From NCBI RefSeq assembly GCF_000024025.1, contig NC_013131.1, positions 4,774,001-4,838,000 of the forward strand: a DNA stretch of 64,000 bases, read 5' to 3'. Both the position numbers and the translations under genes were made by a program. Source of the DNA: Catenulispora acidiphila DSM 44928 (GTDB lineage Bacteria > Actinomycetota > Actinomycetes > Streptomycetales > Catenulisporaceae). The notes beneath the pieces were generated by a model, which worked only from the letters and a program-made list of their open reading frames with translations, was not told the DNA's origin and ran no database searches. Position 1 is the stretch's first letter; every line of letters starts with the position of its first letter. Below, piece after piece: positions 1-64,000 of this stretch.

Positions 1-1
1 G

Positions 2-394
2 CTGCCGGAAACACTGCCGGCGTACGATCTCGTCCTCGCCGACCGCCGCGTCGCCATGGTGATCAGCGCCGAGGCGGACGGGTCGTTGCGCGCGTACACC
101 GTGATCGAGCCGGTCGTGGCGATCCTGGGCACGGTCTGGGACGCGATGTGGGCGCGATCGCTGCCGCTGGCTTCGGCGCTGCGTATGGATGTCGTGGCGC
201 GGGACGACGTGAAGGCGGCGATCCTGGGCTACCTGGAAGCGGGCGCGAAGGACGAGGTCATCGCGCGCGCCTTGGGGATGTCGCTGCGGACGTGCCGCCG
301 CCATATCGCCGAGCTGCTTGCCGCGGCGGGTTCGGTGAGTAGGTATCAGGCGGCGTCACGGTTCGCCCGCGCCGGGCTGTGTTCGGTGCAGTGA
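2..394 (+). CDS. LuxR-type HTH regulator, C-terminal part (5' truncated by window)
   Basis: The open frame runs in from the left edge (LPETLPAYDLVLADRR...) through an internal ATG at 56, so the gene starts outside the window. The last 60 or so residues form a LuxR/GerE-like helix-turn-helix: a segment around VARALGMSLRTCRRHIAE (window text reads IARALGMSLRTCRRHIAE) places the recognition helix near residues 95-110 of the visible part. The stretch before it looks like the end of an effector or phospholipase-D-like sensor domain common in actinobacterial LuxR proteins. Target genes are unknown. It ends 69 nt before the next gene on the same strand. Family assignment is fairly sure; function is not. 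Confidence 0.75.
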   Translation: MPETLPAYDLVLADRRVAMVISAEADGSLRAYTVIEPVVAILGTVWDAMWARSLPLASALRMDVVARDDVKAAILGYLEAGAKDEVIARALGMSLRTCRRHIAELLAAAGSVSRYQAASRFARAGLCSVQ

Positions 395-463
395 CGTCGG
401 TCGAGGCTGCCACCTGATCGATATCCCTTTGCGGAGATCCGCCGAGCCGGTCAGGATCTTGCC

Positions 464-1372
464 ATGACGACCTCTGCCCGCGATGGCCGGGCCGGCATCG
501 ATGCTTCCCTGGTCAAGCGCCTGATCTCGGCGCAGTTCCCGCACTGGTCGCAGCTGCCGGTGACCCCGGTGGAGTTCGACGGCTGGGACAACCGGACCTA
601 TCGGCTCGGCAGCGACATGACCGTGCGCCTGCCGACCGCCGCCGGCTACGTCGCGGGCGTCGCGAAGGAGAACGAGTGGCTGCCGCGGCTCGCCCCGCAC
701 CTGCCGCTGCCGATCCCGCAGGTGCTCGGCGCAGGTGTGCCGGGGGAGGGCTACCCGCATCCGTGGTCGATCCGGAACTGGCTGCCGGGCAGCACGCTGG
801 AGTTCCAGGACCTGGCCGATCCCGTTGAGTTTGCTACCGATCTGGCCGCGTTCCTCCGTGCACTGCAGAACTGCGACACCACCGGCGGCCCGCTCGCAGG
901 CGCCCACAGCTTCTACCGAGGCACGTCGCCTGCCTACTACGACGCCGAAACCCGCGACTGTCTGGCTGATCTCGAGGGACGCATCGACGTCGGCCGCGCC
1001 ACCGAGGTCTGGGAAGCCGCCGTGAAGTCCGCATGGCACGGCGCGCCGGTCTGGTTCCACGGCGACATTGCCACCGGCAACCTGCTCGTCCAGAACGGAC
1101 GGCTGTCCGCGGTGATCGACTTCGGCACGAGCGGTGTCGGCGACCCGGCGTGCGACCTCGTGATCACCTGGGTGACGCTCACCGGCGCCGCACGGGAGGC
1201 GTTCCGCGCCGCGGTCGCGCAGGACGCCGGGACGTGGGCACGGGCTCGCGGCTGGGGACTGTGGAAGGCGATGCTCCAGCTCAGCGGCAGGTCCCACACG
1301 CACCCGGATCAGGCTCCTGAAATCGAGCGGGTCATCAATGCCATCCTCGACGACCACGATCTGCACAGCTGA
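464..1372 (+). CDS. aminoglycoside phosphotransferase (APH)-family kinase
   Basis: This 302-residue protein has the APH/choline-kinase fold signature. The catalytic loop HGDIATGNLL gives Asp201 as the catalytic base and Asn206 as metal ligand, and IDFG (Asp219) is the metal-binding DFG equivalent. The N-terminal lobe contains WDNRTYRLGS, the usual nucleotide-loop pattern. Such proteins phosphorylate small hydroxylated substrates, sometimes aminoglycosides or macrolides, but many actinobacterial members have unknown substrates and resistance cannot be claimed here. The length fits the family. It has no signal peptide and should be cytosolic. The next gene starts 73 nt downstream on the same strand, so co-transcription is possible. 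Confidence 0.88.
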   Translation: MTTSARDGRAGIDASLVKRLISAQFPHWSQLPVTPVEFDGWDNRTYRLGSDMTVRLPTAAGYVAGVAKENEWLPRLAPHLPLPIPQVLGAGVPGEGYPHPWSIRNWLPGSTLEFQDLADPVEFATDLAAFLRALQNCDTTGGPLAGAHSFYRGTSPAYYDAETRDCLADLEGRIDVGRATEVWEAAVKSAWHGAPVWFHGDIATGNLLVQNGRLSAVIDFGTSGVGDPACDLVITWVTLTGAAREAFRAAVAQDAGTWARARGWGLWKAMLQLSGRSHTHPDQAPEIERVINAILDDHDLHS

Positions 1373-1445
1373 GGACATTTTTCGGCTCGGTGCAGGGAAG
1401 GCCCAGGACTGGACCTGCCCAGCTGACCGCCGAACCGGAGATCTG

Positions 1446-2852
1446 ATGACCGCTCTGCCCCGCTCCGCGCCCTCGACGCAGGACACTGACGCCCACGGCA
1501 TCGTCGCCTTCCTCGACGCGATCGACGGTCTGGACGGGACCGAGCCGCACAGCGTCATGCTGCTGCGGCACGGCCAGGTGATCGCGGAGGGCTGGTGGAC
1601 GCCGTATCGCCGGGACGAGGTGAAGCAGCTCTACTCGCTGAGCAAGAGCTTCACCTCCACCGCGGCCGGATTCGCTTGGGCGGAAAAGCTTTTGGACCTC
1701 GACGCCCCGGTCGTTTCCTACTTCCCGGAGCTGGACGCGGAGGTCACCGATCCGCGCAGCCGGTCGATCCTGGTGCGGCATGTCGCGACCATGTCCGCCG
1801 GGCACACCAGCGAGCAGTGGAACCGCGCGGTGGAGACGGACTACGACGATCCTGTGCGCGGCTTCCTGCTCGACCCGCCGGACGGCACGCCGGGCGTCAC
1901 CTTCGCCTACAGCCAGTCGACCACGTACGTGCTCGGCGCGATCATCCAGCGCGTCACCGGCAGCTCGCTGCTGGAGTACCTACGGCCGCGCCTGTTCGAT
2001 CCGCTGGGGATCGGCGAGGCGTTCTGGCTGCAACACCCGCCGGGACGCGACATCGGCTTCGCCGGACTGCACGTCACCACCGACGCGATCGCGCGCCTCG
2101 GTCAGCTGTACCTGCGCGGCGGGGTGTGGGAGGGGCATCAGTTGCTGGCGCCGGAGTGGGTCGCCGAAGCCACGCGCGCTCAGGTCGACAACAGCAACTG
2201 GGGCGGACCGACCTCCGATTGGGCACAGGGGTACGGCTTCCAGTTCTGGATCGCGCGCCACGGCTATCGCGGCGACGGAGCCTATGGGCAGTTCTGTGTG
2301 ATCCTGCCCGAGCACGATGTGGTCCTGGCTTGGACCGGCGAGAGCGACGACATGCAAGCGGTGCTCGACGCGGCGTGGACGCACCTGCTGCCGGCTTTCG
2401 CCCGCGAGGGCTCGGCGGCTGCGGATGCGGCGCTGGCACAACGGTTGACCGGGCTTGAGCTGCCGTTCCCGGACGTTGACGAGGTCGCCGACGGCGAGTT
2501 CACCATTGCCGTCTCGGCTTTGCGAAAGCTCGAGCGGATCAGCCTCACGGCGAGGGAACTGACGCTGCACGAGCAGGACGGCGTCAGCACGAGACTGCCT
2601 CTGATCACCGGCGCCTGGCCGCCGCCGACGGGGAACCTGACGGCGCGTGCGACGCGGACCGATGCGGATACGGTGACGGTGCACCTGCAGTTCACGCAGG
2701 CGCCGCACAAGCTCGTCATCACGGGCGATCTGCGCACCAACACCTTCACAGCCGTGTGGCGCACGGTCCCGCTGATGAGCCGTTCGATCACCGCGCTGTC
2801 GGCGATCGCCGATCCTGCGGGGCGGGACAGTTTGTGGCCGCGCAAAAGCTGA
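1446..2852 (+). CDS. serine hydrolase of the class C beta-lactamase/esterase family
   Basis: This 468-residue protein has the SxxK motif as SLSK (Ser64-Lys67) in YSLSKSFTS, typical of class C beta-lactamase-like serine hydrolases. The second motif, normally YxN, appears as YSQ in FAYSQSTTY, which argues against true beta-lactamase activity and suggests an esterase or peptidase. A C-terminal domain of about 120 residues follows the catalytic core. I chose the ATG at 1446 because GGAG lies just upstream; an in-frame ATG at 1338 would overlap the preceding gene. No convincing signal peptide is seen, so it is probably cytosolic. Substrate unknown. Confidence 0.85.
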   Translation: MTALPRSAPSTQDTDAHGIVAFLDAIDGLDGTEPHSVMLLRHGQVIAEGWWTPYRRDEVKQLYSLSKSFTSTAAGFAWAEKLLDLDAPVVSYFPELDAEVTDPRSRSILVRHVATMSAGHTSEQWNRAVETDYDDPVRGFLLDPPDGTPGVTFAYSQSTTYVLGAIIQRVTGSSLLEYLRPRLFDPLGIGEAFWLQHPPGRDIGFAGLHVTTDAIARLGQLYLRGGVWEGHQLLAPEWVAEATRAQVDNSNWGGPTSDWAQGYGFQFWIARHGYRGDGAYGQFCVILPEHDVVLAWTGESDDMQAVLDAAWTHLLPAFAREGSAAADAALAQRLTGLELPFPDVDEVADGEFTIAVSALRKLERISLTARELTLHEQDGVSTRLPLITGAWPPPTGNLTARATRTDADTVTVHLQFTQAPHKLVITGDLRTNTFTAVWRTVPLMSRSITALSAIADPAGRDSLWPRKS

Positions 2853-2853
2853 T

Positions 2854-2881
2854 GCGGCGCCGACTGGGGAGTCGGCGCCGC
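2854..2881. terminator. bidirectional stem-loop terminator
   Basis: A perfect 12-bp stem (GCGGCGCCGACT paired with AGTCGGCGCCGC) closes on a GGGG loop. It starts right after the serine hydrolase stop and lies 19 nt before the end of the converging cellulase gene. It has no long T tract, as is usual in high-GC actinobacteria. It probably ends transcription from both sides. Confidence 0.85.
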
Positions 2882-2900
2882 GGGTGTCAGACCTCTGTTA

Positions 2901-4947
<2,047 letters not shown>

Positions 4948-4952
4948 AAGCC

Positions 4953-4981
4953 TTGACGGGCCGCACCGCCAAGCCTAAGCT
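4953..4981 (+). promoter_or_regulatory. sigma-70-type promoter of the GntR gene
   Basis: TTGACG at 4953-4958 and TAAGCT at 4976-4981 are separated by 17 bp, a good match to the vegetative actinobacterial promoter consensus. Transcription would start near 4988, directly at the palindrome that follows. Confidence 0.6.
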
Positions 4982-4989
4982 CCCACAGC

Positions 4990-5005
4990 ATCTCATATAT
5001 GAGAT
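4990..5005. promoter_or_regulatory. perfect 16-bp palindrome, probable GntR operator
   Basis: ATCTCATATATGAGAT is a perfect palindrome in otherwise GC-rich DNA. It sits 9 nt after the -10 element and 25 nt before the GntR start codon, where a bound repressor would block initiation. This fits autoregulation by the protein encoded next to it. I did not notice a second copy in the window. Confidence 0.7.
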
Positions 5006-5029
5006 CTGACGAACTCTTCTGGAGCCTCG

Positions 5030-5698
5030 ATGTCCGATCTGGCCCTGTCGTCCCCCACGGGACCGCAACCCGGCGCACTGCCGTCCCGCACCGAAGCGGT
5101 GCTGGAAGCCGTCAAGCACGCCATCCTGACCGGCGAGCTGAAGCCCGGGCAGCCGCTGGTCGAGATCGAGCTGGCGGCCAAACTCGGGGTGTCGAAGACG
5201 CCGGTGCGCGAAGCGCTGAAGACGCTGGCGGGAACCGGGCTGGTCATCATGAGCCCTTACAAGGGCGGCGCGGTACGGGAGATGGACCGCTCCCACGCGC
5301 GTTGCATCTACGACATGCGGCTGCTGCTGGAACCCGTGGCGGCCGGCCGGACCGTCGCCGCCCGGGGCGACTGGTCGGCGGCGCGGCGTGCGTTGGAGGC
5401 GGCGGACAAGGCAGCCGACGCAGCCGAGCGTTCGTTGGCCAACCGCGTGTTCCACCGCGAGATGTACCTCGGCTGCGGCAACGCCTTGCTGGTACGGACG
5501 TTGGACGATCTGCGCGACCAGACCGCGCTGGTGTCGGCGGCGGCGTGGGCCCAGCGTCCCTCCTGGGAGCGGGAGGCGGCCGAGCACCGGGCGATCCTGG
5601 CGGCCGCCGAGCATGGGGACAGCGATGAGGCAAGGAACCTGATGCGCAGTCATATCAGCTCGTTCGTGGCGCGCAACTTCCCCGAGAACGAAGCCTGA
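5030..5698 (+). CDS. GntR-family (FadR/FCD type) transcriptional regulator
   Basis: This 222-residue protein has an N-terminal winged helix (about 20-90, with LAAKLGVSKTPVREALKTL as the helix-turn-helix) followed by an all-helical ligand-binding domain of the FCD type, with conserved His/Asp/Arg positions around YDMRLLLEP and NRVFHREM. FCD regulators usually bind sugar acids or other carboxylates through a metal. It is the first gene of the sugar-acid locus, 37 nt before the lyase gene, and has its own promoter and palindromic operator. It probably represses itself and the downstream genes until a uronate or aldonate derivative is present. The exact ligand is unknown. Confidence 0.9.
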   Translation: MSDLALSSPTGPQPGALPSRTEAVLEAVKHAILTGELKPGQPLVEIELAAKLGVSKTPVREALKTLAGTGLVIMSPYKGGAVREMDRSHARCIYDMRLLLEPVAAGRTVAARGDWSAARRALEAADKAADAAERSLANRVFHREMYLGCGNALLVRTLDDLRDQTALVSAAAWAQRPSWEREAAEHRAILAAAEHGDSDEARNLMRSHISSFVARNFPENEA

Positions 5699-5735
5699 GA
5701 CACCGGGGATGACCCCACGAGAGGAGCAGATATCC

Positions 5736-6698
5736 ATGACCACCGCACCTGATGACGTCACAGCGTCTGAGGAGGTGACTGCCTCGTCGCTGGCGGATTT
5801 GCGAGCCCGGCTGGCGACGGTGGTGGCCATCCCGGTCACCCCCTTCACGCCGGACGGTGATGTGGACTGGGGCGGGCACGCCACCGTGATCCGCCGCCTG
5901 GTCGACGACGGTGTGCAGGCTGTGACGCCCAACGGGAACACCGGTGAGTTCTATACGCTCAGCGAGCCGGAGAAGCGGCGGGCGGTGGAGTCCACGGTCG
6001 AGGCGGTGGACGGTCGCGCCGAGGTCGTGGCGGGCGTCGGACTGGACATGGCGAGCGCGGTGGACGCCGCACAGCACGCGGCGCGCGTCGGCGCCAGTGC
6101 CCTGATGATCCATCAGCCGGTGCATCCTTACCGCTCCGCCGAGGGGTGGATCGAATACCACCGGGTGATCGCCGATGCGGTTCCCAGGCTCGGCGTCATC
6201 CTTTATGTCCGTGACGAGCGCGTTGCCGGAGAGCACATAGCCACGCTGGCTCGGCGCAGTCCGAACGTGATCGGGGTCAAGTACGCGGTTCCGGATCCGG
6301 TGCGATTCGCCTCCGTGGCGCGCGATGCCGGGCTTGAAACGTTCGCGTGGATCGCAGGGCTCGCCGAACTGTCCGCTCCGGGCTATTGGGCGGTCGGGGC
6401 GAGCGGGTTCACGTCCGGACTGGTCAACGTCGCGCCCCGGTTGTCGGCGGCGATGCTGGACGCGCTGCGGGGCGGTGACTTCGCCAAGTCGATGCTGCTG
6501 TGGGAGACGGTGCGCGAGTTCGAGGAACTGCGCGCCGCCGATGCCAGCGCCGACAACGTCAGCGTGGTGAAGGAGGCGTTGGCGCAGCTCGGGTTCATCG
6601 ACCGCGACGTGCGGCCGCCGTCCCGGACGCTGCCGCAGGCGCTGCGGGACCGGATCACCGTCGTGCTCGAGCAGTGGCGGGTCGGGGGATGGCTGTGA
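5736..6698 (+). CDS. DHDPS-family 2-keto-3-deoxy sugar acid dehydratase/aldolase
   Basis: This 320-residue protein is a class I TIM-barrel lyase/dehydratase of the dihydrodipicolinate synthase family. The Schiff-base lysine is Lys182 in GVKYAV, Tyr157 in ILYVRD is the catalytic tyrosine, and the carboxylate-binding loop is GNTGEF (67-72). Members next to IlvD-type dehydratases act on 2-keto-3-deoxy aldonates or on 5-dehydro-4-deoxyglucarate. Here it sits between a GntR regulator and an IlvD/Edd dehydratase, so a catabolic sugar-acid role is far more likely than lysine synthesis. The ATG at 5736 follows GAGAGGAG. The gene overlaps the next by a few bases, implying translational coupling. Substrate not determined. 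Confidence 0.88.
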   Translation: MTTAPDDVTASEEVTASSLADLRARLATVVAIPVTPFTPDGDVDWGGHATVIRRLVDDGVQAVTPNGNTGEFYTLSEPEKRRAVESTVEAVDGRAEVVAGVGLDMASAVDAAQHAARVGASALMIHQPVHPYRSAEGWIEYHRVIADAVPRLGVILYVRDERVAGEHIATLARRSPNVIGVKYAVPDPVRFASVARDAGLETFAWIAGLAELSAPGYWAVGASGFTSGLVNVAPRLSAAMLDALRGGDFAKSMLLWETVREFEELRAADASADNVSVVKEALAQLGFIDRDVRPPSRTLPQALRDRITVVLEQWRVGGWL

Positions 6699-8431
6699 GC
6701 GCGCCGCAGCTGCGCAGCGCCGCCTGGTTCGGCGAGGGTGCGACCGGCGGCCACCTGCGTGCCTTCAGCCACCGCTCGCGGATGCGGCAGCTCGGCTACC
6801 TGCCCGAAGAACACCTGGGCAAGCCGGTCATCGCGATCCTGAATACGTGGTCTGACATCAATCCCTGCCACATGCACCTGCGGGAGCGTGCCGAGCAGGT
6901 CAAGCGCGGGGTGTGGCAGGCCGGCGGGTTCCCGCTGGAGTTCCCGGTGTCGACGCTGTCCGAGACGTTCCAGAAGCCCACGCCGATGCTGTACCGGAAC
7001 CTGCTGGCGATGGAGACCGAGGAACTGCTGCGGTCCTACCCGGTGGACGGCGCGGTGCTCATGGGCGGCTGCGACAAGACGACGCCGGCGTTGCTGATGG
7101 GCGCGGCCAGTGCTGGGTTTCCGGCCTTGTTCGTACCTGCCGGACCAATGCTGCGGGGACACCACCGGGGCAAGACGCTCGGCAGCGGGACGGACCTGTT
7201 CGCGTACTTCGACGAGTACCGCGCCGGCCGCGTGGGGGAGTGCGAGATGGCCGAGGTCGAGGGCGGTTTGGCGCGCTCGCCGGGGCACTGCATGACGATG
7301 GGCACGGCGTCGACCATGACCGCGTGCGCTGAGGCGCTGGGTATGGCGCTGCCCGGTGCTTCGTCGATTCCCGCGGTCGACTCCGCGCACCACCGGATGG
7401 CAGCCGCCTCCGGGATGCGTGCGGTCGCGATCGCGCTGGAGGGCGTGACGCCTCAGCAGGTGATGACGCGCGAGGCGTTCGAGGACGCGGCGGCGACGGT
7501 GCTCACCCTCAGCGGGTCCACCAATGCCCTGATTCACCTGATCGCGATGGCCGGGCGGCTGGGCGTCGAGCTGCGGCTGGACGACTTCGACGCGATCGGG
7601 GAACGCGTCCCGGTGCTGGCCGATGTCCGGCCGGTCGGCAGGTTCCTGATGGAGGACTTCTATTACGCGGGTGGTCTCAGGGCCCTGTTGCGCGAGCTCT
7701 CCGAGGTCCCCGGGGTGCTGCATCCGGACCGGCCGACGGTAGCCGGGGTCCCGTTCGGCGAGTACTACGCCGACAGCCAGACCCACGACCCCGAGGTGAT
7801 CCGTACACCGGCGAACCCGGTCGCGGACCACGGCGGTGTCGCCGTCCTGCGCGGCAACCTCGCGCCGAACGGCGCGGTGATCAAGCACCTGGCCGCCGAA
7901 CCGCACCTGCTCACGCACAGCGGACCGGCGGTCGTCTTCGACTCCTACGCCGACCTGCAAGCCCGCATCGACGACGAATCCCTCGCCATCACCGAGGACA
8001 CCGTCCTGGTCCTGCGCGGCGCGGGCCCACTCGGCGGACCCGGCATGCCGGAGTACGGAATGCTCCCGATCCCCGCCTACCTGCTGAAGCAGGGCGTCAA
8101 GGACATGGTCCGCATCTCCGACGCCCGCATGAGCGGCACCAGCTACGGAACCTGCGTGCTCCACATAGCGCCGGAATCCCACGCCGGCGGCCCCCTGGCC
8201 CTGGTCCGCACCGGCGACACGATCACCCTCGACGTCCCAGCCCGCACCCTCCACCTCGAGGTCGACGACACCGAACTAGCCCGCCGCCAAGCAGCCTGGC
8301 AGCCACCGGCACCCCCCTTCGAACGCGGCTACGGCTCCCTCTACGCCGCCCACATCACCCAAGCCGACCAAGGCTGCGACTTCGACTTCCTCGCCCGCCC
8401 CGGCACGAACCCGCTGCCGGATCCGCACTGA
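6689..8431 (+). CDS. IlvD/Edd-family sugar acid dehydratase
   Basis: This 580-residue protein belongs to the Fe-S dehydratase family of dihydroxyacid dehydratase, gluconate-6-P dehydratase and aldonate dehydratases. Likely cluster ligands are Cys60 (NPCHMHL), Cys128 (GGCDKTTPA) and Cys201 (SPGHCMTMGTASTM). It would convert an aldonate or aldarate into a 2-keto-3-deoxy acid for the lyase encoded just upstream. The start at 6689 (ATG) overlaps the preceding stop; a GTG at 6695 overlapping that stop as GTGA is equally possible. The pairing with a DHDPS-family enzyme and a uronate-dehydrogenase-like SDR points to oxidative catabolism rather than branched-chain amino acid synthesis. Confidence 0.88.
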   Translation: MAVSAPQLRSAAWFGEGATGGHLRAFSHRSRMRQLGYLPEEHLGKPVIAILNTWSDINPCHMHLRERAEQVKRGVWQAGGFPLEFPVSTLSETFQKPTPMLYRNLLAMETEELLRSYPVDGAVLMGGCDKTTPALLMGAASAGFPALFVPAGPMLRGHHRGKTLGSGTDLFAYFDEYRAGRVGECEMAEVEGGLARSPGHCMTMGTASTMTACAEALGMALPGASSIPAVDSAHHRMAAASGMRAVAIALEGVTPQQVMTREAFEDAAATVLTLSGSTNALIHLIAMAGRLGVELRLDDFDAIGERVPVLADVRPVGRFLMEDFYYAGGLRALLRELSEVPGVLHPDRPTVAGVPFGEYYADSQTHDPEVIRTPANPVADHGGVAVLRGNLAPNGAVIKHLAAEPHLLTHSGPAVVFDSYADLQARIDDESLAITEDTVLVLRGAGPLGGPGMPEYGMLPIPAYLLKQGVKDMVRISDARMSGTSYGTCVLHIAPESHAGGPLALVRTGDTITLDVPARTLHLEVDDTELARRQAAWQPPAPPFERGYGSLYAAHITQADQGCDFDFLARPGTNPLPDPH

Positions 8432-8595
8432 CGCACAGCAGCGCGATCGCACAGCCGCACAATCACGCAGCCGCACCACGCTGGACCCGCGCGATCGCAC
8501 CAGATCAGCACACGAACACCGACCAGCATCCGCAACCAGCACCTGCACGCCGCACACCGAGCAGACCTCGAACACTGATTCAGCGCCGCAGAGCA

Positions 8596-8860
8596 CCTGA
8601 GCAGTACCAGCACACCGCACCTGAGCAGCACCGCGCACCGAGCAACACTCGCACCACGCTCACCGAGCAGAACTCGAACACTGAGTCAGGACCAAGGCAC
8701 CGAGCAGCACCCGCAGAGCGCCTGAGCAGCACCGCACACCGCGCAACACTCGCACCACGATCTTCGAGCACCACCCGCACAACCGCACCTGAGCAGCACC
8801 GCGCACTGAGCAGCACTCGCACCACGATCTTCGAGCACCACCAGCACAACCGCACTTGAG
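8596..8860. repeat. 67-bp imperfect direct repeats in a 578-nt intergenic region
   Basis: The stretch 8432-9009 has no convincing gene. Units beginning CCTGAGCAGCACCGC start at 8620, 8721 and 8788, with shorter copies at 8596 (CCTGAGCAGTACC) and 8855 (CTTGAG). The copies at 8721 and 8788 are exactly 67 bp apart and nearly identical through CTCGCACCACGATCTTCGAG. The related phrase CGAACACTGA occurs at the edges. The array separates the enzyme genes from the importer genes. No stem-loop terminator is evident. Confidence 0.8.
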
Positions 8861-9009
8861 CTTCCGCGCATCGCACACCGCACGCCGTACGCGCACCACT
8901 TCACGGTCGCCGCCTCGGGCCCGGTTTCCGCCCGTCGGCCTCCGCAGCATCGCCTCGTCGCACTTCGGCGGCGTCGGCTTCTGACACTCACCAAGCGAAG
9001 GACACTCCT

Positions 9010-10251
9010 ATGTCCGCTATGTCCGTGCGCAAAGACGCCATGTCTCGTCGTACTCTGCTGGGCTCGTTGGCGGTGGGCGCTGCCGCCGCGCCCTTGGTCT
9101 CCGCGTGCGGGGCGCCGGGGTCTTCGGGTGCTGCCAAGGCGGCGCCGCCTAGTACGTTGGCGAGCACGCCGTCCAAGCCGGTGTCGTTGAACATTCTGGA
9201 TGTGGCTGGGAATCTGCAGCTCACGCAGCCGATTCTGGATGCCTTCAAGGCTCAGCATCCGCAGATCGTCTCGGGCATCACCACCAGTACCGGTACCGCG
9301 CCGGAGTTGGCGCCGAAGGTGCAGGCGCAGCAGCAGGGCGGGAATGTGCAGATCGATCTGGTGCTGACCGGGACCGACGGGTTGGCCGCCGGGATCGAGA
9401 AGCAGCTCTGGTACAACCTCAAGCCCTACTACGACACCTTCTTCCCCGGGCTGATGGCCAACTACAACCCGGCTGCCGCCTCCATGGCCTCGCTGGCTCA
9501 GGACCAGGGCATCGAGCTGGTCGTCACGCCCTCCGGGCCGCTGCTGGAGTATGACCCGGCCAAGGTCGCCACGCCGCCGACGACGCCGGACGCGCTGCTG
9601 GCGTGGGCGCAGGCGCATCCCGGCAAGTTCCAGTACGCGCAGCCGCGCAACTCCGGTCCGGGGCGGACGTTCCTGATGGGGCTGCCGTATCTGCTCGGCG
9701 ACTCCGACCCGAGCGATCCGACCAATGGCTGGGCCAAGACCTGGGACTACCTGGCGCAGCTGGGCAAGTACGCGGCGAGCTATCCGACGAAGACCTCTGC
9801 GACGATGACCGCGATCGCGCAGGGTACCGCCTGGATGATCGCCTCCACCGCCGGCTGGTACATCAACCCGCGGGCCACCGGGACCGTCCCGGCGGGGATC
9901 AAGGTCGTCAAGTTCGACAACCTGACCTGGGTCAGCGACGCGCAGTTCGGCGTCATCCCCAAGGGCATCCCGGCCGACCACCTGACCGCGGTGCTGCGGC
10001 TGCTGGCCTTCGCGCTGACGCCGGAGCAGCAGGCGGTGACGTACGACCAGGGCTACTTCTACCCCGGCCCGGCGGTGAAGGGCGTGACCCTCGCGCAGGC
10101 GCCGGCCGCCTCGCAGCAGGTCGTGCAGAAGTTCGGCGACCCCGACTTCGACACCTGGACCTCCTCCGGGCCGATCCGCAACTCGCTGCCCGCCCAGGCG
10201 CAGGTCACCGCGTTCGACTTGTGGGACAAGAAGATCGGCGCGGCGAAGTGA
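9010..10251 (+). CDS. ABC transporter substrate-binding lipoprotein
   Basis: This 413-residue protein is a family-1-type extracellular solute-binding protein. A leader with SRRTLLGSLAVG, resembling a twin-arginine motif, runs into a lipobox ending in VSAC (Cys near residue 37), so the mature protein should be anchored outside the membrane by lipidation. The start at 9010 has GAAGGA upstream; in-frame Met codons shortly after are alternatives. It begins a four-gene importer set with almost no gaps: binding protein, ATPase and two permeases. Given its neighbours it probably captures a sugar acid or oligosaccharide, although the ATPase and permeases resemble the spermidine/iron/2-aminoethylphosphonate (PotABCD-like) type, so the ligand is open. 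Confidence 0.9.
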   Translation: MSAMSVRKDAMSRRTLLGSLAVGAAAAPLVSACGAPGSSGAAKAAPPSTLASTPSKPVSLNILDVAGNLQLTQPILDAFKAQHPQIVSGITTSTGTAPELAPKVQAQQQGGNVQIDLVLTGTDGLAAGIEKQLWYNLKPYYDTFFPGLMANYNPAAASMASLAQDQGIELVVTPSGPLLEYDPAKVATPPTTPDALLAWAQAHPGKFQYAQPRNSGPGRTFLMGLPYLLGDSDPSDPTNGWAKTWDYLAQLGKYAASYPTKTSATMTAIAQGTAWMIASTAGWYINPRATGTVPAGIKVVKFDNLTWVSDAQFGVIPKGIPADHLTAVLRLLAFALTPEQQAVTYDQGYFYPGPAVKGVTLAQAPAASQQVVQKFGDPDFDTWTSSGPIRNSLPAQAQVTAFDLWDKKIGAAK

Positions 10252-10253
10252 CG

Positions 10254-11453
10254 ATGACCGCCGCGACCTCTGCCTCCCCACCCTCGCCGCGCGCCTCCGC
10301 GCCGCGCCGGCCCGACTCCCAGCTGGGCCGGCTGAGCCTGCGCGGCGTCAGCCGGGCCTACGGCGCCCACACCGCGCTGCACCCGCTGGACCTGGACATC
10401 ACCGGCGGCGAGTTCATCGCGCTGCTCGGACCCTCCGGCTGCGGCAAGACCACGGCGCTGAACTGCCTGGCCGGACTGCTGCCGCTGACCGCCGGCGAGA
10501 TCGAGTTGGACGGCCGCCGCGTCGACACGCTGCCGCCGGAGAAGCGCGGCTTCGGCATGGTGTTCCAGAACTACGCGCTGTTCCCGCACCTGACCGTGCG
10601 CGCGAACGTCGCCTTCGGCCTGAAGATGCGCGGCGTGGCCAAAGCAGAGATCGAACGCCGCGTCGCCGAGGTGCTGAGCCTGGTCCAGCTCAGCGAGCAC
10701 GCCGCCAAGCACCCGGCGCAGCTGTCCGGCGGCCAGCAGCAGCGGGTCGCGATCGCCCGCGCCATCGTGACCGAGCCGGCGCTGGTGCTGATGGACGAGC
10801 CGTTGTCGAACCTGGACGCGGCCCTGCGCCTGACGATGCGCGGCGAGATCCGGCGCATCCACCAGGACTTCGGGCTGACCACGGTGTACGTCACGCACGA
10901 CCAGGAAGAAGCGCTGTCGCTGGCAGACCGGCTCGTCGTGCTGCACGACGGGCGCGTCAGCCAGATCGGCACGCCGGCCGAGCTGTACGAGCGCCCGGCC
11001 GATCCGCACGTCGCGGCGTTCATGGGGTATCGCAACCTTCTGCCGCTGCGGGTCAGCTCGGTCGACGGCTCGACGGTGGTCGCCGAGGGCGACGGGCTGC
11101 GCGTGGTCGGCACGGCGGCCGGCGAGCCGCTGCTGGTCGGGCAGGACGCCCTGGTCGCGATCCGGCCGGAGGACTTGCGACCGGCAGCCGAGGGCGAGAG
11201 CGCCGTCGGCGAGGCGGTCGCGGAGATCGTCGAGTACCACGGCCGCGTGCTGCACGTGGAGGCGGCGACCGCCGAGGGCCGGCGGCTGCACCTCAAGGCG
11301 CACGAGTCGGTACGCCCCGGCGATCGGCTGCGGGTCGCCGTGGACGCCGAGCGGGCTCTGGTCTTCCGGTCTGAGGGAGCGTTGCTCCTGGAGGTAGAGA
11401 CAGAGGCTGCAGGCGTTACGGCACAAGGCGAACCGGAGGCGCAGGCCTCATGA
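10254..11453 (+). CDS. ABC importer ATPase, PotA-like with TOBE domain
   Basis: This 399-residue ATPase carries Walker A GPSGCGKTT (59-67), signature LSGGQQQRVAIARA, Walker B LVLMDEPLSNLD and the His switch YVTHDQEEA. The C-terminal 120 residues form the regulatory TOBE-like domain typical of MalK/PotA/FbpC importers. It powers the two permeases encoded directly downstream. The ATG at 10254 lies 2 nt after the preceding stop; a GTG at 10248 overlapping that stop is an alternative. The gene ends in an ATGA overlap with the first permease. Confidence 0.95.
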   Translation: MTAATSASPPSPRASAPRRPDSQLGRLSLRGVSRAYGAHTALHPLDLDITGGEFIALLGPSGCGKTTALNCLAGLLPLTAGEIELDGRRVDTLPPEKRGFGMVFQNYALFPHLTVRANVAFGLKMRGVAKAEIERRVAEVLSLVQLSEHAAKHPAQLSGGQQQRVAIARAIVTEPALVLMDEPLSNLDAALRLTMRGEIRRIHQDFGLTTVYVTHDQEEALSLADRLVVLHDGRVSQIGTPAELYERPADPHVAAFMGYRNLLPLRVSSVDGSTVVAEGDGLRVVGTAAGEPLLVGQDALVAIRPEDLRPAAEGESAVGEAVAEIVEYHGRVLHVEAATAEGRRLHLKAHESVRPGDRLRVAVDAERALVFRSEGALLLEVETEAAGVTAQGEPEAQAS

Positions 11454-12373
11454 CCGCCGCCACGACCACCCCGACAGCCACTCCTTCCAGCCCACCGAAA
11501 CGACCCGCGCTGCGTCACCGCCTCGCCGAACGCGGCGTGGACCGCACGCTGCTCCTGGTGCTGCCCGGAGCACTCGCGCTGCTCGCACTGTTCTGCTACC
11601 CGTTCCTGTACGGCTTGCAGCTCTCGTTCCAACCAACGCACGGCGGCGTCCTGGGCGACTACCAGAAGTTCTTCAGCGACCCGTTCTCCCGCAAGTCGAT
11701 CTGGGCGACGTTCTCGCTGGCGATCCCGGCCTCGCTGATCAACGTCGGCGCCTCCATCCCGATCTCCTACCGGATGCGGCGCGACTTCCGCGGCAAGCGG
11801 ATCATGCTCGCGGTGCTGGTCGTGCCGATCACCCTCGGCACGGTGCTGACCGCCGAGGGCATCCTGGAGTTCTTCGGCCCGGCCGGCTGGTTCAACAGGA
11901 CCCTGCATCTGCTGGGACTGGCCGCCTCGCCGATGAAGCTGACGATGAACTACACCGGCGTGCTGCTCTCGCTGATCATCAGCGGCTTCCCGTTCGCCTA
12001 CCTGCTGACGCACTCCTACCTCTCCGGAATCCACCCCAGTCTGGAGAAGGCCGCCGCCACCCTCGGTGCCGGCTGGTGGCAGCGCTTCCGCCACATCACC
12101 TTGCCGCTGCTGCTCCCCGGCCTGCTGACCACCTTCAGCCTGACCTTCGTCATGGCCTTCGCCGTCTTCCCCTCCGCCCTCATGGTCGGCGACCCCGACG
12201 GCCACACCCACGTCATCTCCATCGAGGCCTACGAGGCCGCGCTGGAACGCTTCGACTACGCGCAGGGCTGCGCCGACGCCATGATCATGACGGTCCTGAT
12301 GCTGGCGGTGATCGGCGCGCTGGCCGCGGCCCGGTCCCGCATGTACCGGGGCGCGACGGGAGGTAAGGGATGA
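11450..12373 (+). CDS. ABC importer permease, first subunit
   Basis: This 307-residue integral membrane protein has about six hydrophobic segments, the first near 35-58 (TLLLVLPGALALLALFCYPF). The cytoplasmic EAA loop reads EKAAATLGAGWWQRFRHITLP, which docks on the ATPase. It belongs to the BPD transport family and resembles PotB-like permeases. It overlaps both the ATPase gene and the next permease gene by 4 nt, so all three are translationally coupled. Confidence 0.93.
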   Translation: MTAATTTPTATPSSPPKRPALRHRLAERGVDRTLLLVLPGALALLALFCYPFLYGLQLSFQPTHGGVLGDYQKFFSDPFSRKSIWATFSLAIPASLINVGASIPISYRMRRDFRGKRIMLAVLVVPITLGTVLTAEGILEFFGPAGWFNRTLHLLGLAASPMKLTMNYTGVLLSLIISGFPFAYLLTHSYLSGIHPSLEKAAATLGAGWWQRFRHITLPLLLPGLLTTFSLTFVMAFAVFPSALMVGDPDGHTHVISIEAYEAALERFDYAQGCADAMIMTVLMLAVIGALAAARSRMYRGATGGKG

Positions 12374-13245
12374 GCGCCTCGACCGCAGCGGTGGCCGACG
12401 CCGTGGACACCGCCGCCGCGGGCCGCCGCCGTCTGGCGCTGCGCCCCGGTACGTGGGTCACCTGGGGAGTGCTGACGTTCTTCCTGCTGAACCTCACCGG
12501 GGTGATCGCCACGGTGCTGCTGAACTCCTTCGGCAGCCGGTGGTTCGACTCCTGGCTGCCCGGCGGCTGGACCAGCCACTGGTACTCCGACGCGTGGAAG
12601 GAGTTCAGCCTCGGGCGGGTCCTGGGCGTCACGCTGGAGGTGACGCTGCTGGTCGTCGCGATCTCGCTGATCCTCGGCGTGCCGGCCGCCTACGCACTGG
12701 CGCGGCGGGACTTCCCCGGCAAAAGGGCGCTGAACCTGCTGTTCGTGCTGCCGATCCTGGTACCGCCGATCGCCTACGGCATCCCGCTGGCGACCATGCT
12801 CTACAAGGTCCACCTGGCCGGGACGCTGACCGGCGTGGTGCTGGCGAACCTGGTGCCCTCGATCCCGTTCGTGGTGTTCACCATGACGCCGTTCATCGAG
12901 CAGATCGATCCCCGGATCGAGGCGGCGGCGCGCGTGTGCGGCGCGAAAACGCCGACCGTGCTGGGACGGATCCTGGCGCCGCTGCTGCTGCCGGGGATGC
13001 TGGCCGCCGGGATCTTGGTGCTGGTGCGCACGTTCGGCATGTTCGAGTTGACCTTCCTCACCTCCGGGCCGACCAGCCAGACGCTGGTGGTGACCCTGTT
13101 CTCGGCCGTGAACTCCGCCGGCATCCGCTCGACGCAGTCGATCGACGCCATGGCCGTCGTCTACACCGGCTCGATGGCGGTGCTGCTGCTGATCGCGCTG
13201 CGCTTCGTGAATCCGACCCAGCTGGTCGCGCGGTCCGCGGACTGA
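12370..13245 (+). CDS. ABC importer permease, second subunit
   Basis: This 291-residue membrane protein pairs with the preceding permease. It has about six transmembrane segments and an EAA-like loop in IEAAARVCGAKTPTVLGRILAP. It resembles PotC-like subunits. The ATGA start overlaps the previous gene. The downstream SDR gene begins 19 nt later behind GAGGAAAGAAAGAGG, so it belongs to the same transcript. Confidence 0.93.
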   Translation: MSASTAAVADAVDTAAAGRRRLALRPGTWVTWGVLTFFLLNLTGVIATVLLNSFGSRWFDSWLPGGWTSHWYSDAWKEFSLGRVLGVTLEVTLLVVAISLILGVPAAYALARRDFPGKRALNLLFVLPILVPPIAYGIPLATMLYKVHLAGTLTGVVLANLVPSIPFVVFTMTPFIEQIDPRIEAAARVCGAKTPTVLGRILAPLLLPGMLAAGILVLVRTFGMFELTFLTSGPTSQTLVVTLFSAVNSAGIRSTQSIDAMAVVYTGSMAVLLLIALRFVNPTQLVARSAD

Positions 13246-13264
13246 GGAAAGAAAGAGGCCTGAC

Positions 13265-14050
13265 ATGCCCGAAGTGCTCGTCACCGGCGCGGCTGGTCGG
13301 ATCGGCAGCTACCTGCGCTCCGGTCTGCCGCTGCGGGGCTGGCGTCTGCGGTGTCTGGACCTGGTGGAACCGCCGGAATCGGACGGTCTGCCATGGTCGA
13401 TCGCCGACATCGGCGACGCCACCGACTTCGCGGTGCTGGCGAAGGCGATGGACGGCGTCGAAGCGGTCGTGCACTTGGCGGGCATCCCCACCGAGGCAGC
13501 CTTCGCCGATCTGCGGGAGGCCAACCTCTTGGGCACGTATCAGGTCTTTGAGGCGGCCCGGCAAGCCGGCGTGCCGCGCGTCGTCTACGCCAGCAGCAAC
13601 CACGCGGTCGGATTCCACGAGAGCGGCTCGCTGCTGACTACCGGAGTCAGAGCCCGTCCCGATTCGCTATATGGGGTAACGAAAGTCTTCGGCGAGGCGC
13701 TGGGCTCCTTCTATGCCGACCGCTACGGCATGGACGTCGCAGCGGTTCGCATCGGCAGCTGCTTCGACCGGCCGCCGGGGGAGCGGGCCCTGGGAACCTG
13801 GCTGAGCCCGCACGACTCGGTGCGTCTGATCGACGCCCTGCTGCGCGCGCCCTCGTACGGCTTCCAACTGCTCTACGGCATCTCGGCGAACACCCGAGCC
13901 TGGTGGGACCTGACCCCGGCGATCGCGCTGGGATACCGCCCCGAGGACGACGCCGAGGTGTTCGCCGAGGAGATCCTCGCCGAGTTCGGAACCCTGCCGG
14001 ACAGCGATCCGGACCGTCGCTTCGTCGGGGGGCGGATGGCGCTGGGATGA
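13265..14050 (+). CDS. NAD-dependent SDR, uronate dehydrogenase-like
   Basis: This 261-residue extended-SDR-type protein has the dinucleotide motif GAAGRIGSYLR at the N-terminus and the catalytic YxxxK as YGVTK, with an upstream Ser (ASSNHAVG). Length and motifs match bacterial uronate dehydrogenases, which oxidise galacturonate or glucuronate to the aldarolactone. It is the last gene of the importer operon and would feed the IlvD-family dehydratase and DHDPS-family enzyme encoded upstream. Substrate identity rests on family resemblance and context only. It converges on the next gene with a 19-nt gap. Confidence 0.8.
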   Translation: MPEVLVTGAAGRIGSYLRSGLPLRGWRLRCLDLVEPPESDGLPWSIADIGDATDFAVLAKAMDGVEAVVHLAGIPTEAAFADLREANLLGTYQVFEAARQAGVPRVVYASSNHAVGFHESGSLLTTGVRARPDSLYGVTKVFGEALGSFYADRYGMDVAAVRIGSCFDRPPGERALGTWLSPHDSVRLIDALLRAPSYGFQLLYGISANTRAWWDLTPAIALGYRPEDDAEVFAEEILAEFGTLPDSDPDRRFVGGRMALG

Positions 14051-14069
14051 ATCCTTCTCTGGTCCCGCT

Positions 14070-15062
14070 CTACCCCTCGAGCCCGACCTCGCGCAGCAAC
14101 CGGGTCCCGTCGTAGGCCGCCGTCAGCTCCAGCGCTGGGACGACGGGACGCTCGTTTAGGCTGTTCAGGCATGCGGCGATGGAGTTCGCCACCGGCAGGA
14201 AGGCGTTCAGCGCGCCGTTGGCCCGGTCGGCGCTCCAGAGCCGCTTCAGCTTCAGGGGGACCACGAACAGTCCGGCCGGGTAGTAGATGCTCAGTGCTGT
14301 CGTGGCCCACTTGGATTTCAGGACCTTGACATCGGTGGCCTGCTGCGTCAGCGAGTCGATGACGACGCGTGCGGACTGGTAGGCCTGCTCCAGCCAGTAG
14401 CGGGCGTCGTCGGTGCGGCTGAGGGCCAGCCACACCAGCGCCAGGTGGAGTTCGACCAGTGTCCGCTCCTGGACCGAGGAGGCGAGCGGCTGGGCGTCGT
14501 AGAAGCGGTCCTTGGCGGACTCCAGCAGCCGGTGGCTCTCCTGGTCGCGGTCACCGAGGCGGTGTGCCTCGCTCAGCAGCAGGCGTCCGGCCCGGTAGGG
14601 GCCTTCTTTCAGGAGCGTGACGTTCGCGTCGATGCTGTGCAGGACCCGCGATTGCTCGTCCTCGATGGCGTAGAGCGACTTGACGAGGTCCAGGACCTGA
14701 TCGCCGCCGGGTACCGCGGAGTTCAGCGCCCCGGACAGCGCCGAGTGCACAGGTCCGAACTTCGCGACGCTGGCAGCGAGCCCGAACCACTTGGCGGCGG
14801 GATCCGGTCCCGAGAACGCCACGGCCGGAAGCTCCTCGTGCTTGCCGGCGCGCTGCCGCGTCCATTGGGCGACCTTCAGCAACTGCTCGTCCAGCCGCGA
14901 ACCGGCGCTGGTCGGCGCGTCCGTCGGTCCGTCCACCCAGAACCGCCACCCGACAGGCGCCGCAGGCCACGAGGGATCGGGCTGCCACCCGGGATCGGGG
15001 ATCCAGCCGTCCGGCGGAGCGGGCCAGCCCGGCGGGACGTTGAAGCGCATTGATGTGCCCAT
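14070..15062 (-). CDS. hypothetical protein with N-terminal PPGW-type motifs
   Basis: I do not recognise this 330-residue protein. Its N-terminus repeats a short Trp/Pro pattern (VPPGWPAPPDGW, DPGWQPDPSWP, VGWRFWV) found in many actinobacterial proteins, often near membranes. The rest is soluble and helical: a segment with AKWFGLAASVAKFG, then a long tetratricopeptide-like helical stretch (about 150-260) with many Leu/Ala/Arg. No catalytic motif or signal peptide is seen. I placed the start at 15062 (GTSMRF follows Met); an in-frame start at 15128 or 15050 is possible. It is divergent from the sigma-like gene at 15517. Confidence 0.7.
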   Translation of the reverse strand: MGTSMRFNVPPGWPAPPDGWIPDPGWQPDPSWPAAPVGWRFWVDGPTDAPTSAGSRLDEQLLKVAQWTRQRAGKHEELPAVAFSGPDPAAKWFGLAASVAKFGPVHSALSGALNSAVPGGDQVLDLVKSLYAIEDEQSRVLHSIDANVTLLKEGPYRAGRLLLSEAHRLGDRDQESHRLLESAKDRFYDAQPLASSVQERTLVELHLALVWLALSRTDDARYWLEQAYQSARVVIDSLTQQATDVKVLKSKWATTALSIYYPAGLFVVPLKLKRLWSADRANGALNAFLPVANSIAACLNSLNERPVVPALELTAAYDGTRLLREVGLEG

Positions 15063-15374
15063 GACGATGTGCCCGCCCTCGCAACGAGACGCCCCGTGGC
15101 TTCGATCCGGATTCGGATCGGGAGCCAAGGTAGCAGGATCACCGTCCCGCGTCGGCGGATGCGGGGGTTCACCCTAATCGCAGCGTGACCAGGCACTCTT
15201 CACCGGTTGGCGAGGCGCTGCCGGCGGTCGGCGCCGGCGGCGGGGAACGCGGCGACGAGCTCTTCTTGCGGCGGAGCGTGAAATCGGCGATGGTCTATCC
15301 CGCCGCTGCGGGAGGCGCCGCGGGATCGTGGTCTCTCCACCGCAGCGGACCAACAACCTCTTGACGTGCTGTCG

Positions 15375-15418
15375 CCGGTCTGATGCCGGTCTGGCACCGG
15401 TCTGGTACCAGTCTCCGG
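15375..15418. repeat. four 11-bp direct repeats upstream of the sigma-like gene
   Basis: CCGGTCTGATG, CCGGTCTGGCA, CCGGTCTGGTA and the weaker CCAGTCTCCGG follow each other with an exact 11-bp period, so the CCGGTCTG core faces one side of the helix. SARP and some other activators bind heptamers at this spacing. The array lies about 100 nt before the start at 15517 and contains the palindrome CTGGTACCAG at 15402-15411. The rest of 15063-15516 shows no supported gene. Confidence 0.7.
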
Positions 15419-15516
15419 CCGGTGCTCGGGCGGTCGTGACCGAGCCGGGCCGTGCTCGTTCTCCACGGTGGAACAAACCCCCCTGTCGTGGTGAAACCGA
15501 GCAGAAAGCCGTCCAC

Positions 15517-17511
15517 ATGCGGACCGACGTCCTTCCCGGCCAGGCGAACCCACCAGGATCGCGGGGCGGGCCGGAATCGGCGGCCGCGCTGGAATCGGCG
15601 CTGGTGCTGCACTACCCGCGCCTGGTCCGGCTGGCGTATATGGCGCTGCCCGGCGAGGGCGAGCGCCATCATCGAGCCCTGACGGCGCACGGGATCGTCC
15701 AGAACACGTTGCCGCGTACCGAGTTGCCGCCCGCGCTGCGTTCGCTGACGGCTCGGCTGCCGATCCCGAAACCGCGTCGGCGTACGCGGCACGTCCCCGG
15801 TGTGGCCAACGATGCCGCCACCGACGCCGCCTACTCGACGCTGCGTCTGGCGGTCCTGCGCGAGGTGTTGTGGGCGCCGCGGCGCCGCTGGCCCGGATTC
15901 TTGGCTCTGGTGCTGCGGCCCAGGGTCTGGGGACTGCGGTTGTTCCCGGTCGGCGGCGGCTCTGAGGAGTTGCGGCTGGCATCCGCGCTGCGGGACGCCG
16001 ACCCGGTCGCGCGCGCCGCCTATGTTCTGCTCACGTTGGAAGGGCTCACCAACCGCCAGGCTGAGGCGGAGCTCGCAGCGGCTGGAGCGGAGAACTGCCG
16101 CAGCGGTGTCGCTGCCGGTCAACGCATGGCCCTGATGTACCCGGCGCAGGTGGCGCTGTCCGGTGAGTTCGACCCCTGCACCCTACGGACCGGGCCGGTC
16201 GATCTGCCGCGGCGGCGACGCCGGATCCGGCTGGCGGCGGCGGTGCTGGCGTGCGGCGTTCTTGGTGCTGGGACTGCGTTTGCGGTCAGCTTGGTAGGGA
16301 GCGGCGGTGGTGACGGCCATCCGGGGGCCGCGGCCACGCCTTCGGTCGTGGCGACGCCGCACGGCACCGTCACCCTCGCTTCCGTCCCCGCCGATCTGTG
16401 GCTGCACACCGCGCGTCTGGACTTCAGCGCCTGGTCCGATCGCAGCCAGTCCGGCGCCGACGGCGCGGCGGTGGATCAGGCGCTCGCGGCATGGACCGGT
16501 TCGGAGCCCGGTGTGGCGCAAGCGGGACCGGGAACCTCCGCCGAGGCTCCGGTCGCGCCGGTGCGCCTGCTGTGGAACGGACGGCTGGACGGCGCGACCG
16601 TCGTGCTGCTCGCCGACGCCACCCGGCTGGCCCGCTACACCCGCCCCGACCACCCGAGCGCCGCCGATCCGGTGCGGCTGGACGTGGCGCGCGCCGACGA
16701 TTCGGACGTCACCTCCGCCGGCGCCGTGCTGCTGCGCTCGACCGCCGCCGGGGACCGCTGGCTGGTCGCGCCGTGGGTCGTGGAGGTCACCACGCGGGAC
16801 TTCCGGCAGCCGAACACGCTGGCGCGGACGGTCGGCGTCGTCAACGGCGTCACCGCCGAGGTGCCGCGTCCGCCGGCGAGCGGTTGTGCCAGCTGGCCGG
16901 CGCTTCAGCTGCGCTCTTCGCCGCTGGTCGCCGAACACCATGCCTTCCTGCTCACCGATCTCGGCGGCGTCACCGGCGCGCACCTCACCTTCACTCCGGC
17001 GCCTTCGCACGCTGCCGCGCAGTCGCCGCGCGAAGCGACCGGCTCTGATGCGCTGGTGGCGCTGTCCCGGCTGGCGTGCGGTCTGCCCGCGCTGCGGAAT
17101 CAGGACACGAAGCAGGTGAACACCTGGGAGTTCGCGCTCCAGCCGCTGCCGCAAGGACAGGGCACTGCGACCTGGGTCTGTACGCGCGCCGATCACTGGG
17201 ACGGGACCGGTTCGACCGCGACCGAGTTCCTGGCGCCGGGAAGCGCGCCCGCCGAGCAGACCGGTGCGCAGGCTCAGGGGCGCGCGTGCAGCCGGTTCTC
17301 GCAGCACATCGTCGCCGACACCCGGTGGCGCTCGCCGCAGGGCAAGCAGTATCTGCTGGTCGCCGGGTCGCGGCACGTCACGTCGGTGCAGGTCGGGTCG
17401 GCGACGGTCGCAGTGCCCGACCACACGGCGGCGCTGCCCGGCGCCGGTGCCTCGCCGACGATCACCGGTGTGCTGGACATCGGCGGGACGGTTTCGCCTC
17501 TGGCGCGGTGA
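15517..17511 (+). CDS. sigma-factor-like protein fused to one TM segment and an extracytoplasmic domain
   Basis: This 664-residue protein has an unusual layout. Residues about 20-215 look like a degraded ECF-type sigma factor: SALVLHYPRLVRLAYMALP resembles region 2, and ARAAYVLLTLEGLTNRQAEAEL resembles region 4, including the helix-turn-helix approach. A basic run (PRRRRRIRL, 231-239) leads into one membrane segment at about 240-260. The remaining 400 residues would be outside the cell, with several Cys and no recognised domain. It could be a membrane-held regulator whose DNA-binding part is cytosolic, or a protein that has lost sigma function. The start is not certain: the ATG at 15517 has only weak AGAAAG upstream, and the frame is open back to 15328. 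Confidence 0.7.
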   Translation: MRTDVLPGQANPPGSRGGPESAAALESALVLHYPRLVRLAYMALPGEGERHHRALTAHGIVQNTLPRTELPPALRSLTARLPIPKPRRRTRHVPGVANDAATDAAYSTLRLAVLREVLWAPRRRWPGFLALVLRPRVWGLRLFPVGGGSEELRLASALRDADPVARAAYVLLTLEGLTNRQAEAELAAAGAENCRSGVAAGQRMALMYPAQVALSGEFDPCTLRTGPVDLPRRRRRIRLAAAVLACGVLGAGTAFAVSLVGSGGGDGHPGAAATPSVVATPHGTVTLASVPADLWLHTARLDFSAWSDRSQSGADGAAVDQALAAWTGSEPGVAQAGPGTSAEAPVAPVRLLWNGRLDGATVVLLADATRLARYTRPDHPSAADPVRLDVARADDSDVTSAGAVLLRSTAAGDRWLVAPWVVEVTTRDFRQPNTLARTVGVVNGVTAEVPRPPASGCASWPALQLRSSPLVAEHHAFLLTDLGGVTGAHLTFTPAPSHAAAQSPREATGSDALVALSRLACGLPALRNQDTKQVNTWEFALQPLPQGQGTATWVCTRADHWDGTGSTATEFLAPGSAPAEQTGAQAQGRACSRFSQHIVADTRWRSPQGKQYLLVAGSRHVTSVQVGSATVAVPDHTAALPGAGASPTITGVLDIGGTVSPLAR

Positions 17512-17516
17512 GGGTC

Positions 17517-17545
17517 TTGACAGCCCTACAGGTCTAGTCCAATCT
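17517..17545 (+). promoter_or_regulatory. chitinase promoter region with a DasR-like (dre) site
   Basis: TTGACA at 17517-17522 is a strong -35 element, with a weak -10 CAATCT at 17540-17545 after 17 bp. Overlapping the spacer and -10 is ACAGGTCTAGTCCAAT (17528-17543), which by my count matches 13 of 16 positions of the DasR operator form ACTGGTCTAGACCACT known from Streptomyces. DasR is a GntR repressor relieved by glucosamine-6-phosphate. The site lies 76 nt before the chitinase start. Confidence 0.6.
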
Positions 17546-17618
17546 GCGTCCTAGCCGCAGCTCCGGAGCAGCAGCGCATCCGCCCACTCGCCATGTAGTG
17601 CTGCCTGGAGGACGTTTG

Positions 17619-19274
17619 ATGCTCAGGAATCTCAGTTCTCGCCGACGACAACTTCTCGCCTCCGCCGGGGCGGCGGTCGGCGCGCTCGCGCTCGCGGGAG
17701 CAGCCGCGGGCCTCGCGACGAACGCGACGGCCGCCACGGGCGCGCCCGCCGCGGCGCCGGCGGCGTCCGGCAACCTGCTGACCAACCCCGGGTTCGAAAC
17801 CGGGGACTTGTCCGGTTGGACGTGTGACGCCGGTACAGGAGCCGTCGTCGCCTCGCCCGTGCGCTCCGGAACCCATTCGCTGGCCGGCACGCCGTCGGGG
17901 TCGGCCGACGCGCAGTGCACGCAGACCGTCTCGGTGCAGCCGAACACGGCGTACACGTTCTCAGGGTACGTCGAAGGGTCCTACGTCTACATCGGCGTGA
18001 CCGGCGGCACCTCGACGTGGACGCCGTCGGCGACCAGCTGGCAGCAGCTGTCGGTGGCGTTCACGACCACCGCGTCGCAGACCTCTGTCCAGGTCTACGT
18101 CCACGGCTGGTACGGGCAGCCGGTGTACCACGCCGACGACCTGGCGCTGACCGGCCCGGCCGGACCGCCGCCGACGACTCCGCCGACGACTCCGACCACA
18201 CCGCCCACGACGCCGTCCACGACGCCGACGACCGTGCCGACGTCGAGCACGCCCACGACGCCGACCAGCTCCACGCCGAGCACCCCGCCGAGCAGCTCCT
18301 CCTCCGCGCCGGGCGGCACGACCTGCCCGGTCAAGTCGCGCCCGGCGGGCAAGGTGATCCAGGGCTACTGGGAGAACTGGGACGGCGCGCTCAACGGCGT
18401 GCACCCCGGGCTCGGCTGGATCCCGATCAACGACCCGCGCATCCAGCAGCACGGATACAACGTGATCAACGCCGCGTTCCCGGTCATCCTGTCCGACGGC
18501 ACCGCCGAATGGCAGGACGGCATGGACACCAACGTCAAGGTCGACACCCCGGCCGACTACTGCGCGGCGAAGGCCTCCGGCGCGACGATCCTGATGTCGA
18601 TCGGCGGCGCGGCCGCGGGCATCGACCTCAACTCCAGCACGGTCGCCGACAAGTTCGTCGCCACCATCGTGCCGATCCTGAAGGCGTACAACTTCGACGG
18701 CATCGACATCGACATCGAGACCGGCCTGACCGGCAGTGGCAGCATCAACACCCTGTCGACCTCGCAGGCCAACCTCGAGCGCATCATCGACGGCATCCTC
18801 GCCCAGATGCCCTCGAACTTCGGCCTGACCATGGCGCCGGAGACCGCCTACGTGACCGGCGGCAGCGTCACGTACGGCTCGATCTGGGGCTCGTACCTCC
18901 CGATCATCAAGAAGTACATGGACAACGGCCGCCTGTGGTGGCTGAACATGCAGTACTACAACGGCAGCATGTACGGCTGCTCCGGCGACTCCTACCAGGC
19001 CGCGACAGTCCAGGGCTTCCAGGTCCAGACCAACTGCCTGAACAGCGGCCTGACCATCCAGGGCACCACCATCAAGGTCCCCTACGACCACCAGGTCCCA
19101 GGCCTGCCCGCCCAACCCGGCGCCGGCGGCGGCTACATGACCCCGTCCCTGGTCTCCCAGGCATGGAGCAGCGTCGGCGGCCAAGTCAAGGGCCTGATGA
19201 CCTGGTCGGTCAACTGGGACGGCTCCCTGGGCTGGACCTTCGGGAACAACGTGAAGGGGTTGGAGGGACGCTGA
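17619..19274 (+). CDS. secreted GH18 chitinase with N-terminal carbohydrate-binding module
   Basis: This 551-residue secreted protein begins with a signal peptide (about 1-39; RRRQLLASAG is Arg-rich but not a clear Tat motif). Residues about 50-180 form a beta-sandwich binding module starting NLLTNPGFETGDLSGW. A Thr/Pro/Ser linker (183-232) leads to a GH18 domain (about 243-551). The catalytic DxxDxDxE motif is DGIDIDIE, with Glu367 as proton donor, and SIGG is the preceding strand motif. It hydrolyses chitin outside the cell. GGAGGA precedes the ATG at 17619. The DasR-like site upstream and the GH20 enzyme elsewhere in the window support a chitin-degradation role. Confidence 0.95.
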   Translation: MLRNLSSRRRQLLASAGAAVGALALAGAAAGLATNATAATGAPAAAPAASGNLLTNPGFETGDLSGWTCDAGTGAVVASPVRSGTHSLAGTPSGSADAQCTQTVSVQPNTAYTFSGYVEGSYVYIGVTGGTSTWTPSATSWQQLSVAFTTTASQTSVQVYVHGWYGQPVYHADDLALTGPAGPPPTTPPTTPTTPPTTPSTTPTTVPTSSTPTTPTSSTPSTPPSSSSSAPGGTTCPVKSRPAGKVIQGYWENWDGALNGVHPGLGWIPINDPRIQQHGYNVINAAFPVILSDGTAEWQDGMDTNVKVDTPADYCAAKASGATILMSIGGAAAGIDLNSSTVADKFVATIVPILKAYNFDGIDIDIETGLTGSGSINTLSTSQANLERIIDGILAQMPSNFGLTMAPETAYVTGGSVTYGSIWGSYLPIIKKYMDNGRLWWLNMQYYNGSMYGCSGDSYQAATVQGFQVQTNCLNSGLTIQGTTIKVPYDHQVPGLPAQPGAGGGYMTPSLVSQAWSSVGGQVKGLMTWSVNWDGSLGWTFGNNVKGLEGR

Positions 19275-19311
19275 GGTTAGGGGTGATGTCGAGCTGACGT
19301 CACTTTGCGGT

Positions 19312-19345
19312 GCGGGGTTCCACGCCGGTTGGTGTGGGACCCCGC
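19312..19345. terminator. stem-loop terminator between chitinase and ECF42 genes
   Basis: GCGGGGTTCCAC pairs with GTGTGGGACCCCGC across an 8-nt loop, allowing one wobble and a short bulge. It lies 37 nt after the chitinase stop and 12 nt before the end of the converging sigma-factor gene, so it can serve both. Confidence 0.7.
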
Positions 19346-19356
19346 TTGCGTTGGCG

Positions 19357-20589
19357 TTACGTACGCCCGGGATGCAACCGCTGCTGCAACAGCCGCCGCT
19401 CGGCGTCGGTCGGTGCCAGCTCCAACGCGGTTTCCAGGCTTGCCCTCGCTTCCGCGTCGCGTCCTACCTTGGCGAGCAGGTCGGCGCGGGCCGCGTGCAG
19501 GAGGTGGTAGCCGTCGAGGCGTCCGGAGGCGGTGAGGGTGTCGAGGTCGGGCAGGGCGGTCTCAGGGCCCTGTGCCATTGCTAGGGCGACGGTGCGGTTC
19601 AGGTCGACCAGGGGGCTTGGCGAGACGCGGCGGAGTTGGTCGTAGAGGCCGACGATTTGCGGCCAGTCGGTCTTCTCGACGGAGGCTGCGGTTGCGTGGC
19701 AGGCGGCGATGGCTGCCTGGATCTGGAAGGGTCCGGCTCGGCGGCGGCGTAGGGCGCTCTCCAAGATTGCCGTGGCTTCGTCGATGCGCTTGCGGTCCCA
19801 TAGGGAGCGGTCCTGGTGTTCCAGCGTGACCAGTTCGCCTTCGGCGTCCAGACGTGTCGCGAGGCGCGCCTCCTGCAGCAGCATCAGGGCCAGCAAGCCC
19901 TGTGCCTCGGGCTCGTCCGGCATCAGCGTGGCCAGGACTCGCGCCAGTCGGATCGCCTCCGTGCTCAGGCGCGCCTTGTGCTGCTGGTCGCTGTAGCTCT
20001 CGTTGTAGAGCAGATACAGCACGTGCAGGACTGCGGGCAGGCGATCGGGCAGCAGGTGGGCCGGCGGGACGCGGAACGGGATGACGGCGTGCGCCACCTT
20101 CTGCTTGGCGCGGAAGATGCGCTGGGCCATGGTGCGTTCGCTGACCAGGAAGGCGCGTGCGATGTCGGCGGTGCTCAAGCCCGCGAGTGAGCGCAAGGTC
20201 AGCGCTACTTGCGCGTCGAGGTTCAGTGCCGGGTGGCAGCAGGTGAACATGAGCTCCAGGCGCTCGTCCGGGATTTCGCTGTCGCGGGTGTAGGGCGGCG
20301 GCGCCTTGGCTTCCAGGGCTGCCCACTGGCGCAGCTTCGCCGCCTCGGTGGAGGCGCGCCGGAAGGTGTCGATGGCGCGGTTGCGGGCGGCGGTGGTCAG
20401 CCAGGCGAGCGGTTGGCGGGGGATGCCTTCGTCGGGCCAGCGGCGCAGGGCTTGGGTGAAGGCGTCTTGTGCGCACTCCTCGGCCAGGTTCCAGTCGCCG
20501 CCGGTGAAGCGGATCATGGTCGCCACGATCCGGCTCCAGCTGTCGGCGTAGAGGGCGGCGATGACTTCGCTCGCCGGTTCGTCGGTCAT
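19357..20589 (-). CDS. ECF42-type RNA polymerase sigma factor with C-terminal TPR-like extension
   Basis: This 410-residue protein has sigma region 2 (about 15-80, AEECAQDAFTQALRRWP) and region 4 (about 110-165, LRSLAGLSTADIARAFLVSERTMAQRIFRAKQK in outline), then a helical extension of about 230 residues typical of the ECF42 group. It directs RNA polymerase to target promoters. ECF42 factors lack a classical anti-sigma factor and are encoded with DGPF-domain proteins, as here, where the DGPF gene lies 52 nt upstream on the same strand. The extension is thought to control activity. The ATG at 20589 follows GGCGGAGG. Confidence 0.92.
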   Translation of the reverse strand: MTDEPASEVIAALYADSWSRIVATMIRFTGGDWNLAEECAQDAFTQALRRWPDEGIPRQPLAWLTTAARNRAIDTFRRASTEAAKLRQWAALEAKAPPPYTRDSEIPDERLELMFTCCHPALNLDAQVALTLRSLAGLSTADIARAFLVSERTMAQRIFRAKQKVAHAVIPFRVPPAHLLPDRLPAVLHVLYLLYNESYSDQQHKARLSTEAIRLARVLATLMPDEPEAQGLLALMLLQEARLATRLDAEGELVTLEHQDRSLWDRKRIDEATAILESALRRRRAGPFQIQAAIAACHATAASVEKTDWPQIVGLYDQLRRVSPSPLVDLNRTVALAMAQGPETALPDLDTLTASGRLDGYHLLHAARADLLAKVGRDAEARASLETALELAPTDAERRLLQQRLHPGRT

Positions 20590-20641
20590 CGCCGCCTCCG
20601 CCTGGTGTGGGTGCTCGCCTGCCGTCAGTCGGACAGCACCA

Positions 20642-20974
20642 TCAGTCGACCCAGAAGGGCCGCAGCTCGATGACGCCGTGCCAGGCCATCGGGTGGCGCG
20701 AGGCGACCTCGACGGCCTCGTCCAGATCGGCGCACTCCAGCACGTCGAAGCCGGCGATCAGGTCCTTGGTCTCGACGTAGGGACCGTCGGTGAGCAGGAC
20801 CTCGCCGTCGCGGACGCGCACGCAGGTGGCGTCGCTGCCGGGCCGCACCCGGTCGCCCATGAGCCGGATGCCCTGCTCGTCGTTGTCCTTGACCCACACG
20901 TCGATGTCGGGAGCGCCGGCGATCTCCTCCTCGGGCTTGTCGGGGTCCACGCACACCAGCATCAGGTACCTCAT
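20642..20974 (-). CDS. DGPF/YCII-domain protein paired with the ECF42 sigma factor
   Basis: This 110-residue single-domain protein starts MRYLMLVCVDPDKPEEEI and contains the family motif as TDGPYVETKDLIAGFDVLE. YCII-related DGPF proteins have a ferredoxin-like fold with conserved His/Asp pairs and unknown reaction. They are the usual partners and targets of ECF42 sigma factors, so this gene and the next form a two-gene unit. The ATG at 20974 has GGAG nearby. The 317 nt upstream, to the divergent VOC gene, hold short GC-rich repeats but no gene. Confidence 0.9.
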   Translation of the reverse strand: MRYLMLVCVDPDKPEEEIAGAPDIDVWVKDNDEQGIRLMGDRVRPGSDATCVRVRDGEVLLTDGPYVETKDLIAGFDVLECADLDEAVEVASRHPMAWHGVIELRPFWVD

Positions 20975-21108
20975 GTGTCTGCTCCGTTCACTGCTCGTCG
21001 GACGGCGGCTCGCGCCGTTGGCATCGGGATGACGAACGGGCACGCGGCATTACTACAGGCTGGCGGAAAAAATCTTCAGTCGCTACTCCGCGTGCACCCC
21101 TGGCACGC

Positions 21109-21152
21109 TCCGGGCGCACCGCGGGCACACCCCGGGCGCACCCCGGGCGCAC
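21109..21152. repeat. short tandem repeats, CCGGGCGCACC
   Basis: About four 11-12 bp units of CCGGGCGCACC and variants (TCCGGGCGCACC, GCGGGCACACC) follow one another in the intergenic region between the DGPF and VOC genes. No regulatory role can be assigned from sequence alone. Confidence 0.6.
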
Positions 21153-21291
21153 CTGGTCGGCACCCTGGCGGCCACGGGCCCGGGTCGGTGCCAGGGTTCG
21201 CCCCTGGGGTGAGGCGCCCGGGATGCGGGGATCGTTGGCGGCGGGTGCCGACCGGCATCGCGCGGGGTGCAGGAGCGGACGGAGCGGGACG

Positions 21292-21897
21292 ATGGTGGAC
21301 TTCAAGCTCGAGGTCGTGGTGCTGCCGGTGGCGGACGTGGACCGGGCCAAGGACTTCTACGCCGGGATCGGGTTCCGGGTGGACGTCGACTTCTCCGGGC
21401 CCGGCGGATTCCGGGTCGTGCACCTGACGCCGCCCGGGTCGACCGCCTCGCTGATCATCGGCAGCGGGGTGACCGACGCGGCGCCCGGGTCCGAGCGCGG
21501 CGTGCACCTGGTCGTGGACGACGTCGTCGCCGCCCGCGAGGAGCTGCTGGCGCACGGCGTCGAGGTCAGCGAGGTGTTCCACGACGCCGGCGGCGTCTTC
21601 CACCACGCCGGGACCCTCGACCGCCTCGCCGGACCGCACCCGGAGCGGCAGTCCTACGGCTCCTTCGCCTCCTTCACCGACCCGGACGGCAACACCTTCG
21701 TCCTGCAAGAGGTCACCACGCGCCGCCCCGGCCGGATCGGGCACGTCGTCTACCGCACGACCGCCGACCTGGAGCAGGCGCTGCGCGACGCCGAGGCGGC
21801 GCACGGCGAGTACGAGGGCGAGCTCGGCCACCGCGACGAGGAATGGCCGGCCTGGTACGCCGCGCACATGGCCCGGGCCGCCGGCCTCGGGGTCTGA
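21292..21897 (+). CDS. VOC-superfamily (glyoxalase/dioxygenase-like) protein
   Basis: This 201-residue protein has a VOC fold at about 1-140 (FKLEVVVLPVADVDRAKDFY is the characteristic first strand-helix, and DPDGNTFVLQEV the last strand). The C-terminal 60 residues (from TTRRPGRIGHVVY) add a short helical extension with HGEYEGELGHRDEEWP. VOC proteins bind a metal and act as lyases, dioxygenases or binding proteins for drugs and metabolites; the reaction cannot be named. The ATG at 21292 follows GGAGCGGG. It is 98 nt upstream of the large LAL regulator on the same strand. Confidence 0.85.
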   Translation: MVDFKLEVVVLPVADVDRAKDFYAGIGFRVDVDFSGPGGFRVVHLTPPGSTASLIIGSGVTDAAPGSERGVHLVVDDVVAAREELLAHGVEVSEVFHDAGGVFHHAGTLDRLAGPHPERQSYGSFASFTDPDGNTFVLQEVTTRRPGRIGHVVYRTTADLEQALRDAEAAHGEYEGELGHRDEEWPAWYAAHMARAAGLGV

Positions 21898-21995
21898 ACA
21901 CCGGAGTCTGAACGCTGAGTCCGTACGCCAAGGTCCGAACACCGAGGCCCGAGCGCCGGACACGCCACGACAAGCAAAGAAAGAACTGGGGAGGC

Positions 21996-24782
21996 ATGGA
22001 GTCCATCGGCATGGCGATGGTGGGTCGGGAAGCGGAGCAGGCCGAACTCGCGGCGTTCGTCAAAACCGCCGCGGGTCAGGCGCTGGTCCTGCGCGGGGAG
22101 ACCGGCGTGGGCAAGAGCTCGCTGCTGGGCCACGCCGCCGCGGTGGCCGAGCAGGAGGGCTACGCCGTCATCCGCGCCTCGGGCGTCGAGGCGGAGTCCG
22201 AGCTGCCCTACGCCGGGCTGCACCAGTTCCTGCACCCGCTGCTGGCCGACGTCGCCGACCTCGACGATGGCAGCCAAGAGGTCTTCGACGCCGTCTTCGG
22301 CCGCGCCGACAGCGACCCGCCGTCGGTCATGACCCTGGGCATCGCCGTCCTGAGCCTGCTGTCCCTGGCCGCCGCGCGCAAGCCGCTGCTCCTGGTCCTG
22401 GACGACGGGCAATGGCTCGACGACTCCAGCGCCGACATCTGCGGCTTCGTCGGCCGCCGCCTGGCCGGCAGCCCGGTGAAGCTGCTGGTCGGCGTCCGCA
22501 CCGACATCGCCTCGCGCTTCGACACCGCCGCGCTGCCCGAACTCCCGATCGCCGCCCTGAACGACCAGGACGCCGCGGCCCTGCTGACGCAGCGCTTTCC
22601 GACGCTGGGCAAACAGATTCGGCGCCTGGTGTTGACCCAAGCCCAAGGAAACCCGCTGGCGTTGCTGGAGCTGCCGGCACACCTCGGCGGCGCGGCGATC
22701 CAAGGCGAGCCGGCGCTGGAAAGCCTCGTCGGCGACCTCGGCATGCCGCTGCCCCGGCGGCTGCAACGCCTCTACGGCAGCCGCATCGCAGCCCTGAGCG
22801 ATGCCATGCGCGCCGAGCTGCTGATGGGAGCCCTCGACGGCGCCGGCGCCGGAGCCCGGCTCAGCCGCGGCGAGGCCGGAAGCGGACCCGGCGCGCGCTA
22901 CCGCATGCGCGACGCCGACGAAGCAGTAGCCGCCGGACTGCTGGAGATCGAACCGGCCACCGGCGACTTCGCCTTCCGTCATCCGCTGGTGCGCTCGGCG
23001 GTGGTGCAGATGGCGACCCCCAACCAGCGCCGTGCAGCTCATCGCGCCCTGGCCCAGATCCACCGCGAGCACCTGGAACGCCGCGCGACCCACCTCGCCG
23101 CCGCGACCGTCGACCCCGACGAGGAGGTCGCCGACATCCTGGAGGCGGCGGCCGAGTCGGCGACCAAGCGCGGCGGCGCCCTGGCCGCGGTGGCGTGGCT
23201 GACCCGCGCCGCCGAACTCAGCGTGGAGCACACCAGCCGCTCCCGGCGGCTGGCTGACGCCGCGTTCGTCGCCGGGCACGCCGCGCGCCTCGGTCAGGCG
23301 CACCGCCTCGTGCAGTACGGACTCGCGCCGGGTTCGACCGACTCGGCGGCGTCGGTACTGGCCTCGGCGTATCAGGCGCTGTATCAGGACGGCGACGTCC
23401 TCTCCACGCACCGCCAGGTCGCCCTGGCGATCCAGAAGCTGCGTGACACCGGTCCCACCGAAGCCGACGAAGTCCTGACCCGGCTGGTCAACCTCCTGCT
23501 GGCGATCAGCCAGTACGCCGGGGACCGCGCAGCCTGGGAACGTACGCAGGCGCTCCTAGCCGATCTGGGAGACCTGATCACCGAACGCTCACGCCTGTAC
23601 GGCGACACCTGGAGCGACGTGATCCGGCACGGCGCCGGCAGCGCCGAGGTGATCGAACAGGCTGCTGCGAAGGTGGCGGGTCAGGAACCGTGGGAGGTCA
23701 CGCGCCTGGCGGTCGCGGCATATCACCTTGACATCCTCAGCCGCTTCCGTCCGCACCTGCGTGGCATCGTGGACCGCGAGTTGGAGACCGGCGCTGTCGC
23801 CAGCGGCATGGTCATGCTCCACCTGATCATGCTGGACCAGATGGCGGTCGGCGAGTGGGACGGCGCGCAGGACACCGGACGGCGCGTGCTGGCGCTGGCC
23901 GTCGAGCACGGTCACGAGCTGTTCGCCACGCAGAGCCGCGCCTACCTCGCCCAGCTCGCCGCGCTGCGCGGACAGCTGGGACCGGCGCGCGACTTGCAGG
24001 CCGAAGTGGACGCTTGGGCCCGCCCGCGCGGACTCGGCTTCCTGACTCAGCTCGCTGACTCCGCCGGCGCGACGGCTGCGCTGAGCGCAGGCGACTACGA
24101 GACCGCCTACCTATACGCCATCGGCATCACGCCGCCGGGGGAGTTCCGCCCCTATGCGTATCAGGCTTCGCGGACGCTGCTGGACTTGGTCGAAGCCGCC
24201 CGCCACACCGGGCGCACTGAGCAGGCGCGGCAGCATGCCCTGGCCGCACGCGACGCCGACCTGCCGAAGATCTCCCCGCGTCTGGCGCTGCTGACCTACG
24301 GCGCGCTGGCGATGACCGCCGACGGCGAACACGAGGCGGCGGAGATGTTCGCACTGGCCGAAGCACATCCCGACGCGGCCCGGTTCCCGTTCGAGCTGGC
24401 GCGCATCAGGCTGGCGCACGGGATCCGGGTACGGCACGTCGAGGGTCGTGCGGCGGCGCGGCGATATCTGGTCCCGGCGGCGGAGGCTTTCGAGCGGTTG
24501 GGCGCTGCGGGCTGGACCGAGCGTGCGCGCGCTGAGCTGCGCGCGACCGGCGCCGTGCCGCGCGCCTCGATGCTGAATCTGGCGTCGCTGACCTGGCAGG
24601 AACGCCGGATCGCGGATCTGGCGGCCAGCGGGCTGACGAACAAAGAGATCGGCAAGCGGATGCACTTGTCGCCGCGCACCGTCAGCTCCCACCTGTATCG
24701 GATCTTTCCGAAGCTGGGGATCACGACGCGCGCCGCGTTGCGGGACGCGTTGAGCCGGACGGAGGAAGGTCCGCAGAGTTGA
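21996..24782 (+). CDS. LAL-family LuxR regulator with AAA/STAND ATPase domain (1)
   Basis: This 928-residue regulator has an N-terminal P-loop (GETGVGKSSLL, about 34-44), Walker B-like LLLVLDDGQWLDD, a long helical repeat region (about 350-850), and a C-terminal LuxR helix-turn-helix (LTWQERRIADLAASGLTNKE region, last 65 residues). LAL proteins use ATP and a ligand, often a sugar, or protein contacts to activate nearby operons or secondary-metabolite clusters. The start at 21996 is behind GGGGAGG. It follows the VOC gene and faces a converging hydrolase gene. Its targets are not evident. Confidence 0.93.
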   Translation: MESIGMAMVGREAEQAELAAFVKTAAGQALVLRGETGVGKSSLLGHAAAVAEQEGYAVIRASGVEAESELPYAGLHQFLHPLLADVADLDDGSQEVFDAVFGRADSDPPSVMTLGIAVLSLLSLAAARKPLLLVLDDGQWLDDSSADICGFVGRRLAGSPVKLLVGVRTDIASRFDTAALPELPIAALNDQDAAALLTQRFPTLGKQIRRLVLTQAQGNPLALLELPAHLGGAAIQGEPALESLVGDLGMPLPRRLQRLYGSRIAALSDAMRAELLMGALDGAGAGARLSRGEAGSGPGARYRMRDADEAVAAGLLEIEPATGDFAFRHPLVRSAVVQMATPNQRRAAHRALAQIHREHLERRATHLAAATVDPDEEVADILEAAAESATKRGGALAAVAWLTRAAELSVEHTSRSRRLADAAFVAGHAARLGQAHRLVQYGLAPGSTDSAASVLASAYQALYQDGDVLSTHRQVALAIQKLRDTGPTEADEVLTRLVNLLLAISQYAGDRAAWERTQALLADLGDLITERSRLYGDTWSDVIRHGAGSAEVIEQAAAKVAGQEPWEVTRLAVAAYHLDILSRFRPHLRGIVDRELETGAVASGMVMLHLIMLDQMAVGEWDGAQDTGRRVLALAVEHGHELFATQSRAYLAQLAALRGQLGPARDLQAEVDAWARPRGLGFLTQLADSAGATAALSAGDYETAYLYAIGITPPGEFRPYAYQASRTLLDLVEAARHTGRTEQARQHALAARDADLPKISPRLALLTYGALAMTADGEHEAAEMFALAEAHPDAARFPFELARIRLAHGIRVRHVEGRAAARRYLVPAAEAFERLGAAGWTERARAELRATGAVPRASMLNLASLTWQERRIADLAASGLTNKEIGKRMHLSPRTVSSHLYRIFPKLGITTRAALRDALSRTEEGPQS

Positions 24783-24826
24783 TGCGCACGGAGCTGAAGT
24801 CCGCGGACCCGCCGGTGTCCGCGGGC

Positions 24827-25588
24827 TCAGCCCTGCTCGGCCGGGCTCGTGATCCCGTTGGCCGCCAGCCACGCCAGCACGTAGTCGGCGACGGCGGGCC
24901 AGCCGCTGTCGAAGACCAGCGAGTGCCCTCTGTCAGCGAACTGCTTCAGGTCGGTGACGGCCGTGGAGTCGCCGTAGAGCTTGTAGGTGGCGCGCGTGAC
25001 GGCGTCGGCGACCATGCGGTCTTCCTGGCCGGAGATGAGCAGCAGCGGTCCCCGCGTCGCCGCGTCGACGACAACGCCCTCGCCGGCCGCCACGTCGCCG
25101 CCGCTGCGCATGGTGTCGTCCAGCCCGAGGTCGACAAGCAGCCGGCGCGGAGCCGGGACGACGTAGCGGGCATACAGCTGCGCGGCCTCTTCCTCACCGA
25201 CCGCGTTCGCGATTGTGTGGCGGAACAAGGGTTGCAGGAGCTGTGTGTAGTCCTCGGACTGCGTCCCGGCCTTGTCGCTGGACGGTGGTGCCAGCGGCAG
25301 CGGCAGCGGCAGCGGCGCGATCGCGACCGCGGCTCGTCCCAACCCCGCGTCCAGAAGCTGCCGGGCGATGAGCCCTCCGACCGAGTGCCCGATAAGCACC
25401 GGCGGCCGGTCCTGCGAGCGGACCGCCTTCTCGTAGTGCGCGGTGAGCTCCTCCAGACCGAACACGCCAGATGGTTCCGCGGGGACGTGCACGTCGTAGC
25501 CGTGCGCGGCGAACCGTTCCGTCCAGCCCTCCCAGGACGACATGTCCACCCCCACACCGTGGATGAGGACTACGGGGATTCGATTCAC
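24827..25588 (-). CDS. alpha/beta hydrolase
   Basis: This 253-residue cytosolic hydrolase has the oxyanion motif HGVGVDMSSWEGW and the nucleophile elbow GHSVGG (Ser near 69). A C-terminal GHSLVFDSGW supplies the catalytic His, and LISGQEDRMV the acid strand. A proline/leucine run (APLPLPLPLA) interrupts the cap region. It is likely an esterase or lipase-like enzyme with unknown substrate. It converges on the LAL gene with a 44-nt gap. Confidence 0.9.
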   Translation of the reverse strand: MNRIPVVLIHGVGVDMSSWEGWTERFAAHGYDVHVPAEPSGVFGLEELTAHYEKAVRSQDRPPVLIGHSVGGLIARQLLDAGLGRAAVAIAPLPLPLPLAPPSSDKAGTQSEDYTQLLQPLFRHTIANAVGEEEAAQLYARYVVPAPRRLLVDLGLDDTMRSGGDVAAGEGVVVDAATRGPLLLISGQEDRMVADAVTRATYKLYGDSTAVTDLKQFADRGHSLVFDSGWPAVADYVLAWLAANGITSPAEQG

Positions 25589-25799
25589 GGCCCGACCTTC
25601 CGATTGCGCACGACGACCGCCGGGGCTGCGGCAGCTCGTTCAGCGTCCATCACCGGTGGCCGGACGGGAAAGAGTCGGATGACTGAATGTGGCAGTCGAA
25701 CGCGAGGTCAGCGTGTCTGGACGTCATGTGACTGATGTGCCCGGCGAGGATGGCGCCGCAGGGTTGGGGCGACGGCAGGACATCCAGGAAGGACTAGAT

Positions 25800-26894
25800 A
25801 TGATCAACAGGCGGACGTTCACCAAGGCGGTCGGGCTGGGCGTGGGAGCCACGGCGGTGACGGCTGTGTCGACCGGTACCGCATCCGCGGCCCTGGCGAG
25901 CGCGTCCAGCGGGTCCAGCGGATCCAAGGGTCCCGGCGGGACCGGCGGCAAGGCTCCGGTGATCCCGACCATCGCTCCGGGCACGCACACCACCTTCTCG
26001 GACCTGAAGCAGGTCCGCGCCGGCGTCCTGGACATCGGCTACGCCGAGACCGGCCCGAAGCACGGTCCGGTGGCGATCCTGCTGCACGGCTGGCCCTACG
26101 ACATCCACAGCTTCGTGGACGTCGCGCCGCTGCTGGCCGACGCCGGCTACCGGGTGATCGTGCCGTATCTGCGCGGCCACGGCTCCACCACGTTCCTGTC
26201 CCCGGCGACCGCGCGCAACGCGCAGCAGTCGGCGATCGCCCTGGACATCATCGCGATGATGGACTCGCTGCACATCCGCAAGGCGGTCGTGGCCGGGTTC
26301 GACTGGGGCTCGCGCACCGCGGACATCATGGCCGCGCTGTGGCCCGAGCGTGTCAAGGCCCTGGTATCCACCAGCGGCTACCTGATCACCAACGTGGCGG
26401 CGCAGAAGAACCCGCTGCCGCCCAAGGCCGAGCAGATCTGGTGGTACCAGTACTACTTCGCCACCGACCGCGGACAGACCGCGATGCAGACCCCCGCCGA
26501 CCGCAACGCCCTGTGCCGCCTGGTCTGGGACGACGTCTCGCCGACCTGGGCCTTCGACGACGCCACCTTCAACCGCACCGCGGCGGCCTTCGACAACCCC
26601 GACTACGCCGCCATCGTGATCCACAACTACCGCTGGCGCCTGGGCCTGGCCGACGGCGAGCGCCGCTACGACCGCTACGAGCAGTTGCTGGCGGCCAAGC
26701 CCACCATCGCGGTGCCGACCATCACCATCGACCCGGCGCTGGACCCGTTCATCGCCTCCACCGACGGCACGGGCTACCGGAACTTCTTCACCGGTCCCTA
26801 CGACCACCGCGTCTTCACCGCCATCGGCCACGACGCACCCCAGGAAGCCCCCACGGCGTTCGCCCAGGCAGTGGTCGACGCCGACCACATGTGA
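25800..26894 (+). CDS. exported alpha/beta hydrolase, epoxide hydrolase-like, with Tat signal
   Basis: This 364-residue protein opens with a twin-arginine signal (NRRTFTKAVGLGVGATAV, cleavage near AASA around residue 31), so it should be exported folded. After a Gly/Ser-rich linker comes an alpha/beta hydrolase domain with LLHGWPYDIHSF (oxyanion loop) and GFDWGSRTAD, where Asp in the GxDxG elbow replaces the usual Ser, as in epoxide hydrolases and haloalkane dehalogenases. The C-terminal IGHDAPQEAP gives the catalytic His. The ATG at 25800 follows AGGAAGGAC. The 13-nt gap to the next small gene implies one transcript. Confidence 0.9.
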   Translation: MINRRTFTKAVGLGVGATAVTAVSTGTASAALASASSGSSGSKGPGGTGGKAPVIPTIAPGTHTTFSDLKQVRAGVLDIGYAETGPKHGPVAILLHGWPYDIHSFVDVAPLLADAGYRVIVPYLRGHGSTTFLSPATARNAQQSAIALDIIAMMDSLHIRKAVVAGFDWGSRTADIMAALWPERVKALVSTSGYLITNVAAQKNPLPPKAEQIWWYQYYFATDRGQTAMQTPADRNALCRLVWDDVSPTWAFDDATFNRTAAAFDNPDYAAIVIHNYRWRLGLADGERRYDRYEQLLAAKPTIAVPTITIDPALDPFIASTDGTGYRNFFTGPYDHRVFTAIGHDAPQEAPTAFAQAVVDADHM

Positions 26895-26907
26895 GCAAGG
26901 AGCGGAA

Positions 26908-27180
26908 GTGAGTGATCCCAGCGTGCACGAGGTGTCCGGCGTCTCGACCCTGCGCCGGCACGACCATCACGACCATCACGGCCACCACCACGGCAACGAT
27001 CACGACCGCGACGCCGCCGACGCGCGCACGGCCCGCTTCGGCGCGCTGCCGGACCGCGTCGCGTTCGAGGACATGGTCCAGGAGCAGCCGGCTCTGCCCG
27101 CGAACCAGGCGGTGGACTCCTACGACGCCGACGGTCTGAACGCCAGGTTCTCGTGCCTGGCGGTGGACCTGGGGCTGTGA
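26908..27180 (+). CDS. small His-rich protein, unknown function
   Basis: This 90-residue protein starts at a GTG with a good AAGGAGCGGA ribosome site, 13 nt after the hydrolase stop. Residues about 18-35 are almost all His, Asp and Asn (HDHHDHHGHHHGNDHDRD), a likely metal-binding tract. The rest (ALPDRVAFEDMVQEQPAL...) is acidic and may form one helix. There is no signal peptide. I do not recognise a family. The context suggests co-expression with the exported hydrolase, perhaps for metal handling, but that is only inference. A strong terminator follows. Confidence 0.7.
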   Translation: MSDPSVHEVSGVSTLRRHDHHDHHGHHHGNDHDRDAADARTARFGALPDRVAFEDMVQEQPALPANQAVDSYDADGLNARFSCLAVDLGL

Positions 27181-27204
27181 GCGACCTCCCGACGCTCGAG
27201 TGAC

Positions 27205-27242
27205 GCGTGCCGCGGCCGGTTCCAGGGCCGGCTGCGGCACGC
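27205..27242 (+). terminator. strong stem-loop terminator after the His-rich gene
   Basis: Fifteen-nt arms (GCGTGCCGCGGCCGG and CCGGCTGCGGCACGC) pair with a single G-T wobble around an 8-nt loop. The stem begins 24 nt after the stop of the His-rich gene. It ends 18 nt before the TetR start at 27261, which argues against an earlier TetR start inside the hairpin. Confidence 0.85.
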
Positions 27243-27260
27243 CGCTGTCATAGTGGAGAC

Positions 27261-27866
27261 ATGGTGAAACGCACGTACACCTCGCCTGTCAGGGCCGCGG
27301 GGGCCCGGGAGACCCACGCCGCGATCCTGAGAGCCGCGGAGAGCCTGTTCGTGGAGCGGGGTTACGTGCAGACCACGGTCGCCGGCATCGCCGAGCGCGC
27401 CGGCGTCGCCTTGAACACCGTCTACACCAGCGTCGGCGGCAAGCCGGCGATCGTGGAGGCGCTGGCGGTCGAGGGCACGGAGGACGAGGGGATCCAGGCC
27501 TCGTTGGCCGCCGTCCACGTCGCGACCGAACCCAGGGAAGTCCTGCGGCTGACGGCCGAGAGCACGGGCGCCATCACGCGCCGGCACGAAGCGATCCTGA
27601 CCGTGTTGTTCGACAACGCGACCGCCGATCCGGCGGTCGCCGCCGCGGCCGAGCAGGCGATCAAGCGCTACCGCGAGCACCTGAGCGTCATCGCCGAGCA
27701 TCTGGTGGGCCTCGGCGCGGTGCACACCGACGAGGTCAGGACCGAGCAGGTTCTATGGTTCTTCTTCGGGCAGACGGCCTGGAAGACGGTCCGCGGATTC
27801 GGCTGGAGCTGGACCGAAGGCGCCGAGTGGCTGACGGCGCAAGCCGCATCGGCTCTGCTGCCTTAA
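27261..27866 (+). CDS. TetR-family regulator (1)
   Basis: This 201-residue protein has the TetR N-terminal DNA-binding domain (about 17-62): AILRAAESLFVERGYVQTTV and then IAERAGVALNTVYTSVGGK as recognition region. The remaining helices form a variable ligand pocket (about 70-200). The start at ATG 27261 has GTGGAGA upstream. It converges on a second TetR gene with a 22-nt gap; the two are not closely similar by eye. Ligand and targets are unknown, with the hydrolase/His-rich operon a candidate. Confidence 0.92.
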   Translation: MVKRTYTSPVRAAGARETHAAILRAAESLFVERGYVQTTVAGIAERAGVALNTVYTSVGGKPAIVEALAVEGTEDEGIQASLAAVHVATEPREVLRLTAESTGAITRRHEAILTVLFDNATADPAVAAAAEQAIKRYREHLSVIAEHLVGLGAVHTDEVRTEQVLWFFFGQTAWKTVRGFGWSWTEGAEWLTAQAASALLP

Positions 27867-27888
27867 GCCTGCGCCGCGGCCGAAGACA

Positions 27889-28467
27889 TCAGCCTTCTGC
27901 TTCCGCGACTCCCACCAGCGCGGCCACCACCGCCCGCACGACCTCGCGCCGCTCCTCACGATCGGTGACCTGCACCAGCGCCATCACGTCCGGACTGGTG
28001 AACTCCCAGAACGCGGCCACGTGCAGGATCAAGGCGAACAGCACGTCGGCGTCGAAGCCGCCCCGGATGACGCCGCCGCGCAACGCCCGCTCGATGAGCG
28101 CGATCCGTCCGGCGGCATCGTTCCCGGCCGCCGCGTCCGGCGGCAGGTCGTCGTGCTCCAGGCGCCGCCAGGTGTTCAGCCGCGACAGCTCCGGATGATC
28201 GACATAGGCGTCGCACAGCAAGGCGGCGGCGCCGGGCAGGTCCTCGACGTCCAGCGGCAGCCCTTCGACGGTCTGCCGGACGGCGTCCTCCCACACCGCG
28301 TCGAACAGCCCGGCCTTGCTCTTGAAGTAGTGGTAGATCTGCGCCTTGTTGGCCTGCGCGGCCTCGGCGATGCGGTCGACCCGGGCTCCGGTGAGCCCGC
28401 GCGCGGCGAATTCCGCACGTCCCGCGGCGATCAGGCGCTGCCTGGTGGCTTCGGCGTCGCGCTGCAT
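27889..28467 (-). CDS. TetR-family regulator (2)
   Basis: This 192-residue protein has an N-terminal helix-turn-helix (about 8-55): TRQRLIAAGRAEFAARGLTG followed by IAEAAQANKAQIYHYFKSK, the classic TetR recognition pattern. The C-terminal domain is of the kind often annotated TetR_C for AcrR-like repressors. An AACC-N4-GGTT operator-like element overlaps its presumed promoter, suggesting autoregulation. Its ligand is unknown. Confidence 0.93.
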   Translation of the reverse strand: MQRDAEATRQRLIAAGRAEFAARGLTGARVDRIAEAAQANKAQIYHYFKSKAGLFDAVWEDAVRQTVEGLPLDVEDLPGAAALLCDAYVDHPELSRLNTWRRLEHDDLPPDAAAGNDAAGRIALIERALRGGVIRGGFDADVLFALILHVAAFWEFTSPDVMALVQVTDREERREVVRAVVAALVGVAEAEG

Positions 28468-28483
28468 GAGTGCCCTCTTGTTC

Positions 28484-28505
28484 TAACTAACCGTTTGGTT
28501 GATAT
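28484..28505. promoter_or_regulatory. TetR-type operator upstream of TetR (2)
   Basis: The AT-richer stretch TAACTAACCGTTTGGTTGAT has AACC and GGTT half-sites around a GTTT centre (28489-28500), 22 nt upstream of the TetR start at 28467. Operators of this form, overlapping the promoter of a TetR gene, are common. The symmetry beyond the four core bases is partial. Confidence 0.55.
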
Positions 28506-28538
28506 GCTGCCGCCGTGCCCTTGCTCCACCCCGCCGGC

Positions 28539-28922
28539 TCAGCTCGGCTCCAGCGTCCCGAACCGCAGCCCGTCCCGGCTCCGGCCGACCAGCGCCGTGT
28601 ACGGATGGCGCCGCCAGCCGCGGCAGCGCGCGGCCACGCCGATCCGCTTCGCGCCGTCGGGAGAGACAGCCACGCACACTTTGCGGCTCAGACGCGCACC
28701 GCAGCGCTCGCACACGGTCCGCTTCGCGATGAACGCATAAGCCTGCTGAGCGATCCAGACATCGGCAGCGGTGAGGGCGGAGCCAGTGTCAGCGCTGGCA
28801 TCGGCGCCGGCATCAGTGCTGGCATCGGCATCGGCGACCACGTTCGGGACGGCCGAGAGCTCCGCGGCGTGCCACGGCCCGGCGAACATCGAGGACAACT
28901 CGGTGAGCAATATCCAATCCAT
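28539..28922 (-). CDS. hypothetical protein with C-terminal Cys pair
   Basis: This 127-residue protein starts at an ATG preceded by GTGGAGG and reads MDWILLTELSSMFAG. The middle is an Asp/Ala run (VADADASTDAGADASADTGS). The C-terminal 60 residues are basic and contain CERCGARLSRKVC, a possible half zinc ribbon, and RCRGWRRHPYTALVGR. I do not recognise a family. It lies on the strand opposite the following LAL gene, with divergent starts about 100 nt apart. Other frames of the same stretch look like shadows. Gene status is probable, not certain. Confidence 0.55.
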   Translation of the reverse strand: MDWILLTELSSMFAGPWHAAELSAVPNVVADADASTDAGADASADTGSALTAADVWIAQQAYAFIAKRTVCERCGARLSRKVCVAVSPDGAKRIGVAARCRGWRRHPYTALVGRSRDGLRFGTLEPS

Positions 28923-29023
28923 GCCTCCACGCTCTCCCGGCGGACCCGTGTCTCGCCCCCGTGGAAGTCCCTGGCCGCGATGCACCAGGGGACCGGTCCA
29001 GCCACGAACATCGGGGAACGACC

Positions 29024-31741
29024 GTGAAACTGCTTGGGCGACGCGCCGAATGCGCGCACCTGGACGCGCTGTTCAAGACGATGCGTGACGGCGGCAGCGA
29101 CGTGCTCCTGCTCTCCGGCGAGGCCGGCATCGGCAAGACCGCGCTGCTCGACTATGCCGTGCGTGCCGCCGCGGACCTGCGGATCCTGCGAACCTCCGGC
29201 GTCGAGTCCGAGATGGACCTTCCCTACGCCGCCCTGCACCGCCTGTGCCTGCCGCTGCTCGACGGTGTCGACCACCTGCCCGCGCCCCAGGCTGAGGCGC
29301 TGGCGACGGTCTTCGGGACGCGTGCCGGTGAGACACCTGGTCCGTTCCTGGTCGGTCTCGGCGTCCTCAACCTGCTCGCTGAGGCGGCGCGCGGCGGTCC
29401 GCTGCTGTGCGCGGTGGACGACGCGCACTGGCTCGACGACGCCTCCGCGCAGGCCATCGCCTTCGTCGCGCGCCGGCTGCGCGCCGAGTCGATCCTGATG
29501 CTGATCACCAGCCGCGGCCCGATCCCGAGCATGCGCGGGCTCGCCGAGTTCGGCGTGGAAGGCCTGGCGCCGACTGCCGCCGGCGAGCTGCTGGACTCCG
29601 TGGTGCGCTGGCCGCTGGACGACGGCGTCCGCGCCGCGATCCTCGCCGAGGCACGCGGCAATCCGCTGGCGCTGCTGGAACTCCCGCTCGCCTCGCCCGA
29701 CCGGCTCGCCGGCGGCTTCGGGCTGCTGGAAGCCACGGCGCTCACCGGACGCATCGAGGAGAGCTTCCAGCGCCGGATCTCCGAGCTGCCCGCGGACTCC
29801 CAGGAGCTGCTGCTGCTCGCCGCCGCCGAATCGGCCGGCGATCCGGTGCTGATCTGGCGTGCCGCCGCAGTGCTCGGACTGAGTCCGGAGGCCGGGGGAG
29901 CGTGCCAGGACGCCGAACTGCTCACGATCGGCGTGCGCTTCGCCTTCCGGCATCCGCTGGTGCGCTCGGCGGTGTACCACGCGGCGTCGCCGGACGCCCG
30001 GCGCCGGGTGCACCGGGTCCTGGCCGAGGCGACGTCCCGCGAAGCCGACCCCGACCGGCGTGCCTGGCATCTGGCTCAGGCTGCTGAGAAGCAGGACGAG
30101 GCGGTCGCCGCCGAGCTGGAGGCGTCGGCGGATCGCGCGCAGTCCCGGGGCGGGCTGGCTGCCGCCGCCGCGTTCCTGGAGCGTGCCGCAGCCCTGACAC
30201 CGGACCCGGTACGGCGTGCCGAACGAGAACTGCTCGCCGCGCGCGACAAATACCACGCCGGTGCTCCGGAGGGGGCGCAGATCCTGCTGGACAAGGTGGA
30301 ATCCGGTCCGCCGGACGAGCTGCGCTCGGCGCACGTCCGGCAGCTGCGCGGCCACCTGGCGTTCGTCACCGGCGGCGCGGTCCGTGCCCCGAGCCTGCTG
30401 TTGGAGGCGGCGCGGCGCTTCGAAGGCCTCGATCCGGTCCTGGCGCGCGAGACCTACCTGGACGCCATCATCTATTCGCTGCGGACCGGCAGGTTCGCCG
30501 AGGGCGTCACGGTCACCGAGGTGGCCAGGGCCGCGGTCGCCGCGCCGGTCCCGTCCTCGCCGCCGCGAGCTCGGGACGTCCTGCTGGACGCGTTCGCGGT
30601 GCTGTACACCGACGGTCACGTCAAGGGCGTGCCTTTGGTGCGGCAGGCGCTGGAGGGCTTCACGCTGGAGGGACTGTCCGTCACGCAGGCGACGCGGTGG
30701 TTGTCGCTGGCTTGCTACGGAGCTTTCGCAACGTGGGATGACGTGGCGTGGGAGAAGCTCTCGCAGGAGAACGTCCGCCACATCCGGGAAACCGGAGCGC
30801 TGGGCATGCTGCCGGTCGCGCACTCCCAGCGGATGCTGGCGCACCTGCACGCCGGACAGTACCAGGCCGCTGCCGATCTGCTGGAGGAGTCCGACGCCAT
30901 CGTCGCGGCGATCGGCGTGGACCGTCCCGCCTACGACGTGGCGGCGGTGGCGGCGTGGCGCGGTCAGGACGAACAGGCCACTGAGCTGCTGCGCATCGCT
31001 GAGAACGCCGCCGCCGAACGGCGCGACGGCAACGGGTTCACCTTCGTGAAGTACGCCTTCGCGGTCATGTACAACGGCCTCGGCCGCTTCGCCGAGGCGC
31101 GCGAGGCAGCACTGGCCGCCGCCGCGAGCCCGACGGGATCGGCGTTCGCGTTCTGGGCACTGAGCGAACTCGTCGAGGCGGCGCTCCGCTGCGGCGACCG
31201 AGCCCAAGCCGAGCAGGCGATGGAACAGCTCTCGACGACCACCGCACCCAGCGCGACCGACTGGGGTCTGGGCACCGAGGCGCGAGCACGTGCCCTGCTC
31301 AGCGACGGCGCCGAGGCCGAGGCGCACTACCGGGAGGCGATCGACCGGCTCGGGCGCAGCCGCGGCGTGGTCGACCTGGCGCGCACCCATCTTCTCTACG
31401 GCGAATGGCTACGCCGGCAGGACCGGACCGCCGACGCCCAGGAGCAGTTGAGCACCGCGCACACCCGGTTCGTACAGATCGGCGCCGAAGCCTACGCCGA
31501 CCGCGCCCGCCGCGAACTCGCCGCCTGCGGAATCGCGGTCGCCGGTCCCACCGCCCAGAAGACGCTCGAACTGACCGAGCAAGAACGCCAGATCGCCCGC
31601 CGAGCCCGCGACGGCCGTTCGAACACTGAGATCGGCGTCGAGCTGTTCCTCAGCGCCCGCACGGTCGAGTGGCATCTTCGGAAAGTGTTCAGCAAGCTGG
31701 GTATCAGCTCACGGAGGGAGCTACGGACGGTGCTTCCGTAG
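29024..31741 (+). CDS. LAL-family LuxR regulator with AAA/STAND ATPase domain (2)
   Basis: This 905-residue protein starts VKLLGRRAECAHLDALF with a P-loop GEAGIGKTALL (about 32-42) and Walker B-like LLCAVDDAHWLDD. The region 350-830 is helical repeat, and the last 65 residues form the LuxR helix-turn-helix (LTEQERQIARRARDGRSNTE, then VELFLSARTVEWHLRKVFSK). The GTG at 29024 follows GGGGAA. It is the second of three LAL regulators here and is closer in layout to the third (32179-34938) than to the first. Its targets are unknown. Confidence 0.93.
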   Translation: MKLLGRRAECAHLDALFKTMRDGGSDVLLLSGEAGIGKTALLDYAVRAAADLRILRTSGVESEMDLPYAALHRLCLPLLDGVDHLPAPQAEALATVFGTRAGETPGPFLVGLGVLNLLAEAARGGPLLCAVDDAHWLDDASAQAIAFVARRLRAESILMLITSRGPIPSMRGLAEFGVEGLAPTAAGELLDSVVRWPLDDGVRAAILAEARGNPLALLELPLASPDRLAGGFGLLEATALTGRIEESFQRRISELPADSQELLLLAAAESAGDPVLIWRAAAVLGLSPEAGGACQDAELLTIGVRFAFRHPLVRSAVYHAASPDARRRVHRVLAEATSREADPDRRAWHLAQAAEKQDEAVAAELEASADRAQSRGGLAAAAAFLERAAALTPDPVRRAERELLAARDKYHAGAPEGAQILLDKVESGPPDELRSAHVRQLRGHLAFVTGGAVRAPSLLLEAARRFEGLDPVLARETYLDAIIYSLRTGRFAEGVTVTEVARAAVAAPVPSSPPRARDVLLDAFAVLYTDGHVKGVPLVRQALEGFTLEGLSVTQATRWLSLACYGAFATWDDVAWEKLSQENVRHIRETGALGMLPVAHSQRMLAHLHAGQYQAAADLLEESDAIVAAIGVDRPAYDVAAVAAWRGQDEQATELLRIAENAAAERRDGNGFTFVKYAFAVMYNGLGRFAEAREAALAAAASPTGSAFAFWALSELVEAALRCGDRAQAEQAMEQLSTTTAPSATDWGLGTEARARALLSDGAEAEAHYREAIDRLGRSRGVVDLARTHLLYGEWLRRQDRTADAQEQLSTAHTRFVQIGAEAYADRARRELAACGIAVAGPTAQKTLELTEQERQIARRARDGRSNTEIGVELFLSARTVEWHLRKVFSKLGISSRRELRTVLP

Positions 31742-31762
31742 CTTTCGCGAGACAGTCAGGGC

Positions 31763-32149
31763 TCACTCAGGGTCGACGTCGGGGTGCGTGAACCGCACGG
31801 GCTTGCCCAGCGATCGGGCGTAGGCGATTTCGGCTCGGGTGCTGTCTCCGATGGAGTCGCCGACTACGAGCACCTCATCAGCGAGCCGGATCTTCGCCCG
31901 GTGCAGTTCACCGAGCCGAACCTTCAGCGCCTCGGCCTCGACAGGATCGGACCACAGTCCGTGCGGCGACTTCATGTCGAAGCCCGGTTTGACGACGATC
32001 TTCCCGGCTTTGGTCTCCCGCAGATCGGCCTCGGTCATCTCGGTCATGAAGCGGGTGGAGCCGCAGATCACGACGATATGCGGGAGGCTCAACAGCTTCT
32101 TCGCTTCGGCGAGCTTCTCCTCGGGCGTGAGCAGTTGTCGATATGACAC
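31763..32149 (-). CDS. nucleoside 2-deoxyribosyltransferase-like protein
   Basis: This 128-residue protein contains HIVVICGSTRF near the N-terminus and VLVVGDSIGDSTRAEIAYA near the C-terminus, the Rossmann-like pattern of the nucleoside deoxyribosyltransferase superfamily. The last segment includes ARSLGKPVRF. It may cleave or exchange nucleoside or ADP-ribose-like bonds, but many members are uncharacterised. The start is a GTG at 32149 preceded by GAGGAA; the frame continues upstream into the LAL gene only as an overlap. It lies 29 nt downstream of the third LAL gene on the same strand, so both may share a transcript. Confidence 0.75.
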   Translation of the reverse strand: MSYRQLLTPEEKLAEAKKLLSLPHIVVICGSTRFMTEMTEADLRETKAGKIVVKPGFDMKSPHGLWSDPVEAEALKVRLGELHRAKIRLADEVLVVGDSIGDSTRAEIAYARSLGKPVRFTHPDVDPE

Positions 32150-32178
32150 TGGTTCCTCGACTCCTTGGAGTAGATCGT

Positions 32179-34938
32179 CTAGGGGCTCAGTGCGTCGCCG
32201 AGTTCGCGGCGCGAGGTGATGCCCAGCTTGGCGAAGACGTTGCGCAGGTGCCATTCGACGGTGCGGGGGCTCAGGAACAGCTCCGCGCCGATCTCGGCGT
32301 TCGAGTGGCCGGCTGTGGCGAGGCGGGCGATCTGGGCCTCTTGCGGCGTCAGGATCGGGCCGCCGACTGTGCGCCGGCGGACGGTTTCTCCGGTGGCGAG
32401 GAGTTCGCGGCGGGCGCGTTCGGCGAAGGCCTCCATGCCGATGGCTACCGATGCCTCGTGGGCGGCGCGCAGCTCTTCGCGCGCCTGGGCGCGGCGGTTC
32501 TGGCGGCGCAGCCACTCGCCGAACAGCAGGCGGGCTCGGGCTGCGAAGGTGTCGAGGCCGCCCTCGGTGAAGTGCTCGACGGCCTCGCGGTAGCGGTCTT
32601 CGGCGACTTTGGGGGCGCCGGTGAGGGCGTCGGCGAGTGCGTAGGCGCCGAGGGCCCACGGCGTGCCGGCCTGGCTCCAGTCGGCCAGCTGACCGCAGGC
32701 GCGCGCCGCCGCCTGGGGGTCGCCGGCCCGGGTCGCGGCCTCGACCAGCTCGCTGAGCGTGCCGTGGTGCACGGCGAAGTCCGGGTACTCCAGACCCCGG
32801 TTCGCGGCCTGCAATGCCAGCGGGTAGTCGCCGAAGCCGTTGTGCAGCACCGCGCGCGCGTACGCCGCCAGGCCGATCAGCCGTCCCAAGCCGTGCTGCT
32901 CGCCGTCGCGGTCCATGGACTCGGCCAGGTCCAGCGTCGGCTGTTTGTGCCCTTGGTGCGCCGCGACCATGGCTTTGGTGGCCCGGTACACAGCCAGACC
33001 CATCGCCTGCTCGGCGGCCGCGGCGTCAGTGAGCAGATCATCGGCCTCTGAGAAACTTCCGGCGTATCCCACAGCGGCGGCTCGGTAGGTCAGTGCCGAC
33101 GGCAGGATCGAGAGCGTTCCGGTGCTGCGGGCGAAGCGCACCGCCTGATCGGTGATGTCCTGGACCGCCCGCAGGTCGCCCATCTCCATCGCCACGTTCG
33201 CGGCGAACCACAGCAGTGGCAGGTCCTTGGTATCGGTGAAGGAGTGCAGCGCCTGCTCCAGCGGCGCGATCGCGGCGACCGGTCCGTCCGCGGCCCAGGA
33301 GATCAAGCCGTGCACGATCTTCCCGGCCGCGTCGTCGTCGGTCGGCAGGTCGCGGACGATCGCGGCGGCGCGGCGCAGTCCGTCCGGGTCGTTGCGTCCC
33401 GTGCTGAGAGCCGCGCCGAGCGCAGTCAGGGACGTGCGGCGCGCGGCGGCCGGGTCCAGATCGCGCAAGCCGTGCGCCGCGTCCAGCAGTGGTTCGACCG
33501 CCCCGAGTCCGGGGTTGACGACGTGCGTCGCCATCGCGCGCAGCCGGGCTGTGGTCGCGCGTTGCAGCGCGTCCAGCTGACCGAGTTCGGCGGCGGCGAG
33601 CAGATCGGGGACCCGGACTGGCAGTCCCGAATCGAGGTAGGCCTGTGCCGCTGCCAACGCTCGGCGCGCGCGGCCCTGCGAGTCGGGGGTGAGCGCGGCG
33701 GCGCGTTCCAGGAAGGAGCCCGCGGCTGCTCGGCCGCCGCGAGCCAGGGCCCTGTCGGCGGAGCTTTCCAGGGCTGCGGCGACGTCCTCATCGGGCTCGA
33801 CGGCGGCATGCGCTTGATGCCACGCGCGCCGGTCGGGGTCGCGGTCGGCGTCGGTGGCCTCGCCCAGGGCGCGGTGTGCCGCACGCAGCGCCGCGGCATC
33901 GGCGCCGCGCCAGACCGCCGAGCGCACCAGCGGGTGGCGGAAGCGGACCGGGGCGCCCATGGAGATCAGATCCGCAGTCTCCGCAGGCGCCGCAGCCTCT
34001 GGTCCGACCTCCAGGAGCTCCAGCGCGCGCCACAGCAGCGGTGCGTCCCCGACCGGTTCGACCGCCGCGACGAGCAGCAGGGTGCGGGTGTCCGGCGGCA
34101 GCGCTTCGACGCGGCGGCGGAAGCCGTCCTCGACGCGGGTCGCCAGCCCTGCCGCGCCGTGTCCGCCGAAGCCGAACGCCAGCTCCGCTGCCGAGCGGCT
34201 GCGCGGCAGTTCCCGCAACGCCAAGGGGTTGCCGCCGGTCTCGGCGACGATCCGGTCCCGGACGCGGGCGTCCACCGGTCCGGGCAGTGCCTCCTCCAGC
34301 AGGGTGCGGGCGTCGGCGTCGGTGAGTCCGGTCAGGGGCAGATCCGGGAGTCCGGTCAGCCCGGGCAGCGCGGCTGGCGCGTGCGGCCCGTCCGGCGCGT
34401 CCGGCGCCTCCGCCTCGCCGTCGGCGGTCCGCTCGGCGAAGATCAGCGCCACCGCCTCGGCGTCCAGCCGCCGCCCGACGAAGGCCAGGATCAGGCGTGA
34501 CATCAGGTCCAGCCACTGCGCGTCGTCGACCAGGCAGACCAGCGGCGTCTCGCTCGCGGCCTCGGCGAACAGGCCCAGGACCGCCATGCCGACCGCCATC
34601 ATCTCCGGCGGCGTGCCCGAACTCAGACCGAACGCCACGCGCAGCGCGTCCTGCTGGACCGGCGGCAGACCGTCCAGATGTGACAAAAGCGGAGCGCACA
34701 GCTGTTGCAGCGTGGAGTAGGCGAAGTCGGATTCGGCCTCGACGCCGGCGGTGCGGGCGATCTGCAGCTGCCCGGACTGCGCCGCGACGTGCTCCAGCAG
34801 CGCCGTTTTGCCGATGCCGGCGTCGCCGCGCAGCACCAGCACCCGGCTGCGTCCGTCGCGCACGTCGCGGATCAGACGGTCCAGTTTTTCCAGCTCACGG
34901 CCGCGGCCGAGCAACGGGGACCTCGTGGCGCGCGGCAT
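32179..34938 (-). CDS. LAL-family LuxR regulator with AAA/STAND ATPase domain (3)
   Basis: This 919-residue regulator has a P-loop GDAGIGKTALL (about 38-48), Walker B-like LVCLVDDAQWLDL, a long helical repeat region and a C-terminal LuxR domain (LTPQEAQIARLATAGHSNAE, then ELFLSPRTVEWHLRNVFAK). It is divergent from the lanthipeptide synthetase gene, whose start lies 222 nt away, so a role in controlling that cluster is possible, although a RamR-like regulator is also present at its other end. Its own small downstream partner is the deoxyribosyltransferase-like gene. Confidence 0.93.
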   Translation of the reverse strand: MPRATRSPLLGRGRELEKLDRLIRDVRDGRSRVLVLRGDAGIGKTALLEHVAAQSGQLQIARTAGVEAESDFAYSTLQQLCAPLLSHLDGLPPVQQDALRVAFGLSSGTPPEMMAVGMAVLGLFAEAASETPLVCLVDDAQWLDLMSRLILAFVGRRLDAEAVALIFAERTADGEAEAPDAPDGPHAPAALPGLTGLPDLPLTGLTDADARTLLEEALPGPVDARVRDRIVAETGGNPLALRELPRSRSAAELAFGFGGHGAAGLATRVEDGFRRRVEALPPDTRTLLLVAAVEPVGDAPLLWRALELLEVGPEAAAPAETADLISMGAPVRFRHPLVRSAVWRGADAAALRAAHRALGEATDADRDPDRRAWHQAHAAVEPDEDVAAALESSADRALARGGRAAAGSFLERAAALTPDSQGRARRALAAAQAYLDSGLPVRVPDLLAAAELGQLDALQRATTARLRAMATHVVNPGLGAVEPLLDAAHGLRDLDPAAARRTSLTALGAALSTGRNDPDGLRRAAAIVRDLPTDDDAAGKIVHGLISWAADGPVAAIAPLEQALHSFTDTKDLPLLWFAANVAMEMGDLRAVQDITDQAVRFARSTGTLSILPSALTYRAAAVGYAGSFSEADDLLTDAAAAEQAMGLAVYRATKAMVAAHQGHKQPTLDLAESMDRDGEQHGLGRLIGLAAYARAVLHNGFGDYPLALQAANRGLEYPDFAVHHGTLSELVEAATRAGDPQAAARACGQLADWSQAGTPWALGAYALADALTGAPKVAEDRYREAVEHFTEGGLDTFAARARLLFGEWLRRQNRRAQAREELRAAHEASVAIGMEAFAERARRELLATGETVRRRTVGGPILTPQEAQIARLATAGHSNAEIGAELFLSPRTVEWHLRNVFAKLGITSRRELGDALSP

Positions 34939-35055
34939 GGACCCATCTTACGAACGATCATCCGCACCGGGTGTCCACACGGCGCGGGCGCCTGGATACC
35001 CAAGCTTCCACAGAGGAAACAGGGGCAGACGTCACTACCAAGTCATACCGGCGCG

Positions 35056-35068
35056 ATGCGATTCGCAT
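35056..35068. promoter_or_regulatory. 13-bp palindrome upstream of the lanthipeptide synthetase gene
   Basis: ATGCGA-T-TCGCAT is a perfect inverted repeat 91 nt before the LanKC start, in the 221-nt region shared with the divergent LAL gene. Its position suits an activator such as the RamR-like or LAL protein. No clear -35/-10 pair was found in this region. Confidence 0.45.
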
Positions 35069-35159
35069 GGGCTAATCGTGACGCCACGCACTTTCACGGT
35101 AGCTGTCCGCTGACGACAGTTGTTCACATCCCGACGTTCGAAAGGTGAGGCCGCGGACC

Positions 35160-37772
35160 ATGGACGACCGCTACGAGGCGTACACGATGCTCGACCGGCA
35201 TTTCTACGATGCCGTTCGTGGCGTCGGGCCCGCCACGCCCGGCTTCGCTGCCGGGGAGCGGGAGCTGCCGTCCGGGTGGCGGCGCTACGGCCAGGACGAC
35301 TGGACGGTCGTGGAGCCCACGCCGCTGGAGCTGCCGGCGCAGGGCTGGAAGATCCACGCCTCGGCCGCCCTGGACAGCGCCGAGGAGATACTCGCCAAGG
35401 TCTACGAGTACTGCGTCCCGCGCGGAATCGCCTTCAAGTTCCTGCGCTCGCCGGCCGCGCTGCTCGCCCGGGTGTCGAAGTACGCCCCGCGCGGCTACTC
35501 CGGCAAGTTCATCACCATCTACCCCTCCGACGACGCCGCCTGCGAGCGCATCCTCACCGAGCTCGGCGAACAACTCGACGGTCTGCCGAACCCCTACATC
35601 CTCAGCGATCTGCGCTGGAACGCCGGTCCTCTGCACGTCCGCTACGGCGCCTTCGCCAATCGCTACACCGTCTCCGAGAGCGGTTCGGTGGTGCCGGCGA
35701 TGGCCGCGCCCGACGGGACGCTGGTCCCGGACCGGCGCACGCCGGTGTTCCGCACGCCGGAGTGGGTGGAGCTGCCGGAGTTCCTGGCGCCGCAGCTGGC
35801 TGCGCGCAACGCCGTGACGCTCAACGACATGCCGTACAAGGTGGAGCGCGTTCTGCACTTCTCCAACGGCGGCGGCATATATGTCGGCCGTGACACGCGC
35901 ACCGGCGACGAGGTCGTGCTCAAGGAGGGGCGGCCGCACGCCGGACTGGACGCCCGCGGCGCCGACGCCGTGCACCGCGTCGAGCACGAGTACGCGATGC
36001 TCAAACGCCTGGAGGGCATACCCGGCTTGCCGCATGCCAGGGACCTGCTTTGGGTCGGCGAGCACCGCTTCCTGGTCATGGACTACATCGACGACGGCGT
36101 CCCGTTGAGCCGCACGATGGGAGTCCGGTATCCGCTGACCGACCACGCGGCGACCGATGAGGACCGCCAGCGCTACACCGACTGGGCTCTGGACATCCAC
36201 CGCCAGGTCAGCGAGACGCTGGACGCCATCCACGAGCGTGGCGTCGTCTACGGCGACCTGCACATGTTCAACGTGCTGGTGCGCGCCGACGACTCCATAG
36301 CCCTGCTGGACTTCGAAGTGTCCTGCGACGCCGTCGAGTCGGTCCGTCCCGGTCTGGGCAACCCCGGCTTCAGCGCGCCGGCGACGGTGACCGGCGTCGA
36401 CCGCGACCGCTACGCGCTGGCCTGTCTGAGCCTGGCGCTGTTCCTGCCGCTGGCGAACATGATCTGGCTGCACCGTCCGAAGGCGCGCGACTTCGCCGCC
36501 GTGATCGCCGAGCAGTTCCCGGTCCCGCACGGCTTCCTCGCCGAGGCGGTCACGGTGATCACCGGTGTCGACGACCGTGCCCGGCCGCCGGCGCTGAACG
36601 TCCCGGTCCGGATCGAGCCCGAGCCGCACGACTGGCCCGCGATGCGCGCCGATCTGGTCCGCTCCATCGAGGCCAGCGCCACCCCGGAGCGCGACGACCG
36701 GCTGTTCCCCGGCGACATCAGGCAGTTCGCACTCGGCGGGCTCGGGCTCGCTCACGGCGCGGCCGGCGTGCTGTACGCCCTCGACGTCACCGGCGCCGGA
36801 CGCTTCCCGCAGTATGAGGACTGGCTGCTGCGGCACGCCAAGGACCCCGGCGACGGCGCGCGCCCCGGCTTGTGGGACGGCATGCACGGCGCCGCCTTCG
36901 CCCTGGACCACCTCGGCCACCGCGCCGAAGCCCTGGACATCGTCGAGTCCTGTCTGCGCGACAACTGGGAGGCCTATGCCTCCGACCTCGCCGGCGGCTT
37001 GTCAGGGATCGGACTCAACCTGCTGCACCTGGCCGAGCGCACCGGCGAGAACGGACTCGCCGAAGCCGGTCTGCGCGCCGCCGAGATCGTCGCCGAACGG
37101 CTCGCCGCCCCGGACACCGCGCCGACCGTCTCCGGACGCGACGGCTTCCACGCCGGGCTGATGCGCGGGCACTCCGGGCAGGCGATGCTGATGCTGCGCG
37201 CCTTCGACACCGTCGGCGACAGCCGGTTCCTGGACTGCGCCGCCGAGGCCCTGCAACGGGATCTGCGCCGGTGTGTAGTCCGGGACAAGCAGGCCATGCA
37301 CGTCGACGAGGGCTGGCGCACCCTGCCGTACTTGGACGTCGGCAGCATCGGCATCGGCGTGGCGCTGGACGCCTATCTGGCGGTCCGCCCCGACGACGAG
37401 GACCCGAAGTTCGCCGAGGCCGCCGAGACCATCCCCGTGGCCGCGCACTCCCCGCTGTACGCCCTGCCGGGCCTGTACTCCGGGCGCGCCGGGATCATCC
37501 TCTACCTGGCCGGCCGGACCCCCGAGCGTCACCGCGACCCGCTGCTCGCCGCCCAGGTGCGGAGCCTGACGTGGCACACGCTGCCCTACGGCGGCGGCAC
37601 GGCGTTCCCCGGCGGCGGGCTGATGCGCCTGTCCATGGACCTGGCCACCGGGACCGCAGGGGTCCTGCTGGCCCTGGGCGCGGCCCTGCACGACGAGCCG
37701 GTGCACGCACCGCTGCTCGCCCCCAAGACTCCCGTGCCGTCCGGCGCGGGGCAGCCAAAAACAGGAAGGTGA
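35160..37772 (+). CDS. aciKC: class III lanthipeptide synthetase LanKC (catenulipeptin-type)
   Basis: This 870-residue trifunctional enzyme dehydrates Ser residues of the precursor and forms labionin rings. Residues 1-215 are the lyase-like domain. The Ser/Thr-kinase-like domain (about 225-510) has ATP Lys255 in VVLKEG, the catalytic loop GDLHMFN (Asp366, Asn371) and LLDFE (Asp384). The C-terminal cyclase-like domain (about 515-850) lacks the three zinc ligands of LanC/LanL: WRTLPYLDVGSIGI and GLYSGRAGI stand where Cys and Cys-His would be. This places it in class III rather than IV. The ATG at 35160 follows GGTGAGG; a GTG at 35145 is less likely. The order synthetase-precursor-transporters matches ramCSAB. 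From memory it is AciKC of Catenulispora acidiphila. Confidence 0.95.
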   Translation: MDDRYEAYTMLDRHFYDAVRGVGPATPGFAAGERELPSGWRRYGQDDWTVVEPTPLELPAQGWKIHASAALDSAEEILAKVYEYCVPRGIAFKFLRSPAALLARVSKYAPRGYSGKFITIYPSDDAACERILTELGEQLDGLPNPYILSDLRWNAGPLHVRYGAFANRYTVSESGSVVPAMAAPDGTLVPDRRTPVFRTPEWVELPEFLAPQLAARNAVTLNDMPYKVERVLHFSNGGGIYVGRDTRTGDEVVLKEGRPHAGLDARGADAVHRVEHEYAMLKRLEGIPGLPHARDLLWVGEHRFLVMDYIDDGVPLSRTMGVRYPLTDHAATDEDRQRYTDWALDIHRQVSETLDAIHERGVVYGDLHMFNVLVRADDSIALLDFEVSCDAVESVRPGLGNPGFSAPATVTGVDRDRYALACLSLALFLPLANMIWLHRPKARDFAAVIAEQFPVPHGFLAEAVTVITGVDDRARPPALNVPVRIEPEPHDWPAMRADLVRSIEASATPERDDRLFPGDIRQFALGGLGLAHGAAGVLYALDVTGAGRFPQYEDWLLRHAKDPGDGARPGLWDGMHGAAFALDHLGHRAEALDIVESCLRDNWEAYASDLAGGLSGIGLNLLHLAERTGENGLAEAGLRAAEIVAERLAAPDTAPTVSGRDGFHAGLMRGHSGQAMLMLRAFDTVGDSRFLDCAAEALQRDLRRCVVRDKQAMHVDEGWRTLPYLDVGSIGIGVALDAYLAVRPDDEDPKFAEAAETIPVAAHSPLYALPGLYSGRAGIILYLAGRTPERHRDPLLAAQVRSLTWHTLPYGGGTAFPGGGLMRLSMDLATGTAGVLLALGAALHDEPVHAPLLAPKTPVPSGAGQPKTGR

Positions 37773-37777
37773 AGAAG

Positions 37778-37933
37778 ATGACCGAGGAGATGACTCTGCT
37801 CGACCTGCAGGGCATGGAGCAGACCGAGACCGACAGCTGGGGCGGCAGCGGCCACGGCGGCGGCGGCGACTCGGGCCTGAGCGTCACCGGCTGCAACGGC
37901 CACAGCGGCATCAGCCTGCTCTGCGACCTCTGA
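37778..37933 (+). CDS. aciA: class III lanthipeptide precursor (catenulipeptin-type)
   Basis: This 51-residue peptide has a leader with TLLDLQGME, the LxLQ-type motif recognised by class III synthetases, and a Gly-rich core. The core contains two labionin patterns: Ser32-x2-Ser35-x3-Cys39 (SGLSVTGC) and Ser43-x2-Ser46-x2-Cys49 (SGISLLC). The C-terminus is LLCDL. It is encoded 5 nt after the synthetase behind GGAAGG. It agrees with my memory of the AciA/catenulipeptin core that begins GHGGGG and carries two labionins, with SapB-like surface activity. The exact leader cleavage site is not visible. Confidence 0.95.
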   Translation: MTEEMTLLDLQGMEQTETDSWGGSGHGGGGDSGLSVTGCNGHSGISLLCDL

Positions 37934-37990
37934 TCGACCACCCTGCGGGGTGATCGGACCGGCCCGCGCGGCCGGCCCACCACATAGCGC

Positions 37991-38027
37991 GGCGGCCCCG
38001 GACGGCTGACATTCGCCCGGGGCCGCC
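37991..38027 (+). terminator. stem-loop after the precursor gene, possible read-through terminator
   Basis: An 11-bp perfect stem (GGCGGCCCCGG with CCGGGGCCGCC) closes a 15-nt loop, 57 nt after the precursor stop. A smaller CCGGCC-CGCGC-GGCCGG hairpin lies just upstream. The transporter genes begin 873 nt further on, so the hairpins may keep precursor transcripts high relative to transporter transcripts. Confidence 0.7.
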
Positions 38028-38250
38028 GACGCGAGGTCGGTACCAGCAGGACGGCCGCGGCAGCCCGTCGGCCACCCGGCACCCCCGCCCTACCCCCTAT
38101 GACACCCGATCGTTGAGGCGGCGTCCAGATGAGCGGCTCCACAAGTGCTGTACGGCACCGCGATGGCCCGCTGCCCGGGACCGGAGCGGCGGCGGTATGA
38201 GGGAGTTAGAGTGTGGCGGTGCGGCGGTGATTGAGGCCGCGCGCGGTTGC

Positions 38251-38815
38251 GGTCGCAGTCGGAGTCGGACTGGCGCGCTGAGCGACGACCTTTGCGATGG
38301 CCGCCTCGGGCTGGCTGCCTCCGATCCCACTGGCGGCATGTTCTGCTTCGCGAGGGCTGTGCGGCCCTGCATGAACCTGCACGCGAGTGCCGCTCGCAAC
38401 TGCGGTGGCTGGCTGGCAGTTGCGGGTGTCGGCGGTCGGGGTCGGGCCCGCGCGCTGAGAGATGTGCGCGATGGTCGCCTGGGACTGGCTGACTCCGGTC
38501 TGACTGGCGGCATGTTGTGCTTCGCGAGTGCTGTGCAGCCCTGCATGAGTTTCCGCGCGATTGCCGCTCGGAACGGCGGAGGCTGGCTGGCAGCTGCGAG
38601 CGTTAGCGGTCGCGGCCGGGCTGGCGCCCTGAGGGATGTGCGCGATGGTCGCCTGGGACTGGCTGATTCCGGTCCGGCTGGCGGCATGTTGTGCTTCGCG
38701 AGTGCTGTGCAGCCCTGCATGAGTTTCCGCGCGATTGCCGCTCGGAACGGCGGAGGCTGGCTGGCAGCTGCGAGTGCCGGCGGTCGCGGCCGGGCCAGCG
38801 CGCTCAGCGGCGTGT
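38251..38815. repeat. 174-bp tandem repeats between precursor and transporter genes
   Basis: The anchor GGCGGCATGTT recurs at 38332, 38506 and 38680, exactly 174 bp apart, and GGTCGCGGCCGG-like starts lie at 38434, 38608 and 38782. Units 2 and 3 are almost identical over their full length; unit 1 is more diverged, with a 3-nt insertion, and a fourth unit is partial. The repeat keeps a frame open on both strands because 174 is a multiple of three. Third-position GC in the plus frame is only about 67% (39 of 58 codons in one unit), well below the real genes here, so I treat it as non-coding or very young sequence. The whole 37934-38900 gap holds no other supported gene. Confidence 0.9.
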
Positions 38816-38900
38816 CGGGCATCGCGAATGCTGCGCAGACCGGTACTAGCCGCACTCAGAATGTTGCGTGCCGCCGCCAGCCGACGATCGGTCCGGCCGC

Positions 38901-40541
38901 ATGAGCAGTGCCTACGCGAGCGCGGTCCGCCATGGCGGAGCTTGGTTGCCCACCATCGGTCTGGCAGCCCTGGGCTCCACCGCCGTCACGCTGGCCGTGC
39001 CTGATGTGCTCGGCGCCGCCATCGACGCTGCGGCGACCGGGCACAGCGTCGCCGGGCGGCTCCTGCTCGCCGGCGGGTTGATGGTCTTCGGCGTGCTCTG
39101 CGACATGACCGCGGGCTACGCCGCTGCGGCCTGTACCGCCGGTACCACCGCCTGGCTGCGGTTGCGGATGACGCGGCGGGTGCTGGATGCCGGGCCGGCC
39201 GCCAGTGGGTCCTTCGCCTCGGGCGATTTGCTGGGGCGGGTGTGCGGTAATGCCGCTGATGCCGGGCGGGCCGGGCCGGGTGCCGTCACCGCGCTGACCG
39301 CGGTTGCGCCGCCGGTGGGGAGTCTGGTGCTGCTCGCTGTCATCGATCCCTGGCTTGCCGTGGCGTTCCTGGCCGGTACCGCCGGGGTCATCCTGGTGCT
39401 GCGTTCCTTTACTCAGGGCACTTCTCGCGTTCTGCGGACCTACTTGGAGATTCAGGGTCGGATTGTCGGGCGGCTGGTCGAATCGCTGGGCGGCATCCGT
39501 ACCATCGCCGCTGCCGGGACCGCTGCCGCTGAGCGCGATCGCGTTCTGGCCGAGTTGCCCGACCTGCATGCCGCCGGGCGCGCCACCTGGCGGGTCCTGG
39601 CGCGCTCGACGTTCCAGGGTGCCGTGCTCGGGCCGGCCACGCTCGCCGCGGTGCTGGCTGTCGGCGGTGTGGAGCTGGCGCGCGGCCGCATGACGCCCGG
39701 CGAGCTGTTCGCCGCCAGTCGCTACGCCTCCATCGGTACCGGGCTCGGCGGCCTCACCTCGGTGTTCGCCGCCGTCGCACGTACCCGGGCCGGTGCGGCG
39801 CGCGTCGGCGAGCTGCTGGACCTCCCAGTGGTCGAATACGGCGATCAGGCCGTTCCCGAAGGCAGCGGCGAGTTGACGTTCCTGGCCGTGTCCTCCGGCG
39901 TCCTGCGCGACATCGACCTGACGGTCCCCGGCGGAGCCGCCGTCGCCGTGGTCGGTCCCTCCGGCTCCGGCAAGTCGGCGCTCGCCGCGCTCGCCGCCCG
40001 GCTCCGCGACCCCGAGCAAGGCAGCGTCCTGCTGGACGGCGTGCGGCTGCCAGAGATCGCACACGACCAACTCCGCGCCGCCGTGGGCTGTGCCTTCGAG
40101 CGCCCGACGCTCGTCGGCGCGACCGTCGCCGACGCCGTCGCCCCAGGACTGCCGCGCGAACGCGTGGAAGCCTCAGCGCGGGCAGCCCGCGCGGACGCCT
40201 TCGTCCGCCTCCTGCCCTCCGGCTACGACACCCCCCTGGCCGAAGCGCCGATGTCCGGGGGAGAGGCGCAGCGGATCGGGCTCGCTCGCGCCTGGACCGC
40301 CGACCGCCTCCTCGTGCTGGACGATGCGACCTCCAGCCTGGACACCGCCACCGAGGCACTCATCAGCGACGCCCTGCTCGGCGGCGCGCGCGGCCGGACA
40401 CGGCTGATCGTGACGCACCGCGCGGCGACGGCGGCACAGTCCGATCTGGTCGTGTGGCTCGAGAACGGACGGATCCGGCGGGTCGGCAGCCACGCCCTGC
40501 TGTGGCAGGACGCTGCCTACCGGGAGGTGTTCGCCGCATGA
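38901..40541 (+). CDS. ABC half-transporter of the lanthipeptide cluster (RamA-like)
   Basis: This 546-residue protein fuses a six-helix membrane domain (about 10-300) to an ATPase domain with Walker A GPSGSGKSALAAL, signature MSGGEAQRIGLARA, Walker B LLVLDDATSSLD and His switch VTHRAAT. It should pair with the next gene product to export the lanthipeptide. The ATG at 38901 overlaps the end of the upstream repeat-containing frame as ATGA; a GTG at 38868 is possible. No strong ribosome site is seen, which fits low or coupled translation. No peptidase domain is present, so leader removal must be done elsewhere. Confidence 0.92.
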   Translation: MSSAYASAVRHGGAWLPTIGLAALGSTAVTLAVPDVLGAAIDAAATGHSVAGRLLLAGGLMVFGVLCDMTAGYAAAACTAGTTAWLRLRMTRRVLDAGPAASGSFASGDLLGRVCGNAADAGRAGPGAVTALTAVAPPVGSLVLLAVIDPWLAVAFLAGTAGVILVLRSFTQGTSRVLRTYLEIQGRIVGRLVESLGGIRTIAAAGTAAAERDRVLAELPDLHAAGRATWRVLARSTFQGAVLGPATLAAVLAVGGVELARGRMTPGELFAASRYASIGTGLGGLTSVFAAVARTRAGAARVGELLDLPVVEYGDQAVPEGSGELTFLAVSSGVLRDIDLTVPGGAAVAVVGPSGSGKSALAALAARLRDPEQGSVLLDGVRLPEIAHDQLRAAVGCAFERPTLVGATVADAVAPGLPRERVEASARAARADAFVRLLPSGYDTPLAEAPMSGGEAQRIGLARAWTADRLLVLDDATSSLDTATEALISDALLGGARGRTRLIVTHRAATAAQSDLVVWLENGRIRRVGSHALLWQDAAYREVFAA

Positions 40542-42367
40542 GGGGACGCGAGATCGGCTTCGCTTTCAGCACAGTGCGGCGCTCCTCTGTCATCGCGCTG
40601 TGCTGCTGGTCCCTGCTGGAGGTCCCGTCCTCGGCGCTGTCCGGCATCGCCGTGGCGCACGCGCTCGACGACGGCTTCCTGCGCCACCGCACCGGCGTCG
40701 GCCTGACCTGGATCGCGGTGCTGCTGGCCGCCGCCACACTGGCGGCGCTCGGCGCGCGCCGCGTCTTCGCGTTGCTGGGCAACTTCGTCGAGCCGCTGCG
40801 TGACGTCCTGGTCCGCCGCGTCGTGGACGCCGCCGTGACGCGCGGCGTGGCAGGCGAGCGTGACGGCGGCGCCGCGGCCCGCCTGACCCGCCAGGTGGAG
40901 ACGGTCCGCGACTCCTTCGCCGGCATCATCATCGCCGTCCGCGGGTTCGTCGTCACCGCGCTCGGGACGGCGGTCGGCGCGCTCGCGCTGGGTCCGCTGG
41001 TCGCGGTGATCGTGATGCCGCCGTTCGTGGTCGGGTTCGGGCTCTTCCTCGGCGTGCTGCGGGTCGCCGCCGAACGCCAGCGGGCCAGTGTCCTCGGCGA
41101 GGAGAAGGTGGCCGCTGCCGCAGGTCCGGTCCTGGCGGCGGTGCGCGACATCGCGGCGGGCGGAACCGAGCGCTACGCGGCCGATCTGGTCGGCGGGCCG
41201 GTCCTGGTGCAGGCCGGCATCGAGCGGGCGCTGGCGCGGGTCGCCGCGCTGCGCCAGCTGTGCTTCGCCATCGGCGGCTGGCTGCCCGCGCTGCTGTTGC
41301 TGATGGCCGGTCCGGCGCTGCTGCGGCACGGGCTCACCGCCGGCGATCTGGTCGGCGGGCTGACGTTCGTGGTCTCGGGCATCCAGCCCGCGCTGCGCGG
41401 CGTCATGTCAGGGCTCGGTGACAGCGGTCTGCGATTCTCGATCACGTTGGCCCGCTTGCTGCAAGCCACCGAACCGGTGCCGCAGCCGACGTTCGCCCCG
41501 GCCGAATCGCACACCGACTTCGCCGGTGAGGGGCTGGCGCTGCGCGGCGTCACCTTCGCCTACGGCCCGGCCTCCGAGCCGGTGCTGCGCGATCTCGATC
41601 TGACCGTCGAACCCGGCGATCATCTCGCGGTCGTCGGGCCCAGCGGGATCGGCAAATCCACCATGGCCGCCCTCATTTGCGGATTGCGGCCGCCGGACGC
41701 CGGAACCGTTTTGCTGGGCGGCATTGATGCGGCGAGCCTGCCTCCGGACCGCCTTGCGGGAATACGAGTTTTGATTCCTCAGGAAGCCTATGTATTCGCC
41801 GGATCGCTTCGCGAAAACCTTGCGTATCTCGCGCCACAAGCGTCCGACGATCGCATCACCGCCTCCACCGAAGCCGTGGGCGCCGACGCCCTCCTGGCCC
41901 GCCTCGGCGGCCTGGACGCGCTGCTGGTCCCCAACGAGCTGTCGGCCGGCGAGCGACAGCTGCTGGCGCTGGCCCGCGCGCATCTGTCGCCGGCGCCGCT
42001 GGCGGTCCTGGACGAGGCGACGTGCCACCTGGACCCGGTCGCCGAACGCCGTGCCGAGCAAGCCTTCGCCGACCGCGGCGGCACCCTGATCGTCATCGCG
42101 CACCGGCTCAGCTCCGCGCTGCGCGCCGAGCGGGTCCTGGTCTTGGACGGCGTGCGCGCCGACGCGGGAAGCCACGAGGAGCTCAGCGAACGCTCCGCGC
42201 TGTACCGCGAGCTGCTGGCGCACTGGTCCGCCGGCTCGGAGCCGGTCCCGGCCGCCGGCTCAGATCCAGCCCTCGTCGCGGGCGATGCGCACGGCCTCGA
42301 TGCGGCTGCGCGCGCCGGTCTTGGAGATGGCCCTCGACAGATAGTTGCGAACAGTGCCGTTACTTAA
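40538..42367 (+). CDS. ABC half-transporter of the lanthipeptide cluster (RamB-like)
   Basis: This 609-residue membrane-ATPase fusion has Walker A GPSGIGKSTMAAL, signature LSAGERQLLALARA, Walker B LAVLDEATCHLD and His switch IAHRLSS. It is coupled to the first half-transporter by an ATGA overlap, and the pair probably forms a heterodimeric exporter. The last 36 codons (42260-42367) overlap, on the opposite strand, the DNA-binding domain of the RamR-like regulator, and its TAA stop is antisense to a TTA codon there. The tail after LLAHWSAGSEPVP has no expected function. Confidence 0.92.
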   Translation: MRGREIGFAFSTVRRSSVIALCCWSLLEVPSSALSGIAVAHALDDGFLRHRTGVGLTWIAVLLAAATLAALGARRVFALLGNFVEPLRDVLVRRVVDAAVTRGVAGERDGGAAARLTRQVETVRDSFAGIIIAVRGFVVTALGTAVGALALGPLVAVIVMPPFVVGFGLFLGVLRVAAERQRASVLGEEKVAAAAGPVLAAVRDIAAGGTERYAADLVGGPVLVQAGIERALARVAALRQLCFAIGGWLPALLLLMAGPALLRHGLTAGDLVGGLTFVVSGIQPALRGVMSGLGDSGLRFSITLARLLQATEPVPQPTFAPAESHTDFAGEGLALRGVTFAYGPASEPVLRDLDLTVEPGDHLAVVGPSGIGKSTMAALICGLRPPDAGTVLLGGIDAASLPPDRLAGIRVLIPQEAYVFAGSLRENLAYLAPQASDDRITASTEAVGADALLARLGGLDALLVPNELSAGERQLLALARAHLSPAPLAVLDEATCHLDPVAERRAEQAFADRGGTLIVIAHRLSSALRAERVLVLDGVRADAGSHEELSERSALYRELLAHWSAGSEPVPAAGSDPALVAGDAHGLDAAARAGLGDGPRQIVANSAVT

Positions 42368-42880
42368 GAACAGCTCCGCGGCGATGGCCTTGGTGGGCGA
42401 GCCGTCCATCGCCTTCACCAGCACCTCCCGCTCCCGGTCGGTGAGCGGGTTGTCGACCGCGGACAGCGCGGCCACCGCCAGCTCCAGGTCCAGCACCGGT
42501 TTGCCGTCGACGATCCGGCGCAGCCCGTCGATCAGCTGCGCGGGGGAGGCGTCCACGGTCAGGAAGCCGGTCTGCGGCGCCAGCCGGGTCAGCGCTCCCA
42601 GCGTCGCCGCCCAGCGCTCCACGAGAATCAGGACTTTGAGGTCCGGACGGCGTTCGCACAGCTGAACGCACATCGCGTCCACCGGCGGCACGCCGGGAAG
42701 TTCGGCGTCGAGCAGGATGACGTCCGGCCTTCGGCGCCGTACGGCCGGCCAGACGTCTTCCAACCGTGTGGGCCGCACGACCACCCGGAAGTCGCCTTCC
42801 CGGACCAGTAGTGCCGCCAGACCCTCCCTCCACAGAACAGACCTTTGCGCCAGCGCGATCTCGATCAACGTCGCCCCCAT
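42260..42880 (-). CDS. RamR-like NarL-family regulator with an in-frame TTA codon
   Basis: This 206-residue protein has a receiver-like domain (about 1-120) and a LuxR helix-turn-helix (about 140-206: LTDREREVLVKAMDGSPTKA, then ELFLSNGTVRNYLSRAISK). The receiver keeps a possible phospho-acceptor Asp in ILLDAELPG but lacks the paired acidic residues near its N-terminus (IEIALAQRS), so it is an atypical response regulator, as RamR/AmfR are. The Leu before SNGTV is encoded by TTA (42365-42367), the codon that needs the bldA tRNA in Streptomyces. It converges on the second transporter gene, with a 108-nt overlap. The start at 42880 is chosen by domain fit; an in-frame start at 42973 exists. Confidence 0.88.
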   Translation of the reverse strand: MGATLIEIALAQRSVLWREGLAALLVREGDFRVVVRPTRLEDVWPAVRRRRPDVILLDAELPGVPPVDAMCVQLCERRPDLKVLILVERWAATLGALTRLAPQTGFLTVDASPAQLIDGLRRIVDGKPVLDLELAVAALSAVDNPLTDREREVLVKAMDGSPTKAIAAELFLSNGTVRNYLSRAISKTGARSRIEAVRIARDEGWI

Positions 42881-43232
42881 CCACAGCCGTTCGCGGTCCG
42901 TCGTCCCCGGGTGGCACCGGACCCGCTCGCCGATCACGTTCCGCCCCCGCGCAGTGACGCTCAGCCTAGCCAATCAATACTGTTTCCGAAAATGCCGTAG
43001 GGCGAAATACCTGTGTGCTTCTTGGCCGATTCACGCTTTTGACTATGCCCGCGCCCACCTGCTACGCGGCGGAATGCACGGCGGTTCGCAGGACCGCGTT
43101 CGGCGTTATAGGGGGCGCATTCTTGGTCGCTCTTTATTTCGAATAGTGAACGATCCGTCCCCGTCATGTCAGTGCCCTGATTCAATCCGCACTGGACCCG
43201 GTCCGTTACCGACCGGAAACGTCCTGCGGCGG
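42881..43232. other. intergenic region upstream of the RamR-like gene
   Basis: This 352-nt stretch lies between the start of the RamR-like gene and the end of the monooxygenase gene. It is less GC-rich than its surroundings around 42965-43160 and probably holds the regulator's promoter and leader. If the regulator really starts at 42973 the free region is shorter. I see no gene and no clear terminator in it. Confidence 0.5.
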
Positions 43233-44414
43233 CTATGCCGCCAGCCCTGCCGGAGCCGGCTGCGCCAGCAGCCTCCGGATGTCCCGCACGGCCTCGCGCC
43301 CGGCCCGGTTGGCGCCCACGGTGCTCGCCGAGGGCCCGTAACCGACCAGGTGCAGCCGGGGTTCCAGAACGACGCGCGTTCCGTCCATGGTGATGCCGCC
43401 GCCCGGCGCGCGCAGATGCAGCGGGGTCAGGTGGTCCAAAGCGGCGCGCCATCCGGTGCACCACAGGATCACGTCCGCCGCTACAGATCGGGGAGGCGCG
43501 CCGAGGGATGCGGTGTTTTCGGTGTTTTCATCGCTTGCGGTGTCTATGGGGTCTGCGATGCGCGCGGCATCGGCGGGAGCGGTGGCGTCCGGGGCGTCCC
43601 AGGCGATCCCTTCCGGCGTGATCCGGTCGAACATCGGCAGCCGCTGGAGCACTCCGCTGCGCTGCGCCTCGCGGATCGCCTCGGTGACCGGCAGACCGGT
43701 GACGCTGACCACGCTCTGCGGCACGAGCCCGGCGCGCACGCGGCGGTCCACCATGGCGACCACCTCGCGTCCGTACTCCCGCGTGAACGGCTCCTCGCGG
43801 AACACCGGCGGCCGGCGCGTCACCCAGGTCGTCGTGGCGCCCGCCTCGGCGAGTTCGGCGAGCAGCTGGATCGCGGTGATCCCGCCGCCGACGACGACCA
43901 CGCGCTTGCCCGCGAACTCCTGCGGGCCGGGGTAGGTCGCGGCGTGCAACTGGCGGCCGCGGAAGGTTTCCCGGCCGGGGTAGTACGGCCAGAACGGCTT
44001 GTTCCACGTGCCTGTGGCGTTGATCACTGCGCGCGCCGCCCACGTCTGGGCGCCGCTCGCGGTGTCGGTCCGGACCAGCAGGCGGTCATCCGGTCCGGAG
44101 CGCACGGCGCTGACGGCCGCCGGACGGCGCACGGCGAGCTGGAAGCGTTCCTCGTACTGCGCGAAGTAGCGGGGGACCGCCACGGAGGCCTGCTCCTGCG
44201 GCGAGGGCGGCTCGAAGGCCATGCCCGGCAGGTCGAAGATGCCGTTGACGGTCTCCATCCGCAGCGAGGGCCAGCGGTGCTGCCACGCGCCTCCCGGTGC
44301 CCGATCCCCGTCGAGGACCACGTAGCCAGTGTCAGGCGCGAAGCCGGCTCGGTGCAGGTGGTAGGCACTGGACAGTCCGGCCTGGCCGGCACCGATCACC
44401 ACGACGTCGGTCAT
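43233..44414 (-). CDS. FAD-dependent monooxygenase/oxidoreductase
   Basis: This 393-residue flavoprotein has an N-terminal FAD motif VVVIGAGQAGLSSAYHL, a second nucleotide motif VVVVGGGITAIQLL (about 165-180) for NADPH, and FRGRQLHAATYPG, a pattern like the FxGxxxHxxxY fingerprint of flavin monooxygenases. It would insert oxygen or oxidise a small molecule using NADPH. The ATG at 44414 follows GAGGA. It lies next to the lanthipeptide regulator but on its own; no link to peptide modification is established. The 273 nt upstream to the next gene hold nothing convincing. Confidence 0.9.
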   Translation of the reverse strand: MTDVVVIGAGQAGLSSAYHLHRAGFAPDTGYVVLDGDRAPGGAWQHRWPSLRMETVNGIFDLPGMAFEPPSPQEQASVAVPRYFAQYEERFQLAVRRPAAVSAVRSGPDDRLLVRTDTASGAQTWAARAVINATGTWNKPFWPYYPGRETFRGRQLHAATYPGPQEFAGKRVVVVGGGITAIQLLAELAEAGATTTWVTRRPPVFREEPFTREYGREVVAMVDRRVRAGLVPQSVVSVTGLPVTEAIREAQRSGVLQRLPMFDRITPEGIAWDAPDATAPADAARIADPIDTASDENTENTASLGAPPRSVAADVILWCTGWRAALDHLTPLHLRAPGGGITMDGTRVVLEPRLHLVGYGPSASTVGANRAGREAVRDIRRLLAQPAPAGLAA

Positions 44415-44687
44415 CCGCGGGTCCTCGTTCACGGAGGGTGGAACAATCAAGCGGCCTCAATCCTTCCTGCGGCGTCGGCATCGGCAACGGCATAGGCGTC
44501 GGCAGACAACCGCGCCTCCCTCGCCGCGATAGAGGTTCTGCTCCAGGTCACCGGCAGTGTCGCGGCCTTGCGATAGAGAATCGATAGCGGCGCGTAAGCC
44601 GAAAGCCGAACGATGGCCGTGCCGCCGCGTCGGCCACCGCAGTCAGCCGGCGCGGCGACACATGCCCGCACCCCCCCCGCAGCCCCC

Positions 44688-45086
44688 TCAGCCCGCCCGC
44701 TCAGCGGAGGCGGGCCCGGCGTCGGTCGCGAAGTCGGGAATGCGCGGCGGCATCGCGCCGGAATCCTGGAACGTGCAGAAGGAATGCGGCGAGATGAACA
44801 GCGCCAGCTGCAGATCCTTGTGGGCGTCGGTGACTCTGAACTCGACGATGGCGCGCGGGTGCAGCGGGACGCTGCCCAGGCCGTGGTAGTAGCCGTCGAG
44901 GTCGAACACCAGCTGGTAGGTGCCGCGGCCGGCGGGGGCGGGATGCAGCTCCAGGCGGCCGTCGCCGCCGGTGCGGCCTGTGGACAGCTCTTGCCACCCG
45001 GCCTCGCTGCGGCGCCGGAGCCGGGCTGAGAGCTCGGCTCCGGGCACGCCGAAGGCGACGTCGATGACGAGGATGGACAACTTCAC
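44688..45086 (-). CDS. transthyretin-like (HIUase-fold) protein lacking catalytic residues
   Basis: This 132-residue protein follows the 5-hydroxyisourate hydrolase/transthyretin pattern: LSILVIDVAFGVPGAELSAR first strand, GGDGRLELHPAPAG turn, YQLVFDLDGYYHGLG, VEFRVTDAHKDLQLALFISP and a C-terminal SFCTFQDSG. In true HIUases the first motif has His (THVLD), the late strand has His (YHVPLL) and the end is YRGS. Here they read ILVID, LQLALF and FQDS, so urate-pathway hydrolysis is unlikely. It may be a binding or structural relative. The start is a GTG at 45086 without a strong ribosome site. Confidence 0.8.
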   Translation of the reverse strand: MKLSILVIDVAFGVPGAELSARLRRRSEAGWQELSTGRTGGDGRLELHPAPAGRGTYQLVFDLDGYYHGLGSVPLHPRAIVEFRVTDAHKDLQLALFISPHSFCTFQDSGAMPPRIPDFATDAGPASAERAG

Positions 45087-45233
45087 CTGAGAACCATCGC
45101 CTTCAAGCGGGGCCGGAGTCGCGCATGTGCTCCGGCTCTTCGATCCGGGGTCTGAGCGATGTGGGGGTGAAGCTTATGGTCGGGACCGTCCCTATTGCCG
45201 TGGCATCGGGACGGCATCGCCCGGCTCGGGCGG

Positions 45234-45617
45234 TCAGTCCAGACAGAACTCGTTGCCTTCGATGTCCTGCATCAGAAGGCAGGATTCGTTCTCCTCGTCG
45301 GCCGCCAACAGGCGGACCCGCGTCGCGCCGAGGGCGGCCAGGCGCGCGCCCTCGGCTTCCAGCACGGCGACGCGCTCGGCGCCGGCGAACCCGGTCGCGG
45401 TGCGCACGTCCAGGTGCAGCCGGTTCTTCACGACCTTGCCTTCCGGGACCGGCTGGAAGTACAGGCGCGGGCCGACCCCGGTGGGATCGACGCAGCCGAT
45501 CGCCGGGCCCACCTCGTCGGCCGGCACGACGTATCCCAGGACCTCGCACCAGAACCGGGCCAGGGGCTCGGGTTCGGCGCAGTCGAAGGTGACTTGGAAC
45601 TGCTTGATCGATGGCAC
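45234..45617 (-). CDS. glyoxalase-like VOC protein
   Basis: This 127-residue single VOC domain starts MPSIKQFQVTFDCAEPEPLA with ARFWCEVLGYVV, and ends LLMQDIEGNEFCLD with the usual last strand. The middle RLYFQPVPEGKVVKNRLHLD is typical of the Glyoxalase_6 type. Substrate is unknown; such proteins are very common in actinobacteria. The 147 nt downstream to the transthyretin-like gene hold no gene. Confidence 0.9.
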   Translation of the reverse strand: MPSIKQFQVTFDCAEPEPLARFWCEVLGYVVPADEVGPAIGCVDPTGVGPRLYFQPVPEGKVVKNRLHLDVRTATGFAGAERVAVLEAEGARLAALGATRVRLLAADEENESCLLMQDIEGNEFCLD

Positions 45618-45686
45618 GGCGCCAGCTTAGTGGCGCCGGGTTGCACGCCTGCGAAGATCACCATCGCAGTGTTCGAAATCCCGTTC

Positions 45687-45715
45687 GATAAGCGACAGTT
45701 GGTGAGCGGATAAGC
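45687..45715. promoter_or_regulatory. direct repeat GATAAGC spaced 22 bp
   Basis: GATAAGC occurs at 45687 and 45709, exactly 22 bp (two helical turns) apart, and TTCGA at 45672 and 45684. The spacing resembles SARP-type binding sites, which are heptamers repeated every 11 or 22 bp. It lies 82 nt upstream of the small secreted peptide gene and not far from the SARP gene end. Confidence 0.35.
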
Positions 45716-45796
45716 CCTCTGCGTAGCTTCGCCACCGCCGGGCCCGCCCATACCGAGGACGGATCCCGAGCGACTTCTGACGAAGGGTGCACTGCG

Positions 45797-46000
45797 ATGA
45801 CCGCCATATCCCCCCGGTCCCGCCACTCGCGGATCGCCGCCGGTCTGCTGCTGCTCACCGCGGCCGCCGGAACGACCGCCGCCGTGGCCGGGCCGGCCGC
45901 CGCGAGCCTGGGATCCTCCACCGCCGTCACGCACTTCGCCGCCGCGGCCGACCCGACTTCGAGCTCGGCCGCCGCGCCGGACAACACTGTGTGGGACTGA
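45797..46000 (+). CDS. small secreted peptide beside the SARP-STAND regulator
   Basis: This 67-residue protein has a basic N-terminus (SPRSRHSR), a hydrophobic core (IAAGLLLLTAAAGTTAAVAG) and an Ala-rich cleavage area, so it should be exported. The mature part is only about 30 residues, low in complexity, ending in APDNTVWD. The ATG is preceded by CGAAGGG. I do not recognise a family. It converges on the SARP-STAND gene with a 161-nt gap. A role as an extracellular signal or cofactor for that regulator is a guess. Short length keeps confidence moderate. Confidence 0.55.
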   Translation: MTAISPRSRHSRIAAGLLLLTAAAGTTAAVAGPAAASLGSSTAVTHFAAAADPTSSSAAAPDNTVWD

Positions 46001-46161
46001 GGGGACTGACGCGGTCTGATGGGGACTGACGGGCCCGACAGGGCTGCCGAAGGGCCGAGGAGGGCCCACGGCGGCTGACGACGGCTGTGGCGGCGGGTCA
46101 GACCCGCCGCTGCCCGCATCGCGGGAACCGGCGCTCGCGACGCCGGTGCCGGAAACGGCGC

Positions 46162-49100
46162 TCACGCCGAGGGTTCTGTCACCTGAACCACCATCGCGGC
46201 GCCACCGGGATCACCGGCTGAGCCATCGTCTGAACCGTCACCCGAACCACCATTTGAGCCATCACCGGAACCACCATCCGAACCACCGCCGGAGCCGCCG
46301 CCGGTGACCTCCGCCAGCAACGCGGCGATCTCCCCGGCCAGATCCTGAGCCTCGTCCACCGTCAGCGCGGTGACGACCGTGGCCGCCTGCCACCAGTCGC
46401 CCACCGCCCCGGAGACGTCGCCGCGCTCGTCGCGGATCCGTCCGCGCAACACCAGCGCGTGCGCCGAGGCGAGCCCGGAACCCAGCGCCTCGACCGCGTG
46501 GTCGGCGTCGTCGGCGGCCTCGGCCAGCAGCCCGGCCGCCAGCTCCGCCCGAGCCAGCGTCAACGCCGCGCGTCCGCCGAGGATCTTGTCCCCGACCGCC
46601 TCGGCGGCCTCCAGCGCCTGACGCAGCACGTCGACCGCCGGGCCCGGACGTCCGTCCTCCGCCTCGGTCGCGCCCAGACCCATCAAGGCGTGGCACTCGC
46701 CGATGCGGTCGCCGGTCTCCCGGACCGCGGCCAGCACCTGTTGATACGCCGCGCGCGCCCGATCCATGTCGTTGCGATGGCGATACATGTGACCCAGACG
46801 CAGCTGTACTTGTGCTGCGACGCGGCGCACGCCGGTCTCGGCGCAGATCAGCTCGGCGCGCGTCAGCAGGTCGAACGCCGCGCTGTCGTTGCCGCGCGCC
46901 AGATGGACCTGCGCGATGCTGTTCAGGACGTACGCCTCCGCGACGCGGTCTCCTGCCTCGCAGAACGTGGCGAGCGCATCCGTCCAGCGTTCCAGCGCAC
47001 GGTCCAGATCGCCCTCGCGGCGGTCCAGCACCGCGACGTTGCGCAGCACCAGCGCCGCGCCGTACCGGTCGTCAAGCTCCTGATAGATGGCGGCGGCCAG
47101 CCCGAACTGATGCCGGGCGCCGGCGTTGTCGACCTCGAACATGTGCAGCGAGCCCAGCGAGTAGCGCATCGCCGCCTCGCCGCGCCGGTCGCCGGCCTGG
47201 ATCACCGCCTCCAGCGCGGTCTCGTGGGTCTCGCGCCAGTCGCCGTAATAGGACCGCGCCTCGAACAGCGCGACCGAGGACAGCGCCAGACTCCACGCCT
47301 TGTCGGCGAGCCCGCGCGCGGCGGCCTGGCGCACCGCCGCCACCAGCGACAGCCGCTCGCGCTCGAACCAGGTCAGCGGGTCGGCGATCAGCGGCGCCAC
47401 CGCCTCCGGCGGCAGCGGCCAGGTCGTGGCGGTGTCGGCGGGCAGCAGGTGGTCCCCGGAGTACTCCCGCTCGTGCGCCAGCTTGGCCAGGAAAAGGTGC
47501 GCGCCGATCAAGCGCTCCAACGCCTGGTGGCGATCGCCTGGCGGATCCTCGGCCAACAGCCGCTCGCGGGCGAAGGGGCGCACGATGTCGTGGAACCGGT
47601 AGCGCGTCGGCTCGCCGTCCGGACCCTGCTCGATGTCGATGAGGTAGGCCTCGGTCAGCTCCTCCAGCAGGTCCTCCGCGCGCCAGACGTCGGCGTCCAG
47701 CAGCGGCGCCGCGACCCAGGCGGCGAAGTCCGGTCCGCCGAACAGTGCCAGCCGCCGGAACAGGCGCCGCGCGTCCGCCGACAGCCCGGCGTAGGTGACC
47801 GAGATGCTGGCGCGCATCCCGACGCCTTCGTGGTTCAGCTCGTCGAGCTGCCGCGATTCGTCGATCAGCCGGTCCACCAAGGCCCGCACGCTCCAGTGCG
47901 GACGTGCGGCCAGCCGCGCGGCGACGATGCGCAGCGCCAGCGGCAGATGTCCGCACAGGCGGCACAACTGAGCCGCCGCCTCGGGTTCGGCGTGGATGCG
48001 CGCGGGATCGGCGACCCGGCTCAGCAGCGCCACCGCGCTGTCGTCGCTGAACGTGCCGACCTCCAGGCGCACCGCCGCGGGCACGCCGGTGAGCCGCCGC
48101 CGGCTGGTGACGATCACCGAGCAGCCCGATCCGCCCGGCAGCAGCGGCTGTACCTGGTGCTCGGTCATGGCGTCGTCGAGTACTACCAGGACGCGCCGAT
48201 CGCCCAGCAGATTGCGGTACATCTCGGCGCGCTCCTCCAGGCCGTCGGCCAGCGAGGGCCCTGCGACGCCGAGGGAGCGCAGGAAGCGTTCCAGGATGTC
48301 CGCCGGCGCGACCGACTGGTCTCCGTCGCGAAGGCGCGCGTAGAGCTGGCCGTCGGGATAGGACTCGGCGAGCCGGTGCGCGACGTGGACCGCGAGCGTG
48401 GTCTTGCCGACGCCGCCTTGGCCGTACAGAACGGTGACCGGCAGCGCCGCCGGGCCGTCGAGGGTGTGGACCACCGGCATCTCCGAGACGATCTGCGCGA
48501 TCGCCTTGGCGCGGCCGGTGAAATCCGGGATGGCCGGCGGCAGGAGCCGCGGCGTCGGAGGCTGGGCACGGGTTGTGGGACGGCGCGCGGCGGGCGTGGC
48601 AGGGTCTTGCGATGGGACGGGTGCGGTCGAAGGCTGCGATACCGGCGGGGGCGGCGCCTCGGCTGCGGGCTTCGGCGTTGTTGTCGGCGCCGATGTCGGT
48701 GTCCGCGCCTGCGCCGTCGTGGCCGACTGAGATGGTGTCGAAGCCGCTGCCTGTCCGTGGACCTCGCCGTTCAGAATCGCCTGCTGCAGCCGCCGTAGCT
48801 CCGGACCGGGCTCGATCCCCAGCTCCTCCTTCAGTGTTCCGCGTGTGGCGCGATACACCTCCAGCGCGTCGGCCTGCCGTCCGGCGCGATACAGCGCGGT
48901 CATGAGCAGCAGCCGGAAGCGTTCGTTCAGCGGGTATTCGTGGCAGACCCGGACCAGTTCCCCGACCAGATCGCCGCGCGTCCCGGCCTCCAGCTCGGCC
49001 TCCAGGCACACCTCCAGCACGTTCAGCCGGCGCTCGTTCAGGTGCGCCACGCTGTGCTGGACGACGTCCCCGGCCACGTTGGCCAGCGCCGGTCCCCGCC

Positions 49101-49488
49101 ACAGTGACAGGGCTTTGCGGAACTCCGCGGCGGCCTCGGTGCGCCGGCCCTCGGCCAGCAGCGTGTGGCCCTTCGCCGCGATCTGCTCGAACAACCGCGC
49201 GTCCAGCACGTCGGTCCCGAGATGGAACAGGTAGCCGGGATTGCGCGTCCGGATCCGCTCGGGGTCGCCGAGCAGCCGGCGCAGCGCCGAGACGCAGATC
49301 TGGATCTGCGCCCGCGCGGTCGCCGGCGGCCGGTCGCCCCAGACCGCGTCGACGAGGCGCTCGACCGGGATGATGGTGTCGGGCTGCACCAGGAACATGG
49401 CCATGACCGCTTGTTCCCGCAGCCCGCCGAGCCGTATCGGCACCCCGTCGTCGACGATCTCCAGGGGTCCCAGAACACGGAAGTCCAT
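46162..49488 (-). CDS. AfsR/SARP-type regulator with NB-ARC and TPR domains
   Basis: This 1108-residue protein starts MDFRVLGPLEIVDDG with an OmpR-type winged helix (about 1-90) and a bacterial transcriptional activation domain (about 97-240), the SARP pair. A Pro/Thr/Ala-rich linker (250-320) leads to an NB-ARC ATPase with P-loop GQGGVGKTT (356-364), and then tetratricopeptide repeats (about 740-1020). The C-terminus is a Gly/Ser/Asp repeat tail. AfsR-like proteins activate secondary-metabolite or differentiation genes and may be modulated by ligand or phosphorylation. The ATG at 49488 is chosen because the domain starts there; frames open upstream lack domain content. Targets unknown. Confidence 0.93.
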   Translation of the reverse strand: MDFRVLGPLEIVDDGVPIRLGGLREQAVMAMFLVQPDTIIPVERLVDAVWGDRPPATARAQIQICVSALRRLLGDPERIRTRNPGYLFHLGTDVLDARLFEQIAAKGHTLLAEGRRTEAAAEFRKALSLWRGPALANVAGDVVQHSVAHLNERRLNVLEVCLEAELEAGTRGDLVGELVRVCHEYPLNERFRLLLMTALYRAGRQADALEVYRATRGTLKEELGIEPGPELRRLQQAILNGEVHGQAAASTPSQSATTAQARTPTSAPTTTPKPAAEAPPPPVSQPSTAPVPSQDPATPAARRPTTRAQPPTPRLLPPAIPDFTGRAKAIAQIVSEMPVVHTLDGPAALPVTVLYGQGGVGKTTLAVHVAHRLAESYPDGQLYARLRDGDQSVAPADILERFLRSLGVAGPSLADGLEERAEMYRNLLGDRRVLVVLDDAMTEHQVQPLLPGGSGCSVIVTSRRRLTGVPAAVRLEVGTFSDDSAVALLSRVADPARIHAEPEAAAQLCRLCGHLPLALRIVAARLAARPHWSVRALVDRLIDESRQLDELNHEGVGMRASISVTYAGLSADARRLFRRLALFGGPDFAAWVAAPLLDADVWRAEDLLEELTEAYLIDIEQGPDGEPTRYRFHDIVRPFARERLLAEDPPGDRHQALERLIGAHLFLAKLAHEREYSGDHLLPADTATTWPLPPEAVAPLIADPLTWFERERLSLVAAVRQAAARGLADKAWSLALSSVALFEARSYYGDWRETHETALEAVIQAGDRRGEAAMRYSLGSLHMFEVDNAGARHQFGLAAAIYQELDDRYGAALVLRNVAVLDRREGDLDRALERWTDALATFCEAGDRVAEAYVLNSIAQVHLARGNDSAAFDLLTRAELICAETGVRRVAAQVQLRLGHMYRHRNDMDRARAAYQQVLAAVRETGDRIGECHALMGLGATEAEDGRPGPAVDVLRQALEAAEAVGDKILGGRAALTLARAELAAGLLAEAADDADHAVEALGSGLASAHALVLRGRIRDERGDVSGAVGDWWQAATVVTALTVDEAQDLAGEIAALLAEVTGGGSGGGSDGGSGDGSNGGSGDGSDDGSAGDPGGAAMVVQVTEPSA
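46220..46305 (-). repeat. 18/36-bp repeats encoding the Gly-Ser-Asp tail of the SARP regulator
   Basis: GAGCC starts recur at 46220, 46256 and 46292, 36 bp apart, with intervening GAACCACC units. They encode a low-complexity tail such as GGSGDGSNGGSGDG before the last 20 residues. The repeat keeps frame and likely varies between strains. Confidence 0.75.
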
Positions 49489-49900
49489 ACCGCCGCTGTC
49501 AGCATTCACTGCAAGTCGACACTTTGTCTCTCCCAGGACCCGGTGGACCGCTGGAGCCGACCCCGTGGTGCTGCCGCGCCGGACATCACTGCGCCTGATC
49601 GTGCCGACGGCGGCGCAGCGTGTCAAGGACGTCAACTCTCGGATACATCCGCCCAGAATAGCCCTCTGAGACACCACCGCCACCGGGTGCGCAAGAAGCA
49701 ATTCCGGCCAGGGGCGCCCGAGATGCTTAGCCACGCGAAGTACACGGTCGGCGCCCGGTCCGCCGCCGGGTCCGAAGCCGTCTCAGGACCGGACCATCAA
49801 CCTGTTCCGGCCATAAGTTCACCATCTGCACAGTTCGCCGATACCGCGCAACCACCACCCGGGTAAGGGCCCTGTGTCACCAGGTGGAAAGGAACTGATC
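49489..49900. other. intergenic region between SARP regulator and asparagine synthetase
   Basis: This 412-nt divergent region should contain both promoters. I found no convincing -35/-10 pair and no repeat. The SARP frame stays open across most of it but shows no domain. A good ribosome site GGAAAGGA for the asparagine synthetase lies at its right edge. Confidence 0.5.
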
Positions 49901-51760
49901 ATGTGTGGGATAACCGGCTGGATCTCCTACGAGCGGGACCTGCGTGCCGAGGCGGACATCCTGGACCGGATGACGGCCACCATGGACTGCCGCGGCCCGG
50001 ACGACCGCGGTACCTGGATCGACGGTCCCGCCGGGCTCGGGCACCGCCGACTGGCCATCATCGACCTGCCCGGCGGCCGGCAGCCGATGACCGCCGAGGC
50101 GGGCGGGGACATTGCCGGGAAGCAGAGCATAGTGATCGTCTACTCCGGCGAGACGTACAACTACACCGAGCTGCGCGCCGAGCTGGCCTCGCGCGGGCAC
50201 CGCTTCAGCACAGAGTCCGACACCGAGGTCGTGCTGCGCGGCTACATCGAGTGGGGCGCGGCGGTCGCCGAACGGCTGAACGGGATGTACGCCTTCGCGA
50301 TCTGGGACGGTCGGGACCGCAAGCTGCGCCTCGTCCGCGACCGCATGGGAATCAAGCCTCTGTATTACTCGCCGACGCCCGACGGAGTGTTGTTCGGCTC
50401 CGAGCCCAAGGCGATCCTGGCCAATCCGTTGGCGCGGCGCGCGGTCGGGCTGGACGGACTGCGCGAGCTGTTCGTGATGGTCAAGACTCCAGGGCACGCG
50501 TTCTGGGACGGGATGCGCGAGGTCGAGCCGGGCACTGTGGTCACTATCAGCCCCGAAGGCGTGCGCACCGACGTGTACTGGACGCTGGAGACCCGCGAGC
50601 ACACCGACGACCGCGACGCCAGCGTCGCGCATGTCAGGGAGCTGCTGGACGACATCGTGCGGCGCCAACTGGTCGCCGACGTCCCGCGCTGCGTCCTGCT
50701 CTCCGGCGGCTTGGACTCCTCTACTCTCACTGCGCTTTCCGCCCAGCAGCTTGCTGAGACAGGGCAGAAGATCCGCAGCTTCGCTGTGGACTTCGTCGGG
50801 CAGGCGAAGAACTTCGTGCCCGACCCGATCCGCGCCGACCCCGACACCCCCTTCGTGCACGCGGTCGCCGAGCACTCCGGGACCGTCCACCAGGACATCG
50901 TGCTGGACGCCGAGGCGCTCACGGACCTGGACGCGCGGCGCACCGTGATCCGGGCCCGCGACATGCCCGCCGGCCTCGGGGACATGGACACCTCCTTGTA
51001 TCTGTTGTTCAAGGAGATCCGCGACCACTCCACGGTCGCGCTGTCCGGGGAGTCCGCCGACGAGGTGTTCGGCGGCTACCAGGACTTCTTCAACGAGGAC
51101 GCCCGGCGCGGCGGCACGTTCCCCTGGCTGGTGAAGTTCGTCGAGAACTTCGGCGACGACCTGTCGCTGCTGCGTCCAGAACTTCAGCAGGCGATGGATC
51201 TGCCCACCTACGTCGCGGACTGCTACCAGACGGCGGTGGCGACGATCGAGCGCCTGCCGGGGGAGAGCGACTTCGAGTTCGGGATGCGGCGGGTCTGCCA
51301 CCTGTACCTGACGCGCTTCGTGCGCTTCCTGCTGGACCGCAAGGACCGGCTGAGCATGGCGGTCGGGCTGGAGGTGCGCGTCCCGTTCTGCGACCACCGG
51401 CTCGTGGAGTACGTGTACAACGCGCCGTGGGCGATCAAGTCCTTCGACGGCCGCGAGAAGTCGTTGCTGCGCGAGGCGGCGGCCGACGTCCTGCCGCGCT
51501 CGGTCTACGACCGGGTGAAGAGCCCTTATCCGTCCACCCAGGACCCCCGGTACGCCATCGCCCTGCGCGCCCGGGTCGCCGATCTGCTGGCGCAGCCCTC
51601 GCACCGGGTGTTCGACCTCGTCGACCCGGTCGCGGTGCGCCGGATGGTCGACGACTCCGGACCGGCGATCATGCAGGCGGGTCGCCGGGGGTTGGAACGC
51701 ACGCTGGATCTGGCGCTGTGGTTCGAGATGTACCAGCCGGAGGTGTCGCTGACGGTCTGA
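49901..51760 (+). CDS. asnB: glutamine-hydrolysing asparagine synthetase
   Basis: This 619-residue enzyme makes asparagine from aspartate, glutamine and ATP. Starting at MCGITGW, Cys2 is the N-terminal nucleophile of the class II glutaminase domain (about 1-210); RRLAIID and GETYNYTELR are typical of that domain. The synthetase domain (about 235-600) has the pyrophosphate loop LLSGGLDSSTL and SGESADEVFGGY. The ATG at 49901 behind GGAAAGGA leaves Cys exactly at position 2 and is therefore the true start; a GTG at 49874 is not. It stands apart from known biosynthetic genes, so it may be housekeeping or a paralogue. Its stop codon lies in a 15-bp repeat array. Confidence 0.95.
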   Translation: MCGITGWISYERDLRAEADILDRMTATMDCRGPDDRGTWIDGPAGLGHRRLAIIDLPGGRQPMTAEAGGDIAGKQSIVIVYSGETYNYTELRAELASRGHRFSTESDTEVVLRGYIEWGAAVAERLNGMYAFAIWDGRDRKLRLVRDRMGIKPLYYSPTPDGVLFGSEPKAILANPLARRAVGLDGLRELFVMVKTPGHAFWDGMREVEPGTVVTISPEGVRTDVYWTLETREHTDDRDASVAHVRELLDDIVRRQLVADVPRCVLLSGGLDSSTLTALSAQQLAETGQKIRSFAVDFVGQAKNFVPDPIRADPDTPFVHAVAEHSGTVHQDIVLDAEALTDLDARRTVIRARDMPAGLGDMDTSLYLLFKEIRDHSTVALSGESADEVFGGYQDFFNEDARRGGTFPWLVKFVENFGDDLSLLRPELQQAMDLPTYVADCYQTAVATIERLPGESDFEFGMRRVCHLYLTRFVRFLLDRKDRLSMAVGLEVRVPFCDHRLVEYVYNAPWAIKSFDGREKSLLREAAADVLPRSVYDRVKSPYPSTQDPRYAIALRARVADLLAQPSHRVFDLVDPVAVRRMVDDSGPAIMQAGRRGLERTLDLALWFEMYQPEVSLTV

Positions 51761-51844
51761 GGTGCGATGGTCTGAGCTGTGGGCGTCTGGGATGTGGCTG
51801 TCTGAGCTGCTGCCGACTCAGATGTGACCGTCTGGGACACGTTG
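51755..51844. repeat. six 15-bp tandem repeats across the asnB stop codon
   Basis: Units start at 51755, 51770, 51785, 51800, 51815 and 51830: GTCTGAGGTGCGATG, GTCTGAGCTGTGGGC, GTCTGGGATGTGGCT, GTCTGAGCTGCTGCC, GACTCAGATGTGACC and GTCTGGGACACGTTG. The asnB stop TGA is inside the first unit, and the last unit runs into the -35 TTGACC of the hexosaminidase promoter. Confidence 0.85.
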
Positions 51845-51870
51845 ACCCGGTACCGGTCCCGCAGTACTTT
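51842..51870 (+). promoter_or_regulatory. promoter of the GH20 hexosaminidase gene
   Basis: TTGACC (51842-51847) and TACTTT (51865-51870) are 17 bp apart, a good vegetative-type promoter 49 nt before the start codon. No DasR-type site was recognised here. Confidence 0.65.
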
Positions 51871-51918
51871 CACGGGAGTTAACCACCTTTACTATAGCGA
51901 TGGCGATGTGGTGACCTG

Positions 51919-53517
51919 ATGAGAGTTCTGATGTTCCGGCGCGCGCGGCTGGCGCTGCTGGCGGCCGGGGTCGCGCTCGGCATGACCGTGACCGGTGCGG
52001 CCGGCGCGGCCGGGGCTTCGTCCTCGGCCGCTGCCGCCGCCTCGTTCCCGAACGTCGTGGTCCCGGTGCCGGTGTCGGAGACCGCGAACGGCTCGACCTT
52101 CACGCTCGCCTCGGCGGCGACGCTGACGGCCGACGACGCGAACGTCGGCGGCTACCTGGCCGGGATCCTGCGGGCCTCGACCGGGTACGCACTGCCGCTT
52201 ACCGTCGGCGCCGCGGCGCCCGGCACGATCGCGCTGTCCCTGTCCGGTGCGCCGGCCACGGTCGGCGCCGAGGGGTATCAGCTCACGATCAAGGCGAGCT
52301 CGGTGCTGCTCCAGGCAAACTCGGCGGCGGGGTTGTTCCACGGCGTGCAGACGTTGCTGCAACTGCTGCCGGCTCAGGTGATGAGCCCGGCGAAGGTGAC
52401 TTCGGTGGCGTGGAAGGCGACCGGCGGCACGATCCTGGACTATCCGCGCTTCGGGTATCGCGGGGCGATGCTGGACGTGGCGCGGCACTTCTTCACCGTC
52501 GCGCAGGTCGAGCACTACATCGACGAACTGTCGCTGTACAAGGTGAACTACCTGCATCTGCACCTGTCGGACGACCAGGGATGGCGCATCGCGATCAACT
52601 CCTGGCCGAACCTGGCGACCACCGGCGGCTCCACCGAGGTCGGAGGCGGCGCCGGCGGCTACTACACGCAGGCGGACTACACCACGATCGTGAACTACGC
52701 CGCGTCGCACTACATGACGCTGGTCCCCGAGATCGACACGCCGGGTCACACGAACGCCGCGCTCGCCTCGTACGCGGCCTTGAACTGCAACGGGGTCGCG
52801 CCGCCTCTGTACACCGGGACCGACGTCGGCTTCAGCTCGCTGTGCGTCTCGCTGCCGCTGACGTACACGTTCCTGGACCAGGTCGTCGGCGAGCTCGCGG
52901 CACTGACTCCGGGCCCTTACATCCACATCGGCGGCGACGAGGCCAGCTCCACGTCGCAGAGCGACTACACGTCCTTCATCACCAAGGCGCAGCAGATCGT
53001 GGGCAACCACGGCAAGGCGGTCATGGGCTGGCACAACATCGCCGCGGCCACCCTGGCGCCGTCCACGCTCGCGCAGTTCTGGGACACGACGAAGTCGAAC
53101 TCCGCGCTGGCTGCCGCGGCGGCTAAGGGCACGAAGATCGTCATGTCCCCGGCGAACCACGCCTACCTGGACATGAAGTACACCAAGAAGACGACGCTGG
53201 GCCAGAACTGGGCCGGCTACGTCGACGTCAACGCGGCCTACGGCTGGGACCCGGGGAACTACCTGTCAGGCGTCAGCGCCTCGGCGATCGCCGGCGTCGA
53301 GGCGCCGCTGTGGTCCGAGACGCTCGTCACGTCGGCGAACATCGACTACATGGCCTTCCCGCGCCTTCCCGCGCTGATGGAGCTCGGATGGTCGCCCGAA
53401 TCGACCCACAACCAGACGTCGTTCGACGCCCGGCTCGGCGCGCAGGGACCCCGGTGGCACGCGATGGGGGTGGATTACTACAAGTCGACGCAGGTCAAGT
53501 GGCCGAGCGGGTCGTGA
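51919..53517 (+). CDS. secreted GH20 beta-N-acetylhexosaminidase
   Basis: This 532-residue exported enzyme has a signal peptide (about 1-33, Ala-rich), a GH20b-like N-terminal domain (about 45-170) and a catalytic TIM barrel (about 178-510). The catalytic pair is Asp340-Glu341 in HIGGDEAS, with substrate-assisted hydrolysis expected. HLHLSDDQGWR and PEIDTPGHTNA are further family signatures. It removes terminal N-acetylglucosamine, for instance from chito-oligosaccharides made by the GH18 chitinase encoded at 17619-19274. The start at 51919 could also be Met5 downstream. Confidence 0.95.
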   Translation: MRVLMFRRARLALLAAGVALGMTVTGAAGAAGASSSAAAAASFPNVVVPVPVSETANGSTFTLASAATLTADDANVGGYLAGILRASTGYALPLTVGAAAPGTIALSLSGAPATVGAEGYQLTIKASSVLLQANSAAGLFHGVQTLLQLLPAQVMSPAKVTSVAWKATGGTILDYPRFGYRGAMLDVARHFFTVAQVEHYIDELSLYKVNYLHLHLSDDQGWRIAINSWPNLATTGGSTEVGGGAGGYYTQADYTTIVNYAASHYMTLVPEIDTPGHTNAALASYAALNCNGVAPPLYTGTDVGFSSLCVSLPLTYTFLDQVVGELAALTPGPYIHIGGDEASSTSQSDYTSFITKAQQIVGNHGKAVMGWHNIAAATLAPSTLAQFWDTTKSNSALAAAAAKGTKIVMSPANHAYLDMKYTKKTTLGQNWAGYVDVNAAYGWDPGNYLSGVSASAIAGVEAPLWSETLVTSANIDYMAFPRLPALMELGWSPESTHNQTSFDARLGAQGPRWHAMGVDYYKSTQVKWPSGS

Positions 53518-53602
53518 CGAAGGCGGTGTTGCAGGCGGTGCCGGCAGGGGCGCGTTTTAGAACCCTGTCGCTCTGATCGCGCCCCACCGGGATGATCTCG
53601 GT

Positions 53603-53817
53603 GTGGCGCGTGGGAACTTGGGTGATGCGCAGTGGCGGGTGCTGGAGCCGTTTTTGCAGCGCGGCGCCGAGGTACCGGCACCACGCTGCTGTGGGCGATC
53701 CTGGCAGAGCTGGACGTGGACGGCCGTGGCGTCGTCTTCGGGCGCGGCGTCAAGGCCGACGCCTGGCAGTACGCTGACTCCCGTGCCCGACGAGCGGGCC
53801 CGAAAGGGGGGACGACG
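53603..53817 (+). pseudogene. remnant of an IS5-like transposase
   Basis: The reading frame VARGNLGDAQWRVLEPFLQR matches the N-terminus of IS5-type (DUF4096) transposases. A frame change near 53670 then leads to WAILAELDVDGRGVVFGRGV and ARRAGPKGG, which resembles the middle of such proteins around the first catalytic Asp, with that VDST region lost (VKADA). The rest is missing, so this is a decayed copy lacking activity. No clear terminal inverted repeats were found. Confidence 0.65.
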
Positions 53818-53820
53818 ATC

Positions 53821-54339
53821 ATGACGACGCAGCCCGGAGGCGCTCCGGCGCCCTTGCCGCCCCTGGCGGTATCCGTGTTCGTCTTAGCAGGACCCGGACT
53901 CGGCCCGGCAGGCACATCGAAGACCGTGTTCCAGCAACTCGTCCAGATGACCAGCGAAATCCAACCGGCGCAGCCCGCGACAACGCCCCCGCCCACCGGC
54001 ACCACCTCCGGCGTCACGCACACCAGAGCACCCCTGGGCACCGCACTGCCCCCCACCGTGACCCTCAAGCGCCGCCTGGACGCCGACACCAGCCCGTGGC
54101 AATGGCACCGAGCCGCCTCCCTCGGCCTCGCCGAAGCCATAAAAGACGTAGCCCTGGAGATGTACACCGCCCCCGACTACGCCGCGGGCAAACCCCCAGC
54201 CGCCACCTGGCAACTCCCCAATGCCTGGTGCGCGAAGGCCACTATCGCCACCGAGACGACCGGCCCGAACGGCCAGAACGGCGTCGTGTACGAAACGGTG
54301 GAAATCTGCTGCGACGCGATCCTGCCGGCGGGGGCGTGA
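53821..54339 (+). CDS. orphan phage-tail (gp19-like) family protein
   Basis: This 172-residue protein shows the pattern of phage tail-tube-like gp19 proteins (conserved phage tail region type). PPTVTLKRRLDADTSPWQWH fits the family's ITLKRG...LWDW segment, and TWQLPNAWCAKATIATETTG with YETVEICCDAI fits the conserved NAWP...VAIETLELAHEGI end. The N-terminus is Pro/Thr-rich and shorter than usual. No sheath, baseplate or other tail gene is nearby, so it is an orphan, sitting right after a transposase remnant. The ATG at 53821 follows AAAGGGGGG. Low sequence similarity keeps the call tentative. Confidence 0.6.
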   Translation: MTTQPGGAPAPLPPLAVSVFVLAGPGLGPAGTSKTVFQQLVQMTSEIQPAQPATTPPPTGTTSGVTHTRAPLGTALPPTVTLKRRLDADTSPWQWHRAASLGLAEAIKDVALEMYTAPDYAAGKPPAATWQLPNAWCAKATIATETTGPNGQNGVVYETVEICCDAILPAGA

Positions 54340-54465
54340 CGCTGCCGCTCGATCGCGGCGGTTCGTGACCACATAGCGCACAGGCGATCTTCGTCCGATT
54401 CCACGACTCAGAGTCCCGGAATTCGTCCGGGCGCACAAGGACGCCGACGGCTCGGCGCGGGCACT

Positions 54466-55554
54466 GTGGCCATCATGGGAACAACTGAAGGCCTCGACGC
54501 CTCGACGCTGGAGCTGCACCGGCGCGTGGTGGTTGCCGATACCCACAATGACCTGCTCTGCTCGGTCGTGCTGCGGCCGGTGGCGCAGTGGTCCGATTAC
54601 TTCCGCGCGCAATGGTTGCCGCAGTTGCGGGCCGGCGGCGTGGACGTTCAGGTGCTGCCGGTGTTCATCGATGACTCCTTCCGTCCTGAAGGTGCTCTGC
54701 GCCAGACGTTGCGGATGATCGAGGCGGCGCACCGGATTGCCGAGGGCAACGCCGATGAGGTCAGCCTGTGCCTGGATGGCGCCGACATCGATCGCGCCCT
54801 GGACGCCGGGCGGATCGCGCTGGTCCTCGCGCTGGAAAGCGCACCTGGCATCGACGCCGACATCGAACTGCTCACCACCTTGTACCGCCTCGGTGTCCGC
54901 ATCGCCTCCCTAGCGCACTTCGGGCGCACGCCGCTCGCTGACGGCTCGGCGGAGGACGCGGCCGGGAGCCGGCTCACCGCTGCCGGCGTCGAGGCGTTCG
55001 CGGAGATGGAACGCATGGGCATGGTGTTCGACGTCTCCCACCTCGGTGCGGCGGGCGTGGACCATGTCCTGGAGTTGGCGACCCGGCCGCTGCTCGCCAC
55101 GCATTCCTCCGCTCGCGCGCTGTGCGACCACCACCGCAACCTCACCGACGCGCGCCTGGCGGCCATCGCGGCCGGTGGCGGCGTGGTCTGCGTGAACTTC
55201 TTTCCCGGCTTCGTCGATGCCCACGAGCCCTCCGTGTCCCGCCTCGTCGACCACATCGAGCACATCGGCAAGGTCGCCGGTACCGACCATGTCGGCATCG
55301 GGCCGGACTTCGTCGTCGAGGTGCTGCGCGACGTGACGCCTGGCGGCGTGGAGATCGGCCTGATGGCCGGCTGCGATCCGTTCGACACGCTGCCGGGACT
55401 GCCCGGACCTGCGGGATTGCCGCTGCTCACCGCCGAACTGCTGGCCCGAGGCGTGGACGAGGCAGTGATCGCCGCGACGCTCGGTGGCAATGTCCTGCGA
55501 CTGTTCCGCGCCGAGCTCGGCGTGCCCGCGGAGCGTCGGGGAGCCGCCGCGTGA
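54466..55554 (+). CDS. M19 membrane dipeptidase-type peptidase
   Basis: This 362-residue enzyme is of the renal dipeptidase family, which cleaves L-D or L-L dipeptides with two zinc ions. The HxD-type motif is DTHNDLL, the bridging Glu is in LALESAPG, and the later His ligands are in DVSHLG and THSSARAL. A conserved GPDF (IGPDFVVEVL) follows. There is no signal peptide. The GTG at 54466 and ATG at 54475 are both possible starts. It is coupled by GTGA to the next gene. It probably releases amino acids, including D-isomers, from dipeptides as the first step of this operon. Confidence 0.92.
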   Translation: MAIMGTTEGLDASTLELHRRVVVADTHNDLLCSVVLRPVAQWSDYFRAQWLPQLRAGGVDVQVLPVFIDDSFRPEGALRQTLRMIEAAHRIAEGNADEVSLCLDGADIDRALDAGRIALVLALESAPGIDADIELLTTLYRLGVRIASLAHFGRTPLADGSAEDAAGSRLTAAGVEAFAEMERMGMVFDVSHLGAAGVDHVLELATRPLLATHSSARALCDHHRNLTDARLAAIAAGGGVVCVNFFPGFVDAHEPSVSRLVDHIEHIGKVAGTDHVGIGPDFVVEVLRDVTPGGVEIGLMAGCDPFDTLPGLPGPAGLPLLTAELLARGVDEAVIAATLGGNVLRLFRAELGVPAERRGAAA

Positions 55555-56678
55555 ATGTCATGACACTGCCATCCATGATCGCCGATCTGGAAACGCTCGT
55601 GTGCTGCGAATCCCCGACCGCCGACCGCGCGGCGACCAAGCGCTGCGCGGAGCTCTTCGCCGAGATGGGAGCGCGCCTTCTGGGCTCGGAGCCCGAGTGG
55701 TTGGAGCACGGGGGAGCGGCGCAGCTGCGCTGGCGCTTCGGACAAGGCGACCGCGTCCTGCTGCTCGGCCACCTGGACACCGTCTGGCCGCACGGCACGC
55801 TCGACCGCCTGCCCTTCGCGCTCGCCGACGGCAAGATCACCGGACCCGGCTGCTTCGACATGAAAGTCGGACTCGTGCAGATGCTGCACGCGCTCGCCGC
55901 TCTGCAAGCATCCAGCCCCGATGCGGTGGACACGTTGGACGGCGTCACCATCCTGGTCACCACCGACGAAGAAGTCGGCTCCCCGGCAGCCCGCGCCCTC
56001 ATCCAGGACGAGGCACGCCGCAACCAAGCGGTGCTCGTCCTGGAAGCGAGCGCCGACGGAGCGCTGAAGACCGCGCGCAAAGGCGCCGGCTGCCACCGCC
56101 TGCACGTCCAGGGCCGCGCCGCCCACGCCGGGCTCGAACCCGAACGCGGAGCCAACGCCGCCGTCGAGCTGGCGCATCAGATCCTGGCGATCGTCCAGCT
56201 CGCGGACCCGGCGCTGGGCACGACCGTCACGCCGTCGCTGACCAGTGCCGGAGACTCGGCGAACACCGTGCCGCGCGCAGCGCGGGTCGCCGTCGACGTG
56301 CGGGCGTTCAGCGCCGAGGAGCAGCAGCGCGTCGCCGCCGGTCTGGAAGCGCTCCGACCGCGCCTGGAAGGCACTTCGCTGCGCGTGGAGCGCGGACACG
56401 AGAGCCCGCCTCTGCCGCCGGAAGCCTCCAGCGACCTGTTCGCTCGTGCCCAGCAGGCGGCAGCCCGGCTCGGCATGGATCCGTTGCGCGGCATAGCCGT
56501 CGGCGGCGGTTCCGACGGCAACTGGACGGCAGCCGTCGGCACGCCCACCCTCGACGGTCTCGGCGCGGTCGGCGGCGGCGCGCACGCCGAGGACGAGCAC
56601 GTCCTGGCCGAGACGATGCCCGAACGCGCGGCGCTGCTGGCCGAACTCGTGGCCGACCTGCTGGGAGCCCGTTCGTGA
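55551..56678 (+). CDS. M20-family metal-dependent hydrolase (deacylase/desuccinylase-like)
   Basis: This 375-residue enzyme has the M20 metal ligands: GHLDTVWPHG (His74, Asp76), GPGCFDMK (Asp103) and TDEEVGS (Glu140/Glu141). A lid domain occupies about 180-290. The carboxypeptidase G2/ArgE-DapE group hydrolyses N-acyl or peptide bonds. In the Geobacillus operon for D- to L-amino acid conversion, an M20 enzyme removes the succinyl group from the L-isomer; the same neighbours occur here. The GTG at 55551 overlaps the previous stop as GTGA, and an ATG at 55560 is an alternative. It is also coupled to the next gene. Confidence 0.92.
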   Translation: MNVMTLPSMIADLETLVCCESPTADRAATKRCAELFAEMGARLLGSEPEWLEHGGAAQLRWRFGQGDRVLLLGHLDTVWPHGTLDRLPFALADGKITGPGCFDMKVGLVQMLHALAALQASSPDAVDTLDGVTILVTTDEEVGSPAARALIQDEARRNQAVLVLEASADGALKTARKGAGCHRLHVQGRAAHAGLEPERGANAAVELAHQILAIVQLADPALGTTVTPSLTSAGDSANTVPRAARVAVDVRAFSAEEQQRVAAGLEALRPRLEGTSLRVERGHESPPLPPEASSDLFARAQQAAARLGMDPLRGIAVGGGSDGNWTAAVGTPTLDGLGAVGGGAHAEDEHVLAETMPERAALLAELVADLLGARS

Positions 56679-57619
56679 GCACAGCGCTGAATCCGATGCT
56701 CTCGGCGGGCACCGCGTCAGTCACCATCAGAGAGCTGACAGAACCGCGGGACCACGACGCCGCAGCAGCCCTGATCACCCGGATCTGGTCGGTCGGGCCC
56801 GGCCAATCGCTGATGCCCAGCGGCTTGATGCGCGTGATGGGCTACGAGGGCTGCTACGTCGCCGGGGTGTTCGACGACTTCGACGACGCGGGCAGCGGTC
56901 GGCTGATCGGCGCGGCAGTCGGCTTCCTCGCGATGGACGGCGAAGCACGCGGCGTCCACCTGCATTCGCACATCGCCGGCGTGCTGCCGGAGGCGAAGGG
57001 GCGCCACGCCGGGTTCGCGCTCAAGCTCCACCAGCGTGCCTGGGCCCTGAGCCGCGGCATCGACCGCATCACCTGGACGTTCGACCCGCTGGTGCGCGGC
57101 AACGCCTACTTCAACCTGGTGAAGCTCGGCGCGCAGGTCTCCGGCTACCTCGTCGACTTCTACGGCGACAACATGCCCGACGGCGTCAACATCGGGCAGG
57201 GCAGTGACAGGCTGCTGATGAGCTGGGATCTCCAGGCGCCGCGTGTCGTCGCGGCGGCGAATGGGGATCGGGTCGAGGAGCTAGACGTGGAACCGCTGAT
57301 CAGCGGAGACAGAGTCCTGCTTTCCGATACCGCGCAAGCCGCTGTCACCTCGCCTCTGGACACCCCCGGGCCGGTGCTGTGCGCGACGCCCGCCGCGATC
57401 CAAACCCTGCGCGAGGAGGCGCCCGAGCAGGCGCGGCGCTGGCGGTTCGCCGTCCGCGACGCCCTGACCGGGGCGATCGCCGACGGCTACCGCATCACGG
57501 GCTTCACCCGCTCGGGCTGGTATGTGCTCGACCGCCGCGAACCGGACCGCAACGACTCGGACCGCAACGACTCGCACCGCAACGACTCGCACCGTAACGA
57601 AGGAAAGGAAGACCGGTGA
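56675..57619 (+). CDS. GNAT-family N-acyltransferase (COG3375-like)
   Basis: This 314-residue protein begins TIRELTEPRDHDAAAALITR and shows the GNAT core with GVLPEAKGRHAGFALKLHQR (acyl-CoA binding) and YFNLVKLGAQVSGYLVDFYG. COG3375-like GNAT proteins appear beside N-acylamino-acid racemases and one was shown to be a succinyl-CoA:D-amino-acid N-succinyltransferase. It would therefore supply the racemase with N-succinyl-D-amino acids. It starts at a GTG overlapping the M20 stop and ends in a GTGA overlap with the racemase gene. A repeat-encoded Arg/Asn/Asp tail (EPDRNDSDRNDSHRNDSHRN) is unusual. Confidence 0.88.
   Translation: MSTALNPMLSAGTASVTIRELTEPRDHDAAAALITRIWSVGPGQSLMPSGLMRVMGYEGCYVAGVFDDFDDAGSGRLIGAAVGFLAMDGEARGVHLHSHIAGVLPEAKGRHAGFALKLHQRAWALSRGIDRITWTFDPLVRGNAYFNLVKLGAQVSGYLVDFYGDNMPDGVNIGQGSDRLLMSWDLQAPRVVAAANGDRVEELDVEPLISGDRVLLSDTAQAAVTSPLDTPGPVLCATPAAIQTLREEAPEQARRWRFAVRDALTGAIADGYRITGFTRSGWYVLDRREPDRNDSDRNDSHRNDSHRNEGKEDR
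57545..57589 (+). repeat. 15-bp repeats encoding the tail of the GNAT protein
   Basis: Units GACCGCAACGACTCG at 57545 and 57560 and CACCGCAACGACTCG at 57575, then a degenerate CACCGTAACGAAGG, encode the DRNDS/HRNDS tail. The final unit also supplies the AAGGAAAGGAA ribosome site for the next gene. Confidence 0.85.
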
Positions 57620-58722
57620 AGATCTCCGGCGTCGAACTGCGCCGCCTGACCATGCCGCTGCGCAGCCCGTTCGAGACGTCCTTCGGCGTCGCGACCGAAC
57701 GCGACATCCTGCTGGTCCGCGTCGCCACCGAGGAGGCGGACGGCTGGGGCGAATGCGTGGCGATGAACGATCCGCTCTACTCCTCGGAGTACACCCAGGG
57801 CGCCCACGACGTCATCACCCGCTACTTCCTGCCCAAGCTCGCCGCCGCGCCGCGCGTCACCGCCGCCCTCGTCGCGCAGATCCTGGCGCCGTTCAAAGGC
57901 CACCCGATCGCCAAGGCTGCGGTGGAATCCGCAGTCCTGGACGCCGAATTGCGCGCTGTCGGTACCTCCTTCGGCGACCACCTCGGCGCCGTGCGCACCT
58001 CGGTACCGGTCGGCGTCTCGGTCGGCATCATGCCGAGCGTCGCAGAACTCATCGATACTGTCGGCGGCTACCTGGACCAGGGCTATCGGCGCGTCAAGCT
58101 GAAGATCAAGCCCGGATGGGACGTCGAGCCGGTCCGCGCGGTCCGCGAGCGCTTCGGCGATGAGCTGCTGCTCCAGGTCGACGCCAACACCGCCTACACC
58201 CTCGGGGACGCCCAGCGCCTGGCCGCCCTGGACCCCTTCGACCTGCTGCTCATCGAACAGCCGCTGCCGGAGGACGACCTGCGCGGGCACGCGGCGCTGT
58301 CCCGGCTGGTGAAGACCCCGATCTGTCTGGACGAGTCCATCGTCTCGGCGCGCTCGGCGGCGGACGCGATCGCGCTGGACGCGTGCCGGATCGTGAACAT
58401 CAAGCCGGCGCGCGTCGGCGGCTACCTGGAAGCCCGCCGGGTGCACGACGTGTGCGCCGCGCACGGCGTGCCGGTCTGGTGCGGCGGCATGTTGGAGACC
58501 GGCATCGGCCGTGCCGCGAACGTCGCCCTGGCGGCGCTGCCGAACTTCACGCTCCCCGGCGACATCAGCGCCTCGGAGCGCTACTTCACCCGCGACATCA
58601 CCGAACCCTTCGTCCTGCGCGACGGCGGACTGGACGTGCCGCAGGGTCCCGGCCTCGGGGTCACGCCGGATCCTGCGCTGCTCGAGGAGTTCACCACCGC
58701 CAAGCACTGGTTCGGCTTCTAA
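57616..58722 (+). CDS. enolase-superfamily N-acylamino-acid racemase (NSAR/OSBS-like)
   Basis: This 368-residue enzyme has the muconate-lactonizing subgroup residues: KxK at Lys163/Lys165 (LKIKPG), metal ligands Asp189 (VDANTAY), Glu214 (IEQPLPEDD) and Asp239 (LDESI), and Lys263 (NIKPARVGG). Family members are o-succinylbenzoate synthases and/or N-succinylamino-acid racemases; dipeptide epimerase is a further possibility. With GNAT and M20 partners the racemase role, turning N-succinyl-D- into N-succinyl-L-amino acid, is favoured over menaquinone synthesis. The GTG start overlaps the previous stop, behind AGGAAAGGAA. Confidence 0.92.
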   Translation: MKISGVELRRLTMPLRSPFETSFGVATERDILLVRVATEEADGWGECVAMNDPLYSSEYTQGAHDVITRYFLPKLAAAPRVTAALVAQILAPFKGHPIAKAAVESAVLDAELRAVGTSFGDHLGAVRTSVPVGVSVGIMPSVAELIDTVGGYLDQGYRRVKLKIKPGWDVEPVRAVRERFGDELLLQVDANTAYTLGDAQRLAALDPFDLLLIEQPLPEDDLRGHAALSRLVKTPICLDESIVSARSAADAIALDACRIVNIKPARVGGYLEARRVHDVCAAHGVPVWCGGMLETGIGRAANVALAALPNFTLPGDISASERYFTRDITEPFVLRDGGLDVPQGPGLGVTPDPALLEEFTTAKHWFGF

Positions 58723-58765
58723 GACTTTCACGACTGCCGCGACATCCACTGAGGGGAACTGACCC

Positions 58766-60160
58766 ATGACCGATCTCAACGGCCTCCTTCCCGACCTGAT
58801 AGCCCTGCTCGACACCGCCACCCGGGAGAACCACGTCCCCGGCGCGGCGGTCGCGGTCAGCGCCGGCGATCAGGTGATCGAACTCGCCACCGGCGTGCTG
58901 AACCTGAACACCGGCGTCACGGCGACGCCGGACTCGCTGTTCCAGATCGGCTCGATCACCAAGACCCTCACCGCGACACTGACCATGCAGCTCGTCGACG
59001 CCGGTCTGGTGGACCTGGACGAGCCGGTCCGCACCTACGTGCCCGAGCTGGCGGTCTCCGACCGGGAGGCTGCCGAGACGGTGACGGTGCGCCAGTTGCT
59101 GAGCCACACCAGCGGTCTGCCCGGGGACGTTTTCACCGACTTCGGCCGGGGCGACGACGCCGTGCTCCGCTATGTCGAAGGGCTCAAGGATCACGAGCAG
59201 ATGTACGAGCCGGGCCGGATGTACTCCTACTGCAACGCCGGATACTCCGTGCTCGGACTGATGGTGCAGCGCATCAGGGAACTGCCGTCGTGGGAGGCGG
59301 TGCTGCGCGAACACCTCATCGCCCCGCTCGGCCTGACGCATGTCGCGGCGCTGGCCGAGGAGGCGCTGCTGTTCCGCACGGCCGTGGGCCACCTCGACGA
59401 CGGGAAGAAAGTCGCGCCGATCTGGCAGCTTCCGCGCTCGGCGGCGCCGGCCGGTGCTTCGACCTGTGCGCGCGCCCGGGACCTGCTGACGTTCGCCCGC
59501 ATGCACATGAACGGCGGTCTGGCCCAGGACGGCACGCGGATCCTGAGTGAGGAGTCGGTCGCCGCGATGCGGGAGCAGCAGGTGGCGCTGCCCGGCAGCG
59601 GCAACCTGCTGGGCACCGGCTGGGGTCTGGGCTTCGGGCTGATCGACCGGCCCGGCGGCCGGGTGGTCGGCCACAACGGCGGCACCATCGGGCAGTCGTC
59701 CCAGATGCGTTTCGTCCCCGACGAGGGCGTCGCGTTCGCAGTGCTCACCAACGGCGGCGACGCGCTGCCGGTGTTCCAGGCCGTGGAACGCCATGTGTTC
59801 GGCACCCTCACCGGGATTGAGCCGCAGAGCCCTGACACGCCGCCGCACTCGGCCGTCCCCGTCGACGCCAAGTCGTTCCTGGGCAGCTACGCGAACGCCG
59901 GCCAGCGCGTGGACATCACCCAGCACGACGACGGCAGCCTGCACGCCACGCTCACGCCGCAAGGCGCGCTCGTGGCGCTCTCCGGACCCGATCCCGAGCA
60001 CAAGCCGCTGGTCGGCTACACCCCGGTCTCGCTGCTGGACGCCGAGCCCGAGCGCGGCATGTACATGGAATACGTCATCGCCGAAGCCGATGAGCGGGGT
60101 CGAGCCACGCACCTGCTGCTCGGCGGGCGCGTTCACACGCGCCTGAGCGACGCCGACTGA
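58766..60160 (+). CDS. class C beta-lactamase-fold serine hydrolase (D-aminopeptidase/esterase-like)
   Basis: This 464-residue protein has SxxK as SITK (Ser63-Lys66), YxN as YCN (Tyr155-Asn157) and a HxG-like motif in GHNGGTIGQSS. These are the three class C motifs shared by beta-lactamases, D-aminopeptidases and esterases. A C-terminal domain of about 110 residues, with beta-strand pattern, follows. It lacks a signal peptide. As the last gene of the D-amino-acid operon, 43 nt after the racemase and with GAGGGGA before its ATG, it could free D-amino acids from peptides. Antibiotic hydrolysis cannot be inferred. Confidence 0.9.
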   Translation: MTDLNGLLPDLIALLDTATRENHVPGAAVAVSAGDQVIELATGVLNLNTGVTATPDSLFQIGSITKTLTATLTMQLVDAGLVDLDEPVRTYVPELAVSDREAAETVTVRQLLSHTSGLPGDVFTDFGRGDDAVLRYVEGLKDHEQMYEPGRMYSYCNAGYSVLGLMVQRIRELPSWEAVLREHLIAPLGLTHVAALAEEALLFRTAVGHLDDGKKVAPIWQLPRSAAPAGASTCARARDLLTFARMHMNGGLAQDGTRILSEESVAAMREQQVALPGSGNLLGTGWGLGFGLIDRPGGRVVGHNGGTIGQSSQMRFVPDEGVAFAVLTNGGDALPVFQAVERHVFGTLTGIEPQSPDTPPHSAVPVDAKSFLGSYANAGQRVDITQHDDGSLHATLTPQGALVALSGPDPEHKPLVGYTPVSLLDAEPERGMYMEYVIAEADERGRATHLLLGGRVHTRLSDAD

Positions 60161-60384
60161 GGCTCCATTTCACCCCAGACCGCAACCCACCTCACCACGG
60201 AGGAAGACCAGCCGCGGCCACACAGCGATATCCCCTGCCCAAAAACAGACCCGGTCCCCGATGGTTGATCGCGACGAGCGCCGGGCAGCGAGAGCGGCAG
60301 CAAGAGCAGCAGCACCCAGTTCGGGGCGACATCGAGACGACATCGATCCCGCCCTTGATCATTCCCCTTCGGCGCGCGCCGACC

Positions 60385-60390
60385 TAGGGT
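60385..60390 (+). promoter_or_regulatory. -10 element (TAGGGT) for a probably leaderless regulator transcript
   Basis: TAGGGT ends 7 nt before the GTG at 60398, the spacing seen in leaderless actinobacterial transcripts. A matching -35 is weak (TTCCCC region), and TTGATC at 60355 is too far away. The 60161-60384 stretch otherwise shows no gene. Confidence 0.45.
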
Positions 60391-60397
60391 GAGCTTC

Positions 60398-62041
60398 GTG
60401 CGTACACCTGCCGATGCCACCTCCCGCGCCGCGCTCGGGCGGGTCTTGGACTACCTCGGCACCACATTGCTCGACCTCGCCGCCGGTGATCCGGGGTGTG
60501 CACCGGAGGTCGGGGGTGTCGTCATCCATGATCCGCTCGATGAGCCCGCGCTGCCGCCGGGTGCGTTGGTGCTCGGCGTCGGCGTGCGCGGGACGGAGCA
60601 GATTTGCGAGCTGCTGAAGCGGATCGCGGCTGATGGCGGCGTCGGGTTGATCGTGCGTGCCCCGGCTGAGGTCGATGAGCAGGTGCGCAGGACCGTCTCT
60701 GAGACCGGCACTGTGCTGTTGGGTCTGGTCCGTGGTGCGTCCTGGACCCAGCTGACCTCGCTGCTGCGCACTCTGCTGGCTGAGGGCGAGGTCGTAGCCA
60801 CCGAGGCGGAGACGATCGGCGGTGTTCCGGCCGGGGATCTGTTCGCGTTGGCCAATGCGATCAGTGCGTTGCTGGATGCGCCGATCACGATCGAGGACCG
60901 GAGTTCGCGGGTGCTGGCGTTCTCTGATCGGCAGGATGAGGCGGACCAGTCGCGGGTGGAGACGATTCTGGGGCGTCAGGTTCCCGCCGACTACGCGCGG
61001 TTGCTGGAGCAGGGTGGTTACTTTCGGGAGTTGTACCGGCACGAGCGGCCGGTGGTGATCCGGGCTGAGGCGTTCGGGTTGCCGACGGTGACCAAGGCGC
61101 GGCAGGCGATCGCGGTGCGCGCGGGGGATGAGATCCTGGGCTCGATCTGGGCCGCCGTCGCCGAACCGCTGGCGCCGGCGCGTGAGCAGGCGTTCGTCGA
61201 GGCGGCGAAGCTGGTCGCGCTGCATCTGCTGCGGGTGCGTGCCGGCGCCGACGTCGAGCGGCGGTTGCGGGCCGAACTCGTCGCCATCGTGCTGGAAGGC
61301 GGTCCGGGTGCGCCGGATGCCGCGGCACGGCTCGGGTTGGCGGGGCGCGCCTGCGTGGTCGCGGCGGTCGCGGCTGCCGCTGCGCCGGAGGGTTCCCACG
61401 CCGAGGGCGCGCGCGAGCTCGCCCGGTTCGAGACGGCGCGGCAGCAAGCGCTGGACACCCTCGCCGTCCATCTCTCGGCGGTGCAGCACGGCTCGGTCGC
61501 GGCGCTGCTCGGCGGGGTCGTCTACGCGGTCCTGCCGGTCGACACCGCCGACGAGCAGGCAGCCGAACAGCGGGTCAGTACCGTGTTGAAGGAATATCTG
61601 GAGCGCACCGGCGCGGGCGATCTCGTCGGAATCGGGCGTATCGCTCGCGATCTGCACGCTGTGCCGAGGTCGCGTCAGGACGCCGACCGCGTGCTGCGCG
61701 TGCTGCGGCGTCGGCGATCGCGGCGCACGCTGGCAAGCCTTTCGGAGGTCTACGCCGAGGCGCTGCTGATCGACGTGGCAGCCGCCGACGGCCACCGTCC
61801 GTCAGGTCCGGTCGCCGGGCTCGCGGCATACGATCGCGAGCACAACAGCAGCCTGGTGGCGACGCTGACCGCGTGGCTGGACGCCTTCGGCGACGTCAAC
61901 GCGGCGGCTGAGGCCGTTCACATCCACCCGAACACCTTCCGGTATCGGCTGCACCGCATCGCTGAGATCGGCGATGTCGATCTCAGCGACAGCGAGTCGC
62001 GGTTCGCCTTGATGCTGCAGCTGAGGTTGCTGGATTCGTAA
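60398..62041 (+). CDS. PucR/CdaR-type transcriptional regulator
   Basis: This 547-residue regulator has an N-terminal purine-catabolism-regulator-like domain (about 20-150), a GAF-like middle (about 160-290) and a C-terminal PucR helix-turn-helix (LVATLTAWLDAFGDVNAAAE, then VHIHPNTFRYRLHRIAEI). It lies immediately after the D-amino-acid operon on the same strand and is its most likely controller, although it has its own promoter. CdaR/PucR proteins are usually activators responding to a substrate of the pathway. I favour the GTG at 60398; a GTG at 60389 is also in frame. Confidence 0.88.
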   Translation: MRTPADATSRAALGRVLDYLGTTLLDLAAGDPGCAPEVGGVVIHDPLDEPALPPGALVLGVGVRGTEQICELLKRIAADGGVGLIVRAPAEVDEQVRRTVSETGTVLLGLVRGASWTQLTSLLRTLLAEGEVVATEAETIGGVPAGDLFALANAISALLDAPITIEDRSSRVLAFSDRQDEADQSRVETILGRQVPADYARLLEQGGYFRELYRHERPVVIRAEAFGLPTVTKARQAIAVRAGDEILGSIWAAVAEPLAPAREQAFVEAAKLVALHLLRVRAGADVERRLRAELVAIVLEGGPGAPDAAARLGLAGRACVVAAVAAAAAPEGSHAEGARELARFETARQQALDTLAVHLSAVQHGSVAALLGGVVYAVLPVDTADEQAAEQRVSTVLKEYLERTGAGDLVGIGRIARDLHAVPRSRQDADRVLRVLRRRRSRRTLASLSEVYAEALLIDVAAADGHRPSGPVAGLAAYDREHNSSLVATLTAWLDAFGDVNAAAEAVHIHPNTFRYRLHRIAEIGDVDLSDSESRFALMLQLRLLDS

Positions 62042-62071
62042 GAGCCACAGCCATCTAGCCGCGTCAGATGA

Positions 62072-62096
62072 ACTTGACGTCAGTCTCAAGTACTCT
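62072..62096 (+). promoter_or_regulatory. inverted repeat overlapping a -10 element of the MaoC gene
   Basis: ACTTGA-N8-TCAAGT (62072-62091) is an inverted repeat whose right arm runs into TACTCT (62091-62096). TACTCT is 6 nt before the ATG at 62103, which suggests a leaderless message whose promoter can be blocked by a repressor at the repeat. Confidence 0.5.
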
Positions 62097-62102
62097 CGCC
62101 TC

Positions 62103-62576
62103 ATGACAGACACAGCCGAGTTGCCGGTGCGCCCGGGCTCGTTCGAGGACCTGCAGGAGCTGATCGGCAAGGAGATTGGGCCGACCGAGTGGGACACGGT
62201 CTCCCAGGAGCGCATCGACGCCTTCGCCGCCGTGACCGGTGACAACCAGTGGATCCACATCGACCCGGAGCGCGCCGCCGCCAGTCCGCTGGGGACCACC
62301 ATCGCGCACGGGCTGTTCACACTCGCGCTGGGACCGGCGTTCTCCTACCGGCTGCTGTCCTTCGCGGGCTTCGCGCATGGTCTGAACTACGGCTACGACA
62401 AGATCCGCTTCCCCGCGCCGCTGCCGTCGGGCACGCGCGTGCGCATGCGGCTGACGCTGCAGGGCGCGGACCGGGTTCCCGGCGGGATCCAGGTGCGGAC
62501 TGTGCAGGTCATCGAGGCTGAGGGGATCGAGAAGCCGGTCATGGTCGCCGAGGCGCTGGCGCGGATCGTCGAGTAG
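62103..62576 (+). CDS. MaoC-like (R)-enoyl-CoA hydratase
   Basis: This 157-residue hot-dog-fold protein carries the hydratase motif with Asp and His in TGDNQWIHIDPERAAASPLG followed by TTIAHGLFTLAL, as in MaoC/PhaJ enzymes. It hydrates trans-2-enoyl-CoA to (R)-3-hydroxyacyl-CoA. It stands alone between a regulator and a propeller protein. The leaderless-type promoter sits at its start. Confidence 0.93.
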   Translation: MTDTAELPVRPGSFEDLQELIGKEIGPTEWDTVSQERIDAFAAVTGDNQWIHIDPERAAASPLGTTIAHGLFTLALGPAFSYRLLSFAGFAHGLNYGYDKIRFPAPLPSGTRVRMRLTLQGADRVPGGIQVRTVQVIEAEGIEKPVMVAEALARIVE

Positions 62577-62725
62577 GGATCCGCCTCACGCTGAGCGCCG
62601 TCCGTACAGGGTTATTCCGGCTTCCCGCCAGTTTCCATACGCGATCGGACACCCCGCGCGATATCGTCTGCCGACGGTCCGGCTGATCAGTGCTCTGAGT
62701 GACCGACGGGGAGGGGAATCCGCCG

Positions 62726-63766
62726 ATGTCGATATCCGAGTCCCCGCATCGCACGAAGATCTTCCTCGGCGCTGTCGCGGTCCTGCTCGCGATCGCCGTC
62801 GGCGCGGCGGTCGTGGCGTATCAGGGCCGGCCGACGGCGCGCGCGGGCGTCAAGGGCGCGGTGGTCCTGGACCAGTCCGACAGCCTGGACACCGGTTCGG
62901 GGTACTTGCTGTACAAGACGACGGTCGCCGGTCCCGACTTCGGCACTCTCGCCGAACGCAAGCTGTCTGCGGACTCCAGCGGCGTGGTCGGCGTCCCGAC
63001 GCTGTCCAACATCCAGTGCGACCGTTCCTACACAGCGTCCGGAATCCTGTTGTGCCTGCGCGCCGACGAGAATCTGGTGCGCGTCGCCTCGGTCGAGGTC
63101 TACGACACATCCCTCAAGCTGATCAAGAAGGTCCAGGCGGCGGGCATCCCGAACCGCGCGCGGCTGTCCGCCGACGGCCGCATGGCCGCGTGGACGACCT
63201 TCGTCGCCGGCGACGCGTACGTCGGACCCGCGTTCTCCACGCGCACCTCGATCCTGGACCTGAAGACCGGGGCGCTGACCGCTTCGCTGGAGAGCTTCGC
63301 GGTCACGTTGCAGGGCAAGCCGTATCACGCGGTCGACGAGAACGTGTGGGGCGTGACCTTCGCCGACGACAACACCTTCTACGCGACCCTCGGCACAGCC
63401 GGCCGCACCTGGCTGGTGCGCGGCGACGTCGCGGCACACACCCTGACCACGCTGACCGACAACGTCGAATGCCCGTCGCTGTCCCCGGACGGCACGCGCG
63501 TCGTGTTCAAGAAGCGGGTGTCCAGCGACGCCTGGAAGATGTGGCACTTGGAAGTGCTGAACCTGGCGACCATGACCGAGACGCCGCTGGCCGAGCAGCG
63601 CAGTGTCGATGACCAGGCGGCGTGGCTGGACGACCACACGGTGATGTACGCGGTGCCGCAATCCGGGAGCTCCGGATACGACGTGTGGTCCACGCCGGCG
63701 GACGGTTCCGGCAAGCCCGTGCTGGTGGCACCGAACGCTTTCTCGCCTTCGGTGACATCCGGGTAG
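62726..63766 (+). CDS. membrane-anchored beta-propeller (TolB/PD40-like) protein
   Basis: This 346-residue protein has a short cytosolic N-terminus, one hydrophobic helix (about 12-34, IFLGAVAVLLAIAVGAAVVA) and an extracytoplasmic domain with repeated propeller-like blades: LSADGRMAAWTTF, SPDGTRVVFKKR and DDQAAWLDDHTVMYAVPQ. The blade pattern is of the TolB/WD40-PD40 type. It has two Cys (CDRSY, LLCLR) that may form a disulfide. No enzyme activity is suggested; it may be a binding or scaffold protein. The ATG at 62726 follows GGGGAGGGG; a GTG at 62699 is an alternative. Confidence 0.8.
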   Translation: MSISESPHRTKIFLGAVAVLLAIAVGAAVVAYQGRPTARAGVKGAVVLDQSDSLDTGSGYLLYKTTVAGPDFGTLAERKLSADSSGVVGVPTLSNIQCDRSYTASGILLCLRADENLVRVASVEVYDTSLKLIKKVQAAGIPNRARLSADGRMAAWTTFVAGDAYVGPAFSTRTSILDLKTGALTASLESFAVTLQGKPYHAVDENVWGVTFADDNTFYATLGTAGRTWLVRGDVAAHTLTTLTDNVECPSLSPDGTRVVFKKRVSSDAWKMWHLEVLNLATMTETPLAEQRSVDDQAAWLDDHTVMYAVPQSGSSGYDVWSTPADGSGKPVLVAPNAFSPSVTSG

Positions 63767-63792
63767 CGCCGCCGGCTGGGACCACCGTGTCC

Positions 63793-64000
63793 TCAGTTCG
63801 CCGCGGTGAACCGCTGCCGCCGGTACGCCGGCTTCTCGATCTCGTCCAGCATCGCGACCGCGTAGTCCTCGGCGGAGATCGTCTCGCCGGCGGGAGAGTC
63901 AGACTCGGTCTTGTAGGAGCCGGTGCGCTCGCCGGGCTGGATCACCGGCGCCGGGCTGAAGAAGGTCCAGTCGGCGCTGTCGCCGAGCCCGCGGATGTAG
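63793..64000 (-). CDS. NmrA/SDR-like NAD(P)-binding oxidoreductase, C-terminal part
   Basis: The frame comes in from beyond the right edge and ends at 63793. The visible 68 residues read [18 protein letters not shown], then [20 protein letters not shown] and a basic end RRQRFTAAN. This is the C-terminal pattern of NmrA-like NAD(P)H-binding proteins, with the conserved ISxEDYA segment. The start lies outside the window. Confidence 0.75.

Follow-up and report, generated by a model that had tools for sequence, protein, structure and literature searches.

The 64,000-nucleotide stretch of the Catenulispora acidiphila DSM 44928 genome analysed here (the window; positions 4,774,001–4,838,000 of a single contig of 10,467,782 bases) raises the question of what keeps a rare leucine codon in a regulator gene when the same three base pairs also form the stop codon of the gene running towards it. 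A conserved regulatory rare codon can have two causes in such a position, namely control through its tRNA or the stop of a neighbour on the opposite strand. An earlier note on this DNA had joined the two, proposing that the gene overlap helps to keep a bldA-dependent TTA in place.

Judged from its sequence, the cluster around this site is a class III lanthipeptide set consisting of a LanKC, a precursor, two ABC half-transporters, and a facing LuxR-type regulator (Table 1). Three marks of the ram/amf-type class III clusters could be recognized: the LanKC scored above the model cut-off, a small precursor gene adjoins it, and the two half-transporters stand opposite the LuxR-type regulator, a layout shared with the Streptomyces loci. 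A tblastn search revealed homologues of the precursor at three loci (L154, L155, and L159), each beside a LanKC. The window precursor presumably resembles AciA of catenulipeptin. AciA and AciKC from C. acidiphila DSM 44928 were studied, according to the available portion of PMC8960859. For the regulator, the receiver domain match lay under Pfam's cut-off, and an alternative ATG start at 42880 (residue 32) would shorten the protein to 206 aa. A tandem repeat of 174 bp (2.9 copies, 88% match) was detected at 38294–38804, downstream of the precursor gene and upstream of the first transporter gene. The aligned ends of precursor and transporter are approximately 150–180 nt apart in L154 (G009) and L155 (G005) and more than 900 nt apart in the window, so that the repeat array looks specific to the window genome among those compared.

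Table 1. Cluster genes and overlap features in the window (window coordinates)
Feature	Position	Strand	Basis or remark
LanKC, class III lanthionine synthetase	35145..37772	+	NF038151, 1054.7 bits (cut-off 575)
Lanthipeptide precursor, 51 aa (MTEEMTLLDLQG...)	37778..37933	+	Within longer ORF 36872–37933; start inferred
First half-transporter (ABC exporter)	38868..40541	+	ORF list, domain search
Second half-transporter (ABC exporter), 637 aa	40454..42367	+	ORF, domain search; TAA at 42365–42367
RamR-like LuxR-type regulator	42260..42973	-	237 aa as longest ORF; GerE HTH, E 1.2e-15
Tail-to-tail overlap, 108 nt, codon against codon (phase 0)	42260..42367	both	Transporter on + against regulator on -
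Regulator TGA stop (-), antisense to transporter TCA Ser codon (+)	42260..42262	both	Sequence
TTA (Leu, regulator codon 203, in ELFLSNGTV), the transporter TAA stop on +	42365..42367	-	Same three base pairs

The geometry described in the earlier note could be confirmed, both for the exact antisense position of the TTA and the transporter TAA and for the tail-to-tail overlap of the regulator with the second half-transporter, the last 35 residues of which are antisense to the regulator gene. In phase 0, any stop must face TTA or CTA (Leu) or TCA (Ser); the pairing itself is thus geometric and needs no special explanation. What does call for explanation is the persistence and the spelling of the stop-facing codon. 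Among the six leucine codons, an antisense stop is formed only by TTA and CTA, and since the exchange of these two is silent on both strands (TAA/TAG), the overlap does not fix the codon as TTA. The proposal that another leucine codon would also remove the transporter stop accordingly stands for the remaining leucine codons and fails for CTA, which provides an antisense TAG and was found in four of the five overlap-bearing Catenulispora genomes. Loss of the stop in the window genome would add 148 codons to the transporter. In each of the five Catenulispora loci with the overlap, the transporter tail has a serine before DP.

The use of TTA was evaluated in the window and in 620 kb sampled from the genome. 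Among 42 window ORFs picked by GC-frame bias, one TTA was counted in 17,041 codons (stops included), and for this set the TTA of the regulator is, as had been suspected, the only one in the coding regions. The genome sample contained 34 TTA, 153 CTA, and 299 TCA in 159,595 codons. All three stop-facing codons are therefore rare in C. acidiphila, TTA making up 7% of TTA, CTA, and TCA together and 18% of TTA and CTA, and in the window pairing just the TTA spelling is somewhat improbable. Both genomic expectations of the earlier note, a rare TTA and a tRNA-Leu(UAA) gene, were borne out, the former in the 620-kb sample and the latter at 747303–747386. The regulator thus shows two features of a bldA-controlled gene, an in-frame TTA and the matching tRNA gene in the genome, while a third, conservation of the TTA in orthologues, does not hold, TTA standing at this codon in one of eight Catenulispora orthologues. 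In the same sample, at most 34 of 413 genes carried TTA, an upper bound since longest-ORF starts probably overreach. The TTA-bearing genes scanned included four housekeeping genes (DNA topoisomerase A subunit, aconitase, Dxs, and FtsZ). The TTA lay upstream of the matched domain in all four, where such starts probably overreach, and these genes were therefore rejected as evidence for UUA decoding in growing cells.

Comparison within the genus was conducted on 10 Catenulispora genomes, of which eight contained an orthologue (E 1e-40 or better). Five of the eight loci (G000, the window genome, and G003, G009, G004, and G005) showed the overlap and an identically placed stop, and the length and phase of the overlap in the four relatives were identical to those in the window. 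The codon and stop were TTA/TAA in the window genome and CTA/TAG in each of the four relatives, a 1:4 ratio in line with the 34:153 of the genome sample. The expected conservation of the TTA/TAA pair in Catenulispora was thus contradicted, and the pair was rejected as a genus-wide character. In the four relatives, stop loss would add at least 181 codons to the transporter. All three loci without a visible overlap carried CTC or CTG at the site. In one of them (G006) the codon was CTG and the transporter ended 116 nt before the regulator. The other two (G007 and G008) carried CTC, and no LanKC match could be detected in either at E 1e-100; in G007 no transporter adjoins the regulator, and in G008 the contig stops 140 nt beyond the regulator, before any neighbour becomes visible. 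These two genomes are sisters nested in the overlap-bearing group on the tree, so that CTC there looks like relief once the stop was no longer needed. The evidence for such relief comes from a single probable cluster loss, since the two are sisters and the neighbour in G008 is invisible, plus one distant genome (G006). Both near-complete genomes retain the regulator (G007, L158 3394–4041; G008, L157 7407–8030) together with a neighbouring flavin-dependent oxidoreductase, and with the regulator kept where no LanKC matched, the regulator seems to outlive the cluster.

The reading that we hold to be quite probable is that the neighbour's stop holds the regulator codon to CTA or TTA in the Catenulispora loci where the transporter runs into the regulator in phase 0, the TTA in the window being a derived silent variant and not a conserved bldA switch. 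The transporter reading frame contains no stop ahead of the regulator gene and closes opposite a rare codon of the regulator. Stop loss would produce a long antisense transporter tail, and selection may thus limit the codon to these two spellings. The window genome would then have undergone a derived, doubly silent change from CTA to TTA and from TAG to TAA. The coincidence is real; on this evidence there appears to be no bldA lock in Catenulispora, and the TTA looks like the silent variant of one lineage. The idea that the overlap keeps the TTA survives in the part that the overlap seems to constrain the codon; TTA as such was not kept in the genus.

Streptomyces-type loci provided a larger comparison. 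The set comprised 99 RamR loci, one per matching genome among 197 searched, to which 18 named Streptomyces loci selected for carrying the transporter were added; after identical copies (L266 and L270; 2 of 125 loci) were dropped, 115 Streptomyces-type loci were left. L106, with no transporter near the regulator, was excluded from the survey. The transporter ran into RamR in phase 0 (run-in) in 54 loci and in another phase in five, ended earlier in 52, and was not found in four. As the 18 named loci had been chosen for the transporter, the frequency of run-in is better judged on the 99 loci of the genome search, where it was 46 of 99. The stop-facing codon of the 54 run-in loci was TTA in 26, CTA in three, and TCA in 25. 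With the leucine codon used as the stop site in Catenulispora taken as offset 0, TAA stops lay at offsets -18 (23 loci), -21 (two), and -56 (one), TAG stops at -18 (three), and TGA stops at -17 (18), -39 (three), +28 (two), -60 (one), and +10 (one); neither TTA nor CTA occurred at offset 0 in any of the 115 loci. One run-in locus, L230 (G069), carries TTA at -18 plus TCA at -17 and is a possible intermediate between stop sites. Over the 59 run-in loci (54 Streptomyces-type and five Catenulispora), stop loss would add a median of 111 codons, and at least 60 in 50 of the 59.

The overlap itself could also be what is selected, through antisense pairing or transcription interference of the operon with its regulator, or through a working antisense-coded transporter tail, with the stop and rare-codon pair as a by-product. 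The presence of run-in in all these 59 loci would suit such selection, as would the result of a promoter and terminator scan, in which no terminator-like site was found inside the overlap. Within the overlap, the divergence at third positions of regulator codons, compared at matched upstream divergence, points the same way, being lower for run-in than for non-run-in pairs in four of five bins (0.259 vs 0.386 in the 0.3–0.4 bin and 0.299 vs 0.405 in the 0.4–0.5 bin). A constraint acting on the DNA, or on the transporter tail encoded antisense to the regulator, would fit this lower divergence; the signal is only suggestive, as the pairs are not independent, and the lowest bin showed no difference (0.152 vs 0.153). 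Against selection of the overlap stand the 52 of 115 Streptomyces-type loci in which the transporter ends before RamR, so that the overlap is dispensable. On balance, we regard selection of the overlap itself as rather unlikely.

A second alternative is pure mechanics, in which a run-in transporter simply continues to the first TTA, CTA, or TCA of a GC-rich gene and the codon is unselected. One of these codons must eventually be met in phase 0, the codon ratios of the genome sample make CTA or TTA plausible without selection, and five of the 54 run-in loci extend further than 57 codons, lacking all three codons in the last 57 of RamR (offsets -22 to +34). The distribution of the codons argues against mechanics, because they crowd into this terminal stretch of RamR in 49 of the 54 run-in loci compared to 6 of the 61 others (Fisher 6.6e-20). 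The enrichment test is not circular, since the run-in label is independent of the stop position inside RamR, and an upstream control at offsets -130 to -61 revealed no difference (24/54 vs 31/61, p 0.58). Taken singly, position -18 carried TTA in 24 of the 54 run-in loci, as opposed to 2 of the 52 in which the transporter stops earlier. The codons also changed together with the overlap on a quick tree from which these 57 codons had been excluded (good support for 45 of 120 inner branches), where the overlap changed at least 16 times, 10 of them on well-supported branches. Among 10 independent supported pairs, the codon changed with the overlap in 6.8, in the opposite direction in 0.3, and not at all in 2.9 on average (sign test, median p 0.016, range 0.016–0.29), and the upstream control on the tree gave nothing (median p 1). 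The CTA or TTA in all five overlap-bearing Catenulispora genomes also speaks against an unselected codon, and mechanics by itself is an unlikely account.

That the regulator TTA is a bldA-dependent switch kept in place by the overlap is highly improbable: the tRNA-Leu(UAA) gene is present and TTA is rare, but TTA was found in just one of five overlap-bearing Catenulispora genomes, CTA preserves the stop and leaves the overlap unable to retain TTA, offset 0 is free of TTA in every Streptomyces-type locus, and the accessible part of PMC4255298 holds that the developmental role of bldA may not reach past the Streptomycineae and lists C. acidiphila among the genomes whose adpA-like gene is without TTA.

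In Streptomyces, the constraint of the neighbour's stop on the codon would meet a second tendency. The general proposal of the earlier note does better here: run-in recurs at other codons, RamR separately favours TTA, and in 26 of the 54 run-in loci one TTA may do both jobs. TTA was present in RamR of 89 of the 115 loci. Among other genes called in 17 such Streptomyces loci it occurred in 8 of 158, and the preference was strong against these genes, in which TTA and CTA stood at 8:23. TTA was likewise reported for amfR of seven of 12 genomes in the part of PMC4255298 at hand. RamR was also TTA-rich without the overlap (47 of 61 non-run-in loci), and the overlap therefore does not explain the TTA spelling. 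A preference for TTA over CTA at the stop owing to the overlap was considered and rejected, the ratio of 26:3 at stop-bearing sites and 81:19 elsewhere in RamR (p 0.40) indicating a RamR-wide preference. The 107 TTA codons of the 115 loci had hot spots at offsets -18 (26), -56 (14), -124 (14), and -89 (11).

The loci differed in whether RamR carried a TTA outside the stop site. With kinship ignored, such a TTA was found in 8 of 26 TTA-stop loci, compared to 16 of 28 run-in loci with another stop (p 0.06) and 47 of 61 non-run-in loci (p 7e-5). All three loci with CTA at -18 had TTA elsewhere in RamR. Among relatives of the TTA-stop loci in which the overlap is absent, L222, L225, and L237 had CTG or TTG at -18 and TTA elsewhere, and L234 kept the TTA at -18. 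It is possible, and we put it forward tentatively, that in ram/amf clusters one TTA would make RamR translation await the bldA tRNA and also end the exporter, that the overlap would narrow the escape from bldA control, and that lineages losing the overlap would tend to carry TTA elsewhere. The ways out would be narrowed because TTA to CTA is the only leucine-preserving change that spares the stop. Facts against this dual role are that four (L239, L260, L262, and L263) of the 10 non-run-in loci of this clade, which are at least 75% identical to the RamR of L122, have no TTA, six having one somewhere, and that RamR of 12 of the 54 run-in loci is without any TTA. On the tree, run-in and the presence of any TTA in RamR showed no significant association (0.2 pairs in the same and 2.9 in the opposite direction, median p 0.25).

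More interesting than the Catenulispora case is the wider ram/amf pattern, where a single TTA frequently closes the exporter frame and would also flag RamR for bldA. Scoring a conserved TTA as a bldA target may mislead in such overlaps, and mutants in which TTA is swapped for another leucine codon would also receive a lengthened exporter, unless the codon chosen is CTA. The Streptomyces clusters, with their repeated overlap changes, make both causes separable.

Overlapping convergent genes are known in general. Three convergent overlap phases are distinguished, one of them 123:321, and overlaps are described as arising when a gene extends into the adjacent one as far as the next stop there (PMC2174442, from the sections available); 123:321 is equated here with the codon-against-codon phase of the window overlap. 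Unlike in the window, the available sections of that paper do not link the stop to a rare regulatory codon in the opposing gene, and a literature search, in which subscription journals were thinly covered, found no description of a stop and rare-codon coincidence. The likeness to bldA control through TTA in Streptomyces lies in a rare regulator TTA beside a lanthipeptide cluster and a tRNA-Leu(UAA) gene in the genome, and the difference in that the window TTA occurs in one of eight Catenulispora orthologues. Among the closest known counterparts of the locus are the ram/amf (SapB/AmfS) clusters of Streptomyces, in which a LanKC and two half-transporters likewise face a LuxR-type regulator and a precursor match could be found at three loci (L124, L141, and L142). 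According to the available text of PMC4255298, ramR was reported only in streptomycetes; the window regulator is approximately 37% identical to the RamR of L122 and stands at the equivalent place. The second transporter similarly runs codon to codon into the regulator in 54 of the 115 Streptomyces-type loci, with the difference that its stop mostly lies 51 or 54 nt deeper in the regulator (44 of 54), opposite TCA at -17 or TTA or CTA at -18.
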